A DNA stretch of 64,000 nt. Source: Fuerstiella sp. (GTDB lineage Bacteria; Planctomycetota; Planctomycetia; Planctomycetales; Planctomycetaceae). Shown piece after piece: positions 1 through 64,000 of this stretch. The DNA is taken from assembly GCA_022447225.1 (NCBI GenBank), contig JAKVAZ010000007.1:422475-486474 (forward strand). The letters are read 5' to 3'. Numbering within the stretch: position 1 is the first letter of the stretch; each line of letters starts with the position of its first letter. A program made the translations under genes and the position numbers. The notes beneath the pieces were generated by a model that worked only from the letters and a program-made list of their open reading frames with translations, had not been told where the DNA came from and ran no database searches.

Positions 1-494
1 TTAAAGACGGGCAACGATCGGCCTTCCTGCCGAAAAACATCCGTCACCTGGCTGAAGAATTCGTAGCGAGGGTACTGAGTCTGCTGATATTCATTTTTAG
101 GATAGTCGCCGTGTTCGCCGATGATCAGCACTGCATCGACGGCCAACTCCGGGCCGCCACATCGCAGCGTTTCTGCGATACTGGAATAGATCGGGAATCC
201 GAATTCCTGAGATCGCTGACGACTGAGGTCACTCTTTGGTGTCTGATCAACATAAGCGCTAACCACATCAAACGGTGGATGATGCCAGCGGCCATTGACC
301 GGGTAGCCCACGAGGAAACGTTCTGCCATGTGCCAGGCATGGGAGGGGTACCGCCATACGGTCGTGACAACCGCAAGACGCTTCCTGCGAGTCATCAGGC
401 TGCTTTCGGTAGCGCGCATTGATCCGGCGGCAAAGAGTCCGGCGGCAGTGGAGCCCAGAAATTTTCGTCGTGTGACCATCGTCAGTTGTTTCAT
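1..494 (-). CDS. Exported protein of unknown function, Tat-type leader (partial, cut by left edge)
   Basis: Only the N-terminal ~164 residues lie in the window; the frame is open to base 1. The ATG at 494 starts a leader MKQLTMVTRRKFLGSTAAG, a twin-arginine-like n-region followed by a small-residue hydrophobic stretch, so export is likely; the inner ATG (MVTRRK) is an alternative start. The mature part is clearly homologous, by eye, to the two complete proteins at 20652-21857 and 21857-23191: shared blocks include AERFLVGYPVNGRWHHP, the YVDQTPKSDLS segment, LAVDAVLIIGEHGDYP, and YPRYEFF. This makes three copies within 23 kb. I do not recognise a catalytic motif and assign no function. The ~500 bases upstream hold no other gene, so it probably has its own promoter. 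Confidence 0.8.
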   Translation of the reverse strand, partial: MKQLTMVTRRKFLGSTAAGLFAAGSMRATESSLMTRRKRLAVVTTVWRYPSHAWHMAERFLVGYPVNGRWHHPPFDVVSAYVDQTPKSDLSRQRSQEFGFPIYSSIAETLRCGGPELAVDAVLIIGEHGDYPKNEYQQTQYPRYEFFSQVTDVFRQEGRSLPVF

Positions 495-994
495 TACATT
501 GAAGGATACAGGCAAACTGATCTGACCTGACTGCAAATGTTTGAACACTCAGCCGGCGAACCAGTCCGGAATCATTGAGTACAAATGTGTTCAATCGGTG
601 CCGCATTATCGGAACCGGATTTGTGGAACACATAGATATGCACAGCAGGTGCCCGGTGAAAACCCGGGTGACAACTTATTATAAGGCCACTGTACGACAG
701 TCGGACACCCGCAGGCCATTCCGGATCTGCAGGTACCGCATTTTTTTATCTCACATAATTTCTGAATCCGTGACATCCTGGTGAGGATTTTTTCGAGCCG
801 ATATTGCATAGCGCTGGAGCGAATGGTGCGACAATTGCTGTTCCAGTGCACCCCCTGACTTGTGTTGCTCCCGAACCGTCCTCGTCCGGGACTGACCATG
901 CGATGTCAAACCGGCGTGCAATTTGAACTCAACCGTCGTCAATTACTCTGGGGATCTCGACATCTGTCGGACGATCGATCCTGCGGCGTTGTGT
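495..994. other. Intergenic, no gene supported
   Basis: Between the minus-strand start at 494 and the minus-strand stop at 995. Short ORFs here have arginine/serine/cysteine-rich, shadow-like translations and no recognisable domain. A weak 5-bp stem (cccgg/ccggg, about 648-666) is not followed by a T run. I see no convincing RNA gene or terminator. Confidence 0.5.
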
Positions 995-1984
995 TTAAAA
1001 CACACTGTCCGGAAGTTGACGTTCGTCAGCAGTCGCCGCTGATTCAAGCTGAAGCAGGGTTTCCCGGGGCGTTTCCATGTGGACACCTTCGAATGAGGGT
1101 GAAACCGGTAACCGTGTGAGTTGGTGTGACCGCTGACTGCGATTTGCGGCGTCACTGGCCGTAAAACTCCAGATAACCAACCCCAGTGTTCCACATGTAA
1201 TCAGGGCCAGCCAGACCAGCCACGGTGTTAACCGATCGGCCCGGGAACCAGCGGCGCCGGGAAGTTGTACTCCTGAAATCGTTCCTGCCAGGAACAGCGG
1301 AGCAATGCTGAGTCCGCTGTCCGTACCCGACGCATAAGCCTCTCGCTTAAAAAAGTAGCCCGAAACAGTTACCTCAGGCGGATGCTGTTCAAACTTCGTT
1401 GAAAACGGAAGATCGGCTGTGGCAGAACGAGCCACCACATGAACCAGCCCGTCACCGGAATCCTGCAGGGTTATCCAGGCATCAACGACTTCACCATACT
1501 CCGCTGACGGATTTGTCAGTGTTTCTCTGGTTAGACGCCGAAGCGTTCCGGTTAGTTTCCATGGACGTCCCCGACATTCTTCGGGGGCGTCCATGAATTG
1601 TGCATACCGTGCTTTTGGAAGTGTGCGAATTTGTTTTTCAGTCAGTCGGTTGGCAAGCTCCATGGAAACAAACCATGCCGTGGTTTCATCCGAACTCACC
1701 CCAATCTGGTTGTCTGAGATGGAACGAATCAGATCCTCGCGAAGAACCTGGACCTCAGCTTTGCCCGGTTCCGGACGAAAAACGGTATGATTCAGTCTGG
1801 GGTGATCGTCGGCTGTTGTGTTGGCCGCGGAAGTGTCCGGGAACAGCTTTGCCCAGAATTCGGCCTTTCCGGCAATCCGACTGCCAATCAGGACCAGGCC
1901 AAGAGTCATCAGCATCAGCATCAGCCGAAGCTGGTGCTTCCGGGTAATCAGGCCCCTTGGCCGTTCTTTCGTTCGAAACCGCAA
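995..1984 (-). CDS. Two-TM membrane protein of unknown function
   Basis: About 329 residues. A basic N-terminus is followed by a hydrophobic segment (LMLMLMTLGLVLIG), then a ~200-residue soluble region, a second membrane segment near residue 255 (WLVWLALITCGTLGLVIWSF) and a ~55-residue tail. The topology suggests a membrane-anchored periplasmic domain with a short cytoplasmic tail. The middle contains a small beta-rich block reading RGRPWKLTGTLRR followed by VDAWITLQDSG, a pattern resembling OB-fold-like domains in planctomycete membrane proteins, but I cannot name a family. The start used is TTG at 1984; internal ATGs near the first membrane segment are alternatives but would remove the positive n-region. 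It is transcribed divergently from nadK across a ~310-bp gap. Confidence 0.75.
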   Translation of the reverse strand: MRFRTKERPRGLITRKHQLRLMLMLMTLGLVLIGSRIAGKAEFWAKLFPDTSAANTTADDHPRLNHTVFRPEPGKAEVQVLREDLIRSISDNQIGVSSDETTAWFVSMELANRLTEKQIRTLPKARYAQFMDAPEECRGRPWKLTGTLRRLTRETLTNPSAEYGEVVDAWITLQDSGDGLVHVVARSATADLPFSTKFEQHPPEVTVSGYFFKREAYASGTDSGLSIAPLFLAGTISGVQLPGAAGSRADRLTPWLVWLALITCGTLGLVIWSFTASDAANRSQRSHQLTRLPVSPSFEGVHMETPRETLLQLESAATADERQLPDSVF

Positions 1985-2294
1985 CCCGACTTACCCTGTG
2001 CTTGCTGGAGTCGTGAGTGGTGCTGAGTCCGTCGTCCAGGAACATCTGGACCGTATGACACAAAAAAAGAATATAGCCGTTGTTCGGCAAAAATCCCACA
2101 GTAATACAGGTGCGACACCTTGTGGAGATCACAATGGGGTTGAGTACCGAAAGAACGAGACGGTCGGACCGGACTTTCGGACGCTGTCAGGAACCAGTGA
2201 TTCGATCGACGTATTCGTGGGAATCAGTGGTTTGATGTCGTAGCATTTGTATGCTTTGAGTTGAGTCCCTTGATTCCCGGAAATTCAGTCCTGT
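1985..2294. other. Divergent intergenic/promoter region
   Basis: 310 bases separate the divergent starts of the two-TM protein (minus) and nadK (plus), so promoters for both must lie here. I cannot single out a confident -35/-10 pair. No ORF in it shows a recognisable domain. Confidence 0.4.
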
Positions 2295-3164
2295 ATGTCA
2301 TGTCCGCCGATAAAACTGATCGTCCTTACCGGAAGCGATCGTCCGGAGGTTCAGCAGGTCTGGCGAGCGCTGCTGCCCACACTCAGTCAGACCGACGGAA
2401 TCGAGGTCGTAGGTGAATACCCTCGGTCCAGGGATATAGAGGACAGTGTTGATGCTGATATCGTGGTTGTGCTCGGCGGCGACGGTTCGATTCTTCGCGG
2501 TTGTCGACAGTTGGGACGTCAGCAGATTCCGATTGTCGGTATCAACCTGGGACAATTAGGATTTCTGGCAGATCTCACGCTGGAAGAATTCCATCAGCAT
2601 CTTCCGCAACTTCGCCGACGTGAATACTCAGTTGCTGAGTACCTTATGTTTGAATGCACCCATGTGATGAAAGACGGATCCTGTCACATCGATCTGGGAC
2701 TCAATGAGGTTGCGGTGACATCAGCGACTGCACTGCGGATGGTCGACATATCACTTGAGATTGATGGTCAGTCGGTCACAACCTTCAGTTGCGACGGTTT
2801 GATTCTGAGTACACCGATCGGGTCAACCGCTCACAATCTGTCGGCTGGCGGACCTATTTTACGTCAGGATCTGCAGGCATTCTGTATCACGCCTATTTGT
2901 CCACACACGCTGACAGTTCGTCCGATCGTGGACACGGCGGAGCGAACTTACTGCCTTTCTGTCGGCGAAGCCGGTGGTGGAGCCACTCTGGTGATTGATG
3001 GTCAGATCAATCGGCCAATCGTGCCGGGAGATCGCATCAGTGTTTGTCGTGCGCAGCCAACTTTCAAGAAGGTTCATTTTTCCGGACACAGTTACTATTC
3101 GACACTGCATCGCAAACTGGGATGGCGCGGTCAGCTGGATTATCGCCAACGCAGGGGACAATAG
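2295..3164 (+). CDS. nadK: NAD kinase
   Basis: ATP-dependent phosphorylation of NAD+ to NADP+ in the cytoplasm. At 289 residues it matches the usual bacterial size. The diagnostic GGDG motif is at residues 61-64 (VVVLGGDGSILRG), followed by GINLGQLGFLADL and the NAD-binding SCDGLILSTPIGSTAHNLSAGG block, in which the canonical TAY/TAYS is replaced by TAHN. The C-terminus holds the expected VIDGQ strand. Start is the ATG at 2295, with no strong Shine-Dalgarno upstream. It lies upstream of and in the same direction as hslV (gap ~137 bp), so co-transcription is possible. Confidence 0.95.
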   Translation: MSCPPIKLIVLTGSDRPEVQQVWRALLPTLSQTDGIEVVGEYPRSRDIEDSVDADIVVVLGGDGSILRGCRQLGRQQIPIVGINLGQLGFLADLTLEEFHQHLPQLRRREYSVAEYLMFECTHVMKDGSCHIDLGLNEVAVTSATALRMVDISLEIDGQSVTTFSCDGLILSTPIGSTAHNLSAGGPILRQDLQAFCITPICPHTLTVRPIVDTAERTYCLSVGEAGGGATLVIDGQINRPIVPGDRISVCRAQPTFKKVHFSGHSYYSTLHRKLGWRGQLDYRQRRGQ

Positions 3165-3301
3165 TCTGCCATCAATTCCGGTACACGAGACCTATAACGG
3201 CAGATAATCAGAACCCTGTAAAGTAAACAGGGAAGTTGCTAAGTTTGTGGACAAGCGGTATTGCCACGCGTCTTGTCAGATTTAATATTCAGAAGCGGCT
3301 C

Positions 3302-3889
3302 ATGAACGACCGGTCACCTCAGATAAATTCTGTTAATCGTGAGGAACTGCGCTGGCGATCAACCACCGTGGTGTCTGTACGTCACGAAGGCAGAGTTGTG
3401 CTGGGGGCAGACGGTCAGGTTACATACGGCAACACGATCATGAAGTCTGATACACGCAAGCTGCGTCGTATGCTGGACGGAAATGTGCTTGTTGGGTTCG
3501 CTGGATCCACAGCCGATGCATTTGCGCTGATGGAACGATTTGAAGAAAAACTGAAGGATTATCCGGCTAATGTGGCACGAGCCGCCACTGAATTGGCACG
3601 TGACTGGCGCACTGATCGCATGCTGCGGAGACTTGAAGCGATGATGCTTGTTGCCGACAAAGATGTAACTCTGCTGCTAACGGGACAAGGGGATGTGGTT
3701 CAACCGACAGACGGAGTGGTGGGAATCGGATCCGGCGGTCCCTTTGCGACAGCAGCTGCCAGAGCACTTGTTCGCCATTCCGATTTGACCGCGGCCGACA
3801 TTGTCAGGGAATCACTGCGCATAGCGGCAGAAATCGATATTTACACAAACGACAGTATTATTTTAGAGGAGCTTCAGTGTTCGAGCTGA
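3302..3889 (+). CDS. hslV: ATP-dependent protease proteolytic subunit HslV
   Basis: Peptidase subunit of the HslUV (ClpYQ) cytoplasmic protease. The ATG at 3302 gives a 195-residue protein with a ~20-residue propeptide; processing before the Thr in [12 protein letters not shown] would expose the N-terminal nucleophile Thr of this Ntn-hydrolase family. Conserved family blocks follow: [64 protein letters not shown] and the IYTND end. An in-frame TTG at 3236 would add 22 residues without homology, so I reject it. The 3' end overlaps hslU by 13 bases, which fits a translationally coupled operon. Confidence 0.96.
3865..3871 (+). promoter_or_regulatory. Shine-Dalgarno site for hslU
   Basis: AGAGGAG lies inside the 3' end of hslV, five bases before a GTG at 3877. 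It fixes the hslU start as GTG 3877 and explains the overlap of the two genes. It is one of few strong SD sites in the window. Confidence 0.75.
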
Positions 3890-5223
3890 CACCGCAACAG
3901 GTTGTTGAAAGACTGAGCGAACACATTGTGGGGCAGAATGATGCGAAGCGGGCCGTCTCGATTGCCCTGCGAAATCGCTGGCGCTGGATGAATCTGAACG
4001 AAGAGATGCGCCGTGAAGTGACTCCTCGTAATATCCTGATGATCGGTCCGACTGGTGTGGGCAAGACTGAAATCACCCGACGTCTGGCAAAACTTACCAG
4101 TGCCCCTTATATCAAGGTCGAGGCTTCCAAGTACACTGAGGTTGGTTATTACGGACGTGATGTGGAAAGCATGGTTCGTGATCTGGTCGAGGCGGCAATC
4201 GGTCTTGTTCGCAAGACCAAACGTAAAGAGGTCGAAGCCGCGGCAGAGGAACGTGTGGAAGATCGTTTGCTGGATCTCCTGGTTCCCTTTGAACCGGTAT
4301 CCGTGGATGAGGATGATGACGCCGAATCGCAACAGGCCCGTAATGAGCGAACTCGTGCAAAATTTCGGGACATGCTTCGGGACGGCCGACTGGAAGAACG
4401 TACGGTCGAATTGTCAGTTGAACAGCGAAATTCGCCTGTCCAGGTGTTCACTAATATGGGAATGGAACAAATGGACATGGATCTGCAGGGCATGCTGGAA
4501 CGCATGATGCCTCGCCAGCAGAAGGATCGAAAATTAACAGTTGCTGAAGCCCGGCAGGTCCTGCACGAACAGGAAGTGGAGGGACTGCTGGACAATGAAT
4601 CAATACAGGAAGAAGCGATCACGCTGGCTGAAGAGACCGGAATCATTTTTATCGACGAGATTGACAAGATCTGCAGTTCATCTGAAGGCAGTCGGTCGGC
4701 GGATGTGAGTCGACAGGGAGTGCAGCGTGATCTGCTGCCGATTGTGGAAGGCACCACTGTACAGACTCGCTACGGAACGGTATCCACCGAAAAAATAATG
4801 TTTATTGCGGCTGGTGCGTTTCACCGCGCTCGCCCTGCGGATCTCATGCCGGAACTTCAGGGACGTTTTCCTATCCGGGTCGAACTTCAGGATCTGGAAC
4901 GCGAAGATCTGGTTCGCATTCTGACAGAGCCCTCGAGTTCCCTGACTCAGCAGTATTCCGCAATGCTGGCCACAGACGGTGTTACGCTCGACTTCACTGA
5001 CGATGGAATCGAAGCAATTGCTGATACGGCATTTTTTGTGAATCAGTCGACTCAGAACATCGGGGCACGCAGGCTGCAAACAATCATGGAACGACTGCTG
5101 GAAGAAGTGAGCTTCGCGGCTCCGGATTGTGGTCCACGGTCGCTCACCGTCGATCGGGATTTTGTGGAATCCCGACTCAAAGGCGTCCGGGATGATGAAG
5201 ATCTGAGTAATTTTGTGCTGTAG
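3877..5223 (+). CDS. hslU: ATP-dependent protease ATPase subunit HslU
   Basis: AAA+ unfoldase that feeds substrates to HslV. At 448 residues it is close to the E. coli protein. The N-terminus matches the family ([24 protein letters not shown]). Walker A is GPTGVGKTE, followed by the [22 protein letters not shown] segment with its pore loop. A charged, variable I-domain fills about residues 110-240. Walker B is [10 protein letters not shown], and sensor residues sit in [12 protein letters not shown]. The C-terminal tail ends DLSNFVL, like the tail that docks into HslV and activates it. The protein looks complete and intact. Confidence 0.97.
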
Positions 5224-5359
5224 GTCAGGTCCGGATTCTGTGAAATCCAACAGTTTCGGCAGGACCCGGACACTGTCCGGAATCTGATATTGTCGCGGAG
5301 TCGGGTCGGTCTTACGCTTCTGACACGGCAGAGCCTGCATTTGGCTGTCATGTTTTTCT

Positions 5360-6568
5360 TTGATTCGTTCCGTGCGGCAGGATGCGTTGAAGCTTCTCCA
5401 GCGACATATTCTCTGGGAACTGGTTCGTGTGTTCGCCATGTTACTGGCAGGACTCACGGTGATGCTGGTCTTTGTCGGCCTGTTGCATGAGGGCACGGAA
5501 CGTGGACTGGCACCTCGTTTCCTGCTGCAGATAATGCCGTTTGTGGTTCCCAGTCTGCTGCCGTTCACGATTCCGGCTACTTTGCTTCTGGCAGTGACAG
5601 TTGTTTACGGGCGAATGGCAGGTGAACTTGAAGTTACCGCAGCCAAGTCCGCCGGAGTCCACCCCGTCAGACTGCTGACGCCTGCCTTTATTCTGGGTGG
5701 CGTTCTGACAGTCGCCTCATTTGCTTTGACGGACCGTGTTATTCCATGGGCTGTTACGAACATCGAAACAGTCGTTACTCAGGCTACTGAAGACATATTT
5801 CTGGATGTCCTGAAAACTCAGCATCACTTCAGCAGCCCGACAGACGGTTATTCTATCCTGGTTGATGACGTACAGAATAAAACTCTGATCATGCCGTCAT
5901 TTACCTACCGTCTCCCAAATCATCAGCAGATTTCTGTCAAAGCAGACTGGGCGAGAGTTCAGTTCGATGTGAAGGACCGGAAGGCAAAATTATATTTTAA
6001 AAATGCCGCTGTAAGTATTCCCGGCCAGGATTCTGCCGGTCGGATGAAGGAATGGGAATGGGAATTTGACCTTAAGGAAGAGTTGGGCGGTAAAAAGCCT
6101 CGACACCTTACAATCGAGGAAATTCGTCAGCGGGTCGTGAAAATTTCAGTGGCGGAATCAATCAGTCGGATACAGCTTGATCAGGAAATTTCCATGTTAC
6201 TGCTCATGGGAGAATTCGACCTGCTTTCGTCCCGGCAAACCGAACAGTTTGATTCCGACAGGTTCTGGGCCCTCTCGAGTAAACAACGACTCGAGACTGA
6301 AATTCATACCCGGTATGCCATGGCCGGAAGCTGTCTGTTCTTTGCGTTTCTCGGTGGACCGTTTGCGGTTCTGCAGGCTCGACGGCAGTTTGTAACGAGT
6401 TTTATCCTGTGTTTTTTGCCTATCCTGCTGATCTATTACCCGGTTACTTTTCTTATGTCGAATCTCAGTAAGACCGGCAGTGTGGGGGCCTGGTGGTCCA
6501 TGTGGATCCCCAATGCAATTGTGGGCTTGGCCGCAATACTCGTGATGCGACGCGTTATTCGTCACTGA
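5360..6568 (+). CDS. LptF/LptG-family (YjgP/YjgQ) permease
   Basis: Inner-membrane component of the LPS-transport ABC exporter family. About 402 residues in the family arrangement: N-terminal membrane helices, a periplasmic beta-jellyroll domain (about residues 140-270) and C-terminal helices (LFFAFLGGPFAVLQ, FILCFLPILLIYYPV, WIPNAIVGLAAILVMRR). The signature stretch GELEVTAAKSAGVHPVRLLTPA is the typical cytoplasmic loop. Only one copy is here, so I cannot tell LptF from LptG. The start is uncertain: TTG at 5360 gives a sensible amphipathic N-terminus (ALKLLQRHILWELVRVF); a GTG at 5372 is an alternative. It runs with hslVU but has a 136-bp gap and probably its own promoter. Confidence 0.9.
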   Translation: MIRSVRQDALKLLQRHILWELVRVFAMLLAGLTVMLVFVGLLHEGTERGLAPRFLLQIMPFVVPSLLPFTIPATLLLAVTVVYGRMAGELEVTAAKSAGVHPVRLLTPAFILGGVLTVASFALTDRVIPWAVTNIETVVTQATEDIFLDVLKTQHHFSSPTDGYSILVDDVQNKTLIMPSFTYRLPNHQQISVKADWARVQFDVKDRKAKLYFKNAAVSIPGQDSAGRMKEWEWEFDLKEELGGKKPRHLTIEEIRQRVVKISVAESISRIQLDQEISMLLLMGEFDLLSSRQTEQFDSDRFWALSSKQRLETEIHTRYAMAGSCLFFAFLGGPFAVLQARRQFVTSFILCFLPILLIYYPVTFLMSNLSKTGSVGAWWSMWIPNAIVGLAAILVMRRVIRH

Positions 6569-6693
6569 GCCGGATTGTTGTCACAGGCAGGTGATGTGTG
6601 ATTTGATGCCGTACCACGGATACGGATCGTGCCTGTGCACACAAAATCACTGCGGGATACCATCTGGCCCCCAGATGTCGAAGGACCGTGTTA

Positions 6694-7608
6694 TTAGGAT
6701 TCTGTTCCGACTGCCTGACGCGGGTTCTTATCAATCAGCCTGCAGATCTCAGTTTCATCAAGTCCAAGTTGTTCTCTGAGATTGGTTTGAACTTCGGGCA
6801 TTGTGATAGTTGATCCCGCCAGATTTTGGGAACCAGGCCTGCGGGCGACACCGTGAACATCAACTTCCACGGTGATTCCCGAAACTTCATGCAGTCCCGG
6901 CTGCAGCGTAGCTGCAGAAATGGCATCCGTTACCATCACCGCACGGTCAATTCCAACCAGATCCAGGTAATTCCGCAGAGCATAAAAGCTGACGTGAGCT
7001 CCGTCCGGAATAAATGAAACCCACAGATCGTTGCGACAGGCCAGAAACCTCTGCAGTACATTGTCGTGCCGGGGAAGTTGAACCGGACACCCGTTACCGA
7101 AATGCGTCACCATGCTTAAACCGGAATCGATAGCGTTTTGAAGCTGCTGCATCGAAGGATTGCAGTGTCCGGCAGCGACCGTTACACCCAGATTTGTCAG
7201 CATTCGTATTGTTGCCCCGCTGGGATCCTGCTCAGGAGCCAGCGTGACGATACGAGTCAGGCCGGCGGCTGCATCCAGCAGTCGTTTCATATCGTTAATA
7301 TTTGCCGGTAACACGGCCTCGGGCGGGTGTGCTCCGATATAGCCTGCGGTCGAATTGAGGAACGGGCCTTCAATATGAACGCCCGCGATAACATCCTGGG
7401 CCAGTGTGCTTTCCTCCCGAAGTCGTACGAGATTGCTAAGTTTGTTAACGAGTGCGTCAACAGTATCCGTGATGACAGTCGCCAGAATCCTGTCAACACC
7501 GTCCCGCTTCAGTGTCTCGCAGGCTGTCTGTAACTCATCAGCAGTCAGCGACGAAGAACAAAAATCAGCGCCAGCGTATCCGTTTACCTGAAGGTCAAAT
7601 GGTCTCAT
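6694..7608 (-). CDS. nagA: N-acetylglucosamine-6-phosphate deacetylase
   Basis: Amidohydrolase that converts GlcNAc-6-P to GlcN-6-P in amino-sugar recycling. At 304 residues it is shorter than the common ~380 because the N-terminal beta-sandwich is reduced: the protein begins directly with PFDLQVNGYAGADF. The metal and catalytic residues are present: E80 in HIEGPFLN, H148 in AAGHC, H169 in THFGN, H205 in DGAHVS and D228 in VTDAIS, with LAGS near the C-terminus. It converges with the upstream permease gene across a ~125-bp gap. The ATG at 7608 is the first candidate start. Confidence 0.9.
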   Translation of the reverse strand: MRPFDLQVNGYAGADFCSSSLTADELQTACETLKRDGVDRILATVITDTVDALVNKLSNLVRLREESTLAQDVIAGVHIEGPFLNSTAGYIGAHPPEAVLPANINDMKRLLDAAAGLTRIVTLAPEQDPSGATIRMLTNLGVTVAAGHCNPSMQQLQNAIDSGLSMVTHFGNGCPVQLPRHDNVLQRFLACRNDLWVSFIPDGAHVSFYALRNYLDLVGIDRAVMVTDAISAATLQPGLHEVSGITVEVDVHGVARRPGSQNLAGSTITMPEVQTNLREQLGLDETEICRLIDKNPRQAVGTES

Positions 7609-7937
7609 ACTTTTTGCAATCGATCATGTCAGGCTGATTGGCAGGAGAAGTTGGAACAAAGGTGCCAGAACCGACACAGAAGTTACTCTCACGGATACGC
7701 TGAGAATTCCGGGACTAGTGGTATGCCTTCGTCAGGCCAGGGGGCGCCTTGTGTGTGCCATCACGTGAACGCTGAACAACAGACATCAGCCGCATCGAAC
7801 TTAAGGAGGGCGGGTAGTTCATTCCGACCCCACAACGCCGGGGATTGATGTTCAACCCGGGAAATATTCGCAGATCGCCACTATTATTGACAGTTGTCAG
7901 TGACGACTGCGTGCGGTGCATGCATCACAGCAGATGA
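7609..7937. other. Intergenic, no gene supported
   Basis: Lies between the nagA start and the 3' end of the desaturase gene, both on the minus strand, so it should contain a terminator for the desaturase and the nagA promoter. I could not identify either with confidence. Short ORFs inside look like noise. Confidence 0.4.
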
Positions 7938-8918
7938 TTACGCAACGGCTTCTTCTGTTCGGCGACCTCGCGGGATCCGGTCACGAACATCGTATGCAAG
8001 TCCGACTGCCCGAAGAACGCGAATCGACCACCACGTGATGTCAATTTCCCACCAGCGATGTCCGGCAGGGGCAACAGCGGGATGAGCGTGATGGTTGTTG
8101 TGCCACCCTTCACCGTACGCCAGAATCGCAACCCACCAAAGATTACGTGATTCGTCGCGCGTATCGTAGTTGCGGTATCCCCAAAGATGGGTGGCTGAAT
8201 TCACGAACCAAGTTGAGTGATATGCCAGTACCATACGCACACACATGCCCCAAAGCAGCATCGAAAGTGCCATCGACCAGCCGCCAATCAGACCTCCCGT
8301 CGCCAGAAGAGCCAGCCCCTGTCCCCACAAAATAAAAACAAATGCCCGTTCAAAAAACAGCAGCATTCGATCATGGATCAGTTCCGGTGCATACCGTCGG
8401 TACAGGGTTTTCTGTTCGTAGTCATTTCGGCTTATGAAGAGCCACATCAGATGCGACCACCATGGTCCTTCCAGTGGAGAGTGAGGATCTCCTTCGTGAT
8501 CAGACCTCTGGTGGTGGAGTCGATGTGTTGCTGCCCACGTTAATGGAGATCCTTCTGCAGAAAGTGACCCGGCCAGCAGGACCATAAACTTTGCCGGAGC
8601 GCGCAGTTTGAAAGACTTATGAGCAAGATAGCGATGATAGCCCAGGCAGATGCCAATGCTGCAGGTCAGCCAGTGAAAAACGACACAGGTTGCCAGTCCG
8701 GTCCACGAAAAGAAGAACGGAGCAATCAATGCTCCCACATGGACTGCCACCAGAAACAACGTGACGATCCAGTCAATGTTGTCCCAACGCAGTCGGTCCG
8801 CAGCAAAAGCGGCCCGGAGTGTTTCTGTTTCTTTTTCTTTTGTTGCCTGTGTCTGTTGTGCAAGCACATCAGGAGAAACCCTGCGAGAGGTTGTGACTCC
8901 TGTGAGGACTTCGCTCAT
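7938..8918 (-). CDS. Membrane acyl-CoA/fatty-acid desaturase (delta-9 type)
   Basis: Di-iron membrane desaturase that introduces a double bond into a saturated acyl chain. All three histidine boxes are visible: HRYLAH (HxxxxH), HRLHH (HxxHH) within the HRLHHQRSDHEGDPHSP block, and HNNHH (HxxHH) in EGWHNNHHAHP. Hydrophobic segments flank the boxes (IVTLFLVAVHVGALIAPFFF, VVFHWLTCSIGICLGY, and a pair around ALLATGGLIGG). The spacing and the GDPHSP motif match the stearoyl-CoA desaturase/DesC branch rather than the acyl-lipid DesA branch. About 326 residues, full length. The substrate (acyl-CoA or ACP) cannot be decided from sequence. Confidence 0.92.
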   Translation of the reverse strand: MSEVLTGVTTSRRVSPDVLAQQTQATKEKETETLRAAFAADRLRWDNIDWIVTLFLVAVHVGALIAPFFFSWTGLATCVVFHWLTCSIGICLGYHRYLAHKSFKLRAPAKFMVLLAGSLSAEGSPLTWAATHRLHHQRSDHEGDPHSPLEGPWWSHLMWLFISRNDYEQKTLYRRYAPELIHDRMLLFFERAFVFILWGQGLALLATGGLIGGWSMALSMLLWGMCVRMVLAYHSTWFVNSATHLWGYRNYDTRDESRNLWWVAILAYGEGWHNNHHAHPAVAPAGHRWWEIDITWWSIRVLRAVGLAYDVRDRIPRGRRTEEAVA

Positions 8919-9579
8919 TCGTTGACACTTTCCGACAGCGAAGTCGTGACTGAAGACTCCGCCTGGTAATTTTGATTCGGCACATCAACTGCCTGAATAA
9001 TGGATAACGGCGACGAACACTAAGGACATTATTCATCTGCTGCAACTGTCTTTCGTCCCGCTGAAGTCACCCGATTGTCAAAAACGTGTCATCGGCATAA
9101 AGCTTTTTGCTGTAATGGGTTAAATGAATAGATGTGGAGCTGTTCGAGTGTGTTTTTCAGTCTTTCAAAGTTGCAGAATGGTGATTGTCCGGTTGTTCAC
9201 TGCGTCAGCAGACGACGAGTTGGGCTGTGTGTGTCGAATAAGGCAAATGAAGTTGGGTTTCAGCGGAGAGTTCTGTCGAGTCTGCCGGGGGTGTACAGCA
9301 GGCAAGTCTCACTGTCTTGCTCGCGGAATATGCACCGATCGATGCCAAATTGGTGCAATCTGGCGGACCGGAGGTTCCTCGGAAGTCGGGTTGCGGACCG
9401 GTTTGGGCTTCGAAAGCCGCGAGTAACACTGTTCGTGTGAATACTTCTGAACACCGATGACATGTTTTTTGCGGCCGGTGGGCGGATACGTGAAACAGAG
9501 GTTTGGTAGACTGTTATTTTTCCTGGATGGACGTCAAACCTAAGTTTGTGTCACGAATACACTCAACGAACCATATTCG
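8919..9579. other. Intergenic, no gene supported
   Basis: 661 bases between divergent genes (desaturase on minus, DUF1549 protein on plus). ORFs of up to ~100 codons exist on both strands (for example 9124-9426) but overlap one another, are Cys/Arg/Ser-rich and have no recognisable domain. Promoters of both flanking genes must lie here; none is clear. Confidence 0.4.
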
Positions 9580-12024
9580 ATGTTCCTGAATCAAATGACA
9601 ACGACGATGTTGAATCACTTTCCTCTGGCTGTATGCCTTTGGGCTTTCTGTGGAACGCTCGTCATTGGGGAAGACACAGTTTCTTTCAGTCGGGATATTC
9701 GTCCGATCTTATCGGACAGGTGCTTTCAGTGTCATGGTCCGAATGAAGAAGCTCGTCAGGCAGAATTACGCCTGGATATTGACGATGAAAAGGAAGGTCC
9801 GTTTCGAGATCGCAACGGGCGACGGGTGATTCAGCCCAAAGATCCGCTGTCGAGTGAACTCTGGTATCGGCTGACGACTGATGACGAATCCGAGCGGATG
9901 CCCCCTTCGGACTCTCACCTTCGGACGCTGACGGTATCTGAAAAGGCGCTGGTCAGGAGCTGGATTCTCCAGGGAGCCCAATACGACGATTTTTGGGCAT
10001 TCGTGCCGCCACTGGCAGCAACGCCACCGTACGTCGAGGACCCTCAGTGGCAGTCTCCCATTGATCGTTTTGTGCTGGCCCGGCTAAACGAGAAGAATCT
10101 GAGACCGCAGAGTGGTGCCGACAGACGAACACTGATCAGGCGAGTGACGTTTGACCTGACGGGGCTACCACCGGGAACAGACGACATTCGTCGCTTCGCT
10201 AACAACTCTTCTCCTCAAGCATGGGAGATTCTTGTCGACCGACTCCTGGCGGCACCTTCTTACGGTGAGCACATGGCAAAGTACTGGCTTGATCTGGTGC
10301 GTTTTGCTGACACGAACGGCATTCATCATGATCACTATCGTGAAACCACACCGTACCGCGACTGGGTGATTCGGGCTTTTAACAATAATCTCCGTTTCGA
10401 TGACTTTATCACATATCAGATTGCCGGGGATTTGTATGAGGAATCGACAATTGACCAGCAGATTGCGTCCGGATTCAATCGTCTGCACCTGGTAATCGAT
10501 CGTGGTACCGCATTACCCGAGGAAAGTTACACGCGGAATGTGGTGGATCGTGTCTCTGCGTTTGGGACGGCGTTCCTGGGACTGACGCTGGGTTGTGCTG
10601 CCTGTCACGACCACAAATATGACCCATTGTCTCAACGCGAATTTTATCAACTGTTTGCATTCTTCAATAATATTGATACGGAGCCGGAGACACCCGGGAG
10701 AAACAGTCATCATCCCGTCATTCTGCTGCCGACTTCCGAACAGGGAGAACGGTTAAGACAGATCGAGAACGGCATCGAGTTCACTGGAGCCAAGATCAAA
10801 GAACTGACAGATGTACTTAGCAAACTCAGCTCGGACGATTCTGTGCGTAAAAGCGACGTTGAAATCCTGCTGAAATCAAAGAAAGAGCGACTCGAGATAC
10901 TCAAGAAAGAGCTGGATGCCGTCGAACGGACCGTCGCTGTGAGCCTTGTTTCGAAAGAGCGAACCGACATTCGACCGGCTTATCTGCTGATTCGCGGCGC
11001 TTACGACCGGCCGGGAGAACAGGTGGAACGAAACACTCCCGGATTTCTTCCCGGCCTGAATGCCGCCGGAAGCACCGTCACCCGTATGGATCTTTCTCAC
11101 TGGCTGACTCAGGAACAGCATCCTCTGACGGCACGTGTTGCTGTGAATCGGTTTTGGCAGCAGTTCTTTGGAGTCGGCCTCGTAAAAACGTCGGAGGATT
11201 TTGGAGCGCAGGGTGAATATCCCAGTCATCCTGAGTTACTGGACTATCTTGCAGTCAGGTTTGTGGAGTCCGGATGGAACGTAAAGGAGCTGGTTCGGTC
11301 AATTGTCCTGTCACAAACATACCGGCAGTCTTCGCGTGCACCTGCGTCTGCCTTTCGAGAAGATCCCGAAAACCGCCTGCTCGCCCGGGGCTCTCGGTTC
11401 CGGCTTGATTCTGAGATGATTCGTGACCAGATTCTTTCAGTCAGCGGTCTGCTGAATGAGTCCATGTACGGCCGCAGTGTTAAGCCGCCCCAGCCACCAA
11501 ACCTGTGGAAGAGCGTGTCGATGGTTTCGTCAAGTACGTATGCCTTCGAAGCGGATGCGGGGGACAACATTTACCGTCGCAGTCTCTATTCATTCTGGAA
11601 ACGTGCCATGCCACCGCCTCAGATGACGATTTTCGACGCTCCTACCAGAGAAAGCTGCATCGCCAGACGCGAACGAACCAATACCCCTCTGCAGGCTCTC
11701 GTTCTCATGAACGAAAGCCAGTACTTTGCTGCAGCGGAAAACCTGGTACACCGGATTTTGGTTCGCGAACAGAGGGACGATCAGTTGCGTCTGGCTTTTG
11801 CCTTTGAATCAGTGACATCCCATCTTCCTGGTACGACTGAACTGATGAGCCTCAGGAACGGACTGACTGCGTTTCGTGCTGCTTATCGGGATGACCTTGA
11901 GTCGGCCAGGGCCATGACGACCGATACAAAGCAGGCGAGTGACGCAGAACGGGTGGAGATCGCCGCCTGGACAATGCTGATCAATTCTCTGTTCAGTCTG
12001 GATGCAGTGAAGACACGGGAATAA
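9580..12024 (+). CDS. PSCyt1-DUF1549-DUF1553 secreted protein (locus 1)
   Basis: Planctomycete-specific exported protein of about 814 residues. The leader ([20 protein letters not shown]) suggests Sec export. Next comes a PSCyt1 cytochrome-c-like module with a CxxCH haem motif at residues 48-52 (CFQCH), then DUF1549 (IDRFVLARL, then [15 protein letters not shown]) with the conserved second CxxCH in [11 protein letters not shown], then a charged segment predicted as coiled coil (about residues 385-450), then DUF1553 ([29 protein letters not shown]). It is followed 3 bp later by a DUF1501 gene, the usual pair. Role unknown; the pair is often discussed in connection with polysaccharide or sulfated-glycan use in planctomycetes, but nothing here proves it. 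Starts at codons 6 or 10 are possible alternatives. Confidence 0.93.
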
Positions 12025-12027
12025 GAC

Positions 12028-13503
12028 ATGGATCCTTTGCAGACTTACCGGAACCTTCAGTCCCGACGGCAGTTTCTGAACCGCTCCAGGACGGGACTCG
12101 GTGGTGTCGTACTCAGTTCGCTGGCTGCTGACCAGGCTGCAGCTGGTGCGGTCAACACACCACATTTTGTGCCGAGAGCCAAGCGTGTCATTTTTTTGTT
12201 CATGGCCGGTGCCCCGAGTCAGTTGGATCTGTTCGACTACAAACCTGATTTAGCCGATAAATTCAGAGAACCACTGCCGGCTGACGTTAGAGACGGTCAG
12301 CGTGTGACGGCCATGACAAAAGGAACGGATCACCTGATTCAGCCGACAATGTTTCGGTTTGCGCGTCAGGGACAAAGCGGTCTGTTTATGTCGGAATTAC
12401 TGCCGCAGCTTTCGACCGTTGTCGACGATCTGTGTTTGATCAAATCGATGAACACAGATGCCATCAATCACGACCCGGGCAAAACGCTGATCTGTACCGG
12501 ATCACAGATCCCCGGAAAACCCAGCCTTGGTGCCTGGTTGAGTTTCGGTCTGGGAACGCTCAATAGAGACCTGCCGGATTTCATTGTATTGAATTCCGCC
12601 TTCTGGTCCGGTGACCAGCGAAATGTTCAGGCCCTGTACAGCCGACTGTGGGGCACAGGGTTTCTGCCATCCGAACATCAGGGTGTTGCATTTCAGTCTT
12701 CCGGAGACCCTGTTCTGTTTTTGTCCAATCCGGATGGGGTGAGCCGAACCAGTCGGCACCGTATGCTGGACCTCGTCACTGAGCTTAATGAGACACACGC
12801 CGCTGAGGTGGGTGATCCGGAAATCCAGACCACGATTGCGCAGCAGGAAATGGCATTCCGCATGCAGGCTTCTGTGCCGGACCTGACTGATATCAGTTCT
12901 GAGCCTTCGTCAGCTCTTGAACTATACGGACCGGAAGTTCACAAGAGTGGATCGTTTGCGAGAAATTGTCTGCTGGCACGGCGGATGGCAGAACGGGGAG
13001 TTCGGTTCGTTCAGATCTATCACCGAGGCTGGGATCACCACTCAGATCTGCCAAAAAAAATGAGGGGACAGTGCTACGATGTTGATCAGCCATGTGCCGC
13101 GTTGATTAAAGATCTGAAACGCCGCGGATTATTTGATGATACTCTGATCGTGTTCAGTGGTGAGTTTGGTCGCACGGTGTACTGCCAGGGCGGGCAGAGT
13201 GCTAACAGGTACGGACGTGACCACCATTCCGGGTGCTTCACGGCGTGGATGGCGGGCGCAGGTATTCAGGGAGGAATCGAGCATGGGCAAACTGACGAGT
13301 ACAGTTACAATATTGTTGATCGGGATGGCCAAAAAACAACTCGATTTGAAGACGGAGCAGTCCACATTCGGGATCTGAATGCCACCATTTTGTATCTGCT
13401 GGGGATTGATCACCGGAAACTGACGTTTCGATTTCAGGGACTGGACCAGAAGCTTACCGGTGTCGAAGAAGAATCCCACGTGGTTGAAAAAATTCTGAGT
13501 TGA
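12028..13503 (+). CDS. DUF1501 protein with Tat-type leader (locus 1)
   Basis: About 491 residues. The N-terminal SRRQFLNRSRTGLGGVVLSS is a twin-arginine-like leader, so export in a folded state is likely. DUF1501 belongs to the alkaline-phosphatase/sulfatase-like fold. Conserved blocks visible are FLFMAGAPSQLDLFDYKP, the DDLCLIKSMNTDAINHDP region, GVRFVQIYHRGWDHH, LIVFSGEFGRT and the final LLGIDHRKLTFRFQGLD. Starts three bases after the DUF1549 stop, so the two are co-transcribed and probably translationally coupled. Function is not established; a role alongside its haem-containing partner is inferred only from constant pairing. Confidence 0.93.
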   Translation: MDPLQTYRNLQSRRQFLNRSRTGLGGVVLSSLAADQAAAGAVNTPHFVPRAKRVIFLFMAGAPSQLDLFDYKPDLADKFREPLPADVRDGQRVTAMTKGTDHLIQPTMFRFARQGQSGLFMSELLPQLSTVVDDLCLIKSMNTDAINHDPGKTLICTGSQIPGKPSLGAWLSFGLGTLNRDLPDFIVLNSAFWSGDQRNVQALYSRLWGTGFLPSEHQGVAFQSSGDPVLFLSNPDGVSRTSRHRMLDLVTELNETHAAEVGDPEIQTTIAQQEMAFRMQASVPDLTDISSEPSSALELYGPEVHKSGSFARNCLLARRMAERGVRFVQIYHRGWDHHSDLPKKMRGQCYDVDQPCAALIKDLKRRGLFDDTLIVFSGEFGRTVYCQGGQSANRYGRDHHSGCFTAWMAGAGIQGGIEHGQTDEYSYNIVDRDGQKTTRFEDGAVHIRDLNATILYLLGIDHRKLTFRFQGLDQKLTGVEEESHVVEKILS

Positions 13504-14070
13504 GAACGTCTGGCGATCGAATTCAGGTTCCTCTGACAAACCGGTGCGCAGGTCCTTTGTTCACGAGGTGCTCACCAGGTCGAGAGAATATGTGTGACTC
13601 GCTGGTCGGCATGTTTTTTCTGATGACGGCGACGGCGCAAACGGAAAAATGTTGAACCGATTTCATTTAGAACAGTGTGATCAGTGGCGGAAGATTGAAA
13701 ATCCTCTCCAACGTCCCCGCAGAAACCGTTTGATTAGTGTTGACAGGAATTGCACACGCTGAATCTGGTTCGCGGATAACGGGTACTGCTGCTACATTCG
13801 GTTGGGTTATCGGGTGACTGTTTCGGTTACACAACGTTTTTGACCGGTGCCTGGCCGGCAGGTGCGTTTTGCATGCGAAGAGTCCGTTTGTTGTTCTTAG
13901 TCATGAGCACATCATTCCTCTTTAAAATTTACCGGGAATCATTCTTCAGAAAAATCGATTTACTGAGCTGAGCCGCAGCAGGGGATGACCAGTGGGTGTG
14001 AGGACTGTGGTTTGTACACATTTGTTGTTTTTTACATGTTCAGAAATTGTTAGTGCTCAGCGATATTGAC
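13504..14070. other. Intergenic; possible 25-27 codon minus-strand mini-ORF
   Basis: 567 bases before glgP. The only item of note is a minus-strand mini-ORF, GTG 13910 or ATG 13904 to the stop at 13827, preceded by AGAGGA about six bases before the GTG. It would encode a basic peptide (MTKNNKRTLRMQNAPAGQA...). This is too short to trust without homologues. The rest presumably holds the glgP promoter, which I cannot pinpoint. Confidence 0.3.
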
Positions 14071-16551
14071 ATGTCCAACGTTGTTCAAAAATCTTCGACT
14101 GATGAGACAATTCCGGAAACGGACCACTGTCTCGCGGGAATAGAGAGTGAACTTCATCGCCATTTGAATTTCACGCTGGGACACCACTCCGTAGATGTGG
14201 AGCCCCATTACCTGTATCGCGCCCTCGCAATTGCAGTTCGAGATCGTTTGGTTGGGCAGTGGAAAGCCACTCGGGACCGGATTACCAGGAGTGGAAAGAA
14301 GCGAGTGTCCTATCTCTCGCTGGAATTTCTGGTTGGACGATCGCTGACCAACGCCGTTTTGAATCTCAACCTTGAGGATTCCGTGCGTGCGGCGCTAAAA
14401 AAGTACGGCAGCAGCCTGGAAGAATCAGCGGAACTGGAACACGACGCCGGTCTTGGTAACGGAGGTCTTGGACGTCTGGCCGCCTGTTTTCTCGACAGTT
14501 GCGCCAATCTGCAGTTGCCCGTTGTGGGCTACGGCATCCGCTACGAATACGGCATGTTCAATCAGCATATTGAAAACGGGCGGCAGGTGGAGGATCCGGA
14601 TCAATGGCTCAGAGACGGAAATCCGTGGGAACTGGAACGACCGGAGGACACCCGAAGAGTTCATTTTTACGGTCACTCAGAATACTTTGTCGACGATACA
14701 GGAAAGGCACGTTTTCGGTGGGCCCAGGCCCAGGAAATACTGGCTGTGCCGCACGATATGCCGATACCAGGGAACGGCAACGGAACTGTCAATACTCTTA
14801 GACTCTGGCGGTCGTCGCCGACTGACGAATTCAACCTCGACGAATTCAACGCGGGTGGTTATTCGGAGGCAGTTGCGGAAAAAAATCTGGCCGAACAGAT
14901 TTCCATGGTGCTGTACCCGAACGACGCCAGCGAAAACGGCAAAGAACTTCGATTGAAACAGCAGTACTTTCTGGTGTCAGCCAGTCTGCAGGATGTGATC
15001 GATGAATGGATTGCGATTCATGGTGAAAATTTTGAAGAATTCGCCAGCTACAACTGTTTTCAGCTGAATGATACACATCCGGCCTGTGCGGTTCCTGAAC
15101 TGATGCGTCTGTTGATGGATGAGCATGGACTGGAATGGGATGCGGCGTGGAGAATCACGCAGCAGTGTTTGGCTTATACAAACCATACCCTGCTGCCCGA
15201 AGCGCTGGAACGCTGGTCGGTGTCTCTGTTCAGTCGTCTGCTGCCGCGTCTGATGGATATTATCCATGAGATCGATAAGCAGTTTCGGGCGCAGTTGGCT
15301 GAAATCTGGCCGGATGATGTCGGGATCAGGGAACGTATGTCGCTGGTAGAAGGTGGACATCATCCTCATGTTCGCATGGCTTACCTGGCGATTGCAGGCA
15401 GCTTTTCGGTGAATGGAGTTGCCGGTTTGCACACGCAACTGCTGCAGTCCGGATTGTTTGCTGATTTTTACAAATTGTGGCCGTCGAAGTTCAACAACAA
15501 GACTAATGGAGTCACTCAGCGACGCTGGCTGAGTCATTGCAATCCAGGTTTGCAGGAACTGATTGACGATGCCATTGGTACCGAGTGGCAGTCCGACTTT
15601 CAAAAAATTTCTCATCTGGCGCCTTGGGCCGAAGATGCGGAATTCCGGGAACGCTGGCACGCGGTCAAACAGGCAAATAAAGGAGCGTTAATCAGTTATG
15701 TTCTGGAACAGACCGGAGTGCGACTGACAGAACATGCACTGCTTGACGTACAGGTCAAACGCATCCATGAATACAAACGACAGTTGCTGAATGTTTTGCA
15801 CGTGATCCATCTTTACGACAGGATCTGTCGAGGTGACGTGGATGAGATGGTGCCTCGCTGTGTACTGATCGGTGGTAAGGCCGCGCCCGGTTACCATGTT
15901 GCGAAACTCATCATTAAACTCATTAATGACGTGTCTGCGGTCGTGAACAAATCAACCAAAACCGATGGGCTGCTGAAGGTTGTGTTTCTGCCGAATTACT
16001 GTGTGTCAGCAATGGAAAAGATTTGTCCGGCGACGGAACTTTCCGAACAGATTTCGACCGCAGGCAAAGAAGCTTCGGGTACCGGCAACATGAAATTTAT
16101 GATGAACGGAGCACTTACGATTGGAACTCTTGACGGGGCCAATATTGAGATTCGAGATCAGGTCGGTGAAGAAAATTTCTTCCTGTTTGGAGTGACAGCA
16201 GACGAAGTTGCAAACACCCGGCGGACTTACGATCCTAACTCTCTGATTGCTGCGGATGAGGATATTCAGCGTGTGATGAACCTCCTGGAAAACGGGCACT
16301 TCAATACGTCCGAGCCGGGAATCTTCAATATCCTCACTGCGGGGCTGCGAAACGCGGATGATCCGTGGCTGACCATCGCGGATCTGCGAAGCTACATTGA
16401 TGCCCAGCGGGAAGTCAGCAAATCTTACCAGGACCCGGCCAGCTGGAATCGAATGAGCATCCTGAATACGGCGTCCAGCGGATGGTTTTCCAGTGACCGC
16501 ACGATTCAGCAGTATGCCGATGACATCTGGAACGTTAAGCCGGTGAAATAA
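14071..16551 (+). CDS. glgP: Glycogen/starch/alpha-glucan phosphorylase
   Basis: PLP-dependent phosphorolysis of alpha-1,4-glucan to glucose-1-phosphate. About 826 residues from the ATG at 14071; an upstream in-frame TTG at 14047 would add eight residues. Family hallmarks include SYLSLEFLVGRSL near residue 80, DAGLGNGGLGRLAACFLDS, GYGIRYEYGMFNQ, the FQLNDTHPACAVPELMR block, VKRIHEYKRQLLN, and the PLP-lysine region EASGTGNMKFMMNGALTIG followed by TLDGANIEI. Full length, no disruption. The downstream malQ gene in the same direction (gap 139 bp) fits a glycogen/maltodextrin breakdown unit. Confidence 0.97.
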   Translation: MSNVVQKSSTDETIPETDHCLAGIESELHRHLNFTLGHHSVDVEPHYLYRALAIAVRDRLVGQWKATRDRITRSGKKRVSYLSLEFLVGRSLTNAVLNLNLEDSVRAALKKYGSSLEESAELEHDAGLGNGGLGRLAACFLDSCANLQLPVVGYGIRYEYGMFNQHIENGRQVEDPDQWLRDGNPWELERPEDTRRVHFYGHSEYFVDDTGKARFRWAQAQEILAVPHDMPIPGNGNGTVNTLRLWRSSPTDEFNLDEFNAGGYSEAVAEKNLAEQISMVLYPNDASENGKELRLKQQYFLVSASLQDVIDEWIAIHGENFEEFASYNCFQLNDTHPACAVPELMRLLMDEHGLEWDAAWRITQQCLAYTNHTLLPEALERWSVSLFSRLLPRLMDIIHEIDKQFRAQLAEIWPDDVGIRERMSLVEGGHHPHVRMAYLAIAGSFSVNGVAGLHTQLLQSGLFADFYKLWPSKFNNKTNGVTQRRWLSHCNPGLQELIDDAIGTEWQSDFQKISHLAPWAEDAEFRERWHAVKQANKGALISYVLEQTGVRLTEHALLDVQVKRIHEYKRQLLNVLHVIHLYDRICRGDVDEMVPRCVLIGGKAAPGYHVAKLIIKLINDVSAVVNKSTKTDGLLKVVFLPNYCVSAMEKICPATELSEQISTAGKEASGTGNMKFMMNGALTIGTLDGANIEIRDQVGEENFFLFGVTADEVANTRRTYDPNSLIAADEDIQRVMNLLENGHFNTSEPGIFNILTAGLRNADDPWLTIADLRSYIDAQREVSKSYQDPASWNRMSILNTASSGWFSSDRTIQQYADDIWNVKPVK

Positions 16552-16690
16552 ATGCGCACGCAGGCTGTTTCTCAGCATGGAACACAGGGCATTCTGCGAG
16601 TAATCGTAAGTCACAAGAATTCAACGGTGCGATTGACCGTGTTTTGAAAATGTCGGTAGGATCGCGTCGGAACAGATTAGAAGTTTCTTG

Positions 16691-18193
16691 ATGCTGTTTC
16701 CTCGATCCTCAGGCATTCTGATGCCGGTTTTTAGTCTGCCGGACGGTCCGGGAATCGGTGATTTTGGTCCCGGTGCATATCGCTTTGTCGATTTTCTTCA
16801 TGCTGCCGGGCAAACCATCTGGCAACTTTTGCCTTTGGGGCCGGCGGCAAAGGGCGATTCGCCCTACAGCAGTTACTCAGCTTTCGCGGGAAATCCGCTG
16901 CTGATTAGCTGCCAGCCACTTGTGACAGCCGGCCTGTTAAATGAAAAACAACTTCGCGATGCAGGTTACTATGGGACGACGAACGGACTGGCAGACTACG
17001 ACAACGCCCGCTTAATTCGGCAACCACTGTTGCGTGAGGCCTGGTCCGTGTTTCGGTCCTCTGATGACCGTAACCTGTGGCGGGAGTTTTCTGACTTTTG
17101 TGATCGAAATCGGTTTTGGCTGTCGGATTTTGCCAGGTTCGATGTGCTGACGACGGAGTACGGAGATCCTGACTGGTCCCGGTGGGCAACGGAACTCGTT
17201 CACCGTGAACCGTCAACGATTGCAGAGACCGATCGTCGACTGGCTGCAGAGATTGAATTCGTTAAGTTCCAGCAGTTCCTGTTTGCCGGTCAGTGGAAAA
17301 GACTGAAGGAGTATGCGAATCATCGATCGGTTCGCATTTATGGAGACATGCCGATCTTCATTGCGTATGAAAGCGCTGATGTCTGGAAAAATCAGGAGTT
17401 GTTTTATCTGGATCAATTCGGTCGTTCACTGGTTGTGGCGGGTGTTCCTCCGGACTACTTCAGTTCTGACGGACAGATGTGGGGTAACCCGCTGTATCGC
17501 TGGGAGCAGTTGGCGGCGACAGACTATCACTGGTGGACGCAGCGGTTCCGACAGGCGCTGGAACAGTTTGACATCCTGCGCATTGACCACTTTCGCGGAT
17601 TCGAATCGTATTGGCAGATTCCTGCCGATGCCGAAAATGCTGTAAACGGGCGGTGGATGCCAGGACCACGCTGTGGTCCGTTTTCAGCCGCCCGTGAGGT
17701 CCTGGGAGAACTGCCAATTGTCGCAGAAGACCTTGGGCTGATTACAGAGGAAGTGCATACGCTGCGTGACCAGCTGGGCTTTCCCGGCATGCGGGTTTTG
17801 CAGTTCGGTTTTGAGAACGAAGAGGATGTCTATCATCGTCCGGAAGCCTATCCGTCACACAGCGTTGCCTACACGGGGACTCACGACAATGACACCGTTC
17901 TCGGTTGGTATCATCAGCGCACTCAGCAGAATTCTGCTGACGATTTCCTGAATCGATATATCCCGCATCAGGCGGATCAGGTTCATATTGACTTAATTCG
18001 GCTGGTTCTGAATTCCGCTGCGGATACCGCAATCATTCCGATGCAGGACGTGTTGGGACTGGGGAGTGAGGCCCGGACCAACACACCTGGTAAACCCGAT
18101 GGCAACTGGAAGTGGCGCTACTGCGGTCCGCTGTGGTCTAAAGAACTGGCTGAAACCCTGCGAACGATGACGAAATCAGCCGGGAGAATCTGA
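16691..18193 (+). CDS. malQ: 4-alpha-glucanotransferase (amylomaltase)
   Basis: GH77 enzyme that transfers alpha-1,4-glucan segments. About 500 residues from the ATG at 16691 (a TTG directly before it is ignored). Begins with the typical RSSGILMPVFSLPDGPGIGD and LPLGPAAKGDSPYSSYSAFAGNP. The catalytic Asp lies in LRIDHFRGFESYW, the acid Glu in IVAEDLGLIT, and the transition-state Asp in TGTHDNDTVLGWY. The C-terminus has LGLGSEARTNTPG and the NWKWRY motif. With glgP it would shorten and recycle maltodextrins produced from glycogen. Confidence 0.97.
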   Translation: MLFPRSSGILMPVFSLPDGPGIGDFGPGAYRFVDFLHAAGQTIWQLLPLGPAAKGDSPYSSYSAFAGNPLLISCQPLVTAGLLNEKQLRDAGYYGTTNGLADYDNARLIRQPLLREAWSVFRSSDDRNLWREFSDFCDRNRFWLSDFARFDVLTTEYGDPDWSRWATELVHREPSTIAETDRRLAAEIEFVKFQQFLFAGQWKRLKEYANHRSVRIYGDMPIFIAYESADVWKNQELFYLDQFGRSLVVAGVPPDYFSSDGQMWGNPLYRWEQLAATDYHWWTQRFRQALEQFDILRIDHFRGFESYWQIPADAENAVNGRWMPGPRCGPFSAAREVLGELPIVAEDLGLITEEVHTLRDQLGFPGMRVLQFGFENEEDVYHRPEAYPSHSVAYTGTHDNDTVLGWYHQRTQQNSADDFLNRYIPHQADQVHIDLIRLVLNSAADTAIIPMQDVLGLGSEARTNTPGKPDGNWKWRYCGPLWSKELAETLRTMTKSAGRI

Positions 18194-18357
18194 GACGTTC
18201 ATAGAAACGTGTCTTGTGAACTCTGTTCGCAAATTGATTCCGTCCGCGTTATGTTGTGGGCTGATAACGGACTTATCTGCACCTGCTGAGGTTCCACACT
18301 TTTTTCACGAACCCGTCATTCAGCGTCTCGAACGGTGTACGGTCTGGTGACTCCGGT

Positions 18358-18701
18358 ATGCGGCGCACAGACACTTCTATGGACCGTCCGGGTTACCTGC
18401 GGCGCGTTCTGTTTTTTTCGGACGAATATTTCCGCTGCTGTACCCGGGGCTCAGGGAATCGGTGGATGCCGGAGGACCCGGACTGAGTACAGCCCGGATT
18501 TGCTATCTCCTTGCTGCTGCCAAAATCGCTGATACAACGGGGCAATTGATCAGTGGCCAGGTTTCAGGACAACTGGATCCTCGCAAAGTACTGGCGACCG
18601 GTGTGCTGCGGACTGCCCTGCTGAACGTGTTGTTTGGATTCGGAACGGCTCTGTTCTTTCTGATCTTCATCTGTCAGTGGATGGGAATCCAGCTTCTTTA
18701 A
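18358..18701 (+). pseudogene. Small membrane protein gene readable only across a T7 frameshift
   Basis: From the ATG at 18358 frame 1 reads MRRTDTSMDRPGYLRRVLF and then runs into a T7 tract at 18412-18418. Past the tract the sensible reading moves to the overlapping frame: IFPLLYPGLRESVDAGGPG, then STARICYLLAAAKIADTTG, then QLDPRKVLATGVLRTALLN, a C-terminal membrane helix (FGFGTALFFLIFICQWMG) and stop at 18701. Adding one T, or slipping back one base on TTTTTTT, gives one continuous ~114-residue protein. This may be a homopolymer sequencing error, a real inactivating deletion, or a -1 slippage site. I do not recognise the family; the amphipathic middle and single C-terminal helix suggest a tail-anchored membrane protein. 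Confidence 0.5.
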
Positions 18702-18744
18702 GCGGCATTGATGCTTATTGCTGTCAACCGTCGATCTGCCGGCT

Positions 18745-19608
18745 TCAGCCTGCGGCCAGTGCCACGATTCCACAAACCATTGCCGACGCTGCAGCGATTC
18801 GACGGCTGGTGTGCTGTTCTCCAAGAAACTGTGTTCCCAGGAGAGTTCCAAACAGAATACTGACTTCACGAGCCGGAGCGACGGTACTCAGTGGTGTGAA
18901 CGACATGGCTGTCAGAACCAGGATGTATGCTGCCGGAGCAAGAAACGCAACACTGATGACTTCCCGCCGTCGACGATCCCAGATACTGCGAACCGTTTTT
19001 TTGTGTGCAAGAGCGTGTGGTGTCAGCATCAGGAAAACGGCCAGTCCGGTAAAGAATTCCAGCAGCAGGGGAGGCACGTGAACTTCGCTCACCGCATATT
19101 TGTCCCACACGCTGTAGGACCCGATACAAACCCCGCAGAGTCCTCCCCACTTAATGGCCTCAGTTGTCTGTTCTTCCGAACGACCCCGCCCCGGACGCCA
19201 GGTCAGCAGCAGCACGCCTGCGATGATCAGTGTCAGGCCGGTCATCGTCATTACAGACGGGCGTTCTTTCAGGAGGATGACGGCCATCAGTGTCGAAAGC
19301 ACTGGTCCCGTGCCACGAGCCAGTGGGTACACAACTGACAGATCTCCGACCCGATAGGCCCGTTGCAGGACCACAAAATATAACAGATGCAGGACAGCCG
19401 TCCCGCACATAAACAGGAAACCCTGCCAACCGATGTCGGGTCGTTGTGTCAGATACAGTACAAGTCCGACCGGGCAGAGAATCACTGAAGAAACCGCAGT
19501 GAACAGCCAGACAAAAACGGCGCCACCGCCGGAGCGTTTGGCGAGCAGGTTCCAGACAGCATGCATGAATGCAGACGTCAGGATCAGCACGACAGCAGTG
19601 ACCGTCAA
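18745..19608 (-). CDS. EamA/DMT-superfamily transporter
   Basis: About 287 residues with ten hydrophobic segments arranged as two EamA repeats, as in drug/metabolite exporters of inner membranes. Segments include AVVLILTSAFMHAVWNLLAK at the start, LARGTGPVLSTLMAVILLKE and GLTLIIAGVLLLTW in the first repeat, and EVSILFGTLLGTQFLGE followed by AASAMVCGIVALAAG in the second. Substrate cannot be predicted. The start is TTG at 19608; no in-frame ATG lies close upstream and the hydrophobic N-terminus begins immediately. It converges on the small frameshifted gene at 18358-18701 across about 40 bp. Confidence 0.88.
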   Translation of the reverse strand: MTVTAVVLILTSAFMHAVWNLLAKRSGGGAVFVWLFTAVSSVILCPVGLVLYLTQRPDIGWQGFLFMCGTAVLHLLYFVVLQRAYRVGDLSVVYPLARGTGPVLSTLMAVILLKERPSVMTMTGLTLIIAGVLLLTWRPGRGRSEEQTTEAIKWGGLCGVCIGSYSVWDKYAVSEVHVPPLLLEFFTGLAVFLMLTPHALAHKKTVRSIWDRRRREVISVAFLAPAAYILVLTAMSFTPLSTVAPAREVSILFGTLLGTQFLGEQHTSRRIAAASAMVCGIVALAAG

Positions 19609-19702
19609 CAGTTGACTTTCTTCTGAATGCCTGCCTGCAAAGACAAGTCCAAAGGAGCAGGTGCGACATAGACAATGTCCACGTCACCGGTGTATTCAAG
19701 AG

Positions 19703-20539
19703 TTATCCCGCAAACGTCTGACTTGCTCCGTCGACGCGAATAATCTGGCCACTAACAAAACGAGCAGCATCCGTTGCCAAAAAACCAACGACAGAAGCGA
19801 CTTCATCCGCTCGTCCGTATCTGTCAAGAGTGCCTTCCGTGACAAGTCGGTCGTCATCGATATCATGGATCAGCAGGAACCGTTCTGTGACAGTCCCCCC
19901 CGGTGCGACGCAATTCACAGGAATATTGTGAGGACGAAGCTGTTCTGCGAGACTGCGAGTCCACGCATGAACGCCGGCTTTGGCCACACTGTAAATGGAA
20001 CCTGCGGGCCTTCCGACACAGCCCGCAATGCTGCCGATTGTAATGATTCGTCCCTGTTTTCTGTTGATCATTTCAGGGGCAACTTCGCGGCAGCAAAGCA
20101 TCGTTCCAAGTAGATTTCGATCCATGACGCTCCTGAGATCATCCACAGAAATATTCAGGCAGTCATCATTGGCGGGCCTGCCGCCGGCCCCTTCACTCGT
20201 TCCCCCGGCACCAATGTCGCCTCCGGCGCAACACACCAGAATGTCGATCTGCTGCCATTTCTGTCGGATCTCACCGGCAACACGGTGCATCTCAGTTTCA
20301 CTGGTTACGTCTCCCCATGTTGGCAGGACTTCTGCGCCGGTTGCTGCACCTATTTCCGATGCAAGCTCTTCCATGGTGCCACCTTCGTCAAACGTACGAG
20401 GGCTGTCGGGACGGCTTCCGTGAACCGCTACGTTTGCTCCAAGTTTCGCCAGTTCTTCCGCCATGACCCGGCCCAGTCCACGTGAGGAGCCTGTAACCCA
20501 CGCTACGCGGGAACTCAGCGGTTTGTTACTCTGTTGCAT
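19703..20539 (-). CDS. Short-chain dehydrogenase/reductase (SDR)
   Basis: 278-residue NAD(P)-dependent oxidoreductase with a Rossmann fold. The cofactor motif TGSSRGLG (TGxxxGxG) is near residue 16. The NNAG position is degenerate (VCCAGGD). The active-site Ser is in ITIGSIAG and the YxxxK pair is in YSVAKAG. The C-terminus has FLATDAARFVSGQIIRVDG, as in classical SDRs of the FabG-like group. The insert around residues 100-130 (GAGGTSEGAGGRPANDD) is longer than in FabG. No neighbouring gene fixes a substrate. Confidence 0.92.
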   Translation of the reverse strand: MQQSNKPLSSRVAWVTGSSRGLGRVMAEELAKLGANVAVHGSRPDSPRTFDEGGTMEELASEIGAATGAEVLPTWGDVTSETEMHRVAGEIRQKWQQIDILVCCAGGDIGAGGTSEGAGGRPANDDCLNISVDDLRSVMDRNLLGTMLCCREVAPEMINRKQGRIITIGSIAGCVGRPAGSIYSVAKAGVHAWTRSLAEQLRPHNIPVNCVAPGGTVTERFLLIHDIDDDRLVTEGTLDRYGRADEVASVVGFLATDAARFVSGQIIRVDGASQTFAG

Positions 20540-20651
20540 CGGACTTCTTTTTCTATTTCGGAGTTATCTGCAAAGGTACTTGTCGTTTATCATCTTGGTG
20601 TTTCGATTCGACGGGTAGTGTCTGTGCGAATTCAGCTGCAGCCGCACCGCA

Positions 20652-21857
20652 TCAGGACTGTCTGTCGACAGCCCCCCAAAACTGAGATTTGTGTGGTGCG
20701 CGATAAGTCACGTTCAATTCCGGTGTCAGCAGTCGCCGGTGACCCTGGATCCGCGAATCAAGGCAGCGATCAAGGATGCCGCTGACCAGTAAAGTTCTCT
20801 CGACAGGATATGGGGGGCGTCCGGTCTGAATCATCTCCTCGACTTTGTTCATCAGGCACGCGGAATACGTCACGTTGGGTTTGGTCGGAAGCTGGAACTG
20901 CAGTGATTGCACTTTCGGATTGTTACGAAGTCTGGCCGCAAAGGTGAAGTCCCTGACCGCGCCGTTGAGCATCAGCAGCGTGGCTCTAAAACCGTCGTTG
21001 TATTCAATGAAGTAGGCCGACGGGTTTTCGACGAGTTTTTCGAGTTCGCCATTGTGGGTCAGATCCTGTGGTCTGCCATCACTCAGTCCTACTCCGGTTC
21101 GCGAGTCGGAACGAGCCAGAGCGCCCTCCAGGAGGTGTCTCGACCATCGGCCATCGGCTCCGGCACGCCAAACCTCGTCGCCTTCAATCATCCGGACGGC
21201 TTTGACCCCGGTTTCACCGCCTCGACGACGTTCAACCATACACTGCATGGCTTCCAGTGCATGAAAATCCATGGCGTCTGACCCTCCGACTCCGACCATC
21301 AGCGCATCATCAATATCGCAGTCCAGCGGGAATTCGATCGGAGGAATTCGAAACGTAACCGGAAGCGATGAGCCGGCAAGAAAAGGGAACTTGAGTTCCT
21401 TTGAGGTCTCCACCATCTTTTGAGCCTTCGCATAGCTCCATGAAAGATGCTTGTCATTAAACACCGGAACAGAACGTCCGTCTTCCCTGAAAACTTTCAC
21501 GATCTGTTCGAAGAACTCATAGCGAGGATACAGTTTTTGTCCTTTTTCGTTGTCGGGGTAGTTCCCCTGCTCACCAATCAGGAGTACTGCATCAACTGCC
21601 AGACTGTCTGTTCCGCATCGAAGCGCCTGTGTAATGTCGGGATAGACAACGAATCCATACCGAGTGGCTTTCTCATCGCTTAAATCAGTCTTCGGACGCT
21701 GATCAACGTAGGCGCTCACCAGGTCCATGTTCGGTCGATGCCATCTGCCATTGAGCGGATAACCATTGAGGAACCGTTCACTCATGTGATTGGCATGACT
21801 TCGCCAGCTCCAAAAGGTGGTAATGACGGCCAGTTTTTTTCTGCCCTCCTCTTTCAT
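20652..21857 (-). CDS. Unknown-function paralogue of the 1-494 protein, no leader
   Basis: 401 residues from the ATG at 21857, which overlaps the stop of the preceding gene as TGATG, so translation is probably coupled. A longer frame upstream exists but lies within the neighbour. The protein aligns by eye along its length with the product of 21857-23191 and with the left-edge fragment: shared AVDAVLLIGEQGNYP, PRYEFFEQIVKVF, PVFNDKHLSW, LAGSSLPV, VGVGGSDAMDFHALE, ERRRGGETGV and PYPVERTLLVSG. Unlike the other two it starts at MKEEGRKKLAVITTFW and has no leader, so it may stay cytoplasmic or depend on its partner. No enzyme family is recognised. Confidence 0.85.
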   Translation of the reverse strand: MKEEGRKKLAVITTFWSWRSHANHMSERFLNGYPLNGRWHRPNMDLVSAYVDQRPKTDLSDEKATRYGFVVYPDITQALRCGTDSLAVDAVLLIGEQGNYPDNEKGQKLYPRYEFFEQIVKVFREDGRSVPVFNDKHLSWSYAKAQKMVETSKELKFPFLAGSSLPVTFRIPPIEFPLDCDIDDALMVGVGGSDAMDFHALEAMQCMVERRRGGETGVKAVRMIEGDEVWRAGADGRWSRHLLEGALARSDSRTGVGLSDGRPQDLTHNGELEKLVENPSAYFIEYNDGFRATLLMLNGAVRDFTFAARLRNNPKVQSLQFQLPTKPNVTYSACLMNKVEEMIQTGRPPYPVERTLLVSGILDRCLDSRIQGHRRLLTPELNVTYRAPHKSQFWGAVDRQS

Positions 21858-23191
21858 CACGTTCTCCGAAATGTTGATTCGCGTTCTGGCTGGTAACTGA
21901 TTGCCAGATGCGGGGTCTTCAGCGGTTTTTGTCCCAGCCATAAGGACTCAATTCCCGCAGCAGTCAGGCCGGTTGTGAGTAGTGTGCGTTCGACAGGATA
22001 AGGTGCCTGACCGGTGAGAATCATGTTTTCCATATGGTGACTGAGCGGATTGAAAAAATTCGGCTGCATGTCATGTCCGGAACCCAGATAAAACAAAAGT
22101 GATAAAGGTTCGCTTTGATTCTTCAGCCTGGCGGCCACTGTGATGTCGGAAACCAGTCCTTCCATCAGTAACATGGTTGCTCTCAAGCCATCCGCATATT
22201 CGAATCGATAGGCGACCGGATCTGTGTTCGTCAGCTGCGGCAGGTCTTCTCTTCGAGGATAGGTATGTCGTGAATTTTTGTGTATAGGCTGGAGCGATTG
22301 ACTGCGACAGAGGCAGGCTTCGAAAAGTTCCGGATCCCATCCGCCGCCTTCCCATGATCCTGAGTCCAGTGCTTCCCAGACACTGTCTCCCCGCAGTGCA
22401 TGAATCCACACGACCCCCGACTCTCCTCCGCGACGGCGTTCCGCCAAACACTGTATACCCTCAAGCGAATGGATGTCGTAACCGTCGATGCCACCAACTC
22501 CGACGCTGACAATCTCTTCGATTTCGGCCCCCCAGGGCATGTCGACTGAGGGAATCCGTCTGCATACCGGTATTGATGAACCGGCGAACATAGGAAAGTT
22601 CAGCTCATGGCTCGTCTTGACCATGTGTTGGGCCCAGTCCCAGTTCCACGACAGGTGTTTGTCACAGAAAACAGGGACACTGCGACCGCTGTTTTTAAAA
22701 ACCTCGACAGTCTGCTGAAAAAAATCATAGCGAGGCCAAAGGGTCTGTCCTTTTTTATTCATCGGATACTTCCCGTGTTCGGCAATCAGCAGGACGCCGT
22801 CCACCGCCAACTCGTTACCTCCCAGCGTAAGGGCTTCGCCGATGGTGGGATAAAGATTCAAATCAGGGTAGCGACTGACACGTTCATGACTGAGGTCGTT
22901 GTCAGGAAACTGATCGACATACAGTGCTGCGACATCCACCTGAGGATAGTGCCACTGACTCTCCCAGCCGTATCCTCCGAGGAACCGGTCGACAATATTC
23001 TGGCCGTGTGAGTACTTACGATATTCGGTAACAAGGGCAGCGATTTTCGGTCGCTTTTCGGGTGACTGGCCGGCGTTCACATCACCGCTGCCGGTAAGTC
23101 CCCAGATAACCGATGTCGGGACAGTCGCCAGTATGTCGCGGCGCGAAACGTTTCTGTCAGATTCGATCAGGTGATTCGTGCTGTTTGCCAT
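21857..23191 (-). CDS. Unknown-function exported paralogue of the 1-494 protein
   Basis: 444 residues from the ATG at 23191 (an upstream GTG at 23200 would add three). The leader NVSRRDILATVPTSVIWGL is twin-arginine-like. The mature part holds LAVDGVLLIAEHGKYP, WPRYDFFQQTVEVF, PVFCDKHLSWNW, FAGSSIPVCRRIPSVD, VGVGGIDGYDIHSLE, AERRRGGESGV and PYPVERTLLTTG. The repeated conserved His/Glu/Arg residues (EHG, DKHLSW, ERRRGGE) suggest a binding or catalytic site, but I cannot name the family. First gene of a two-gene unit with its paralogue. The 336-bp gap upstream separates it from the divergent WGR-HEAT gene. Confidence 0.88.
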   Translation of the reverse strand: MANSTNHLIESDRNVSRRDILATVPTSVIWGLTGSGDVNAGQSPEKRPKIAALVTEYRKYSHGQNIVDRFLGGYGWESQWHYPQVDVAALYVDQFPDNDLSHERVSRYPDLNLYPTIGEALTLGGNELAVDGVLLIAEHGKYPMNKKGQTLWPRYDFFQQTVEVFKNSGRSVPVFCDKHLSWNWDWAQHMVKTSHELNFPMFAGSSIPVCRRIPSVDMPWGAEIEEIVSVGVGGIDGYDIHSLEGIQCLAERRRGGESGVVWIHALRGDSVWEALDSGSWEGGGWDPELFEACLCRSQSLQPIHKNSRHTYPRREDLPQLTNTDPVAYRFEYADGLRATMLLMEGLVSDITVAARLKNQSEPLSLLFYLGSGHDMQPNFFNPLSHHMENMILTGQAPYPVERTLLTTGLTAAGIESLWLGQKPLKTPHLAISYQPERESTFRRT

Positions 23192-23527
23192 GTTTCTCAC
23201 TCTCGATTAAATGAGTCAGTGGGAATTGCTCTGAGTGGCGATGTCAGGTGATTCCACACAGTTTTCACGGACGTCCGGCGGATCGATGTTCAACAGGAGT
23301 ATCGACCGCCAAAACACTCCATGAGACCGGATCGCAATCGTATCTTCTTTTGTAACGTGCCGTCAGTGATCATTCGGAATTCTGACCCGAATGTGGGAAG
23401 GCCACTGATCCGTAACTCTTGATAATTTTGTTCAATACATCGAAGATCACCACGTAGCCGACATCTGCCGATTCCGAAGCCGAGGTCGTCGTGTTTCTAG
23501 TTTCGTGTCCCTTCCGGTGAATTCTGC
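23192..23527. other. Divergent intergenic region upstream of the retron-like cassette
   Basis: Contains the start-side regulatory sequence of two divergent genes: the exported unknown protein (minus) and the WGR-HEAT gene (plus). I see no ORF with a recognisable product and no confident promoter boxes. A weak cct(t)ccgg segment precedes the GTG at 23528, so no strong Shine-Dalgarno is present. Confidence 0.4.
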
Positions 23528-26500
23528 GTGAAGCTGATCCAGGAAGTGAGTCTGGAATATCGCAGCCTTACGACGCACAAGTTGTATGAGGTGAACCTGT
23601 GCGAAGTTGGTATCGAACAGTTTGTTGTTGACGTTAGGTATGGCCGACATGGTTCAACTCTGCGTGAAGGAACCAAAACGCCGACACCTGTCAGCGAAAC
23701 GGAGGCCGTGCAGCTGTTTCATGATCTGGTGAACTCAAAAGAACACAAAGGGTACACACGCCGGGAATCATCGCATGCACTGCGATCAGATTTTGATTCG
23801 ACGGTCGGTTCATCAGGGGATCAAACGCATGTCCGAAGTCATGCCATTTTAAAGTGCCTCTCGGTCGACAACACCTCAAAGGGGCGATGGTCACGTTCCC
23901 GGGCGGCCTGGCGCTGCGGGGAGCTGCAGTTGTGTCAGGCCGAGCCGCTGCTCATCGATCTCATTGGTTCGGGGGACGAGCTGCTCGACTACAGCATTGC
24001 GTGGGCACTCGGTCGGTGCGGATCAGCTCAATGTGTTGATTCTCTGCGAAGAATGGAATCAACGCACGGTGCACCTGCAGTTCGTCGGATCGCTGCTGTC
24101 TCACTGCTTGAGGTACTGGACACGGTAGATTTCCGAGAAGCGATCACGGAACTCACAGACCAGTTGCCCCAATCGCTGCGTGACTCATGCAAAAACGGTC
24201 CGCCGGATGAATTTGCTGATGAAATGAATCGTGTGCTCGTTGAGAAGGGATGTGAGGCTGGCTATGTCCCTGAGACTGTTTATCTGATTGACAACAGATA
24301 TGTCCGACCCGCACTTCTGGAATTCCTGCGTACGGTTCGTTTTGAGTCAGGGCTGTTTGACTGCGTTCGTCACATTTTTAAAGCAGCCGAACTGCGTCAA
24401 GATGCGGAAGTGATCGGAATTGTTGCCCGGCAGTTTGAACTGATCCCTTCGAGCTTCCGGATGCACAGCGACTGGGCGGAGTCAGGACATGAGTTGCCGA
24501 CCACTCGAGAAGACCTGAGTCAGGTGTACAGCCGGAAAACCCGAACATATCTGAGGCAGCGAGTCTGGCGCATGCTGCAGCGAGTCGGCGACGCGAAACA
24601 GGCCTTTGATTACACCAATATAGCCGTCGGAATTCTTCAGGCATTCAGTGATGAAGATGCCCGGCCGGCGACACAGGAACATCCAGGCCGACCGACGCAT
24701 CATGCCCGATCGACCCTGCTTGAATCCGTTCACTTCGATCGGTATGCGAAGTATTTTGTGTTTAACAGGATCCTGTACGGCAACAGCCGTCGTTATGAAT
24801 TTGAGTCTGCAGGCCTCCGATGCCGGTGTGTCCCCCCGTTTGAGCCTGGAAATGCGGTTCCTTCGGAGCGCGAAGAAGCGTATCCGGAATTGTGGGATCA
24901 GTATCCTGAGTCTGTGCTGGATCTGCTTCTCCGAAGCCGCTGTGAGCCTGTACACCAGTTCGGTGTCAAAGTGCTTCGAGAAGCCCCCAACTTCAGCAGT
25001 CATCTTGAGTTTGATGATCTGTTAATGCTGCTAAAGTCACCGTACGAGGTCACAAATCGTTTCGGATTTGAATTAGCGCTGTCACTGTACAGCGCTGCAA
25101 CTCCGAATCTGCAGCTGGTTCGGGCTCTGGCCGACAGTGCGTGCCAGGAAGCTCGCGAACAGGCCATGGACTGGATTGACGTCGATGTACCCGGCTTCTT
25201 CCAGTCGACTGATCTTGTGGTGGCGCTGCTCTCCGGCCCAAACGCAGATACTCGCGAGTTCGGCCGAGATCGGCTTCGAAATGTGGTCCTGTCGGAAACG
25301 ACAATGCAGATCATTGCCGGTCGATTGATGGTACGTCTGCACGAATTTGACCTGGAGGATCGTCCGGTCCTGGCGAATATGGTTGAAACACTTCTGATGG
25401 TGTGCGGGACTCATTTGCGACAGGTTAGTGAGGATGTTATCTGGGATTTGCTTGGTCATGTCGCGCCCGAAGTTCATCGATTTGCCGGCGACCTGGTCCT
25501 CTGTCATGCGACGTTCTCCAGTGACCCTCCGGATGATGTGATTCCGATGCTGATTCAGTCAGAACATGAAACTGTCCGCGATAACGGTGTACGAATCATC
25601 GGGCAGTTGCCGAATCGCATTCTGTTAGACAGTGTGGAACTTCTGGCCGGACTTACCAGACATGATCTGGCAGATATTCGAATTGCAATACGTCCGACAG
25701 TTCGTCGACTGAGTGAATCCAGTCGGAAATTCGGGGAGTGCGTTGCCCGATGTTTGATCGACGCTCTGCTGATACCCGGTGCGGCTGCCGGGGTGCCAAC
25801 ACATACAGCTCGAATTCTGCGCGAAGACCTGAGCAGTCATCTGACGCTGACAGAATCAGATCCGATTCGGGCCCTGTTGCATTCACGTTCGCGGCCGGCG
25901 CAGGAAATCGGAGAGCTGTTACTGGTGGCGAATCTGAGGTCTGTGGAGTTTAGTGTGAACGAAATCGTAGAATTTGCGAGTCACGAAATCCTGTCGGTGC
26001 GTGAATTGGCCTGGAAGCTGATGGAGGACGATGTCCCAATGATGCTGGCTGAATCAGAAGTTGCGGTAAAGATTGCTGATTCCTGCCGGAAAGACACGCG
26101 TCAGTTTGCCTTCCTGTTTTTGCGTGAACACTTCTCAGAGGCTGGTGCCGTATCTCCCGATGTACTGATCAGTCTATGCGACAGTACGTGTGCAGACGTA
26201 CAGCAGTTTGGCCGATCGCTGGTTACGCAATTGCTTGAGGCGGAACACGGGGAGGAATACCTTGTCAAACTCAGCGAACATCCTGCCGGTGATATGCAGT
26301 TGTTGGTGTCCGAATTCTTGGAACAGCATGTCTCTGATAATCCTGACCGACTGAGGCAGCTGGCACCGTTCTTTCTTACGTTGTTGTCTCGTATCAGCAG
26401 CGGGCGTGCTGTCAGGACTCATGCGCTGGCATTTCTGCGTCGGGAAGCGGTGAAAGATGAACGGTCGGCCCGTGTTGCCGCGGAGATTCTCTCACAAATA

Positions 26501-26626
26501 TCAGCGACAGCAGTTATTTCGGACCGTGCAGCTGTTGTCGAACTGTTATTTGACATTCAGGTGGCCTGGCCACAAATCGTCACACCACTTACCGTCAAAT
26601 CTGTGGAGGTACGGAATGGAGTTTAG
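23528..26626 (+). CDS. WGR-domain plus HEAT-repeat protein, candidate retron partner
   Basis: 1032 residues from a GTG start, no leader, so cytoplasmic. Residues 1-80 form a WGR domain: a short beta-rich block with YGRHGSTLREG in place of the WGR core and the terminal KEHKGYT; WGR domains bind nucleic acid ends in PARPs. The rest is a long alpha-helical solenoid of HEAT-like units with recurring short helices: ELLDYSIAWALGRCGSAQ, VRRIAAVSLLEVLD, VHQFGVKVLREAP, NRFGFELALS, TRQFAFLFLREHF, VQQFGRSLVTQLLE. A Cys cluster (RCRC near residue 435, RCEPVH near 480) is only loosely reminiscent of a SWIM finger. It lies directly upstream of the RNA and RT genes on the same strand and overlaps a small ORF at its 3' end. 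Its role as effector is inferred from context. Confidence 0.88.
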   Translation: MKLIQEVSLEYRSLTTHKLYEVNLCEVGIEQFVVDVRYGRHGSTLREGTKTPTPVSETEAVQLFHDLVNSKEHKGYTRRESSHALRSDFDSTVGSSGDQTHVRSHAILKCLSVDNTSKGRWSRSRAAWRCGELQLCQAEPLLIDLIGSGDELLDYSIAWALGRCGSAQCVDSLRRMESTHGAPAVRRIAAVSLLEVLDTVDFREAITELTDQLPQSLRDSCKNGPPDEFADEMNRVLVEKGCEAGYVPETVYLIDNRYVRPALLEFLRTVRFESGLFDCVRHIFKAAELRQDAEVIGIVARQFELIPSSFRMHSDWAESGHELPTTREDLSQVYSRKTRTYLRQRVWRMLQRVGDAKQAFDYTNIAVGILQAFSDEDARPATQEHPGRPTHHARSTLLESVHFDRYAKYFVFNRILYGNSRRYEFESAGLRCRCVPPFEPGNAVPSEREEAYPELWDQYPESVLDLLLRSRCEPVHQFGVKVLREAPNFSSHLEFDDLLMLLKSPYEVTNRFGFELALSLYSAATPNLQLVRALADSACQEAREQAMDWIDVDVPGFFQSTDLVVALLSGPNADTREFGRDRLRNVVLSETTMQIIAGRLMVRLHEFDLEDRPVLANMVETLLMVCGTHLRQVSEDVIWDLLGHVAPEVHRFAGDLVLCHATFSSDPPDDVIPMLIQSEHETVRDNGVRIIGQLPNRILLDSVELLAGLTRHDLADIRIAIRPTVRRLSESSRKFGECVARCLIDALLIPGAAAGVPTHTARILREDLSSHLTLTESDPIRALLHSRSRPAQEIGELLLVANLRSVEFSVNEIVEFASHEILSVRELAWKLMEDDVPMMLAESEVAVKIADSCRKDTRQFAFLFLREHFSEAGAVSPDVLISLCDSTCADVQQFGRSLVTQLLEAEHGEEYLVKLSEHPAGDMQLLVSEFLEQHVSDNPDRLRQLAPFFLTLLSRISSGRAVRTHALAFLRREAVKDERSARVAAEILSQISATAVISDRAAVVELLFDIQVAWPQIVTPLTVKSVEVRNGV

Positions 26627-26822
26627 CTCTTCGTACCGGAAAAAAAGAGGGGCGTCCCTGACCGGAATTTCCTTTGAATCGGACATTGTCCTGAAGCCGG
26701 ACTCTTTTTGCGACCGGCTCTTTCCAACCGCAGCAGTTCTTCAGTCTGTGACTGTGTTGTCCGGCAACGTCGTTTCAGGCCTCATTTGGAAACCGAAACA
26801 CCGTAAAACACATCGGAAATGA
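26616..26822 (+). CDS. Possible small basic protein between WGR-HEAT gene and retron RNA
   Basis: 68 codons from an ATG at 26616 that overlaps the WGR-HEAT stop by 11 bases. A perfect GGAGG at 26605-26609 sits six bases before the ATG, an unusually strong ribosome site for this window and the main support. The peptide starts MEFSSSYRKKRGASLTG and ends in a basic stretch (KPKHRKTHRK), with a mildly hydrophobic middle. No family is recognised. It could be a third component of the cassette, a coupling peptide, or chance. Confidence 0.35.
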   Translation: MEFSSSYRKKRGASLTGISFESDIVLKPDSFCDRLFPTAAVLQSVTVLSGNVVSGLIWKPKHRKTHRK

Positions 26823-26942
26823 TTGATACGTCAGAACGATATCATCAGAGTCACCGTTACTGCCTGAAAGCTGCGACAAACGTGATTGACCATGATTGTG
26901 CATACTGGAATTTAGAACATAAACACTCAGAATAGGGAGATT

Positions 26943-26954
26943 CCACGCGGAGTG
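26943..26954 (+). repeat. Inverted repeat a1 of retron-like RNA
   Basis: ccacgcggagtg, the exact reverse complement of 27165-27176. In retrons a1 is the 5' end of the msr part and pairs with a2 at the 3' end of the msd part; reverse transcription is primed from a guanosine just after a1. Candidate branch G residues lie in the following attcggtgag, but the exact one cannot be fixed by reading. Confidence 0.75.
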
Positions 26955-27164
26955 ATTCGGTGAGTGAGCCTTGCAACCCGGGCGGCGGATCGCCGTCCAT
27001 GCAGTCTGCTTTGAACCGCGTCACTGGTCCACTCTGACCTGCCGGGCAATGCTGCCGTGTGCCGATTCCGGTGTGGATTCCGTGAATCGATCAGCACACG
27101 GCAGCAGCCCGGCTTGGGTCGGCGGACCAGTTCTGAGAGCCTTTCGAAGGGAAAACTCACTGTC

Positions 27165-27176
27165 CACTCCGCGTGG
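27165..27176 (+). repeat. Inverted repeat a2 of retron-like RNA
   Basis: cactccgcgtgg, the exact reverse complement of 26943-26954, followed at once by seven T residues (27177-27183) and then the RT start codon at 27190. The T run could end the short RNA, with read-through giving the RT message. Confidence 0.75.
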
Positions 27177-27189
27177 TTTTTTTCACCCG

Positions 27190-28749
27190 ATGCGATCACG
27201 TCAGGAAATCTACGAGCGCATTCGCGAATCATCGAAAGATGAGTTCATACTGGAAGAAATGATCCGTCTTGGTTTTTGGCCTGCCGAGTCGGTGATACAG
27301 GAACATCCTGCCGAAGATATTCGACGTGAGGATGAGCTGAAACGACAGCTGCAGATGCTCAGCAGCGAACTTTCACGGTCGGAGAATTCGGAAACTGTCG
27401 GGAAACAGATTTGTCTGCAGCGACGGCAGGACTCACGCCGCAGCAGTACCACGAGAGAAGATCTCCGTCAGCAGAGGAATCAGCGGGCTGCTCAATGGCG
27501 TGAACGCAGTAAATCAGAGATCGGCTATCTGGGAGACGGTGTTTCAAACTCTCTCAGCCAGCTTGAGTTCGATTCTGCGGAACTCTGCAAAAACCGGCTG
27601 CCTTTGATGCAGAGTGTTTCAGATCTCGCAGAGCAAATGGAGATTTCCGTCGGAGAACTTCGCTGGCTGTCGTTTCATCGTCGGGTGGCGAAATACACGC
27701 ACTATCAACGCTTCGGTGTTCCAAAAAAGACCGGCGGCGTGCGGACGATTTCAGCACCGATGCCAAGACTTAAACGGGCGCAGCAGTGGATACTGCTGAA
27801 TATCATTGAGAAAATTGAGCTGCATCCGTCAGCCCACGGATTTCGGAGAGGCCGTTCTATCGTTACCAATGCCAGGCCACACGTAAATTCGGATGTTGTG
27901 ATCAATGTGGATATCAGGGATTTTTTTCCGACGGTGACGTATCCACGGATTCGTGGTGTTTTCAGACATCTTGGCTATTCCGGACAGCTTGCGACGATAC
28001 TGGCGCTGCTGTGTTCAGAACCCGACCGGGCGGAAATCGAACTGGATGAATGTTCGTACTTTGTCGCCAAAACTGAACGCCGTCTGCCACAGGGGGCTCC
28101 GAGCAGTCCGGGAATTACCAACATCATTTGTCGCGGTTTGGATGCGCGTCTCCACAGGATCGCAGAGCAGACCGGCTTTTGTTACACCCGCTATGCTGAC
28201 GACATTACGTTTTCCGGTTCCGGCGCAGCCAACACCAGGGTGGGGCGTGTGCTCCGACAAATTCATTATGTTGTTGAAGACGAAGGTTTTGTGCTCCATC
28301 CGGATAAGACACGCGTCCTGCGAAAGTCACGTCGTCAGGAAGTAACGGGACTGGTGGTTAATGACAGAATCGGTGTGCGTCGAGACCTGCTTCGCAGTTT
28401 TCGGGCTACTCTGTTTCAGATTGAACGAGACGGGCCAGCCGGAAAACACTGGGGGGTGTCTGGTAATGTCATGCGGTCTATCGAAGGGTTTGCAAATTTT
28501 GTGGCAATGGTTGATGCGGAGAAAGGTGCATTGCTTCAGAAGCAGGTACGAATGCTGCACGACTTGTATGGCTGCGAGGAACTGGACGATGTGATTCGTG
28601 AAAGGTGGCAGCCGCGAACTAAAGCCGACGATTCCGGAATGGCAGACCGGCCTGACAATCCGGAAGCGGAGTTACCGGTGCACAGTGAACATTCGGGCCG
28701 TAAAGCAAAGCCTGGGAGGAAATGGTGGCAGTTCTGGAAATTCCGGTAA
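27190..28749 (+). CDS. Retron-type reverse transcriptase with N-terminal extension
   Basis: 519 residues from the ATG at 27190; the frame extends upstream to 26971 but that part would read through the structured RNA and is rejected. Residues 1-150 are a charged helical extension (KDEFILEEMIRLGFWP, then Arg/Gln/Ser-rich), longer than in small retron RTs. The RT core follows: VPKKTGGVRTISAP, AHGFRRGRSIVTNA, NAxxH at 227-231 (NARPH), catalytic Asp 241 in NVDIRDFFPTV, RLPQGAPSSPGITN at 298-311, YADD at 335-338, and VTG at 385-387 in EVTGLVVN. NAxxH and VTG are retron RT hallmarks. No maturase or endonuclease domain. The basic tail ends KWWQFWKFR. No strong SD; translation may depend on RNA folding at a2. 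Confidence 0.94.
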   Translation: MRSRQEIYERIRESSKDEFILEEMIRLGFWPAESVIQEHPAEDIRREDELKRQLQMLSSELSRSENSETVGKQICLQRRQDSRRSSTTREDLRQQRNQRAAQWRERSKSEIGYLGDGVSNSLSQLEFDSAELCKNRLPLMQSVSDLAEQMEISVGELRWLSFHRRVAKYTHYQRFGVPKKTGGVRTISAPMPRLKRAQQWILLNIIEKIELHPSAHGFRRGRSIVTNARPHVNSDVVINVDIRDFFPTVTYPRIRGVFRHLGYSGQLATILALLCSEPDRAEIELDECSYFVAKTERRLPQGAPSSPGITNIICRGLDARLHRIAEQTGFCYTRYADDITFSGSGAANTRVGRVLRQIHYVVEDEGFVLHPDKTRVLRKSRRQEVTGLVVNDRIGVRRDLLRSFRATLFQIERDGPAGKHWGVSGNVMRSIEGFANFVAMVDAEKGALLQKQVRMLHDLYGCEELDDVIRERWQPRTKADDSGMADRPDNPEAELPVHSEHSGRKAKPGRKWWQFWKFR

Positions 28750-29002
28750 TTTCCGGGGCGGTTGTGGAGCAACAAATTCACCGGCAGAAAAACACAGATT
28801 TTGACAGTCCGAAGCGTCGAATCCCTGTCTGGCCCCTGATATCAGTGACAGCGGATTCGCGTTTTTCGCTTTCCCGGTACATGCCTTCCACCGGCCAGCG
28901 TGTCTTGTGGGAGGGGCAATCATTCAGGTCCGCTGACCAGGAGCATTCCTGTGGAAGTCTTCGGACGGTCAGTGAAAAGACGTAAATTTCATTCTTGCGT
29001 GA

Positions 29003-30748
29003 TTACAGGCCATTGCCACTTTGCCATCCGGTTGCATCAATGCGTTTTAGTTCCGCTTCGATGGAATCTCCCTGGTAACATGAAAACCAGCCACGGAGAA
29101 TTTTGGACTCTCCTGGAGCACAGTCTGGGAATTTTCCATCACTATGCATGCAGGGACAGGGCGTATTAAACCAGGTACTGTGACAGGGGGTCCAGGCTGT
29201 AATAATCCAGCGGTTATGTTTCGATGACCGTCGGGCAATATAGGGAGTCGACTCGATGATGTGTTCTTTTTCCGGATAAGCAAACTCCGGTGCCCCTTTG
29301 AGCATGATGCAGTTTTGCACGCGCAATCCGCTGAGAGTTTCCGTGGAGCCGTTACGGAGCCACATTTCCATACGCACCGCGTCAGAGGCTGGAACAACCT
29401 TTGTGCCGAAGACAACGTTATTTGGAAGCGTGCGTTCCATCAGCAGACAACCATCCGGCTGTCGGTTCCATTCCAGTGTCTCCAGTGGTATGTCCTGCTT
29501 CGTCCACATTGTTCCGATGTGGGTGTGCGCAAGATACAGCAGTCCGTGCTTTGCTTCGTCGCTGCGGCGGATGGCTTCCGGAATATCCAGTACAAAGTAA
29601 CTGTGTTCATCCCAGGGGGCGAAAACACTTATTTTTGTGTCCCGCTGCGGACGTAAGGCTCCGTCCAGAAATCCAATTCTCGGATGACGACCACCCGGAT
29701 AGGGCAGCGTGAGCAACGGCTGATCAGAGTCCCGTACCGGTCGGGTTTCAGCACTTATGTCAAATCGCTTGAGTGCTGAGATTATTTCTTCCCCGGTGAA
29801 TCCCGTTGCCGCCCGAACTTCAGCAACCGTATAACGATGATGCCAGACCATGTTCTGCAGCCAGAATTTGAGACCAGCCTCCGTTTTGGGTCTGCGGAAA
29901 TTTTGGTTTGATTTTCCGGATTCTATCAGTCGACGGCGGTCGTTGATCACAAATTCCGGATCAGCCGGTCGCACTTCAGGATCCACAAATCGATCGAGGT
30001 CACGCAGTGCAATGACTGTGAAGCCATTCTCTGCAAGATAATTCATGTACAGTTGAAACCTGTCTTCGGGAGTATTCACCCAGGAATGAGCAGTGTCCGG
30101 CGTTCCGTGAAACTGCAGGACTGCAACGCGGCCGAACGCTGCCTGATTGACGGCATTCCTGAAGTCGCTGAGTGTCCAGTCAGGACGGCCGTCTCCGGCA
30201 GAAGGAATCAACAACGGGTGGTCCAGGCCTGGTTCATAGGCGACCCCCTGTCCGCGATCATAGGGATATTCGGGTGATCCGCCTCGTCGCGCAAACCTGA
30301 TTCCAAGATCCTGAAGAATCTGTAATGCCGCCAGGTCAATGCCATTTGCCGGATATGCGAACGATGTGGTGCGCGGAATGCCGTATTCCAGACATCGAGC
30401 GTTGATTGCTTCGATCTGTTCCGTCAGTTGCGCCAGTTTTTCAGGACTGTCTGCACTCAGTGACATGTGATCACGAGTGTGATTTCCTATCTCGAAACCA
30501 TCCTGATGCAGTTGCGCAATCTCTTCCCAGGTCATATAGTCCTTCTTGTTGGTTTTGAAGTCGAATCCTTCTGTAACGAAGAAGGTGGCGCCGAACCCAT
30601 ACTTCAGCAGGGTTTCCCGCACTACCGTGAAATGTGATTTCACAGAATCGTCAAACGTCAGGACAACCAGTTTGTCATTGATCGGTTCGAGTGCAGTTGC
30701 CGGTATTACCGTCAGCGACAGAGACACCATCAGCAGGAATCTGTACAT
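29003..30748 (-). CDS. Secreted polysaccharide deacetylase (NodB/CE4) family protein
   Basis: About 581 residues with a signal peptide (YRFLLMVSLSLTVIPATALE). The NodB domain covers about residues 25-260: TFDDS (motif 1), IGNHTRDHMS (HxxxH metal site, motif 2), FAYPANGID (motif 3) and VLQFHGTPD near its end. CE4 enzymes remove acetyl or other N/O-linked groups from glycans in the periplasm. Residues about 290-581 form a second region with no domain I recognise (LTLPYPGGRHPRIGFLDG, then WDEHSYFVLDIPEAIRRS), perhaps beta-rich and carbohydrate-binding. The first Asp of TFDD is present. Start ATG at 30748; cysK lies 68 bp upstream in the same direction. Confidence 0.9.
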   Translation of the reverse strand: MYRFLLMVSLSLTVIPATALEPINDKLVVLTFDDSVKSHFTVVRETLLKYGFGATFFVTEGFDFKTNKKDYMTWEEIAQLHQDGFEIGNHTRDHMSLSADSPEKLAQLTEQIEAINARCLEYGIPRTTSFAYPANGIDLAALQILQDLGIRFARRGGSPEYPYDRGQGVAYEPGLDHPLLIPSAGDGRPDWTLSDFRNAVNQAAFGRVAVLQFHGTPDTAHSWVNTPEDRFQLYMNYLAENGFTVIALRDLDRFVDPEVRPADPEFVINDRRRLIESGKSNQNFRRPKTEAGLKFWLQNMVWHHRYTVAEVRAATGFTGEEIISALKRFDISAETRPVRDSDQPLLTLPYPGGRHPRIGFLDGALRPQRDTKISVFAPWDEHSYFVLDIPEAIRRSDEAKHGLLYLAHTHIGTMWTKQDIPLETLEWNRQPDGCLLMERTLPNNVVFGTKVVPASDAVRMEMWLRNGSTETLSGLRVQNCIMLKGAPEFAYPEKEHIIESTPYIARRSSKHNRWIITAWTPCHSTWFNTPCPCMHSDGKFPDCAPGESKILRGWFSCYQGDSIEAELKRIDATGWQSGNGL

Positions 30749-30816
30749 TGTGAGAGTTCTTCGCGCAGGAGCGACTGGATGGCGGTTGTGAAGTCGGTGT
30801 CGACGAACAGTGATCG

Positions 30817-31755
30817 TCAGGACATATCCCGGGTGAAGTCAAACATTGGAGTCGACAAATAACGTTCACCGGAATCCGGCAGAACGACGACAATTGTTTT
30901 GTTCGCGTTTTCCGGGCGTTCAGCAACCCTGATGGCAGCCACCAGAGCCGCTCCACTGCTGATTCCGCAGATAATGCCCTCCTCGCGGGCGATACGTGGT
31001 GCCATTTCGATGGCTTCTTCACCGGACACCTGGACCACATCGTCGACCAGTGAAACATCGAGATTGTCAGGGATGAATCCGGCTCCAATTCCCTGAATCG
31101 GATGTTTGCCAGGCTCTCCTCCGGAGATGACCGGACTGGTGCTGGGTTCCACGGCAATCGAAGTCATCGACAGATTCTTTTCCTGCTTGAGAAACCGGGA
31201 AACTCCGGTAATCGTCCCGCCTGTTCCGACACCGGCGACGAAAATATCAATGTTACCTTCTGTGTCCTGATAGATTTCCGGTCCTGTGGTTTTGAAGTGT
31301 ATTGCCGGATTCGATGGATTGCTGAACTGCTGTGGCATAAAGAAATTGTCCTGAGCGGACAGTTCTTCAGCTTTGCTGATGGCACCCTTCATGCCGTCGG
31401 CTCCCGGAGTGAGCACCAGGTTGGCTCCGAAGGCCCGCAACATTTGGCGACGTTCCAGTGACATTGTGTCCGGCATGGTCAGTGTAAGTTGATAGCCGCG
31501 AGCCGCACAAACAAAGGCCAGAGCGATGCCCGTATTGCCGCTGGTTGGTTCTACGACCTGCATACCTGATTTGAGTCGACCGTTTTCTTCCGCATCCCAG
31601 ATCATCGAAGCCCCAATCCGGCATTTGACGCTGTACGCCGGATTGCGGCCTTCGATTTTTGCCAGTACGGTTGCTTTGGTATGACTTGCGAGACGGTTAA
31701 TCTGTACCAGCGGCGAGCGGCCGATTGACTGGGTGTTGTCTTTCAGAACGGGCAT
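30817..31755 (-). CDS. cysK: Cysteine synthase A (O-acetylserine sulfhydrylase)
   Basis: PLP enzyme making cysteine from O-acetylserine and sulfide. 312 residues. The Schiff-base Lys lies in the [18 protein letters not shown] block, and the asparagine loop [13 protein letters not shown], the phosphate loop [14 protein letters not shown] and the [11 protein letters not shown] Ser that contacts the PLP nitrogen are all intact. The SVKCRIGA form matches CysK of E. coli rather than CysM. Full length with ATG at 31755. Confidence 0.96.
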
Positions 31756-32054
31756 TCCGTTGTACCTTTCGATCAGACAGAGTTTTCGCTCGTAAATTAC
31801 TGAATCCCGAGCTGTTGTTTACCAAATTGGAGCGTTTTCGCTAAGTCCTGTCCCGAAATCGTTATCGGAGCCGGTCAGATTTCACTGTTTGGAGCCGCCT
31901 GGTTTTGTGTGTCACATCCGAACGATCATGAAAATTACACAAACGCGGCCCGTAGAGACTCGAAAGCGATCCTTTGTCGCCTTATTAATCACATGACGCG
32001 ACCAGTGCGGTGTCATAATTTAGACTTCTGTTTCCCCGTGTCCTGGCAGTTTTG

Positions 32055-33104
32055 ATGTACCGATTGTGTTCTATGTTATTTCCGGCAGCCTTTCTGCTGT
32101 GCATGATTGTTGTGATCCCGAATCATCGGCCTGTGGAGTCACGGCCAGGGATATCCCTGGTCGTGGCACCGGGTGGTTTATCCGACGATTTACAGGAGGA
32201 CATTGTCGTCGGCAAGGGAACTCCGGAGAGTGATTCTGTCCCGGCTGAACGGAATCACTCTCCCGATGACCGGACTTCACGCACGTTAATTCTGCCTGTT
32301 TACTGTTTTCTCATCGTTGCAGCATCATTGTTCGGTGGCTGGCTTCCGTCACTGATCCAGCTGACTCACACACGAATGCAGACGATCGTCAGTTTTGTCG
32401 GTGGTCTGATGCTGGGTACCGCAGTCTTTCATATGATTCCTCACGCGTTCACGCAGCTGCGTCACATCGATCAAACGATGATGTGGACCATGTGTGGAAT
32501 TGTCCTGATGTTCTTCCTCATTCGCACCTTCCACTTTCACAATCATGGAATTGCCGAAGAAGCTCAGGAGGATGCCTGTGATCCGTGTGGACAGGATCAT
32601 TCCCACAGTCATATCCATGTCCATTCCCATCCACAGGTACACCAACTTAGCTGGATCGGTATCCTTGTCGGACTCAGTATTCATACCCTCCTGGACGGAA
32701 TTGCATTGGGAAGTGCTGTTGATGCTGACAGTCTTTCACTGCTGCCTGGCATCGGAGTGTTTCTGGCGGTATTTCTGCACAAACCTCTGGATGCCGTTTC
32801 CATTACCACACTGATGGCAGCTACCGGCTGGACCAGAAAAAAAATACTGGCAGTGAATGCGGGATTCGCTGTCATGTGTCCGGTTGGAGCAGTTCTGTTC
32901 CTGACGGGGATCAGACGTTTCCCCGGACTTCAGCAGGAACTTGCCGGATCAGCGATGGCATTCTCTGCAGGTGTGTTTCTGTGTATCGCACTCAGTGATC
33001 TGCTTCCCGAAATGGAATTCCATTCGCATCATCGTCTGAGGCTTTCGGCCGTGCTTTTCCTGGGAATTTTCACCGCCTGGGCAATTCGGCACGTCCACGT
33101 TTAG
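32055..33104 (+). CDS. ZIP-family metal transporter
   Basis: About 349 residues from the ATG at 32055. An N-terminal signal/anchor segment is followed by a ~55-residue extracytoplasmic stretch, then the eight-helix ZIP core. A His-rich loop (HSHSHIHVHSHPQVH) lies between helices III and IV, and the metal-binding helices read LSIHTLLDGIALGSA and FLHKPLDAVSITTLMAATGW (H-D and H-K-P-x-D variants of HNxxDG/HEIPHE). Likely imports Zn(II) or another divalent metal; specificity is not decidable. Divergent from cysK over a ~300-bp gap in which I see no metal-regulator operator. Confidence 0.9.
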   Translation: MYRLCSMLFPAAFLLCMIVVIPNHRPVESRPGISLVVAPGGLSDDLQEDIVVGKGTPESDSVPAERNHSPDDRTSRTLILPVYCFLIVAASLFGGWLPSLIQLTHTRMQTIVSFVGGLMLGTAVFHMIPHAFTQLRHIDQTMMWTMCGIVLMFFLIRTFHFHNHGIAEEAQEDACDPCGQDHSHSHIHVHSHPQVHQLSWIGILVGLSIHTLLDGIALGSAVDADSLSLLPGIGVFLAVFLHKPLDAVSITTLMAATGWTRKKILAVNAGFAVMCPVGAVLFLTGIRRFPGLQQELAGSAMAFSAGVFLCIALSDLLPEMEFHSHHRLRLSAVLFLGIFTAWAIRHVHV

Positions 33105-33129
33105 CTCAGTTTGTCTGAAGGCTTACGTA

Positions 33130-34416
33130 TTAGATTGCCCGCAGCACTGCAGAAGCACTTTGGCCTCGTGCTGTACGATTCACCGAAACTGCTGTACGAT
33201 TTCGAACAGTCCGGGGGCCGTCTTTGACGACATTTATTCGGCAACGTGGATCAGGCACTTCGTAGTTCAATGTGGCCGGAACTTCACCGTACCGCACTGC
33301 CAGTAGTGTTCCTGCCAGTTCAACTGCTCCGGCACCCGCATCAAAATGTCCCGTGTAACTCTTCAGCGCTGTAACTGGAATTTGGGACACTCGGTCACCC
33401 AGAGCGAGGTGATAGGCCCGTGATTCGACAATATCATCAGTCTGAGTACTTTTGCCCTGCGCGTTAATATGTCCAATCTCATCGGGACGAATACCTGCAC
33501 GTCTCATTCCTGACTCGATGGCTTTGACGAGTCCCCGACCACTGGACTCGTTGTTGATTCCACGACCATCACAGCCCGCACCCACGCCAATCACTTCCGC
33601 GTAGATGTCTGCTCCTCGGCGAATTGCATGCTCGTAGCGTTCCACGATACAAGTGGCAGCACCTTCGCCGACCACCGCTCCATCCCGCTCAAAATCGAAT
33701 GGTCGGCAGGCCCGGGAGGGATGATCAGAACGCTGGGACAATCCTTCGAATCTATGAAATTTGGCGATGTCAACCGGGTGAATATTTGAGCTGCAGGCAC
33801 CTACAATTACAGCATCGGCTCGATCTGCTTCAATAATTCGCACGGATTCGGCCAGTGCGAGGAGTGCGGACGCATCGCGGGATGTAATGGTATTGTTGGG
33901 GCCCTGTGCGTCATGGTCGATCGAAATATGACACGCGGGCATGTTCGGTAACTGACGCAGAAGCCACAATGGAGCGATCCGGCCGAGTCCGGCTTCTCCC
34001 CAGCGGGTCATATCGATTTCTTTGGTTCCTTTGCGACACGCTTTGACGGCAGCTGCCAGTTCTTCGGGGTGTGTTGTCATGCGGCCAGCACCGAAAGTGA
34101 CACCGAGGCGAAGGGGGTCGATATCGCCGGTTGCCAACCCTGAGTCCGCCATTGCCTGACGGGCTGATGCGACGCCCAGCTGCATATCACGGGACATGAC
34201 CTTCAGAAACTTTCGATCCCGAAGATGTCGAACGGGATCGAAGTCCCGTACTTCTGCCCCAAACGCTGACGGCAGTTTGTCGTGAGGAATCGACAGAACA
34301 TCGATACCGCTGCGACTCTCTTTCAAGCTCGTCCAGAACGCGTCTATGCCAATGCCGATGGGAGAGACAACTCCCAATCCTGTAATGACAATGCGAGCAC
34401 CGTCTCGCGCAGCCAT
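33130..34416 (-). CDS. Degenerate beta-ketoacyl-ACP synthase (FabF-like, active site replaced)
   Basis: 428 residues with the whole KAS II fold: IVITGLGVVSPIGIG, the ADAVIVGACSSNIHP block, RPFDFERDGAVVGEGAA, INAQGKSTQTDD, ALKSYTGHFDAGAGAVE and TLNYEVPD. Aligned to FabF, the nucleophile Cys of the usual TACxTG block is Asp181 (ITSRDASA), and the first catalytic His (NAHGTST) is Gln320 (NAQGKST). Lys352 and His357 are kept. It cannot do normal Claisen condensation by the known mechanism. It may resemble chain-length factors of type II systems (where Cys is often Gln), or act as a scaffold or decarboxylase. No partner KS or ACP gene is adjacent in the window. Confidence 0.88.
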   Translation of the reverse strand: MAARDGARIVITGLGVVSPIGIGIDAFWTSLKESRSGIDVLSIPHDKLPSAFGAEVRDFDPVRHLRDRKFLKVMSRDMQLGVASARQAMADSGLATGDIDPLRLGVTFGAGRMTTHPEELAAAVKACRKGTKEIDMTRWGEAGLGRIAPLWLLRQLPNMPACHISIDHDAQGPNNTITSRDASALLALAESVRIIEADRADAVIVGACSSNIHPVDIAKFHRFEGLSQRSDHPSRACRPFDFERDGAVVGEGAATCIVERYEHAIRRGADIYAEVIGVGAGCDGRGINNESSGRGLVKAIESGMRRAGIRPDEIGHINAQGKSTQTDDIVESRAYHLALGDRVSQIPVTALKSYTGHFDAGAGAVELAGTLLAVRYGEVPATLNYEVPDPRCRINVVKDGPRTVRNRTAVSVNRTARGQSASAVLRAI

Positions 34417-35052
34417 GGAAACGCCCCAATTCTCGGGCCGCTACTGCCACATCCTGGACAGCCAACGACGACCCGATTCAAGAAATTCACTAATGATTCC
34501 TGCTCGGTTCACGCTGATTTACACACCAGAAACGACGGATCAGCCGGTCAGTAATTTCTGAATCTACCAGCTCTTCCGGATAGACGATCGTTTCCGGAGT
34601 GTTGTTGACCCCACTGTTGCCCATAGGCAGCGGAATCGAGAACAGGAACAATTCACAGACAAATCTACCAACGTAGTCCGATTCAGCCGAATCTTTGCAG
34701 ATTACAAAAGTTAATGTGATTTGCGTCAAGATCGGATATTCAGATTAACTATTCCGCGGGAATCCAGTTCCTTGGGCAACCACAGCTTCCGGCATTTTCG
34801 TGCAGACCAGCTGATCTGCTGACGGGGCCATCTCCATGTTGGACGGCTGGCCCTGCTGTTCCTGTTTGTTTGCGACCACTTACCCTAACTGTGCTACGTT
34901 CCACAGGCACATGTTTACCAGTCCTATACGGAAAGTCCCTGTGGGTTCCAGTGTGGTTTGTGGCTGTTTTCTACGTCTTGACAGATGTCTCTTCGAAAGT
35001 GGTGCGATCCGTTGATCGCATGATTTTCTGTAGGTATGGTCGAAAGAGTTCC
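34417..35052. other. Intergenic; one doubtful 44-codon minus-strand ORF
   Basis: 636 bases between the divergent ketosynthase (minus) and the sialidase remnant (plus). The only ORF worth noting is 34490-34624 on minus (MGNSGVNNTPETIVYPEELV..., 44 codons), helical and acidic in its middle but without SD site or known family. It is in front of the ketosynthase gene in the same direction. The remainder shows nothing I can support. Confidence 0.3.
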
Positions 35053-36130
35053 ATGAAAATCTCTGCGATTTGGTTGACACTGTTCTACTTTATTTTCACG
35101 GGGTATGGACGGGCCAGCGGAAGGCATCTCCATTTATTTCAATCAGGGAAAGAAGAGTGTTCTCGCTATCGAATTTCATCTCTGGTCGTCACGGAAGGTG
35201 GACGGATTTTTGGCAATTTGCGAAGGACGAGTAGATGGGGTGGCCAGAGACGCGGGTCTGGTATGCAAACGTAGTGTGGATGACGGGGCAACCTGGTCGG
35301 GGCTGAAGGTGATAGTGGACTGGGTAGAAACACCGTCGGCAACCAGGCGGTGCTGGTTGATGGCTAAACGTACAACGTACGTGGTGTGGATTGCGCACAC
35401 AGTCCGTTCGGGAGAGGAATCGGAGGAGACGATAACACGCGGTAATACGAAACAATCGACATGTGTCTTGCTGAGGCACAGCAGGGATGAGGGACAGACG
35501 TGGAACGCGTCACACGATATTACTAAGGCAGTGAAACGCGACGACTTGACGTGGTGCGGCTGTGATCCAGGCGTAGGAATTCAACTGGAAAGCGGGCGGG
35601 AACGCAGGCAGGCTCAATGGTGAATCTCAGGCCCTGTAACGATCAGGCGGTTCTGTTCATCTGAATGTCCGTACCTCAGGCCAGGGACCGCAGGTCCGCT
35701 CCATTATTGAGAGTCGAGATGGCGGCCATACCTGGTTCCGCAAGAAACCTGACCAAAACCACTGTACGACTCGCCCTGTCAGGCGAGTCCGTTGAAACTG
35801 AGGCCGCGAGATGGCAGTCCACGCTGGCTCTATTTCCACCCTGCAGGACCAACCGACACAATTCGAACGTTGGCCTCATCCTTAACGAAGGTCGTACATG
35901 GAATATCGGCACTGCTGCTGCCGGGCTGCGGCGACCTTCTGACCGGGATGCAGAGAAACGCTGGACGAATCTGTAACGGAGACACCTTACATTACAACCC
36001 CAGGCTGGTATCTCTAAGACGCTCGGCGGGGGCGTTACCGATCGTGCCACTGTTCGCGGGCCAGCAATCACTATCCACGATCGTTTCGACCGAGACCAGA
36101 CTTACATTTCGTTTGCCAACCGGTTGAAGA
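35053..36130 (+). pseudogene. Sialidase (exo-alpha-sialidase/BNR) pseudogene, multiply frameshifted
   Basis: Reading from the ATG at 35053: a signal peptide (MKISAIWLTLFYFIFTGYG), then RYRISSLVVTEGGRI, the usual N-terminal RIP-like region of sialidases. A frame change near 35205-35215 leads to FLAICEGRVDG. Asp boxes (SxDxGxxW) follow at 35273 (SVDDGATW) and 35480 (SRDEGQTW), with GCDPGVGIQLESGR. After a stop at 35621 the next box SRDGGHTW (35712) is in another frame, NEGRTWN (35884) in a third, and NGDTLHYNPRL near 35975 in yet another. At least four frame changes and stops. A functional protein is not possible. Ends near the secDF gene, which converges on it. Confidence 0.8.
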
Positions 36131-36165
36131 GATGCAGAGTCGGGGACCGACCTGATCACAGTCTG

Positions 36166-39100
36166 CTACACAGGCTGACTGTTATTTCGGTTCATCAACC
36201 AGATCAGTACGGGACTGGCAACATAAACCGAACTGTAGGTTCCCACCAAAATTCCCAGGGTGAGACAGAAGGCGAATCCATGAATCCCTTCGCCTCCGAT
36301 CACATACAGGATCCCCACAACAATGAACGTCGTTAGTGATGTCAACAGTGTTCGAGACAGGGTCTGATTGAGCGAGGTATTGACAATCTCTGTAGTGAGT
36401 TCCGGATTTTTGCCTCGCACTTCACGAATTCGGTCGAACACTACGATCGTATCATTGAGTGAGTATCCGACAATGGTGAGAAAAGCGGCGACCATCGGCA
36501 GGTTGATTCGGAAGTCTGTCAGCATCAGAGTTTGGCTGATGGGATGACCGCTGGCCCAGGAAGCTAAGGCCACCATTCCCAGCACAATGAGGACGTCATG
36601 AGTCAGAGCAACAACGGCCGCCAGTCCAAAAGTGATTCGTTGAAAGCGGAACCAGATATATCCGACGATCGCAATCAGGCTCACAATGATGGCCATGATC
36701 GCGGACTGCTTCATCTCGCCGGCTACTGCGCTGGCAAATGTATTGACTTCGTCAAACAGCGGGCTCGCTTCCAGTCGGGACTGCATCGCAGTCAGAGCGG
36801 TCTGCAGGTCATCCGGGGAGATCTCGTCCAGTGTACGTACCGTCACCTGATCGAATTTTCGGACACTCTGCGCGTTGGCTTCCATACCGCTGCCACTGAT
36901 TCCCGTAATGCCGAACAGGGATGAGGTGTCTTCATAACGATTACCGTCGGAAGCACTGAGTTCCTGCAGTGTCGATTCAAGCGTGTCGCGAATTGTTCCT
37001 TCTGCCAATTCATCGGAGAATGTGATGTTCGAAGAAGAACCACCGTTGAAACGGCGATTCTGACTGGCCTGCACGGAATTGTCATCTTCATCGATTTCCA
37101 CTGTTTTCAGTGGAGTGAAACTCATCGTCACTTTACGCAGCTGCATCGCATCGGCGGTTTCGAATGCGGTGTTCACTTTTTGGCTCACACGTTCCTCGGC
37201 AGACAGTTTTGACTGTTTGGTGTCGTCAGAATCCGTTTCCGATGTTCTCAGACGGAAATGCATGCCGCCCTGTCCCGATTCTTCCCCCGCAAGTGTCAGT
37301 CGCTCGACGGTAAAATTCTCTGCAAACTGGGTGCCCAGCACTTCCCGGACGGCATCCGTTTCGGCCCCCTGCTCAAGCTGGAACGTTACCATCGTGCCTC
37401 CGGTGAAGTCGATGTCGTAGTTCTTTGTGCCTCGCGTAAAAAATGCCGTCAGGCCAATTGCAATCAGAACGACAGACAGAACAGCAGCGACGAATCGTTT
37501 GCCCACAAAATCCCAGTTGGTTTCGCCGACGAAGCTGAACATCGCCAGCTTTTTGATCCAGCGTTTCTTTTCGGCGATGTCGAAGATTGTGCGGCTCACA
37601 AACAGTGCCGTAAACATACTCATCACGATTCCGATGAACAGTGTTACGGCGAACCCTCGTACCTGATCGGTACCGATCATGAACAGGATTACTGCTGTCA
37701 GCAGAGTCGTGAGGTTAGCATCGATAATAGTGGAGAAGGCTTTGGAGAATCCGTTGCGAATAGCCATCCGCAGGCTGGACCCTCGCCGCTGCTCCTCGCG
37801 AATTCGCTCGAAGATCAGCACATTTGCATCCACGGCCATACCAATGGTCAGCACCAGACCCGCCAGTCCGGGAAGCGTGAACGTGGCTTCGATGAGCATC
37901 ATGGTTGACAGGACCAGTACTATGTTCATGACCAGGCAGAGAATCGCAATCAAGCCGGCCGCACGGTAGTACAGAAGCATGAAGCCAACGACGGAGACTG
38001 CGGCGATGATGATTGCCTGAATTCCTTTGTTGCGGACATCTTCACCAAGTGTCGGATCGACGGTCGCTTCGCTCAGCGGCTTGGGATTGATGGGAACCTC
38101 CAGTGCACCGGCATTCAGGACACTGGTCAGGTCCCGAGCTTCTTCCGGGGTGAAGTCTCCTGTGATCTGACCATTGCTCGTAATCGTGTCACGGATGACC
38201 GGAGCACTTTGAACTTGTCCATCAAGCACAATTGCCAGACTTCGGTCAGGGTGCCCGTCGCGTGGTTTGTTGCTTCCGGTGAGCCGGCCGAACAGATAAG
38301 CCCCCTGCTGATTGAACCGAAACGTGACCATCTGTGTCCCGTTGTCCGGATTAACTGTCGTTCCAGCAGACGTCAGGTACTTACCGCTGACACGCTCCTG
38401 TTCCCGATCGACAAGCAATAGATATTCTTCCGTGTCGTATTCTTCCATGCCGGTGTCGGTCGGTCGTTCAGCCTTCACACTGCGGCGGACGGCGTCATTT
38501 CGTTCCAGGAACTGTGGTTCATTGTCTTTGAGGTAGGCCGGTAACCATTTAGCGATGATGTTACCGGCTGAATCGCGGACTTCTTTGGTGGCTATGTCCA
38601 GTGCCTGTCCCTGAGCCACGATAGCTGAGTCTTCGCGCTCATGGGCCGTGATATAGAATTCAAGGGTACCCAGGCGGACAATCCTGGATTTGATTACGTC
38701 AACAGTTTCCGGATCCTTACCGGGGACGATGACTTCGATTCGATCGTAACCCACCCGGCGGACAGTGGTTTCTTCCTGTCCCGACGGATTAATTCGGACT
38801 GCCACCGCCCCGACCATCTTGTCCATGAGGGCGTCCGTGATTTCTTTCCCTTCGGTCTCCTCGACTTCGTAAACGAGGTTGGCTCCACCGGCAAGATCAA
38901 TGCCCAGTTTGAGCTTCTCACTCAGGTTTTTGTCACCGATTACCAGTGGGGCCACAGCAATCGAGAGGGCAAGCAGGCAGGTTGCAATTCGCCCCGCATA
39001 TTCCTTCATCTTCAGCGCCCGGGCGATGAAGACCCCGATGATGACCGGAAGGCCGAGAATCAGGACAACGTTCAGTAAAATCAGAGCGGCCGTGACGGCG

Positions 39101-39285
39101 TTACCACCACTCTCGGTGACTGCAGCATCAGTTGCTTCGCCAACCACGGTTCCGGCGTCCGGAGCCTTTTCCGCAGCCGCACTGGCCGTGTTCATAACCG
39201 CGTCTGCAACATTAGCAACGGTTTCAGAAGCTGTTTCGGAAGCTTGGACTGCCAGTGTGAACAACACGTTCCATGGGTTGATCAT
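36166..39285 (-). CDS. secDF: Protein translocase subunit SecDF (fused)
   Basis: SecD and SecF in one polypeptide of about 1039 residues (ATG 39285; a TTG two codons upstream is an alternative). They help Sec-dependent export using the proton motive force. SecD part: LKLGIDLAGGANLVYEVEE, the P1 periplasmic domain with IEVIVPGKDP, then FTPEEARDLTSVLNAGALEV and the membrane block TIGMAVDANVLIFERIREE. SecF part: YDIDFTGGTMVTF, then SLNDTIVVFDRIREVRGK and a C-terminal membrane bundle. A ~75-residue Ala/Glu-rich insert (ASETASETVANVADAV) follows the first residues. Upstream neighbours yajC and tgt lie on the same strand. Confidence 0.97.
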   Translation of the reverse strand: MINPWNVLFTLAVQASETASETVANVADAVMNTASAAAEKAPDAGTVVGEATDAAVTESGGNAVTAALILLNVVLILGLPVIIGVFIARALKMKEYAGRIATCLLALSIAVAPLVIGDKNLSEKLKLGIDLAGGANLVYEVEETEGKEITDALMDKMVGAVAVRINPSGQEETTVRRVGYDRIEVIVPGKDPETVDVIKSRIVRLGTLEFYITAHEREDSAIVAQGQALDIATKEVRDSAGNIIAKWLPAYLKDNEPQFLERNDAVRRSVKAERPTDTGMEEYDTEEYLLLVDREQERVSGKYLTSAGTTVNPDNGTQMVTFRFNQQGAYLFGRLTGSNKPRDGHPDRSLAIVLDGQVQSAPVIRDTITSNGQITGDFTPEEARDLTSVLNAGALEVPINPKPLSEATVDPTLGEDVRNKGIQAIIIAAVSVVGFMLLYYRAAGLIAILCLVMNIVLVLSTMMLIEATFTLPGLAGLVLTIGMAVDANVLIFERIREEQRRGSSLRMAIRNGFSKAFSTIIDANLTTLLTAVILFMIGTDQVRGFAVTLFIGIVMSMFTALFVSRTIFDIAEKKRWIKKLAMFSFVGETNWDFVGKRFVAAVLSVVLIAIGLTAFFTRGTKNYDIDFTGGTMVTFQLEQGAETDAVREVLGTQFAENFTVERLTLAGEESGQGGMHFRLRTSETDSDDTKQSKLSAEERVSQKVNTAFETADAMQLRKVTMSFTPLKTVEIDEDDNSVQASQNRRFNGGSSSNITFSDELAEGTIRDTLESTLQELSASDGNRYEDTSSLFGITGISGSGMEANAQSVRKFDQVTVRTLDEISPDDLQTALTAMQSRLEASPLFDEVNTFASAVAGEMKQSAIMAIIVSLIAIVGYIWFRFQRITFGLAAVVALTHDVLIVLGMVALASWASGHPISQTLMLTDFRINLPMVAAFLTIVGYSLNDTIVVFDRIREVRGKNPELTTEIVNTSLNQTLSRTLLTSLTTFIVVGILYVIGGEGIHGFAFCLTLGILVGTYSSVYVASPVLIWLMNRNNSQPV

Positions 39286-39349
39286 CGACAATTATTCCTG
39301 ATGTGTCTGGCGGGAGATGGACGTTACGACATTCTGTCGCAGCATTCCG

Positions 39350-39391
39350 AATTGATCTGTGTAAATTGATCTGTGTAAATTGATCTGTGTA
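39350..39391. repeat. Three perfect tandem copies of a 14-bp unit
   Basis: aattgatctgtgta repeats three times without error (39350-39363, 39364-39377, 39378-39391) in the ~140-bp gap between yajC and secDF. Each copy contains tgatc. Could be slippage-derived or a regulatory spacer in the mRNA. No known regulator is assignable. Confidence 0.9.
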
Positions 39392-39427
39392 ACTCTGCTC
39401 GCCGATGGACGGTCAAAGTTTCGGTCG

Positions 39428-39853
39428 TTACTTGGCGGCGTCTTTTCTGTCGCTCAGCAGTTCCTGAATACTGTTCCGGGTGAATCTGATTCGTGTACTG
39501 TCGTCGGTTTTCAGTGTCACACGGTCCTCAGAGACCTCAGCAACCGTGCCAATGATGCCGCCAACAGTAACCACTTTGTCATTCTTCTTCAGATTGGACA
39601 TCAGCTGTTCGTGCTGCTGACGTTTTTCCTTCTGAGCTTTCAGTTGAGGTCGCATGACAATGAAGTAAAAAATGAATCCGATAATAACCATTGGCAGCAG
39701 CGACGCCAGTGGATTTGGCTGTTCGACCTCCGTTGCACCACCGCCACCTGTGTCGCCGGCTTGTGCGATAATCAGGAAGTCATTCAGACCGAGTATGAAT
39801 CGATTCCAGCTCACTGTTTTCACCAATCGAGTCCAAACGGACCAGAAATTCAC
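39428..39853 (-). CDS. yajC: Preprotein translocase subunit YajC
   Basis: Small single-span membrane partner of SecDF. 141 residues from a GTG start at 39853. A short N-terminal segment (RFILGLNDFLIIAQAG) and Gly-rich linker precede the membrane helix (LLPMVIIGFIFYFIVMRPQ), followed by the conserved cytoplasmic KAQKEKRQQHEQLMSNLKKN and DKVVTVGGIIGTV fold. The N-terminal extension is longer than in E. coli. Between tgt and secDF on the same strand, the classic tgt-yajC-secD-secF order. Confidence 0.95.
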   Translation of the reverse strand: MNFWSVWTRLVKTVSWNRFILGLNDFLIIAQAGDTGGGGATEVEQPNPLASLLPMVIIGFIFYFIVMRPQLKAQKEKRQQHEQLMSNLKKNDKVVTVGGIIGTVAEVSEDRVTLKTDDSTRIRFTRNSIQELLSDRKDAAK

Positions 39854-39991
39854 CAGTAAAGAACACTTCGGAGTGAGGCAAATTCTTCACTGGTTCATGA
39901 GGAGGTTGTCGGGTAGAGCAATTTCCGGAAAACCGGCCGCGAATACGACTGATCTCCTGCCCGTGGCACGACTTCCGTAAAGACGCGGATC

Positions 39992-41137
<1,146 letters not shown>

Positions 41138-41209
41138 TCAAATTGAAGAGTTCCGGCTGCAGATTGGCCATTCCAAACCACACCGGACATGCGTTTACGG
41201 AGGGCTGGT

Positions 41210-43159
41210 TTACACCGTGTTCTGACCGCTCTCCCGTGTCAGCAAAGAAACCATAATCAGAGTCGCAAATCCAAGTGGGATCGTGACGATACCTGGCTGG
41301 GTAAACGGTGTGTAACCTCCCGAATCAATGCCGTAGACTTTCTGAAAGGTATCTGCGCTGAGCAGAATCCAGCCAAGTGAGGAGGTCATCCCCACGATGA
41401 TGGCCGCAATCACCCCCTGGCGAGTGACACCCCGCCAAAACAAAATCATAATCAATGCAGGTAGGTTAGCAGATGCCGCAACACTGAATGCCCAGCCAAC
41501 CAGGTAGCTGACGTTCAGTCCTCTGAAGACAATCCCCAGCACGATGGCAATTCCACCGACAAACACTGAAGAAATTTTTGCGACCCGGACCTGCTGTGCA
41601 TCAGTCAGCGGATCACGGCGAAAATTACTGACCAGATCATGAGTCACAGCGCCGGCGGAGGCCAGAATCAATCCACTGACCGTTCCGAGTACCGTTGTGA
41701 ACGCGATTGCGGAGATTGCCGCAAACAGCCACGTATTCATACTTTTCGCCAGCAGTGGGGCGGCCATATTGGTGTTCGTGACATCCATGGCTCCGCTGGT
41801 CATCGCTCCGAGCCCGAGATAAAGGGTCAGTATGTAGAAGAAGCCGATACTGGCGATACCCACGATTGTGCTTTTCCGGGCACTCTGTTCATCTTTCACC
41901 GTATAATATCGAATCAGAATGTGCGGCAGCGATGCGGTACCGCAAAACAGGGCCAGCATTAACGAGATGAAATTCAGCCTGCCCCAAACATCTGTACCTC
42001 GGATTCCGGCAAATCGTGGATGTTCACCGGGGCGGAGAATATGGCTGCCGGGAGTATTTTTCTGATAGTAGATGGTTGTGGTGATATCGTCTGAGACTTT
42101 GACAGCCTTGCTGCGCCACAGCACAATTTCACTATTCCGCAGAATACTGAAAAAAGAACTCAGACCGACGGGACCGGTTGATTTCTGTCCATTGGGAAGT
42201 CGGCTGATATATCCGATCGGATGCAGTTCGGCTTCTCCCTTTTTTGTGCCCCGTTCTTCCCCGTTGACGAGGTCAGGCTGTCCGGTCTGTTTCGTAATGC
42301 TTTGTGCTTCCACCACGCGGACCGATTCCGCACCTTCTTCGGAATCAAGAAACCAGTAAGTTGTCCGGTCAGAGTCAGGATCTTGAAGCCGCAGGAATTC
42401 CGGCGAATCTTTCCAGACTCCTTCCGGTGGTACGATTTGCCGACCGCCCAGTTCCGGTATCGGTACGTCACAGGATTCGAGAACAGAGCGTGACACATTG
42501 AAGGTTGTAAATTCGTAGCCGTCTTCACCACCGTTCCTGACTTCGAATCCACGGTCAAGAATGAGCCAGGTGAGAATTGCGCTGAATACGACCAGCAGTG
42601 AACCCTTCAGAAACTGTACCCATGTGGTGGACACCATGCCGGCTGTCACCACGATCAGGATCACCACGGCACCAACCAGCAGGACTCCCTGCCAGTGTTC
42701 AAACCCCAGCAGCGGCTGGACGAGAACTCCGGCACCAACCATCTGGGGAATGAGATAAAAGATACTGACCACCAGAGTGCTGATACCGGCCGCGGTACGA
42801 ATTCCGGACGAATTGAATCTTGCATCGAGCGCGTCCGCGAATGTGAACTTGCCCAGGCGCTTCATCGGTTCGGCAACTACAAATAATGCCACAATCCAGC
42901 CGGCCAGATATCCGATTGAGTACAGGAAACCGTCATAGCCGTAAAACGCGATCATTCCGCAGATACCAAGGAATGATGCGGCGGACAGATAATCGCCGGC
43001 AAATGCGATTCCGTTAACAAACCACGGTATTTCACCGTGCGCTGTGAAATAACCGGCTGAAGATTTTGCTTTTCGACCGAACCAGAAGCTGAGTCCCAGT
43101 GTGAATCCAACGAACAGAAAGAACAGCACAACCGCTTCCGAAGCAGCTTCGTAAATCAC
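41210..43159 (-). CDS. Sodium:solute symporter, acetate permease (ActP) type
   Basis: About 649 residues with a dozen or more membrane segments of the SSS family: AVVLFFLFVGFTLGLSFWFG, GIAFAGDYLSAASFLGICG, and YSIGYLAGWIVALFVVAEPM. Signature SSS elements include GRKAKSSAGYFTAHGEIPW and GTASLPHILIRYYTVKDEQ. The protein carries a ~120-residue soluble insert (about residues 190-355) that ordinary ActP lacks. Preceded by a DUF485 gene with a 4-base overlap (GTGA), and an SD GGAGG at 43166-43170 six bases before the GTG start. Likely carries acetate or another small carboxylate; substrate not proven. Confidence 0.9.
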   Translation of the reverse strand: MIYEAASEAVVLFFLFVGFTLGLSFWFGRKAKSSAGYFTAHGEIPWFVNGIAFAGDYLSAASFLGICGMIAFYGYDGFLYSIGYLAGWIVALFVVAEPMKRLGKFTFADALDARFNSSGIRTAAGISTLVVSIFYLIPQMVGAGVLVQPLLGFEHWQGVLLVGAVVILIVVTAGMVSTTWVQFLKGSLLVVFSAILTWLILDRGFEVRNGGEDGYEFTTFNVSRSVLESCDVPIPELGGRQIVPPEGVWKDSPEFLRLQDPDSDRTTYWFLDSEEGAESVRVVEAQSITKQTGQPDLVNGEERGTKKGEAELHPIGYISRLPNGQKSTGPVGLSSFFSILRNSEIVLWRSKAVKVSDDITTTIYYQKNTPGSHILRPGEHPRFAGIRGTDVWGRLNFISLMLALFCGTASLPHILIRYYTVKDEQSARKSTIVGIASIGFFYILTLYLGLGAMTSGAMDVTNTNMAAPLLAKSMNTWLFAAISAIAFTTVLGTVSGLILASAGAVTHDLVSNFRRDPLTDAQQVRVAKISSVFVGGIAIVLGIVFRGLNVSYLVGWAFSVAASANLPALIMILFWRGVTRQGVIAAIIVGMTSSLGWILLSADTFQKVYGIDSGGYTPFTQPGIVTIPLGFATLIMVSLLTRESGQNTV

Positions 43160-43407
43160 GGAGCACCTCCGTCATTTGTGGAGTTTGTCTGCCTGTCGTA
43201 CTGCCCGGCAAGAAATCCGTAAACGATGGAAAGGACGAAAGCGATGATGATCAGAGCGAATCCGTACAGGATCGCCAGGTTCAGACCACCCAGCGGAGTC
43301 CACTCCATGACTTGAGGAGCCAGGGCGTTGATCAGCACAAAACCGGTGTAGATCACCAGATAGACACAGAACAGTGTCATACCGAGTGGATTGCTGCGTG
43401 TTTCCAT
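43156..43407 (-). CDS. DUF485 small membrane protein
   Basis: 83 residues with two membrane helices (MTLFCVYLVIYTGFVLINAL and LNLAILYGFALIIIAFVLSI). DUF485 proteins almost always sit upstream of acetate-permease-type symporters and are thought to assist them. The 3' end overlaps the symporter GTG by four bases, so the pair is one translational unit. The ATG at 43407 overlaps the end of an upstream noise frame. Confidence 0.92.
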   Translation of the reverse strand: METRSNPLGMTLFCVYLVIYTGFVLINALAPQVMEWTPLGGLNLAILYGFALIIIAFVLSIVYGFLAGQYDRQTNSTNDGGAP

Positions 43408-43788
43408 CAGACGCTTCCGGAGGTGGTAAGTTTTGAGCCAGGCAGCATAGGAGAAACGTTCAACAATCGCGAGCGCTGGTTATTTCTGCGACCTTTTGAT
43501 GCTGCGGCAATACGATGCAGCGAACGACGAATGTCTTTCGGTCGTTGGGGCATTGACGAAAATTTCCAGTTCGTCGTGTGATACCACTGTGTGTTGCGCA
43601 CAGCCGTCGATGAAGCCAATTGCGGCAGAATCAGAAATTGTTATCGCGACCTGATCAAAACCTCAGGAATCGGATCGCGACTGAACTGGTGGAAATTCGG
43701 ATGATCTGTGCAGCCAAAAGTCTCACGACCGCGCCCGTGATTCGGGAAATATCCAAAACACACTTTGGCGATGCACGATGCCGTCGTA
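43408..43788. other. Intergenic, no gene supported
   Basis: 381 bases upstream of DUF485-actP and downstream of the second DUF1501 gene. A 70-codon minus ORF (43407-43619) touches the DUF485 start but is Arg/Ser-rich without homology. A plus ORF (43620-43832) is likewise unsupported. Must hold the DUF485 promoter. Confidence 0.4.
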
Positions 43789-45231
43789 TTACGTCAGGAC
43801 AGCATCGACAACCTGACCGTGGACATCGGTAAGCCGGAAATCGCGACCCTGATAGCGGTAAGTGAGTTGTTCATGATCAATCCCCATCAGATGGAGAATG
43901 GTCGCCTGCAGGTCATGAACGTGCACGGGATTCTCAACGGGCATATAACCGAGTTCATCGGTTTGGCCGTAGGAAAATCCGGGTTTCACGCCCGCACCGG
44001 CCAGCCAGATCGTAAAAGCGTGTTGATGGTGATCACGGCCGATGTAAACCTTACTGCGACCTTCAGCCATGGGCGTGCGTCCGAACTCTCCTCCCCAGAC
44101 AACCAGCGTGTCTTCAAGTAATCCTCGTTGCTTCAGATCGGTGATCAGCGCGGCCGTTGCCTGATCCGTCTGCTGACAACGTTCCACGAAACTGTAACGC
44201 AGGCTTTCACCCCGATCCTGACCGTGTGAGTCCCAGCCCCAGTGATACAGCTGGACAAAACGTACGCCACTTTCCACCAGCCTTCGGGCCAGCAGGCAAT
44301 TGTTTGCGAAAGACCGGCGGCCCGACTCGATTCCATACAGTTTGTGAATGTGTTCAGGTTCCCGATCCATCGCCATTAACTCCGGAACACTGCGCTGCAT
44401 CCTGTAGGCGAGTTCGAACTGTTCGATTCGTGTTGTGATTGCCGGGTTTCCCACCGACCGAAGTCGTAATTCATTTAACGCCCGAATTCGGTCAATTGTC
44501 ATCCGGCGCTGCTGACGACTCATCCCCTCCGGATCGTTCAGGTAAAGTACGGGGTCCCCCTGAGATCGCAGCCGCACTCCCTGATGAATTCCCGGCAGAA
44601 AACCATTACCCCATAGAGATGTGCCGCCGCTGGGTCCGCGTTTGCCGGACATCAGTACCACGAACGCCGGGAAATCCTGGTTTTCAGTGCCCAGACCGTA
44701 AGACAGCCAGGCACCCATACTGGGTCGGCCCAGGATGGGCGATCCGGTCTGCATGAATAACTGTGCCGGTGCATGATTAAATTGATCTGTCTGCATCGAC
44801 TTCACAAAGCACAGGTCGTCAACAATTCCGGCAAGGTGAGGAACATGTTCCGACATCGTGGCACCGCACTGACCATGACGGCCGAATTTGAACGGCGTTC
44901 CCAGCAGTTTAGGATGCCCCTTAATGAACGCGAATCGCTGCCCCTCATGGAATTCAGCAGGACATAACTGACCGTTCAACGCCGAAAGTTTTGGCTTGTA
45001 ATCATACAGGTCCAGCTGTGACGGTCCTCCTGCCATGTGGAGGTAGATGATGCGTTTGGCGCGTGCCGGAAACTCGCCTGTTTTTCCCGCAACTGGATCT
45101 GATGACGCCGTCAGCGGGTTTCCGAATATGTCATTTCCCATCAGCGATGACAGTGCCATCGCACCCATGCCGGTCGGACAGTTCGACAGGAACCAGCGTC
45201 GGGTATTCTGAAGCAGACTGAATCGATCCAT
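43789..45231 (-). CDS. DUF1501 protein (locus 2)
   Basis: About 480 residues; N-terminus RFSLLQNTRRWFLSNCPTG contains an RR pair within a leader-like stretch, but the h-region (MGAMALSSLMG) is short. Fold blocks: IIYLHMAGGPSQLDLYDYKP, CFVKSMQTDQFNHAPAQ, GVRFVQLYHWGWDSHGQ, LVVWGGEFGRTP, GRDHHQHAFTIWLAGAG and HLMGIDHEQLTYRYQGRD. Second gene of its pair: two bases after the DUF1549 stop. Closest of the four DUF1501 genes here to the common form with GRDHHQHAFT. Confidence 0.92.
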   Translation of the reverse strand: MDRFSLLQNTRRWFLSNCPTGMGAMALSSLMGNDIFGNPLTASSDPVAGKTGEFPARAKRIIYLHMAGGPSQLDLYDYKPKLSALNGQLCPAEFHEGQRFAFIKGHPKLLGTPFKFGRHGQCGATMSEHVPHLAGIVDDLCFVKSMQTDQFNHAPAQLFMQTGSPILGRPSMGAWLSYGLGTENQDFPAFVVLMSGKRGPSGGTSLWGNGFLPGIHQGVRLRSQGDPVLYLNDPEGMSRQQRRMTIDRIRALNELRLRSVGNPAITTRIEQFELAYRMQRSVPELMAMDREPEHIHKLYGIESGRRSFANNCLLARRLVESGVRFVQLYHWGWDSHGQDRGESLRYSFVERCQQTDQATAALITDLKQRGLLEDTLVVWGGEFGRTPMAEGRSKVYIGRDHHQHAFTIWLAGAGVKPGFSYGQTDELGYMPVENPVHVHDLQATILHLMGIDHEQLTYRYQGRDFRLTDVHGQVVDAVLT

Positions 45232-45233
45232 AC

Positions 45234-48062
45234 TTAGTACTTTGTTAATGTTTCATCCAGGTTAAGCAGCACGTTTCCAATAATCGCCCAGGCAGCCAGT
45301 TCGGCTGTTGTGACGCCGGACGGCGCGGCATTGACAGTGTTGCCGTCGGAAAAGATTCGCGCCGCCGCCGGGTCAAGCGCATAGATTTCGACGTTTTTAC
45401 GGTAAAGTTGGCTCAGTTGATCAATTTCCTCCGGCGAAGGCTGTCGAGCTACGCACAGCCGGAACCCGTAGGCTGCCTTTTGACGGACATCTCCATCGAT
45501 CTCTGTAGCCATGCGGCGTCCGAGTGCGGCGGCGCACTGAACGAATACCGGGTCATTGAGCGTGACCAAAGCCTGTAACGGTGTATTGGTTCGCGGTCGA
45601 CGTTCCACACAGATGTTGCGACGTGGGGCGTCAAAGGTAATCATCGAAGGATACGGGGCTGTACGTTTCCACCACGTGTACAGTGCGCGTCGATACTGCT
45701 GGCCCTTTGTGCTCAGCTCCCACTGTGTGCTGTAACTGTGAATCTGTTCGAAGACCCCTGGTGGCTGATAAGGAAACACACCGGGACCGCCTGCCTGCCG
45801 GGTCAACAGTCCGCTCACAGCGAGTGCGTTGTCGCGTATCATTTCGGCATCCAGTCGGAACACCGGACCGCGGGAAAACAGTCGATTGTCCGGATCACTC
45901 CGAAGCCGATCGGGAGTCACAGTTGACGACTGACGGTACGTTGCTGACATGACGATTAGTTTTTGCATGGCCTGCAGATCCCATCCACGGGACACAAACT
46001 CTGTGGCCAGATAATCGAGCAGCATTGGGTGGGACGGAGGAGAACCCTGAATTCCAAGATCTTCGCTCGTTTCCACGATGGCTTTGCCGAACAGCAGTGC
46101 CCAGATACGGTTCATCGTTACGCGTGCCACCAGTGGGTTTTCCGGTCGCATGAGCCACCGCGCCAGTCCCAGTCGATTGTATTGCTCATTCTGCGGCCAG
46201 GAGTGCCATGCGGCAGGAACACCAGCCCGGACCTGTTCACCAGGATCCAGAAAGCTTCCGCGATGTAAAATACGGGTTTCACGCGGTTCGTCGTTCTCGA
46301 CCATGATCAGTGTGGAGGAAGGGGCTGATTTTTCTTCCAGTGTCTGGACTTCCTCCCGAACCGACGCAAGCAGCGGAGTGACTGTTCGGAAGTAGTTCGT
46401 CAGCTGAGTACGCTGAAGTTCCGTACGCCGGTTGTTTGGTATGTTCAGGATTGCGAATGTTGGCAATGGCGCCAGTTTATCTTTGACCGGTTCCTCGGTA
46501 CTGTCGTCGGAATACGTCCACAATCGAAAACGGCCAACACCGTGGCCAGCTAACCGGGAATCATGGGACATCCGGATCCGCAGATGCGATCCTTTCGGGA
46601 TGTCTTCCGTTTGATCGCCAACAAAGGTTGCATGGGCCTCTTCCTGATCGGTGCACCACCGGGTGTTCTGATCGTCGTCAATCGCGCCGGTGATGTTGCT
46701 GCCATCTGCCTGGTAGCTGGCGATCGCAGACTGAAGGGGAACCCGCTGCCACATCTTCCGGCGGCCGGGGGCGGAGTAATCCAGCCGAATGCTGCTAAGG
46801 TCAAAATTGCCGCTGTCTTCGTCCCGTCCCGGACCACCGTATGGAAGTTTTTCATGCCTGAGGACCTCAATGCCGATGCCGGACAGATCAGAAGTCGGTA
46901 CAGGAAACGATATTTCATAGACATCGTGATCAGGATTTTTTCCACTCGCCAGAATTGAATGATCATCAAGCAATTCAAGATCAGCCCCACAGAGCGATTT
47001 GATTTCGGTCGGTACAATGATGTTCCACCTGTTGCCGGCTGCGATTTTAGCTTCCCAGCGGAGCTGTCGGGCGGCAAGTTCCGGATGGTCACCTGCGTAC
47101 TGCCTTCGTAATTCTGTGAGTCGGGTTCTGTACTTTGCGATGGCGGAACGTTCCAGTGGACTTGTCGCGCTGATGGTGCCTCGCTCTGCAGCTGAATCTG
47201 CAGAGTTGTTGAAGAATGCGTACAACCGGAAGTAATCACGCTGGCTAAACGGGTCGTACTTGTGGTCATGGCACTGGGCACAGCCCATCGTGGTTCCCAT
47301 CCACACGGTCATGGTCGTGTTCACGCGATCAATGACCGATTCAACACGAAACTGTTCGGGATCAGTTCCGGCTTCGTAACAGAACGGTGTGTTGCGATGG
47401 AAACCGGTCGCAATCTGCTCACTGTCGGTGGGATTCGGCAGCAGGTCACCGGCAAGTTGTTCGATCGTGAATCGATCAAACGAAAGACCTCGATGAAACG
47501 CGTCGATGACCCAGTCTCGATAGAGCCAGATGTTTCGCGTTCCATCACTTTCATAGCCATGTGTATCGGCGTAACGCGCCAGATCCAGCCACCACGCCGT
47601 CATTCTTTCGGCGTACTCCACTGACTGCAGCAGTCGGTCAACGACCGTTACGTAGGCATCGTCAGACTGATCGACAACAAAGGCTCTTACTTCTTCAGGT
47701 GTGGGCGGTAAACCGGTCAGGTCCAGGGTCACACGGCGAATCAGAGTTGTCCTGTCGGCAGCAGGTGACGGTGCCAGCCCTTCCTGTTCAAGTCGATGCA
47801 GAACAAAAGCGTCGATTTGATTCTGTGCCCACTTGTTGTCACGGACAGGGGGAAGTTCCGGCCGCTGAGGCACGCTATAGGACCAGTGATCATCTTCAGA
47901 TGATTCGGCGGCGTTACCAGGAGTTGCACTATTCATAACGGCGACTGACAGGACCAGTGTGCACAGGAAGTATCCGTGCCATGTGTCGCCGGTAAAACGG
48001 TTGCCGATAAGCTGTGCGTGGGTCGTGTTCCGGGTCAGCGTTTGTGTTTTCAGAGTAGTCAT
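45234..48062 (-). CDS. DUF1549-DUF1553 secreted protein without PSCyt1 (locus 2)
   Basis: About 942 residues. The N-terminal membrane/leader segment (YFLCTLVLSVAVMNSATPG) suggests export. Unlike the proteins of loci 1 and 3 there is no N-terminal CxxCH module; the chain goes straight to DUF1549 (NQIDAFVLHRLEQEG, LIRRVTLDLTGLPPTPEEV), whose [12 protein letters not shown] motif is kept, then a ~270-residue region with an F5/8-like beta block (NITGAIDDDQNTRWCTDQEE), then DUF1553 ([36 protein letters not shown]). The inserted region, with DDDQNTRW and FRLWTYSDD, resembles a discoidin-type carbohydrate-binding domain. Co-transcribed with the DUF1501 gene 2 bp downstream. Confidence 0.92.
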   Translation of the reverse strand: MTTLKTQTLTRNTTHAQLIGNRFTGDTWHGYFLCTLVLSVAVMNSATPGNAAESSEDDHWSYSVPQRPELPPVRDNKWAQNQIDAFVLHRLEQEGLAPSPAADRTTLIRRVTLDLTGLPPTPEEVRAFVVDQSDDAYVTVVDRLLQSVEYAERMTAWWLDLARYADTHGYESDGTRNIWLYRDWVIDAFHRGLSFDRFTIEQLAGDLLPNPTDSEQIATGFHRNTPFCYEAGTDPEQFRVESVIDRVNTTMTVWMGTTMGCAQCHDHKYDPFSQRDYFRLYAFFNNSADSAAERGTISATSPLERSAIAKYRTRLTELRRQYAGDHPELAARQLRWEAKIAAGNRWNIIVPTEIKSLCGADLELLDDHSILASGKNPDHDVYEISFPVPTSDLSGIGIEVLRHEKLPYGGPGRDEDSGNFDLSSIRLDYSAPGRRKMWQRVPLQSAIASYQADGSNITGAIDDDQNTRWCTDQEEAHATFVGDQTEDIPKGSHLRIRMSHDSRLAGHGVGRFRLWTYSDDSTEEPVKDKLAPLPTFAILNIPNNRRTELQRTQLTNYFRTVTPLLASVREEVQTLEEKSAPSSTLIMVENDEPRETRILHRGSFLDPGEQVRAGVPAAWHSWPQNEQYNRLGLARWLMRPENPLVARVTMNRIWALLFGKAIVETSEDLGIQGSPPSHPMLLDYLATEFVSRGWDLQAMQKLIVMSATYRQSSTVTPDRLRSDPDNRLFSRGPVFRLDAEMIRDNALAVSGLLTRQAGGPGVFPYQPPGVFEQIHSYSTQWELSTKGQQYRRALYTWWKRTAPYPSMITFDAPRRNICVERRPRTNTPLQALVTLNDPVFVQCAAALGRRMATEIDGDVRQKAAYGFRLCVARQPSPEEIDQLSQLYRKNVEIYALDPAAARIFSDGNTVNAAPSGVTTAELAAWAIIGNVLLNLDETLTKY

Positions 48063-48640
48063 TGAGGCGTCTCAGTAACAAATGTGTGAGATCCGTGTGG
48101 CTGTGAATAGTGCAGCAACTGCAGGACTCGGCCGTTCAACGATACCTGTTGTTTTCACTCTATCGGTTTTTTCCCTTCATTCAAATGCTAACAGGCCGCA
48201 GAAAAACAGGTTGTTTGCAGTCAGATACACATCCACAATCGGTCTTTGTCTGCGGCAGGTTCAGGCAGGCAGGACTGCCGGAAAACTGTTCGCAGTGAGG
48301 ATAGCAGTTGCTGGTAGTTGCCTGTCAGCCGGGGCAGTGTGGCACGATTAATTGACTTGCGAAGTTTTTGGTCATGACTTTGGTGCGTATTGATTAAGAG
48401 GGGACACTTCACACGTGGAAAAGTTTCGAGAGTAAAGGCACAAGCTGCACGTTTTGTATTGCTGCAGTCCGGCAGATCACGGGGCCTGATCCGAGATGAC
48501 CGGCAACAGGTTACAGTGTTGTATTCAGGTGAACGCCGCGGTTAATTCGGACGAGCCGAAATATCTGCTTTACCAGTGACGATGGTTTCACTCGCTGCCG
48601 GCGGGGATGCGGACACCGCGATTATCATCGCTCTCATGAC
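48063..48640. other. Intergenic, no gene supported
   Basis: 578 bases before the tag remnant. Short ORFs give noise-like peptides and no SD site. Likely contains the promoter of the minus-strand DUF1549 gene, not identified. Confidence 0.35.
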
Positions 48641-48645
48641 GAAGA

Positions 48646-48797
48646 ATGAAGGCGTTCGCTGATTTTGATTTTGCAAACATCGCTGAAGTCAGCGAAAATG
48701 ATGTTGAACGGCTCTTGAAGGATGACGGCATTGTCCGTCACCGAGGAAAATTTATCGCCACTTTCAACAATGCTCGGCCCGCGATCGAAATCGTCGA
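48646..48797 (+). pseudogene. tag: Remnant of DNA-3-methyladenine glycosylase I (tag)
   Basis: About 50 codons reading KAFADFDFANIAEVSENDVE and then RLLKDDGIVRHRGKFIATFN. This matches the Tag core (family text is like FAGFDPxKVA...DVERLLxDxGIVRNRxKIEAxIxNA). The upstream LMTKNEGVR in another frame corresponds to the part before it, implying a frameshift, and after NNARPAIEIVED the match stops in a repeat. Neither zinc-site residues nor the catalytic half are present. Decayed gene; cannot be functional. Confidence 0.7.
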
Positions 48798-48814
48798 AGA
48801 CTGTGCTCGTCCGG

Positions 48815-48856
48815 GCGGGAACCACTGCCGGCGGGAACCACTGCCGGCGGGAACCA
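48815..48856. repeat. 16-bp tandem repeat, 2.6 copies
   Basis: gcgggaaccactgccg occurs at 48815-48830 and 48831-48846, with a partial third copy to 48856. It sits exactly where the tag remnant loses homology, so it may mark the deletion junction or the slippage that destroyed the gene. Confidence 0.85.
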
Positions 48857-49052
48857 TAGTCGCCGGATCCCCTGCACTGTTGCCGTGCGTGCACAAAACC
48901 AGTGTCTGATCCTGGACCGTCACTGTGATCGAACAGAAGGGGAAATGCCTGAGGAACCGGTATTCATTCGGGATTCGAAATTCATCGAAGTCGCTCGTCG
49001 AGTCCGGATCCCGGTCCGGTGCTGAGAAAAATCGACCCACGAAACCATCGAA

Positions 49053-49394
49053 TCAGTTAACCGCATCCGGATAAAGGCGTCCTGAACGCCCGGGAGGAAG
49101 TGTTTCCGGTTCGCGTGGCAGACCTCGCAGCAATCTCTGCTCAGCGGCTCGACGTTCGATGGTACGTGGTCTGTCAAAGTCGCGCGGGCGTGCATCCAGT
49201 GCTGGTCCAATTGCAGGATCAAAGAATGGATCGTTGTGTTCGTACGAAGCTCGTTCCGCCAGTGGATGCGGTCGGAAGAATGTGGGCATTCGGGTGTTTT
49301 GTGGCGTAATACAGCCGCCGAATGCACAGCACAACAGGCCTGAAGTCAGACACTGCAGCAAAAATGAACGGGATTGACTGGATGTGAGATTCAC
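49053..49394 (-). CDS. Small lipoprotein of unknown function
   Basis: 113 residues from a GTG at 49394. The N-terminus (SFLLQCLTSGLLCCAFGGCI) is a lipoprotein signal with lipobox AFGGC, so it is probably lipidated and membrane-attached. The mature part is short, Pro/Arg-rich and without strong secondary structure (FFRPHPLAERASYEHNDPFF, then DARPRDFDRPRTIERRAAEQ). No family is recognised. No SD upstream. Minus strand, no co-directional neighbour closer than the DUF547 gene 349 bp upstream. Confidence 0.65.
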   Translation of the reverse strand: MNLTSSQSRSFLLQCLTSGLLCCAFGGCITPQNTRMPTFFRPHPLAERASYEHNDPFFDPAIGPALDARPRDFDRPRTIERRAAEQRLLRGLPREPETLPPGRSGRLYPDAVN

Positions 49395-49515
49395 GTGCCG
49401 CGTCGTTCACTTAAAACGGGATATACCTGCCTGGCCGCTCATGACACGCGTCAAGCGTCATTATGGCTGACCGATGAACGAGGTTTGTAGCGACGATCAG
49501 GGACTTACAGCAAGA

Positions 49516-49736
49516 CGAGATTGGCAGAATCTGCCGGTGTTGATCGGCTAATTCTGCCGAACTCGTCAGTTTCATACACGAATGCTTTCAATCATTCCGA
49601 CGTGGCCTGTGAATTCGCTTTGACACAGCCAGTGATAATTCCTATTGTCTCGGCCTTCCGTACAAAACAGCAAACGGACTTGCTGAGTTGCGGAGCCGAA
49701 GCGGTACTGCCATGGATGGCGTTGGCCGCTTTTTTT
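49516..49736 (+). ncRNA. Candidate structured + strand RNA ending in an intrinsic terminator
   Basis: No protein gene fits this segment on the plus strand. At 49516-49565 a two-level hairpin is visible: outer cgag/ctcg with a20/a61 mismatch, then ggcagaa/ttctgcc (49523-49529 with 49552-49558), then gccg/cggc (49533-49536 with 49545-49548) over an 8-base loop. Near 49602-49635 a ggcctgtg/cacagcc stem with one bulge follows, and the segment ends in a terminator hairpin with T7. Length of about 220 nt fits an sRNA. The 5' end and promoter are unknown, so the limits are approximate. Confidence 0.45.
49699..49736 (+). terminator. Rho-independent terminator (+ strand)
   Basis: aagcgg (49699-49704) pairs with ccgctt (49726-49731); inside, gcca/tggc (49709-49712 with 49717-49720) closes a tgga tetraloop. 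Seven T residues (49730-49736) follow. Its orientation ends + strand transcription, yet no + strand protein gene precedes it, which is why the region above is listed as a candidate RNA. Confidence 0.65.
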
Positions 49737-49742
49737 ATGCGC

Positions 49743-50588
49743 TCAATGCTGTTCGTTGAGGTGCCAGTCATAATCCAGATAGCTGACGCGAAGTCGACCG
49801 GATACGGCGACTTTTTGTGCGGCCTGTGTCGGCAGCCAGCGAGCGATTGTTTTGAGCTGATCTGACTGATTGCTGCCGAAGTCTGAAGCGAACCACTTCA
49901 AAATGGACGATAGCTGAATCTCTCCGTCGCTGTACCGGAAGTTCCGCGGATGAAGAAAAAATTTGCGGGCACTTGTGTCCAGTTGATTCTGGACAGAGTT
50001 GGGTTTGTAGGATTCGTTGAGCAGTCGTGGACACCCGACTGAAGCGCAGACAATCGCGAAATGAACGCGCGACTCGTTCATTTTTAGAAGAATTTCGTGT
50101 TCGATTCGATTCAGTGAGTACGGGTGACCATCGACGAAGAGTTGCAGGTGTTTCCAGATGTTGTATCCGGAGGCACTGGGCGTGTGATTGCGGATGCTGC
50201 TGGTTGGATATTCCCTAAGGATTCCGTGAATGGTGACCGCGTTGTAGGCGTTGATCCAAAAAGCCAGCACAGCATCCGCGGATGACGTCCTTGTTCTTTT
50301 GCCCGTCGACAAATGGGCCAGATACTGTTCCAAACTGCGTCGGTCGGCGATATTGGTGGCCCACCTGCCGTAATTTACCATTCCGTGTTCGTTCACGTAG
50401 GCTTTTAGCAGTCGATCCCATCCTGAATGATCGATTTGTTCGAGCGGCGTAGTTGCCCGGACGCGTGTTCCTACGTAGACCTCTTTCTGACCGATCAGAC
50501 TGAAGGCAGCCATTCCTGCAGTAGTCGCTAACACCAGAGCTATCAGGCGTTTCGTCAGCATTTTTCTGAGGAGTTTGTGTGGCATCAT
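49743..50588 (-). CDS. DUF547 protein
   Basis: About 281 residues from the ATG at 50588 (ATGs at 50585 and 50561 are alternatives; a longer frame to 50720 lacks support). A hydrophobic N-terminal segment (LIALVLATTAGMAAFSLIG) suggests membrane anchoring or export. DUF547 hallmarks: VLAFWINAYNAVTIHGILRE, then IEHEIL, HFAIVCASVGCPRL, and the final VSYLDYDWHLN. The family is of unknown biochemical function, with a transglutaminase-like Cys (in CASVGCP) and nearby His that suggest a thiol active site. Ends about six bases after the + strand terminator, so transcripts of the two strands converge. Confidence 0.88.
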   Translation of the reverse strand: MMPHKLLRKMLTKRLIALVLATTAGMAAFSLIGQKEVYVGTRVRATTPLEQIDHSGWDRLLKAYVNEHGMVNYGRWATNIADRRSLEQYLAHLSTGKRTRTSSADAVLAFWINAYNAVTIHGILREYPTSSIRNHTPSASGYNIWKHLQLFVDGHPYSLNRIEHEILLKMNESRVHFAIVCASVGCPRLLNESYKPNSVQNQLDTSARKFFLHPRNFRYSDGEIQLSSILKWFASDFGSNQSDQLKTIARWLPTQAAQKVAVSGRLRVSYLDYDWHLNEQH

Positions 50589-50843
50589 GCATGGTCGTTC
50601 GCTGTAGACGGTCACTGACCGCTGATTGTGGCGCCGCAGAAATCCTAACGAACAAGCATTCGAATTTCGGTAAGGTGTCGAATCGGAGCTGCCGCTCCGG
50701 TTAATCAAACACGGGTACACCAGCAGTGGCGGTACCCCATGGAATTAACGGGGCTGCTGGGTTGTATCGCGAGATCTGATTAGCCAAAGTCTGGTCCTGC
50801 CGTTATGAGTCTGTACTGATCGTTAAAATGTGAAATTCAGAGA

Positions 50844-51812
50844 GTGACAGAGCTGATGGACGTCCTGAACAGGGTTGTTGCCGGGGTTGCTATGCCGGAG
50901 TCCCGGCCGTGGGATGCGGCCAATCTTGATTCTGCAACCCGGGCCGCCGTTCGGCAGGCGTTTCATCTTGCGTCTTCCATGGGGATTCCTCTGCAGCTTG
51001 TTACAGCCGTTAACGAACCGGAACGTCCTTTTTTTGATTCCGGGGTTGATACAGATCAACAGGCCGTTGTGGATCAACAGGAGGCGAATCAGGTACTGAC
51101 AGATCTGAAGTCTGACTATGTGAAGCTCAATGTGCGAGTCTCAGGTAAAGTTGTATTCGGACAGCCCTGGTTGGAAATCATGCGAGCGGCTGAGAATTCA
51201 CGACGGACGCTGATCGTTTGCGGTACACAAAATTCAGGCGCTGTCCGTCGGCTTCTGTTTGGCACGACCGGAATGCGGTTGCTGCGGCATGCGTCCGGGC
51301 CGGTCTGGCTGGTGAAGCCGCGCGCGGACAACGATGCCGTTCTGGACGTACTGGCGGCGACGGATCTTTCGGAGGTCGGTAGAGATGTGATCGCCGCCGG
51401 TGTGACATTGGGTCGCGCATTGCCGGTACAACTGACAGTCATGCACGTCCTCGATGGACTTGAGGACCGTCAGGTGGTGCGCGGCGGTGCATCGGAAGAA
51501 GAAGTTTTGAATTGGCGTAAACAGGTCAGGGCTGACGCTGAAATCCAGTTGCAGGATCAGCTGGCGGAGACTGACTTCCGAACACTGTCGCAGGGTGTGC
51601 GAACACAGATGACAGAAGGCGTTGCCGATACCTGTATTTTGTCGGGGATCGAGGAATTTGATGTCGACCTGCTGGTCATGGCCAGCTCCGGACGAGGTGG
51701 CGTTCCGGGACTCCTTTTCGGCAACACGACGGAACGACTGCTGCCTGAACTTCCGTGTTCTCTGTTGGTGGTGAAGCCGGATGATTTCGAGTGTTCGGTT
51801 GTTCTCAGCTGA
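50844..51812 (+). CDS. Tandem universal stress protein (two Usp domains)
   Basis: 322 residues from a GTG at 50844 (ATG at 50856 is an alternative). Two UspA-like alpha/beta domains: residues about 1-155 and 165-322. The second has the ATP-loop glycine pattern ASSGRGGVPGLLFGNTTERLL (GxxGxxG...GxxTE) and ends LPCSLLVVKP. The first has GAVRRLLFGTTGMRLLRHAS with a less standard loop, so only the second domain is likely to bind ATP in the usual way. Stand-alone gene. Usp proteins are stress-response and metabolic regulators; target unknown. Confidence 0.9.
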   Translation: MTELMDVLNRVVAGVAMPESRPWDAANLDSATRAAVRQAFHLASSMGIPLQLVTAVNEPERPFFDSGVDTDQQAVVDQQEANQVLTDLKSDYVKLNVRVSGKVVFGQPWLEIMRAAENSRRTLIVCGTQNSGAVRRLLFGTTGMRLLRHASGPVWLVKPRADNDAVLDVLAATDLSEVGRDVIAAGVTLGRALPVQLTVMHVLDGLEDRQVVRGGASEEEVLNWRKQVRADAEIQLQDQLAETDFRTLSQGVRTQMTEGVADTCILSGIEEFDVDLLVMASSGRGGVPGLLFGNTTERLLPELPCSLLVVKPDDFECSVVLS

Positions 51813-52136
51813 GACGTGGCAGTCGAACTTCCCCAAAATCGGCCGGAATCGTGGAAACAGGACGTCTCTGGATTTTGCGGGTGCTGCCGGGCTTTAGACT
51901 GCCGGTGTCGTGTTGTTTGAATCAGCACCGACAGATTCAGCCTGCTCCGGAGAGTTTTCATTGGCTGTCTTCGGGTTGGTCCGCAGGACTTACTGTGAAT
52001 GACAATTTACTGTACTGAACTGATATCCGGTTTCATACGAAGAACTTGCATTGGGTCAGGCCTCTGCTGATTACAGGCTGCGTTCCAACATCAGATCGGA
52101 CGTCATTAGTGTTTGTATGATCGATGGTGAATAAAT
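51813..52136. other. Intergenic, no gene supported
   Basis: 324 bases between usp and the peptidase gene, both on plus. No ORF with a recognisable product. Probably contains a usp terminator and the peptidase promoter; neither stands out. Confidence 0.35.
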
Positions 52137-53318
52137 ATGTTTGACCTTTCGGCAATTCAACGAGCCCTGAAGCAGTTCGGGTTTGATGGCTGGTTGCTCT
52201 GTGACTTTCGCGGAAGCAATCTGCTGGCACGCCGAATTATGGATATTCCGGAGGAGATGACGGTTTCCAGGCGATACTGCTGTTTCATCCCTGTCAGCGG
52301 TGAACCACAAAAAATTGTGCACCGCATCGAAAGTGGCGTCCTGAATCATCTGCCTGGTGAAACGAGAGAGTATCTGACATGGCAGGAACTGGAGTCGGCT
52401 CTGGAAGCAGTCGTTTCCGGCAGTCGGCGAATTGCGATGGAATATTCCGCCCGGAACGCCAATCCTTACATTGGACGGGTGGACGCAGGCACGATTGAGG
52501 TCGTCAGGGGCTTCGGATGCAGTGTGGAGAGTTCCGGTGATTTGATTTCTCTGTTTGAAGCCACGCTGTCTGACGCTCAGTTTGACGCTCATCTGGCTGC
52601 ATCAGAGGTGACCTGTGATGCCTTTGAACGGGCATGGCAGTTCATTGCAGAAAGAATTGGAACCCGCGGCGAAGTTGAGGAACTGGCGGTTCAACAGATC
52701 ATTCTGCAACATTTCTCTGACTGCGAACTGATCACCAGCCATCCTCCGATTGTTGCGGTGAATGCAAACGGCGGCAATCCCCACTACGAAACAGGATCTG
52801 CTTCCGATACGGTCATTACTGCGCAGAGTTTTGTACTGATCGATATGTGGGGGCGCCACGACCACGATAATGGCATCTATAGCGATCTGACACGCTGCGG
52901 TTATACGGGGAACAACGTGCCGGATCACTACAGGGATGTTTTTAAAACGGTTGCTGCAGCGCGTGATGCGGGTGTCGATCTTGTGCGTTCCGAACTGGCC
53001 TCCGGACGACCGCTTCAGGGGTGGCAGGTAGATGACGCTGTGCGTGAGGTGATCGTTGCTGCAGGTTATGGAGAGGCCTTCTGTCATCGGGCCGGTCACA
53101 GTCTGGGGCGCGAAACCCACGGCAACGGAACTCACATCGACAATCTGGAAACACACGAAACCCGTCAGATCCTGCCGCGGACACTATTCACGATTGAACC
53201 TGGTATCTACCTGCCTGAGTTTGGCATTCGCAGCGAAGTAAACGTGTTCATCCACGCAGACAACACGGTGCAGGTCACGGGTGGTGAAATACAGCAGGAA
53301 CCGCATCGGATCGTGTGA
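52137..53318 (+). CDS. M24-family metallopeptidase (Xaa-Pro aminopeptidase-like)
   Basis: 393 residues with the two-domain creatinase/aminopeptidase P layout: N-terminal domain to about residue 150, C-terminal pita-bread domain. Metal ligands visible: Asp in FVLIDMWGRH, Asp in YSDLTRCGY, His in GHSLGRETHGNG, Glu in FTIEPGIYLPEFG and Glu in IRSEVNVFI. This set is intact, so a dinuclear-metal hydrolase (peptidase or prolidase) is likely. Cytoplasmic, no leader. ATG at 52137 with no obvious SD. A hairpin spans its stop codon. Confidence 0.93.
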   Translation: MFDLSAIQRALKQFGFDGWLLCDFRGSNLLARRIMDIPEEMTVSRRYCCFIPVSGEPQKIVHRIESGVLNHLPGETREYLTWQELESALEAVVSGSRRIAMEYSARNANPYIGRVDAGTIEVVRGFGCSVESSGDLISLFEATLSDAQFDAHLAASEVTCDAFERAWQFIAERIGTRGEVEELAVQQIILQHFSDCELITSHPPIVAVNANGGNPHYETGSASDTVITAQSFVLIDMWGRHDHDNGIYSDLTRCGYTGNNVPDHYRDVFKTVAAARDAGVDLVRSELASGRPLQGWQVDDAVREVIVAAGYGEAFCHRAGHSLGRETHGNGTHIDNLETHETRQILPRTLFTIEPGIYLPEFGIRSEVNVFIHADNTVQVTGGEIQQEPHRIV

Positions 53319-53337
53319 TCCGGTCCCCTGCGGTTCA
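53299..53337 (+). terminator. Stop-codon-spanning hairpin, possible terminator of the M24 gene
   Basis: gaaccgca (53299-53306) pairs with tgcggttc (53330-53337); inside, cggatc (53308-53313) pairs with gatccg (53318-53323). The stem brackets the TGA at 53316-53318. No T run follows, so it may be Rho-linked or an mRNA stabiliser rather than an intrinsic terminator. Confidence 0.4.
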
Positions 53338-53452
53338 GGTCATCGACAGGTCGCCAAGCATCCTGCCGAAAACCATAAACCATTTTACGAAGTCTGTATT
53401 TGGCTTCATAACGGGCATTATCCGTCCGTCCGTCGGCAAGTGTTCGGTGTCG

Positions 53453-56400
53453 TCATTCCGTTCGTTGAATTTCGATTCCCGACAGGACGGGGGTGCCTTG
53501 TTTTGAGTTGAATTCGATCTGTAATTCATCTGCAATCATCACGTCTTCAAACGTTTCTGCAGCGATTCGGTGTTCCGGCGGGCCTGCGGGATCGAGCACG
53601 ATTTGTTCATCACGTGTGATTCCCTGCAGTGCAACGTGGAACTCACGTCTGGTTTTCGGAAATGTCAGCGGTGTGGAAAACAGAAGTCGAACCCGGTACG
53701 GATACGGTGTCGGTTGATCCGCATCGTCCGGGCGCGTTTCATCTGCATCTATGACCAGTCGAGCCGACTGTTCGTCGTGTCCCTGTGATGCCAGTGCTGT
53801 CCGTTGCCCCGCTCCACTGATGAAAAACACAATAGAATTACCCGGATTCCAGTCTGCACGGTCAGTGACAGCCTGGATCAGCGGCGTGATGTCTGCAGTA
53901 CGCTGGGCATCACCTGTGTCGCCGTTTTTTTTCCATTCCTCCGGATGCCAGGTAACCTTCTGCACCGTTTTTGGTCGGGACGTCAGATCGTGTGCGTCAC
54001 TGCTGAAACGTTCTGCATGGCCGGTATCCTGAGCGGAAATGATCAGTGACGCCGGTTCGGCGGACGGTTCTTGGCAAATGAACTGAATGTAAGCACTGTG
54101 GATTTCGGCTCCACGTGCCAAATTGACCTGATTGAATCTCATTCCGACCAGTTGAGTTTCTCCGTCTTCAACGAGTTCCAGGTCTCTGCTGTCGGTGTGG
54201 ACGTCACCGTTATCCCTTTCTTCTGCGTCGTCATCTGTATGATCGATCGGCAGGCCGGTACGGAGACTGGTTTCCCTGGTAAGAGTGAATCGGATACGGA
54301 CCTTTCGGACGTTGTCTGCACCCGATGCGAGGATCCATGATTCCTCACCTGCGGCAACAGAAGACGAATGATGTCGAAAGAGTGTCGCGTCGTCATTCAG
54401 ATTGACGGAAAGAAGAGGCGACGGGCCGGCGACTGGTGGGTATTCCAGCCACAGTAATCCGTCTTCTGTCCGGCGGTCACCGGGCGCACCGATGTTGACT
54501 CCCACCCTGCTGAGCTGATCGGTTTCCGTATGACTGGCAGCTGTCGGACTGATGGTCCAGAACTCCAGTTCTGGCATGTGCACGAGTGCCAGAGATGTCT
54601 GGTTCTGATAGGCGCAACTGCACGTTCGGGTGTAGTCCGGAGCGTTGAGAACTCCGTTGGCTACGACAAGATTAGACGTGCATCCGGACTTGAATCCACC
54701 AAAATTTCCTGTGCCGCTCTCCCCCAGCAGGTCATAAAAACCGGCGGCACCGGATCGGAATGTCAGCAAATGCTCGCTTGCTACAATGTTGTTGCAACCG
54801 TAGGCCCTGGTTACTTTCCACGCCTGAAGCTCACCGGTCAGCGGATTCGGGACCATCTTTTGGTGACCGTCTGTGATGTGAAACGCTCCGGCCGATTCGG
54901 TGTACGAATTCGCATTTGTGATGATCCAGTCGTTGTGCAGCATACAAGGTCCGGCATATTTGATCGTGTCCTTTTTCCATTTCAGTGTTCCGTCATCAGC
55001 GTGAAAAACGGCCATCCCCTGCCCGATTTCGGCATAAAGCCGGTCACTTGCCGCAGCACCCGCCTCCAGTAACAGATTATGTTCTTCAGAATATCCCAGC
55101 CATGTACCGAACACCCTGTCGGTCATCTCCCATACCGTTTCGCCGCTCTCGGCATCAAACGCCGCGATACGGTAGCTGTCTGCCCGCGAGGAACCGCGTC
55201 GACGCAAAGCTGCTTCGATGAGTTCCGGAGTTCGGTCGAGACAATAGATTCGCCCGCCGCCGGCAACGATTCCATTGTGCCAGAAGCTGTGTTTTGCGCT
55301 GACCTGCCACAAAACTTTTCCGGAGTGTCGATCAAATGCAACCAGTCCCAGACTGGCCGCGCGATCCAGACTCTTGGACCCAAATCCTGCGCGACTTCTT
55401 CGAAGACCGCGGTCAGATTCCGGATTCAGTTTGTTGCGTTCCCGATAATTGGCGTAGCCGTATCCGCCCAGCAGCACATCTTCATACACTCCAATGTAAC
55501 CCCACTGTGGTTTGCTGCCTGACTGGTCCTGAGGAAGCTGAATTTCCTGAATCGTTGTCCCGACTGCGGGATCGAGTATATGGCAGCGACTGCCTTCCAC
55601 CACATAGATACGGTCTTCTGTCACGATGTAGTTTGTACCCCGACCGTTGGCTCCGGGAATGTGCACCTGGTTGTATTTTGGATCGAGCGGAGTATTCGTG
55701 TATGTTTCATCGTAATAGACGTCGAAGGTACCCAGGTCTTCGAATTTCCTTTTCCACAGGACTCTGCCCGTATACACATCACGAGCACTCAGACTGTTAA
55801 TGCCTTCAATAAACAGTCGGCCTCCGGCAACCTGTTCGGGAGGGCCGTGTCCATGTCTGGGTAACACCTCCATGTTGCTGCTTCCTCCGAACCACAGGAT
55901 CCCCAGCGGCAGTTTCACACGTCGGTCATTCGACTTAACCGTGTTGGCAATATCGCCGTACTGATGCGTCCAGTCGGCAGAGCCAGGAAGCTTTCCGGTA
56001 CGTCGAATCATTACGCTGTGATCTGTGATCGTTACTTCCGCCTGTTCAAGACCCAGACCCTGCACGCGTTCCGCCAGTCGATCTTTGTTGTTGTCTGCGA
56101 TCAGGTGCATCACGCCACCGTACGGACGCACACCTCTGTACAATTCCGCAATCAGACCGTCGTCAGCAGAAGAGGTCAGCTCGTGTCCGGCGAATACCAC
56201 GTTCGCCGTATACTTAGGAGCCCGAAATAACGCAGCAGGTGAACAGTGTGCCGTTGTGCTTCCATACAGGCCTGCGCCATCAAGTAAATGTCGCAGATGA
56301 TCAATTTTTTCCGCGTCAGGATCAATAATTGCCAGTTGTGTGAACGGTGAGTGTGCTGCAAGAGCGTGAATCAGAGATTCGTCGGAGATTCCGTACCAGT

Positions 56401-57766
56401 ATGCATAGCCTTCAGCGTCCGCATGGTCCATGAGACCGGAAACTACATGTACCGCATCCGGTCGTGTTTCCATCACAGTGAATTGTTCGGTTTGTGGCTC
56501 GATCGTGTTTTTGCTGTCCTCACCGAAAGCCAGGAGTGCCCCCTGAATTGTTACAGCGAACAGCTTTCCGTCACCGGCCAGTAAACGTTCAATTTGTCCC
56601 TGGACCGGAATCGAGTCTGTAATGAATGCCGGGCGTTTCCCGTTCGGCAGACGAATGACTGTGATCGATTCTTTGCCTGCTGCGTACAGTTGCCTGCCGA
56701 CCGCAATCATGTCCCCTCGTCCGTCAGCTTCGATTTCCCAGATGACCTGATCGTTTTGGTCATAGGCGCGAATCACCGGACGTCCGTCTGTGGATTCCGC
56801 CGAGTACACGATTCCGTCCAGCAAGACAGGTTCGTTGGGTGTGAAATCTGTCTTCAGACCGGTATTCAGGTCGAAGGCTCGTGTTCCTTTCTGTCGGGTG
56901 TGAACGTAAAACCGCTGATTGTCGGCCACAACGAATGATCCGCCGGTCCCCTTGCCCCCGGCGTTGATTTCAAAATACTTCAATCGTCCGTCACTGCGCT
57001 GAAGGACCGCCGGAACCGATCGGCCGCCAGGTACCACCAGAAACTCGTCGGTTGCCACGAGCGCCCCCTGCGGTGCGACACCTGCGAACGAAGGAGCGCT
57101 GTGCGGCTGTTTGATGTACTGTGCTCCCGTACCGTCATTTACCCACTTCACTTCACCGTTTGCTGCATCCAGAGCGTAGATAAATGTTCCCATCATGGGC
57201 CAGATGCTGGCCGCAAAATAGACTGTTTGGTCATGGATGACCGGAGCGCCTCGTGCCGGCCATGCAGAAATGACACGACGGTTTCCAATCACCTTTTGTG
57301 GTCCCGGTGCTCCCTGGAATTTCCACACCATCGTTCCGGTTGCTGCTTCCACGCAGTACAGGCAGCCGTCGTCACTGCTGAAATAGATTTTTCCATCTCG
57401 TCCGGCCGCAGGAAAACGGACCGGACCGCCTGTGAAGAATGACCACAGTTCATCACCCGTATCTGCGTTGAATGCCGTCAGTTTGTCACGATCGTTGAAA
57501 CCGACAAACAGTCGGCCATCCATCACAATTGGCTCAAAAACCCGGTCGTATGTCATCAAATCCAGGTTGAGTGGATCGTCCCACGCCTGAACGCGCGGTT
57601 CGAACCCGCGTGTCCATCTGAGATTCAGGTCCACCGGCAGAGTTCCAGCTGATGATCCCGTTCGAGCGGCGTTAGCACGCCACATTGGCCAGTCCTCAGC
57701 CGAAGCAGGGCAACTCAGGAATAGTCCGGCAAGCAAATATACGATGCCGCGTAACGGTTGATTCAT
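53453..57766 (-). CDS. Giant secreted PQQ-type beta-propeller protein
   Basis: About 1437 residues from the ATG at 57766; the frame continues upstream to 57904 but that part lacks support. The signal peptide is LRGIVYLLAGLFLSCPASAE. Residues ~25-450 hold PQQ-like propeller blades (DWPMWRANAARTG, GMVW/EVKW-type repeats, VFAFN/ALDAANGEVKW). A Rossmann-like segment follows at ~470-620 (AYWYGISDESLIHALAAHSP, IIDPDAEKIDHLRHLL, MHLIADNNKDRLAERV) similar to a methyltransferase-type fold, then a second propeller half (~640-1100) and a C-terminal DNRLRE-like/CBM-type beta domain (LARGAEIHSAYIQFICQEPS, NSIVFFISGAGQRTALASQG). Periplasmic or surface-located; carries no visible PQQ-dehydrogenase Cys pair. 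Function unknown. Confidence 0.87.
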   Translation of the reverse strand: MNQPLRGIVYLLAGLFLSCPASAEDWPMWRANAARTGSSAGTLPVDLNLRWTRGFEPRVQAWDDPLNLDLMTYDRVFEPIVMDGRLFVGFNDRDKLTAFNADTGDELWSFFTGGPVRFPAAGRDGKIYFSSDDGCLYCVEAATGTMVWKFQGAPGPQKVIGNRRVISAWPARGAPVIHDQTVYFAASIWPMMGTFIYALDAANGEVKWVNDGTGAQYIKQPHSAPSFAGVAPQGALVATDEFLVVPGGRSVPAVLQRSDGRLKYFEINAGGKGTGGSFVVADNQRFYVHTRQKGTRAFDLNTGLKTDFTPNEPVLLDGIVYSAESTDGRPVIRAYDQNDQVIWEIEADGRGDMIAVGRQLYAAGKESITVIRLPNGKRPAFITDSIPVQGQIERLLAGDGKLFAVTIQGALLAFGEDSKNTIEPQTEQFTVMETRPDAVHVVSGLMDHADAEGYAYWYGISDESLIHALAAHSPFTQLAIIDPDAEKIDHLRHLLDGAGLYGSTTAHCSPAALFRAPKYTANVVFAGHELTSSADDGLIAELYRGVRPYGGVMHLIADNNKDRLAERVQGLGLEQAEVTITDHSVMIRRTGKLPGSADWTHQYGDIANTVKSNDRRVKLPLGILWFGGSSNMEVLPRHGHGPPEQVAGGRLFIEGINSLSARDVYTGRVLWKRKFEDLGTFDVYYDETYTNTPLDPKYNQVHIPGANGRGTNYIVTEDRIYVVEGSRCHILDPAVGTTIQEIQLPQDQSGSKPQWGYIGVYEDVLLGGYGYANYRERNKLNPESDRGLRRSRAGFGSKSLDRAASLGLVAFDRHSGKVLWQVSAKHSFWHNGIVAGGGRIYCLDRTPELIEAALRRRGSSRADSYRIAAFDAESGETVWEMTDRVFGTWLGYSEEHNLLLEAGAAASDRLYAEIGQGMAVFHADDGTLKWKKDTIKYAGPCMLHNDWIITNANSYTESAGAFHITDGHQKMVPNPLTGELQAWKVTRAYGCNNIVASEHLLTFRSGAAGFYDLLGESGTGNFGGFKSGCTSNLVVANGVLNAPDYTRTCSCAYQNQTSLALVHMPELEFWTISPTAASHTETDQLSRVGVNIGAPGDRRTEDGLLWLEYPPVAGPSPLLSVNLNDDATLFRHHSSSVAAGEESWILASGADNVRKVRIRFTLTRETSLRTGLPIDHTDDDAEERDNGDVHTDSRDLELVEDGETQLVGMRFNQVNLARGAEIHSAYIQFICQEPSAEPASLIISAQDTGHAERFSSDAHDLTSRPKTVQKVTWHPEEWKKNGDTGDAQRTADITPLIQAVTDRADWNPGNSIVFFISGAGQRTALASQGHDEQSARLVIDADETRPDDADQPTPYPYRVRLLFSTPLTFPKTRREFHVALQGITRDEQIVLDPAGPPEHRIAAETFEDVMIADELQIEFNSKQGTPVLSGIEIQRTE

Positions 57767-58196
57767 TGAAGACGACCTTTGGGGAATGCCGGACCGACTG
57801 ACTTTTGTCGCTGAAACTATTCCGGTTCTGACGAAATCAAGAAGACAAAAAACAAACACATTGAAGGCAACAGCGAGGTTATCGTGACAGGACGATTTGA
57901 ACAATCCAGTAAACTTCCCGGACGAGCTGACCGGAATCTCACCGTCTGGTGATTACCCGATGTTTGCTTTGATGTTTCCGGAATTCCGGGGACGTGTTGT
58001 GAATCGATTTCCGCACTTTACGAATCCAACGATCGCAGACCGTCCCGGTAACGGGTGCGATTGGCTGAGGGACCTTTTTCTGACGGAAGGTAAAACGTTC
58101 TGTCACAGCCTGAGAAGTGTGCGGATCGGGAGTGGCTGACTGCCGACGGCAGTGGGTGCATGGCGAACAAACATTGTCCTGTCCGGACGACGCGGC
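57767..58196. other. Intergenic, no gene supported
   Basis: 430 bases between the start of the propeller gene and the 3' end of the third DUF1549 gene (both minus). No gene or clear terminator. A plus ORF (57897-58139) has no recognisable domain. Confidence 0.4.
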
Positions 58197-61184
58197 TCAG
58201 TCGATATAAAGAAACTCATTCGAGCACAGAAGCATGTGAACGAAATTTTCAAGGGATCGCCGGGACACCTCCGCAGAATTCAGGCCGGAGGATTCATAGA
58301 GTTGACTCAGATGTTGTAAGTGCTGTTCCGCGGCCCGGGTTTCAAGAACAGACGGTCTTCTGGCAAATGTAAGCCGGTAAGCCGTATTGATCTTGGTTGT
58401 CAGGTGCCCGTTGTTTTCGACAAGGGCCAGCACTCGGTCTGCCAGTCGGCTGGCGCTGACGGTCAGAAATCTGCTGTTGATCATGGTTAATGACTGCAGT
58501 GGAGTAGCCGAAGTCGAGCGTCGCACACAATTCACATCGATAACCGGATAATCAAACACCCTCAGAAAGGTCAGAGGATTCGAGCGACGTGCCAAAAGAT
58601 AGATACTGCGTCTGGAACCGATGCCGCCGCTATCGTCCTGACTGACCGTCAGTAAACCATCGGATGTTGACTTCAGCATGACCGGCGGGCCTCCCATCGT
58701 GAAGTTCGCCTGACCGCTCACAGAAAGTACCGAATCACGCAGGATTTCGGCATCGAGACGTCGCAGATGCATTCGCCAGAGCAGACGGGCCTCCGGATCA
58801 ATGGCCTGTGGATCGGGGGAGACCGTTTGTGGAGTCAGTCCGTTTTCACTGCGCGCGGTGAATGCCGTGTCAGGCGTTCGCGCCGAGGTCTGCCGGTACA
58901 CTGTCGAGGTCATCATCAGTTTGTGTAACTGTTTGGCACTCCAGCCCTGACGCATGAATTCCACGGCCAGCCAGTCCAGAAGCTCCGGGTGAGTGGGACG
59001 TGATCCGGTGGTTCCGAAATTACCCGGCGTATCGACAATGCCCTTTCCAAAGTGGTGTTGCCACAGTCGATTGACAATTACCCGCGCCGTTAACGGGTGA
59101 TCGGGACTGGTCAGCCATTCCGCAAAGGCCAGTCGCAGTCCTGTGGTGTCACCCACTGCGGCGGATGAGCCCACCGCATCGGAACTGCCGGGGGCGCTCA
59201 GCACGGTGAGAAATCCGGGACTGACTTTTGGACCGGCAAAATCCACGTCACCGCGGTGCAGCAGTCGGATGACCGGAGCTTCTCCCACATCCCACAGGGC
59301 CTGAAGTTTGTCCATCTGCAACGTAGACAGAACATTCCGGACAGTCAGGATCTGTGTCCTCAAACGAACGCAGGCAGCCTGATCCGCCTCATTCAGTGCT
59401 GAATCAATTTCTGTTTCAGTGACGTCTAGTTTCTTTTCATACCTGTCGACAATGTCCTTCTGCAGCTGACTTCGTTTTTCTTCGGGCGTTTGCAGGGCGA
59501 CTTTTACATTTGCCCGTTCGGACTCCGGAACCTGTTTGAGTTTTCTGTCCAGAATGCGATTTCGATAAGGGGCACGAAGTTCACTGAACTGTTGCTCAAG
59601 TTTGTCGAGTGTTGCCGTGTGTTCCGATTGCTGATGTTCGATTTCGATTTGTCGGGACTTCGGTACTCCGTACAGATGCCGGTGTTTCGGTGGTAACCAG
59701 TCAGACGGATTGTATGCCGACGTGAACAAAGACAGAAATCGGTAGTAGTCTGTCTGAGGAATGGGGTCGAATTTGTGGCTGTGGCACCGTGCGCACGCCA
59801 GAGTCATCCCCAGCGTGCTTGTTGACACTCTGTCCATGAGCATGAACAGTGCCTCATATCGATCGAACGGCAAATTGGAGATATCCTCGTCGGTCGCATC
59901 CAGTACGTTTCGCAGGTAACCGGTTGCCGTAAGCAGTTCGATGATTTCGGGGCTGTATTTTTCTGCATTTCGCCAGTCAACCATTTCGTCTCCGGCGATC
60001 TGCTCAGCGAGGAATCGGTCCCAGGGAGTGTCTTGATTCGTGGCCGCGATGACATAGTCGCGATATCTCCAGTAGCCTTCAGACAACACGGGCTTGTGCG
60101 GATCGAAGTCCTTGTCTGAAGTATCTACATAACCAACTGCATCCAGCCAGTGCCGTCCCCAGCGTTCACCATAGTGTGGAGACGCAAGCAGTCGGTCAAT
60201 CAGTCGTTCATATGCACCGGGCCCATCGTCGTCGAGAAATTGCTGAGCCTGTGCCGGTGTGGGCGGCAGCCCCGTCAGATCGAAATAGGCCCGTCGCAGC
60301 AGAGTGTGTTTTGACGCCTCCGGTGAGAACGTCAGACCATGTCGTTCCAGATCTGACAGAATAAACTGATCAATCGGCGTGCGAATTCTGTCTGTCCCCT
60401 CGACCTGTGGCAGTGGGAGAGCAACAGGTTGCTGAAAGGCCCAGAACTGACGGTCATCATCCGAAACTACTGAAGAATCCGGCGACTCAGTCGGCTGGTG
60501 CGTTACCTCCACGAAGTCTGCAAAGTTTCCACGATCGATCCATCGAGTGATGGACAGAATCTCGGCTGGTGTCAGAGGATCTTCCAGATCAGGTGGTGGC
60601 ATCATTCGGCTGGAGATTTTGCGAATCAGCACACTCTTGTCAGAAAAACCTTCCACGATCACCGGGCCGCTTTTGCTGCCGCGGACCAGGGCCTCCAGAC
60701 TGCCCAGATCCAATCCGGAGTCGGGATCTTCCGCTCCATGACATGTCACGCAGTGATCGGTCAGGATTGGCTGGATTTCTTTTTCGAAGCGTGTGAACTG
60801 TTCCTGAACTTCCGTAGGCAGCTCATTCGGTTCGCTTGAGGGAGCACCTGCTTCAATCCAGCGGCGAATCGTATCAATTTCAGCATCCGACAGCCTTAGC
60901 TCGAAAAGTTCCAGCGGCATCTCACGAGTCGAAACTTTCTTCCACAGCAGGCTTTTCTCCAAAGAGCCTTTCACAACAACCGGGCCATTCTGACTGCCAC
61001 GCATCGTCAGGCGGGCCGAACGCAGATCAAGACCCAGCTGTGGAGAACTTTTTCCGTGGCAGTTAAAGCAGTAGCGGGTGAAGATCGGCAGAACATCGGC
61101 TTCAAAGACCGGGACCTCCGCGGTCACCGTCGATGCGGTCGCGGCAGCAGTCACCAAACTCAAAATTCTTAGATATTTCGTCAT
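58197..61184 (-). CDS. Di-haem PSCyt1-DUF1549-DUF1553 secreted protein (locus 3)
   Basis: About 995 residues. Sec leader (YLRILSLVTAAATASTVTAE). Two successive PSCyt1 modules: CFNCH at residues 39-43 and CVTCH at 145-149, each followed by RGSxxGPVxVxG and MPL/MPP stretches, so the module is an internal duplication. DUF1549 follows ([35 protein letters not shown]) with CARCHSHKFDP, then a coiled-coil-like charged segment (EHQQSEHTATLDKLEQQFSE), then DUF1553 (LTARVIVNRLWQHHFGKG, RSTSATPLQSLTMINSRFL). Third of the three DUF1549 proteins here and the only one with two PSCyt1 haems. Preceded 9 bp upstream by its DUF1501 partner. Confidence 0.93.
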   Translation of the reverse strand: MTKYLRILSLVTAAATASTVTAEVPVFEADVLPIFTRYCFNCHGKSSPQLGLDLRSARLTMRGSQNGPVVVKGSLEKSLLWKKVSTREMPLELFELRLSDAEIDTIRRWIEAGAPSSEPNELPTEVQEQFTRFEKEIQPILTDHCVTCHGAEDPDSGLDLGSLEALVRGSKSGPVIVEGFSDKSVLIRKISSRMMPPPDLEDPLTPAEILSITRWIDRGNFADFVEVTHQPTESPDSSVVSDDDRQFWAFQQPVALPLPQVEGTDRIRTPIDQFILSDLERHGLTFSPEASKHTLLRRAYFDLTGLPPTPAQAQQFLDDDGPGAYERLIDRLLASPHYGERWGRHWLDAVGYVDTSDKDFDPHKPVLSEGYWRYRDYVIAATNQDTPWDRFLAEQIAGDEMVDWRNAEKYSPEIIELLTATGYLRNVLDATDEDISNLPFDRYEALFMLMDRVSTSTLGMTLACARCHSHKFDPIPQTDYYRFLSLFTSAYNPSDWLPPKHRHLYGVPKSRQIEIEHQQSEHTATLDKLEQQFSELRAPYRNRILDRKLKQVPESERANVKVALQTPEEKRSQLQKDIVDRYEKKLDVTETEIDSALNEADQAACVRLRTQILTVRNVLSTLQMDKLQALWDVGEAPVIRLLHRGDVDFAGPKVSPGFLTVLSAPGSSDAVGSSAAVGDTTGLRLAFAEWLTSPDHPLTARVIVNRLWQHHFGKGIVDTPGNFGTTGSRPTHPELLDWLAVEFMRQGWSAKQLHKLMMTSTVYRQTSARTPDTAFTARSENGLTPQTVSPDPQAIDPEARLLWRMHLRRLDAEILRDSVLSVSGQANFTMGGPPVMLKSTSDGLLTVSQDDSGGIGSRRSIYLLARRSNPLTFLRVFDYPVIDVNCVRRSTSATPLQSLTMINSRFLTVSASRLADRVLALVENNGHLTTKINTAYRLTFARRPSVLETRAAEQHLQHLSQLYESSGLNSAEVSRRSLENFVHMLLCSNEFLYID

Positions 61185-61192
61185 CGGCCCGG

Positions 61193-62623
61193 CTATCCGT
61201 CAACAACACGATTGGTCAGCAGATCACCAGCGACTTTCGCACCGGTTACCGTCACGTCTGAAGGAGTTTCAAGACGCCCGCTTTGGGGATACTGTACCCG
61301 CTTGTGGTCCAGCCCCAGTTGGTGACACACGGTGGCGATCACATCGGGAACACTGACCCGGTTGACCACGCTCTTGTAACCAAACTCGTCTGTTTCACCG
61401 TAAATCAGTCCCGCTTTGAATCCTCCACCGGCAAACCACACCGTAAAAGCGTTACGGTTATGGTCCCGACCTAACCCGTTTTGTGTTGTTGGAAGCCGGC
61501 CGAATTCACCGGCCCACATGACAATCGTGCTGTCCAGCAGACCACGGGCCTTGAGATCCTTGACCAGTGCCGTCGACCCGATATCAGTTTCCAGGGCGAT
61601 ATCATCCATTCCTTTGCGGATGTCACGGTGATGATCCCATGGTTGCAGAGGCTTGGTCATCACCTGCACAAACCGCACCCCCGATTCCACCAGACGGCGA
61701 GCCATCAAACAACGTTTACCGTATTTCGCAGTGACCGGATTGTCGAGACCGTAGAGTTTCTTCGTTGCATTTGTTTCACTGGAAAGATCAAGGACTTTCG
61801 GTGCTTCGAGTTGCATCCGGGCGGCCAGTTCAAAGTTTTCGATCCGTGCGTCAAGCTCTGATTCGCCCGGTCGATCACGATGGTGTGCCTGATTCAGTTT
61901 TGCCAGGAAATCCAGGTTTGCTCGCTGAGCTCCCCGCGGGAGAGAAGTCGCGGGATTCAAGTGGTGAACAGGGACTCCGCGGGTACTGAACTCAACGCCC
62001 TGATACAAAGCGGGCAGAAAGGCATTCGACCAAAGTTGTTTTCCCCCAACTGCGTAGCCATCCGGATCCCGAAGTACCACGTAGGCCGGGAGATTCCTGT
62101 TCTCGCTGCCCAGTGCATAGCTGATCCAGGCTCCCATTACCGGTCTTCCTGGAAAGATCTTGCACGTCAGCAGCATGTTGAGCCCTTCCAGATGATTGTT
62201 GTGCTCGGTATGCATCGAACGCACAAAGCACAGATCATCAACGATGGTGCTCAAATGGGGTAATGCTTCGGAAACGTCCATGCCGCATTCACCGTATTTT
62301 CCAAATTTGAGCGGGGACGGCAGCAGACTATTGACATTATTTGGCTGGTGAATTTCCACTCCGTCCGGATGTGGCTTGCCGGCCAATTGTGAGAGTTGGG
62401 GCTTCGGATCAAACAGATCCATCTGGCTTGGGCCCCCACTTTGAACCAGCTGGATAACGGCTTTGACGTTGCTGGGAAAATGAGTTCTGCGAACCTGAAG
62501 ATCATTGTGTATCGTGACCTCAGATTCGGACAATGCCTCCGCGCCCAATAAATCAGCAACGGCGATCTGACCAAGACCAAAACCTGAAAGCCCGAGAATT
62601 TCCCGACGACTGAGTTGTATCAT
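61193..62623 (-). CDS. DUF1501 protein with Tat-like leader (locus 3)
   Basis: About 476 residues from the ATG at 62623; the frame extends upstream to 62701, but the start at 62623 places QLSRREILGLSGFGLGQIA, a twin-arginine leader, at the N-terminus. Fold blocks: IQLVQSGGPSQMDLFDPKP, CFVRSMHTEHNNHLEG, GVRFVQVMTKPLQPWDHH, IVMWAGEFGRLPTTQNG, GRDHNRNAFTVWFAGGGF and HQLGLDHKRVQYPQSGR. Here DUF1501 comes first and DUF1549 second, the reverse of loci 1 and 2. Confidence 0.92.
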   Translation of the reverse strand: MIQLSRREILGLSGFGLGQIAVADLLGAEALSESEVTIHNDLQVRRTHFPSNVKAVIQLVQSGGPSQMDLFDPKPQLSQLAGKPHPDGVEIHQPNNVNSLLPSPLKFGKYGECGMDVSEALPHLSTIVDDLCFVRSMHTEHNNHLEGLNMLLTCKIFPGRPVMGAWISYALGSENRNLPAYVVLRDPDGYAVGGKQLWSNAFLPALYQGVEFSTRGVPVHHLNPATSLPRGAQRANLDFLAKLNQAHHRDRPGESELDARIENFELAARMQLEAPKVLDLSSETNATKKLYGLDNPVTAKYGKRCLMARRLVESGVRFVQVMTKPLQPWDHHRDIRKGMDDIALETDIGSTALVKDLKARGLLDSTIVMWAGEFGRLPTTQNGLGRDHNRNAFTVWFAGGGFKAGLIYGETDEFGYKSVVNRVSVPDVIATVCHQLGLDHKRVQYPQSGRLETPSDVTVTGAKVAGDLLTNRVVDG

Positions 62624-63288
62624 GTGACCGTCATACCTGTCGCGCACATCAAAACACGAAACCGGAGTGTCATTTCTGTGGCCTGCCCGATTCATAAGCA
62701 TAATCGCTGTCGCCGCATGATCCAGGAACAGATCAGTTTAAATCAGTCAGCCACAGAACAGCCGTTCCGCAGATTATACTCTGGTTTTGGCAAAGATCAC
62801 GCCGTATCAGCATCGGTTCCAGTCTCCCTCCCTGAATCCGTTAACCGAAATATTATGTCGAAAACGTTTTGACCCTCATTTCTTCGAAGTTTCAATTGAC
62901 GAATTTGACGATCCGGATTGTCGAGATTGCGATTTCCTGCGCGGAGGCAGGAATCGATCGTATCTGCAATCGTCGCTGTGCGGCCGTGGTGAAGTTAGGT
63001 GCCGATCAAAGCACGTGAGGTCTGGTATTAGTTGAAGTAAGCAGCGAAGGAAACCGCCCGGGCGGAAGTCGAACAGCACGCGTGTGAACTGAACATCGCT
63101 CTGAGAGACCAGCAGTCACGGAGCCATTCCACTGCAGTATCCGGGGAAGCAGAAGAAGTATGAACGTGATGACGTTCGGGGAGTCACTTCCATTCACCGC
63201 AGCCGTAAAGTCAGCAGTACGACCGCAAAAAATAAACAGCCCGTTACCGTGACGCATTCCGCCACCAATTGATTGATGACCAGAGCGT
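62624..63288. other. Intergenic, no gene supported
   Basis: 665 bases between the locus-3 DUF1501 start and the 3' end of the next DUF1501 gene (both minus). ORFs such as 62787-63035 on plus are Arg/Cys-rich noise. Promoter of the locus-3 pair should be here. Confidence 0.4.
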
Positions 63289-64000
63289 TCAGACGAGTTC
63301 CTGCATCACGCCGTAACGGTCGTTGTCGACCAGATACTGTGGCCGGCCCTGAAGATCATTGAGCGTCAAATGTCGTACATCAACGCCCATGTTGTGGTAC
63401 ATCGTGGCAAAGACATCCTGAAAGTGAACGGGTCGTTCCGTTGCATATTCTCCCAGCCGGTTTGTAGCACCGATGACCTGTCCGGTTCGCATACCGCCGC
63501 CAGCCATCAGAGCACAGCTGACTCGGGGCCAGTGGTCCCGACCGCCTCTTTCGTTGATCTTCGGCGTTCGACCAAATTCACCCCACACCACTACCGTCAC
63601 GTCATCAAGCATGTCGCGACGTTCGAGATCCTCGATCAATGCGGTGACGCCCTGATCGAGCATTGGGAAATCCTGGCGAGCCCGGGTGAAATTGCCGCCG
63701 TGCCAGTCCCAGCGGCTGAACGCCAGTGTCACGCAGCGCACGCCGGACTGAATCAGTCGACGCGCCACCAGAAAATGGTCAAGCAGCTTCTGGGCGCCAT
63801 CTTTCTGTTTGGCAGGCGTGCCGCGACCGTAGCGGTCGCGGAGCTTCGTGTCCTCACGTTCCACATCCAGTGCTTCGGCAAGCTTGCTTGAAGTCAGGAT
63901 TCCCAGAGCCTGTTCATTGAAAGCATCGATCCCTTCCATCTTACGGCTGGCGTCAGCCTCCCGACGAAAGCGGTCGAGTGACGTCAAAACACTTTGGCGG
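63289..64000 (-). CDS. DUF1501 protein, C-terminal part (cut by right edge)
   Basis: The frame is open to the window end, so this is the last ~236 residues of a longer protein. It ends with the usual DUF1501 blocks: [76 protein letters not shown] and [26 protein letters not shown]-type sequence differs from the GRDHH/GRDHN types of the other three, so it belongs to a different subgroup. Its N-terminus and partner gene lie outside. Confidence 0.88.

Follow-up and report, generated by a model that had tools for sequence, protein, structure and literature searches.

Locus and borders of the predicted RNA

Does an intergenic stretch between two minus-strand genes, closed by a plus-strand terminator, encode an RNA of its own, and what would such an RNA do? 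The question arises at positions 49516–49736 of the window, that is, of the whole 64,000-nucleotide stretch of Fuerstiella sp. DNA analysed here. The first-pass annotation had read these 221 nt as one independent small RNA (sRNA), possibly antisense to the 3′ region of the neighbouring genes. The plus-strand terminator, with its stem, inner stem and run of seven T, was present as described, and the two-level inverted repeat (49516–49565) and third stem that had been noted upstream of it both exist. The list of open reading frames (ORFs) and homologies also agreed with the annotation that no plus-strand gene ends at the terminator and that both neighbours, a small lipoprotein gene (49053–49394) and a DUF547 gene (longest ORF 49743–50720; the Pfam scan used 49743–50567), lie on the minus strand. 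A 114-aa ORF (49521–49865) was rejected as a coding gene, having no Pfam match and showing indels between congeners that were not multiples of three.

Within positions 46000–54000, a promoter scan returned a single sigma-70-like match (TTGACA-17-TATTGT, 49620–49648, plus strand). Since the same scan gave 4.5 sites on shuffled sequences, this lone match proves nothing by itself, and its conservation is what counts: TTTGACA and TAxxxT were invariant in alignments of nine and of eleven sequences, and TTTGACA was found in genomes G073 and G075 as well. From the position of the promoter we infer transcription from a start near 49655. The predicted plus-strand transcript (49655–49736, about 82 nt) would end at the intrinsic terminator formed by stem-loop 2 (49699–49736; stem 49699–49705/49725–49731, inner stem 49708–49711/49718–49721, seven T at 49730–49736), and homologues of it were found by covariance models (see below). 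A simple terminator scan missed this hairpin because its loop limit was 3–8; what it reported was stem-loop 1, classed as terminator-like on the minus strand (49685–49668). On the minus strand of 49668–49685, TTTT comes after stem-loop 1, and the hairpin could serve as a terminator of DUF547 transcription in the window genome. Among the homologues, the T tract of stem-loop 2 was short or interrupted by C in G070–G072 and G074.

These borders speak against 49516–49736 as one RNA, because the sigma-70-like site lies inside the stretch and because DNA similarity to the farther congener G002 was limited to query positions 130–260, which begin a little before the promoter and end a little beyond the terminator. 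In the congener G001, almost the entire stretch aligned (76% identity). The 5′ border had thus been placed too far out: the two-level hairpin lies upstream of both the sRNA promoter and a divergent lipoprotein promoter, outside the predicted transcript. Two palindromes of 13 bp with a spacing of 23 bp make up this hairpin: GGCAGAATCTGCC (49523–49535) and a degenerate copy, GGCTAATTCTGCC (49546–49558); in G001 both palindromes (GGCAGANTCTGCC) are perfect. The repeat sits between the −35 box of the sRNA and that of the lipoprotein gene (49508–49513). The putative lipoprotein promoter (TTGCTG-18-TACAAA, 49484–49513, minus strand) is of a type seen in eight of the ten lipoprotein-adjacent members of the sRNA family. 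From its sequence and position, a reasonable guess is that the repeat may be an operator, bound by a regulator between the two divergent promoters. Operators of the UvrY/GacA type carry the inverted repeat TGTAAG-N6-CTTACA. Near the sRNA gene of the window no match to it was found within three mismatches, and the best match up to 300 bp upstream of any member had 9 of the 12 fixed letters. The lipoprotein gene itself showed a profile match in 158 of the 170 family genomes and had no Pfam or NCBIfam match.

Fold and covariation

Upstream of the terminator hairpin, fold prediction and compensatory changes defined stem-loop 1 (49651–49698), with a lower stem (49651–49654/49695–49698), an outer stem (49657–49662/49689–49694) and an inner stem (49668–49673/49680–49685). 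The fold of the 221-nt stretch was better than that of all 200 dinucleotide shuffles (z = −4.66). The opposite strand also folded well (z = −3.35, with one of 200 shuffles equally good), as inverted repeats do. All three congeners adopted the fold with two stem-loops (z = −3.2, −5.6 and −2.6); 98.5% of the cells in their alignment paired, and both sides had changed in 5 of 23 pairs.

Extension to nine sequences from the genera g1 and g55 gave 85% paired cells compared with 73% after shuffling, a value that none of 500 shuffles attained. Changes on both sides occurred in 11 of 24 pairs (reached by 3 of 500 shuffles), 31 further pair types were seen (reached by 11 of 500), and the covariation score was 0.470 versus 0.240 (reached by none of 500). 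When the pairing partners were moved by one to three columns, pairing dropped to 37.5–55.9%. This slide control and the count of double changes weigh most, because kinship alone can beat shuffles without any structure. RNAalifold, run independently, returned much the same consensus.

Occurrence of the sRNA gene

Searches recovered the sRNA gene from 13 genomes, which belong to three genera: all three available genomes of g1, all eight of g55 and two of the four of g54; one of the two g54 genomes without the RNA is 66% complete. Besides the window, two members were obtained by DNA similarity, two by covariance models and eight by motif or pattern scans. Model R1, built from three sequences, gave clear matches in the three congeners only when run on the 170 family genomes. 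Nine other R1 matches, one of them at a second place in the window's own genome (E = 0.06), were weak, came without both loops and were rejected. Among these weak matches, locus L135 of genome G165 had the hairpin loop CCATGGATGG with the same GCCATGGATGGC core and no first hairpin. With model R2, 10 of the 170 family genomes matched at E ≤ 0.01; a weak second match in the window (26640–26701, minus strand, E = 0.07) was not accepted. Model R3, which included the promoter, matched 11 of 397 genomes of the class, all of them in g1, g55 or g54. The covariance models contributed G073 and G075, both of which the motif scans had missed; since they were built from motif-bearing sequences, the models favour the loop motif without demanding it.

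A scan upstream of the lipoprotein gene covered 30 loci, of which 26 were properly read; in the other four (L156, L162, L168 and L170) the lipoprotein ORF did not lie at the expected place. In g55 and in one g54 genome the same paired hairpins were seen upstream of the divergent lipoprotein gene. No such RNA was found there at L147, L153, L155, L157, L158, L160, L164–L166 and L171–L173, and the doubtful loci L149 (without a T run) and L159 were left out of the count. A pattern search of the 170 genomes yielded 30 matches in 29 genomes, compared with five for the reversed pattern as control. Eleven of the 30 were members, including G065, which this search contributed; the other 19 were not accepted. 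As the model searches score only 9–26 candidates per genome, absence of the RNA outside the three genera does not follow.

A covariance-model search in other planctomycetes, which the first-pass annotation had named as a check on its proposal, gave matches in g1, g55 and g54, with stems that covary. Across the 13 genomes the downstream neighbour differs, yet the promoter, the covarying stems and the 3′ hairpin stay, in good agreement with the independent sRNA that had been suspected. Judged from these comparisons, a stand-alone sRNA gene almost certainly exists at the locus; the likelihoods that we attach to this claim, to CsrA binding and to titration are judgements.

Two ANGGAN hexaloops

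The main clue to function was missing from the earlier description: the RNA carries two ANGGAN hexaloops, both unpaired in the predicted fold. Hexaloop 1 (ACGGAC, 49674–49679, plus strand) and hexaloop 2 (AUGGAU, 49712–49717, plus strand), the latter closed by a C–G pair (CANGGANG), are putative CsrA sites 1 and 2. In the three congeners, loop 1 reads ACGGAC, ACGGAT and ACGGAT, and loop 2 is ATGGAT throughout. Over all 13 members, loop 2 conforms to ANGGAN without exception (N being T in four, G in seven and C in two), while loop 1 contains ANGGA in 12 (with C, G or T as N) and is shortened to AGGA in G073. Because eight of the 13 members were found via the motif, this conservation is partly selected. 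In both loops A and GGA are fixed and N and X are free, just as in the high-affinity site for CsrA/RsmE described by Duss et al. (2014, PMC4005645), a hexaloop ANGGAX that sits immediately atop a stem and whose N and X are looped out.

The arrangement of the loops was conserved as well. From the −35 box to loop 1 the distance was 47–49 nt in the ten g1 and g55 members other than G075, 40 nt in G075 and 62 nt in both g54 members. The two loop starts are 38 nt apart in the window RNA, 37–40 nt in the same ten members, 33 nt in G075 and 26 nt in the g54 pair. Predicted folds left both GGA motifs unpaired with a probability of at least 0.79 in nine of the 13 members. Exposure was less clear in the remaining four: loop 2 of G069 (0.35–0.50 unpaired), loop 1 of G065 (0.5), both loops of G075 (0.65–0.83) and both loops of G073, where the G residues of loop 2 were mostly paired (0.15–0.17 unpaired).

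In the 64-kb window, the sRNA was the sole pair of ANGGAN hexaloop hairpins 20–60 nt apart. A background control returned one such pair in 838,156 strand-bases, and shuffling the sRNA 20,000 times produced two sequences with two hexaloops. Across these genomes at large, A.GGA hexaloops were not enriched relative to permuted motifs. A single hexaloop is therefore ordinary, and it is the conserved pair that carries the case.

CsrA, FliW and Hfq in these genomes

The genome of the window contains six csrA matches above the Pfam cut-off, and csrA was present in all 59 genomes searched, with 2–16 copies each. The one copy that was scanned passed the NCBIfam equivalog cut-off for CsrA. Five of the six genes were translated; all five products start with MLVLSR and have the later arginine in VHR (three) or IVR (two). 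Residues L4 and R44 of CsrA, which lie in these segments, contact RNA. Hfq was not detected by Pfam profile search in any of the 59 genomes, including that of the window. The same kind of search found FliW, the protein antagonist of CsrA, in none of 37 family genomes and in 14 of 22 genomes from other families of the class; Planctomycetes are among the bacteria that may use FliW according to a suggestion of Zere et al. (2015, PMC4682653).

A further hairpin of this type was observed elsewhere. At loci L206–L209 (genomes G168, G170, G172 and G035), CCAGCC-ANGGAT-TGGCTGG lies in the leader before a response-regulator-like ORF. The four species share a nearly identical leader, yet N of ANGGA varies (A, T, A and C, respectively). 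By its sequence, this leader looks like that of a CsrA-controlled mRNA.

A possible CsrA decoy and its alternatives

Taken by its loops, the sRNA very probably binds CsrA. We infer the following course of events, including a signal that would control it. An RNA of about 82 nt that encodes no protein would be made from its own promoter and ended at its own terminator, and each of its stem-loops would offer one ANGGAN hexaloop as a high-affinity CsrA/RsmE element. A single CsrA dimer could bridge both sites across the 38 nt, and CsrA held in this way would be kept off mRNA leaders. More RNA would then release CsrA-repressed mRNAs. That the RNA is a two-site CsrA-titrating sRNA, with titration as its main role, appears probable. 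Against such a decoy count its two strong sites, compared with the many of classic sponges, the lack of a UvrY/GacA-type operator match upstream, and the detection of the RNA in three genera only, by model searches that score few candidates per genome, while csrA is family-wide.

Explanations that concern the neighbourhood rather than CsrA fared poorly. In the window genome the RNA runs antisense to the DNA that immediately follows DUF547, and an antisense effect on the 3′ region of neighbours had been considered from the start. However, the predicted RNA stops 6 nt before the DUF547 ORF, and this gene is not a conserved neighbour: an intact copy adjoins the sRNA only in the window genome among the loci read, while it is decayed in G001 and other genes follow in G002. 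The lipoprotein gene, which is adjacent to the sRNA in ten of the 13 members, the exceptions being G065, G073 and G075, is divergent, with its predicted start some 180 bp off. It is hardly credible, in this light, that the RNA acts in cis as an antisense to the 3′ end of either gene. Slightly less remote, though still very improbable, is the notion that the hairpins are terminators and nothing else. Stem-loop 2 would act on the plus strand, stem-loop 1, together with its TTTT, would close the DUF547 mRNA on the minus strand, and no functional RNA would be made. The minus-strand hit of the terminator scan on stem-loop 1 fits this notion, but the structure is kept where DUF547 has decayed or is not adjacent, and the minus-strand T run is missing in G002. 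Covarying stems, a fixed TTTGACA spacing and fixed loop letters in three genera also speak against this notion.

Base-pairing deserves more weight. One version has the RNA pair through its loops without any involvement of CsrA: many stand-alone sRNAs base-pair with mRNAs, and here few parts are as well conserved as the loops. We consider this improbable, since N and X vary while A and GGA stay, which is the published CsrA consensus, and since Hfq was not found. The same lack of Hfq matches in 59 of 59 genomes favours a different version, in which the RNA is bound by CsrA and is no decoy: CsrA would replace Hfq as a chaperone or stabiliser while the RNA base-pairs with mRNAs. There are precedents, as CsrA promotes pairing of SR1 with its target in B. 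subtilis (PMC9029176) and enhances repression of csgD by McaS in E. coli (PMC10729762). Apart from the loops and promoter, however, the unpaired positions almost all vary between the two main genera, and variation at N and X within the loops would be difficult to reconcile with an antisense seed. This version is unlikely, if less so than pairing without CsrA.

Titration of CsrA by two sites is hence the reading that we prefer. Evenly balanced, in our view, is the broader proposal that a family of Planctomycetia without detected FliW and with multiplied csrA uses a CsrA decoy RNA of an origin separate from gammaproteobacterial CsrB/RsmZ, reduced to two sites and about 82 nt, with the second site inside the terminator hairpin. 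Among the literature matches listed, with preprints and most subscription journals outside their scope, there was no CsrA-binding sRNA from planctomycetes. In the literature consulted, RNA titration beyond the Gammaproteobacteria is known for an mRNA leader, and no stand-alone sRNA was met there. If confirmed, the RNA would mean that dedicated CsrA decoy RNAs arose more than once and that two sites are enough for selection to keep a decoy. It also offers an entry to the multiplied csrA genes (2–16 per genome) of these bacteria.

Comparison with known systems

According to reviews (PMC7652899, PMC7366521), titrating sRNAs occur in Gammaproteobacteria, and FliW in other bacteria. FliW would hold the same proposed place in the circuit, relief from CsrA, but is a protein, where we predict an RNA. 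The Csr/Rsm sRNAs (CsrB, CsrC, RsmX, RsmY and RsmZ) are likewise stand-alone and non-coding and have stem-loops with ANGGA; sequestration of CsrA, their hallmark, is predicted here. As far as sequence goes, the window RNA has its own promoter and an intrinsic terminator and no coding sequence, and it exposes ANGGA in two hexaloops of its predicted fold. It differs from CsrB in having two strong sites in place of 22 (PMC10729762) and from the Csr/Rsm sRNAs in general in its planctomycete host, as those were described from Gammaproteobacteria (PMC7652899). Neither the window nor any of the 13 loci of the members matched an Rfam Csr/Rsm family, at the gathering threshold or at a permissive setting, and the few sub-threshold Rfam matches belonged to unrelated families. 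Because neither an Rfam match nor a UvrY/GacA operator was found and CsrA binding is a prediction, we do not file the RNA as a member of the Csr/Rsm family.

Two further systems come close in size or in number of sites. The leader of the Campylobacter jejuni flaA mRNA carries two GGA hexaloops and, alongside FliW, titrates CsrA (PMC4894983), which indicates that two sites can suffice for titration. That leader belongs to an mRNA that is itself a CsrA target, whereas the present RNA would come from a separate non-coding gene in a family whose 37 searched genomes gave no FliW match. McaS of E. coli contains four GGA motifs, two of which were shown to bind CsrA, and titrates CsrA (PMC10729762). 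Both are short sRNAs with two CsrA sites, functional in McaS and putative here. McaS also base-pairs with mRNAs, in contrast to the present RNA, which has no conserved pairing seed; Hfq-dependent pairing besides CsrA binding finds no counterpart here, given that the Hfq profile matched none of the 59 genomes. On the best reading of its sequence, the planctomycete RNA would work like a minimal Csr/Rsm decoy of the CsrB/RsmZ kind, or like McaS.
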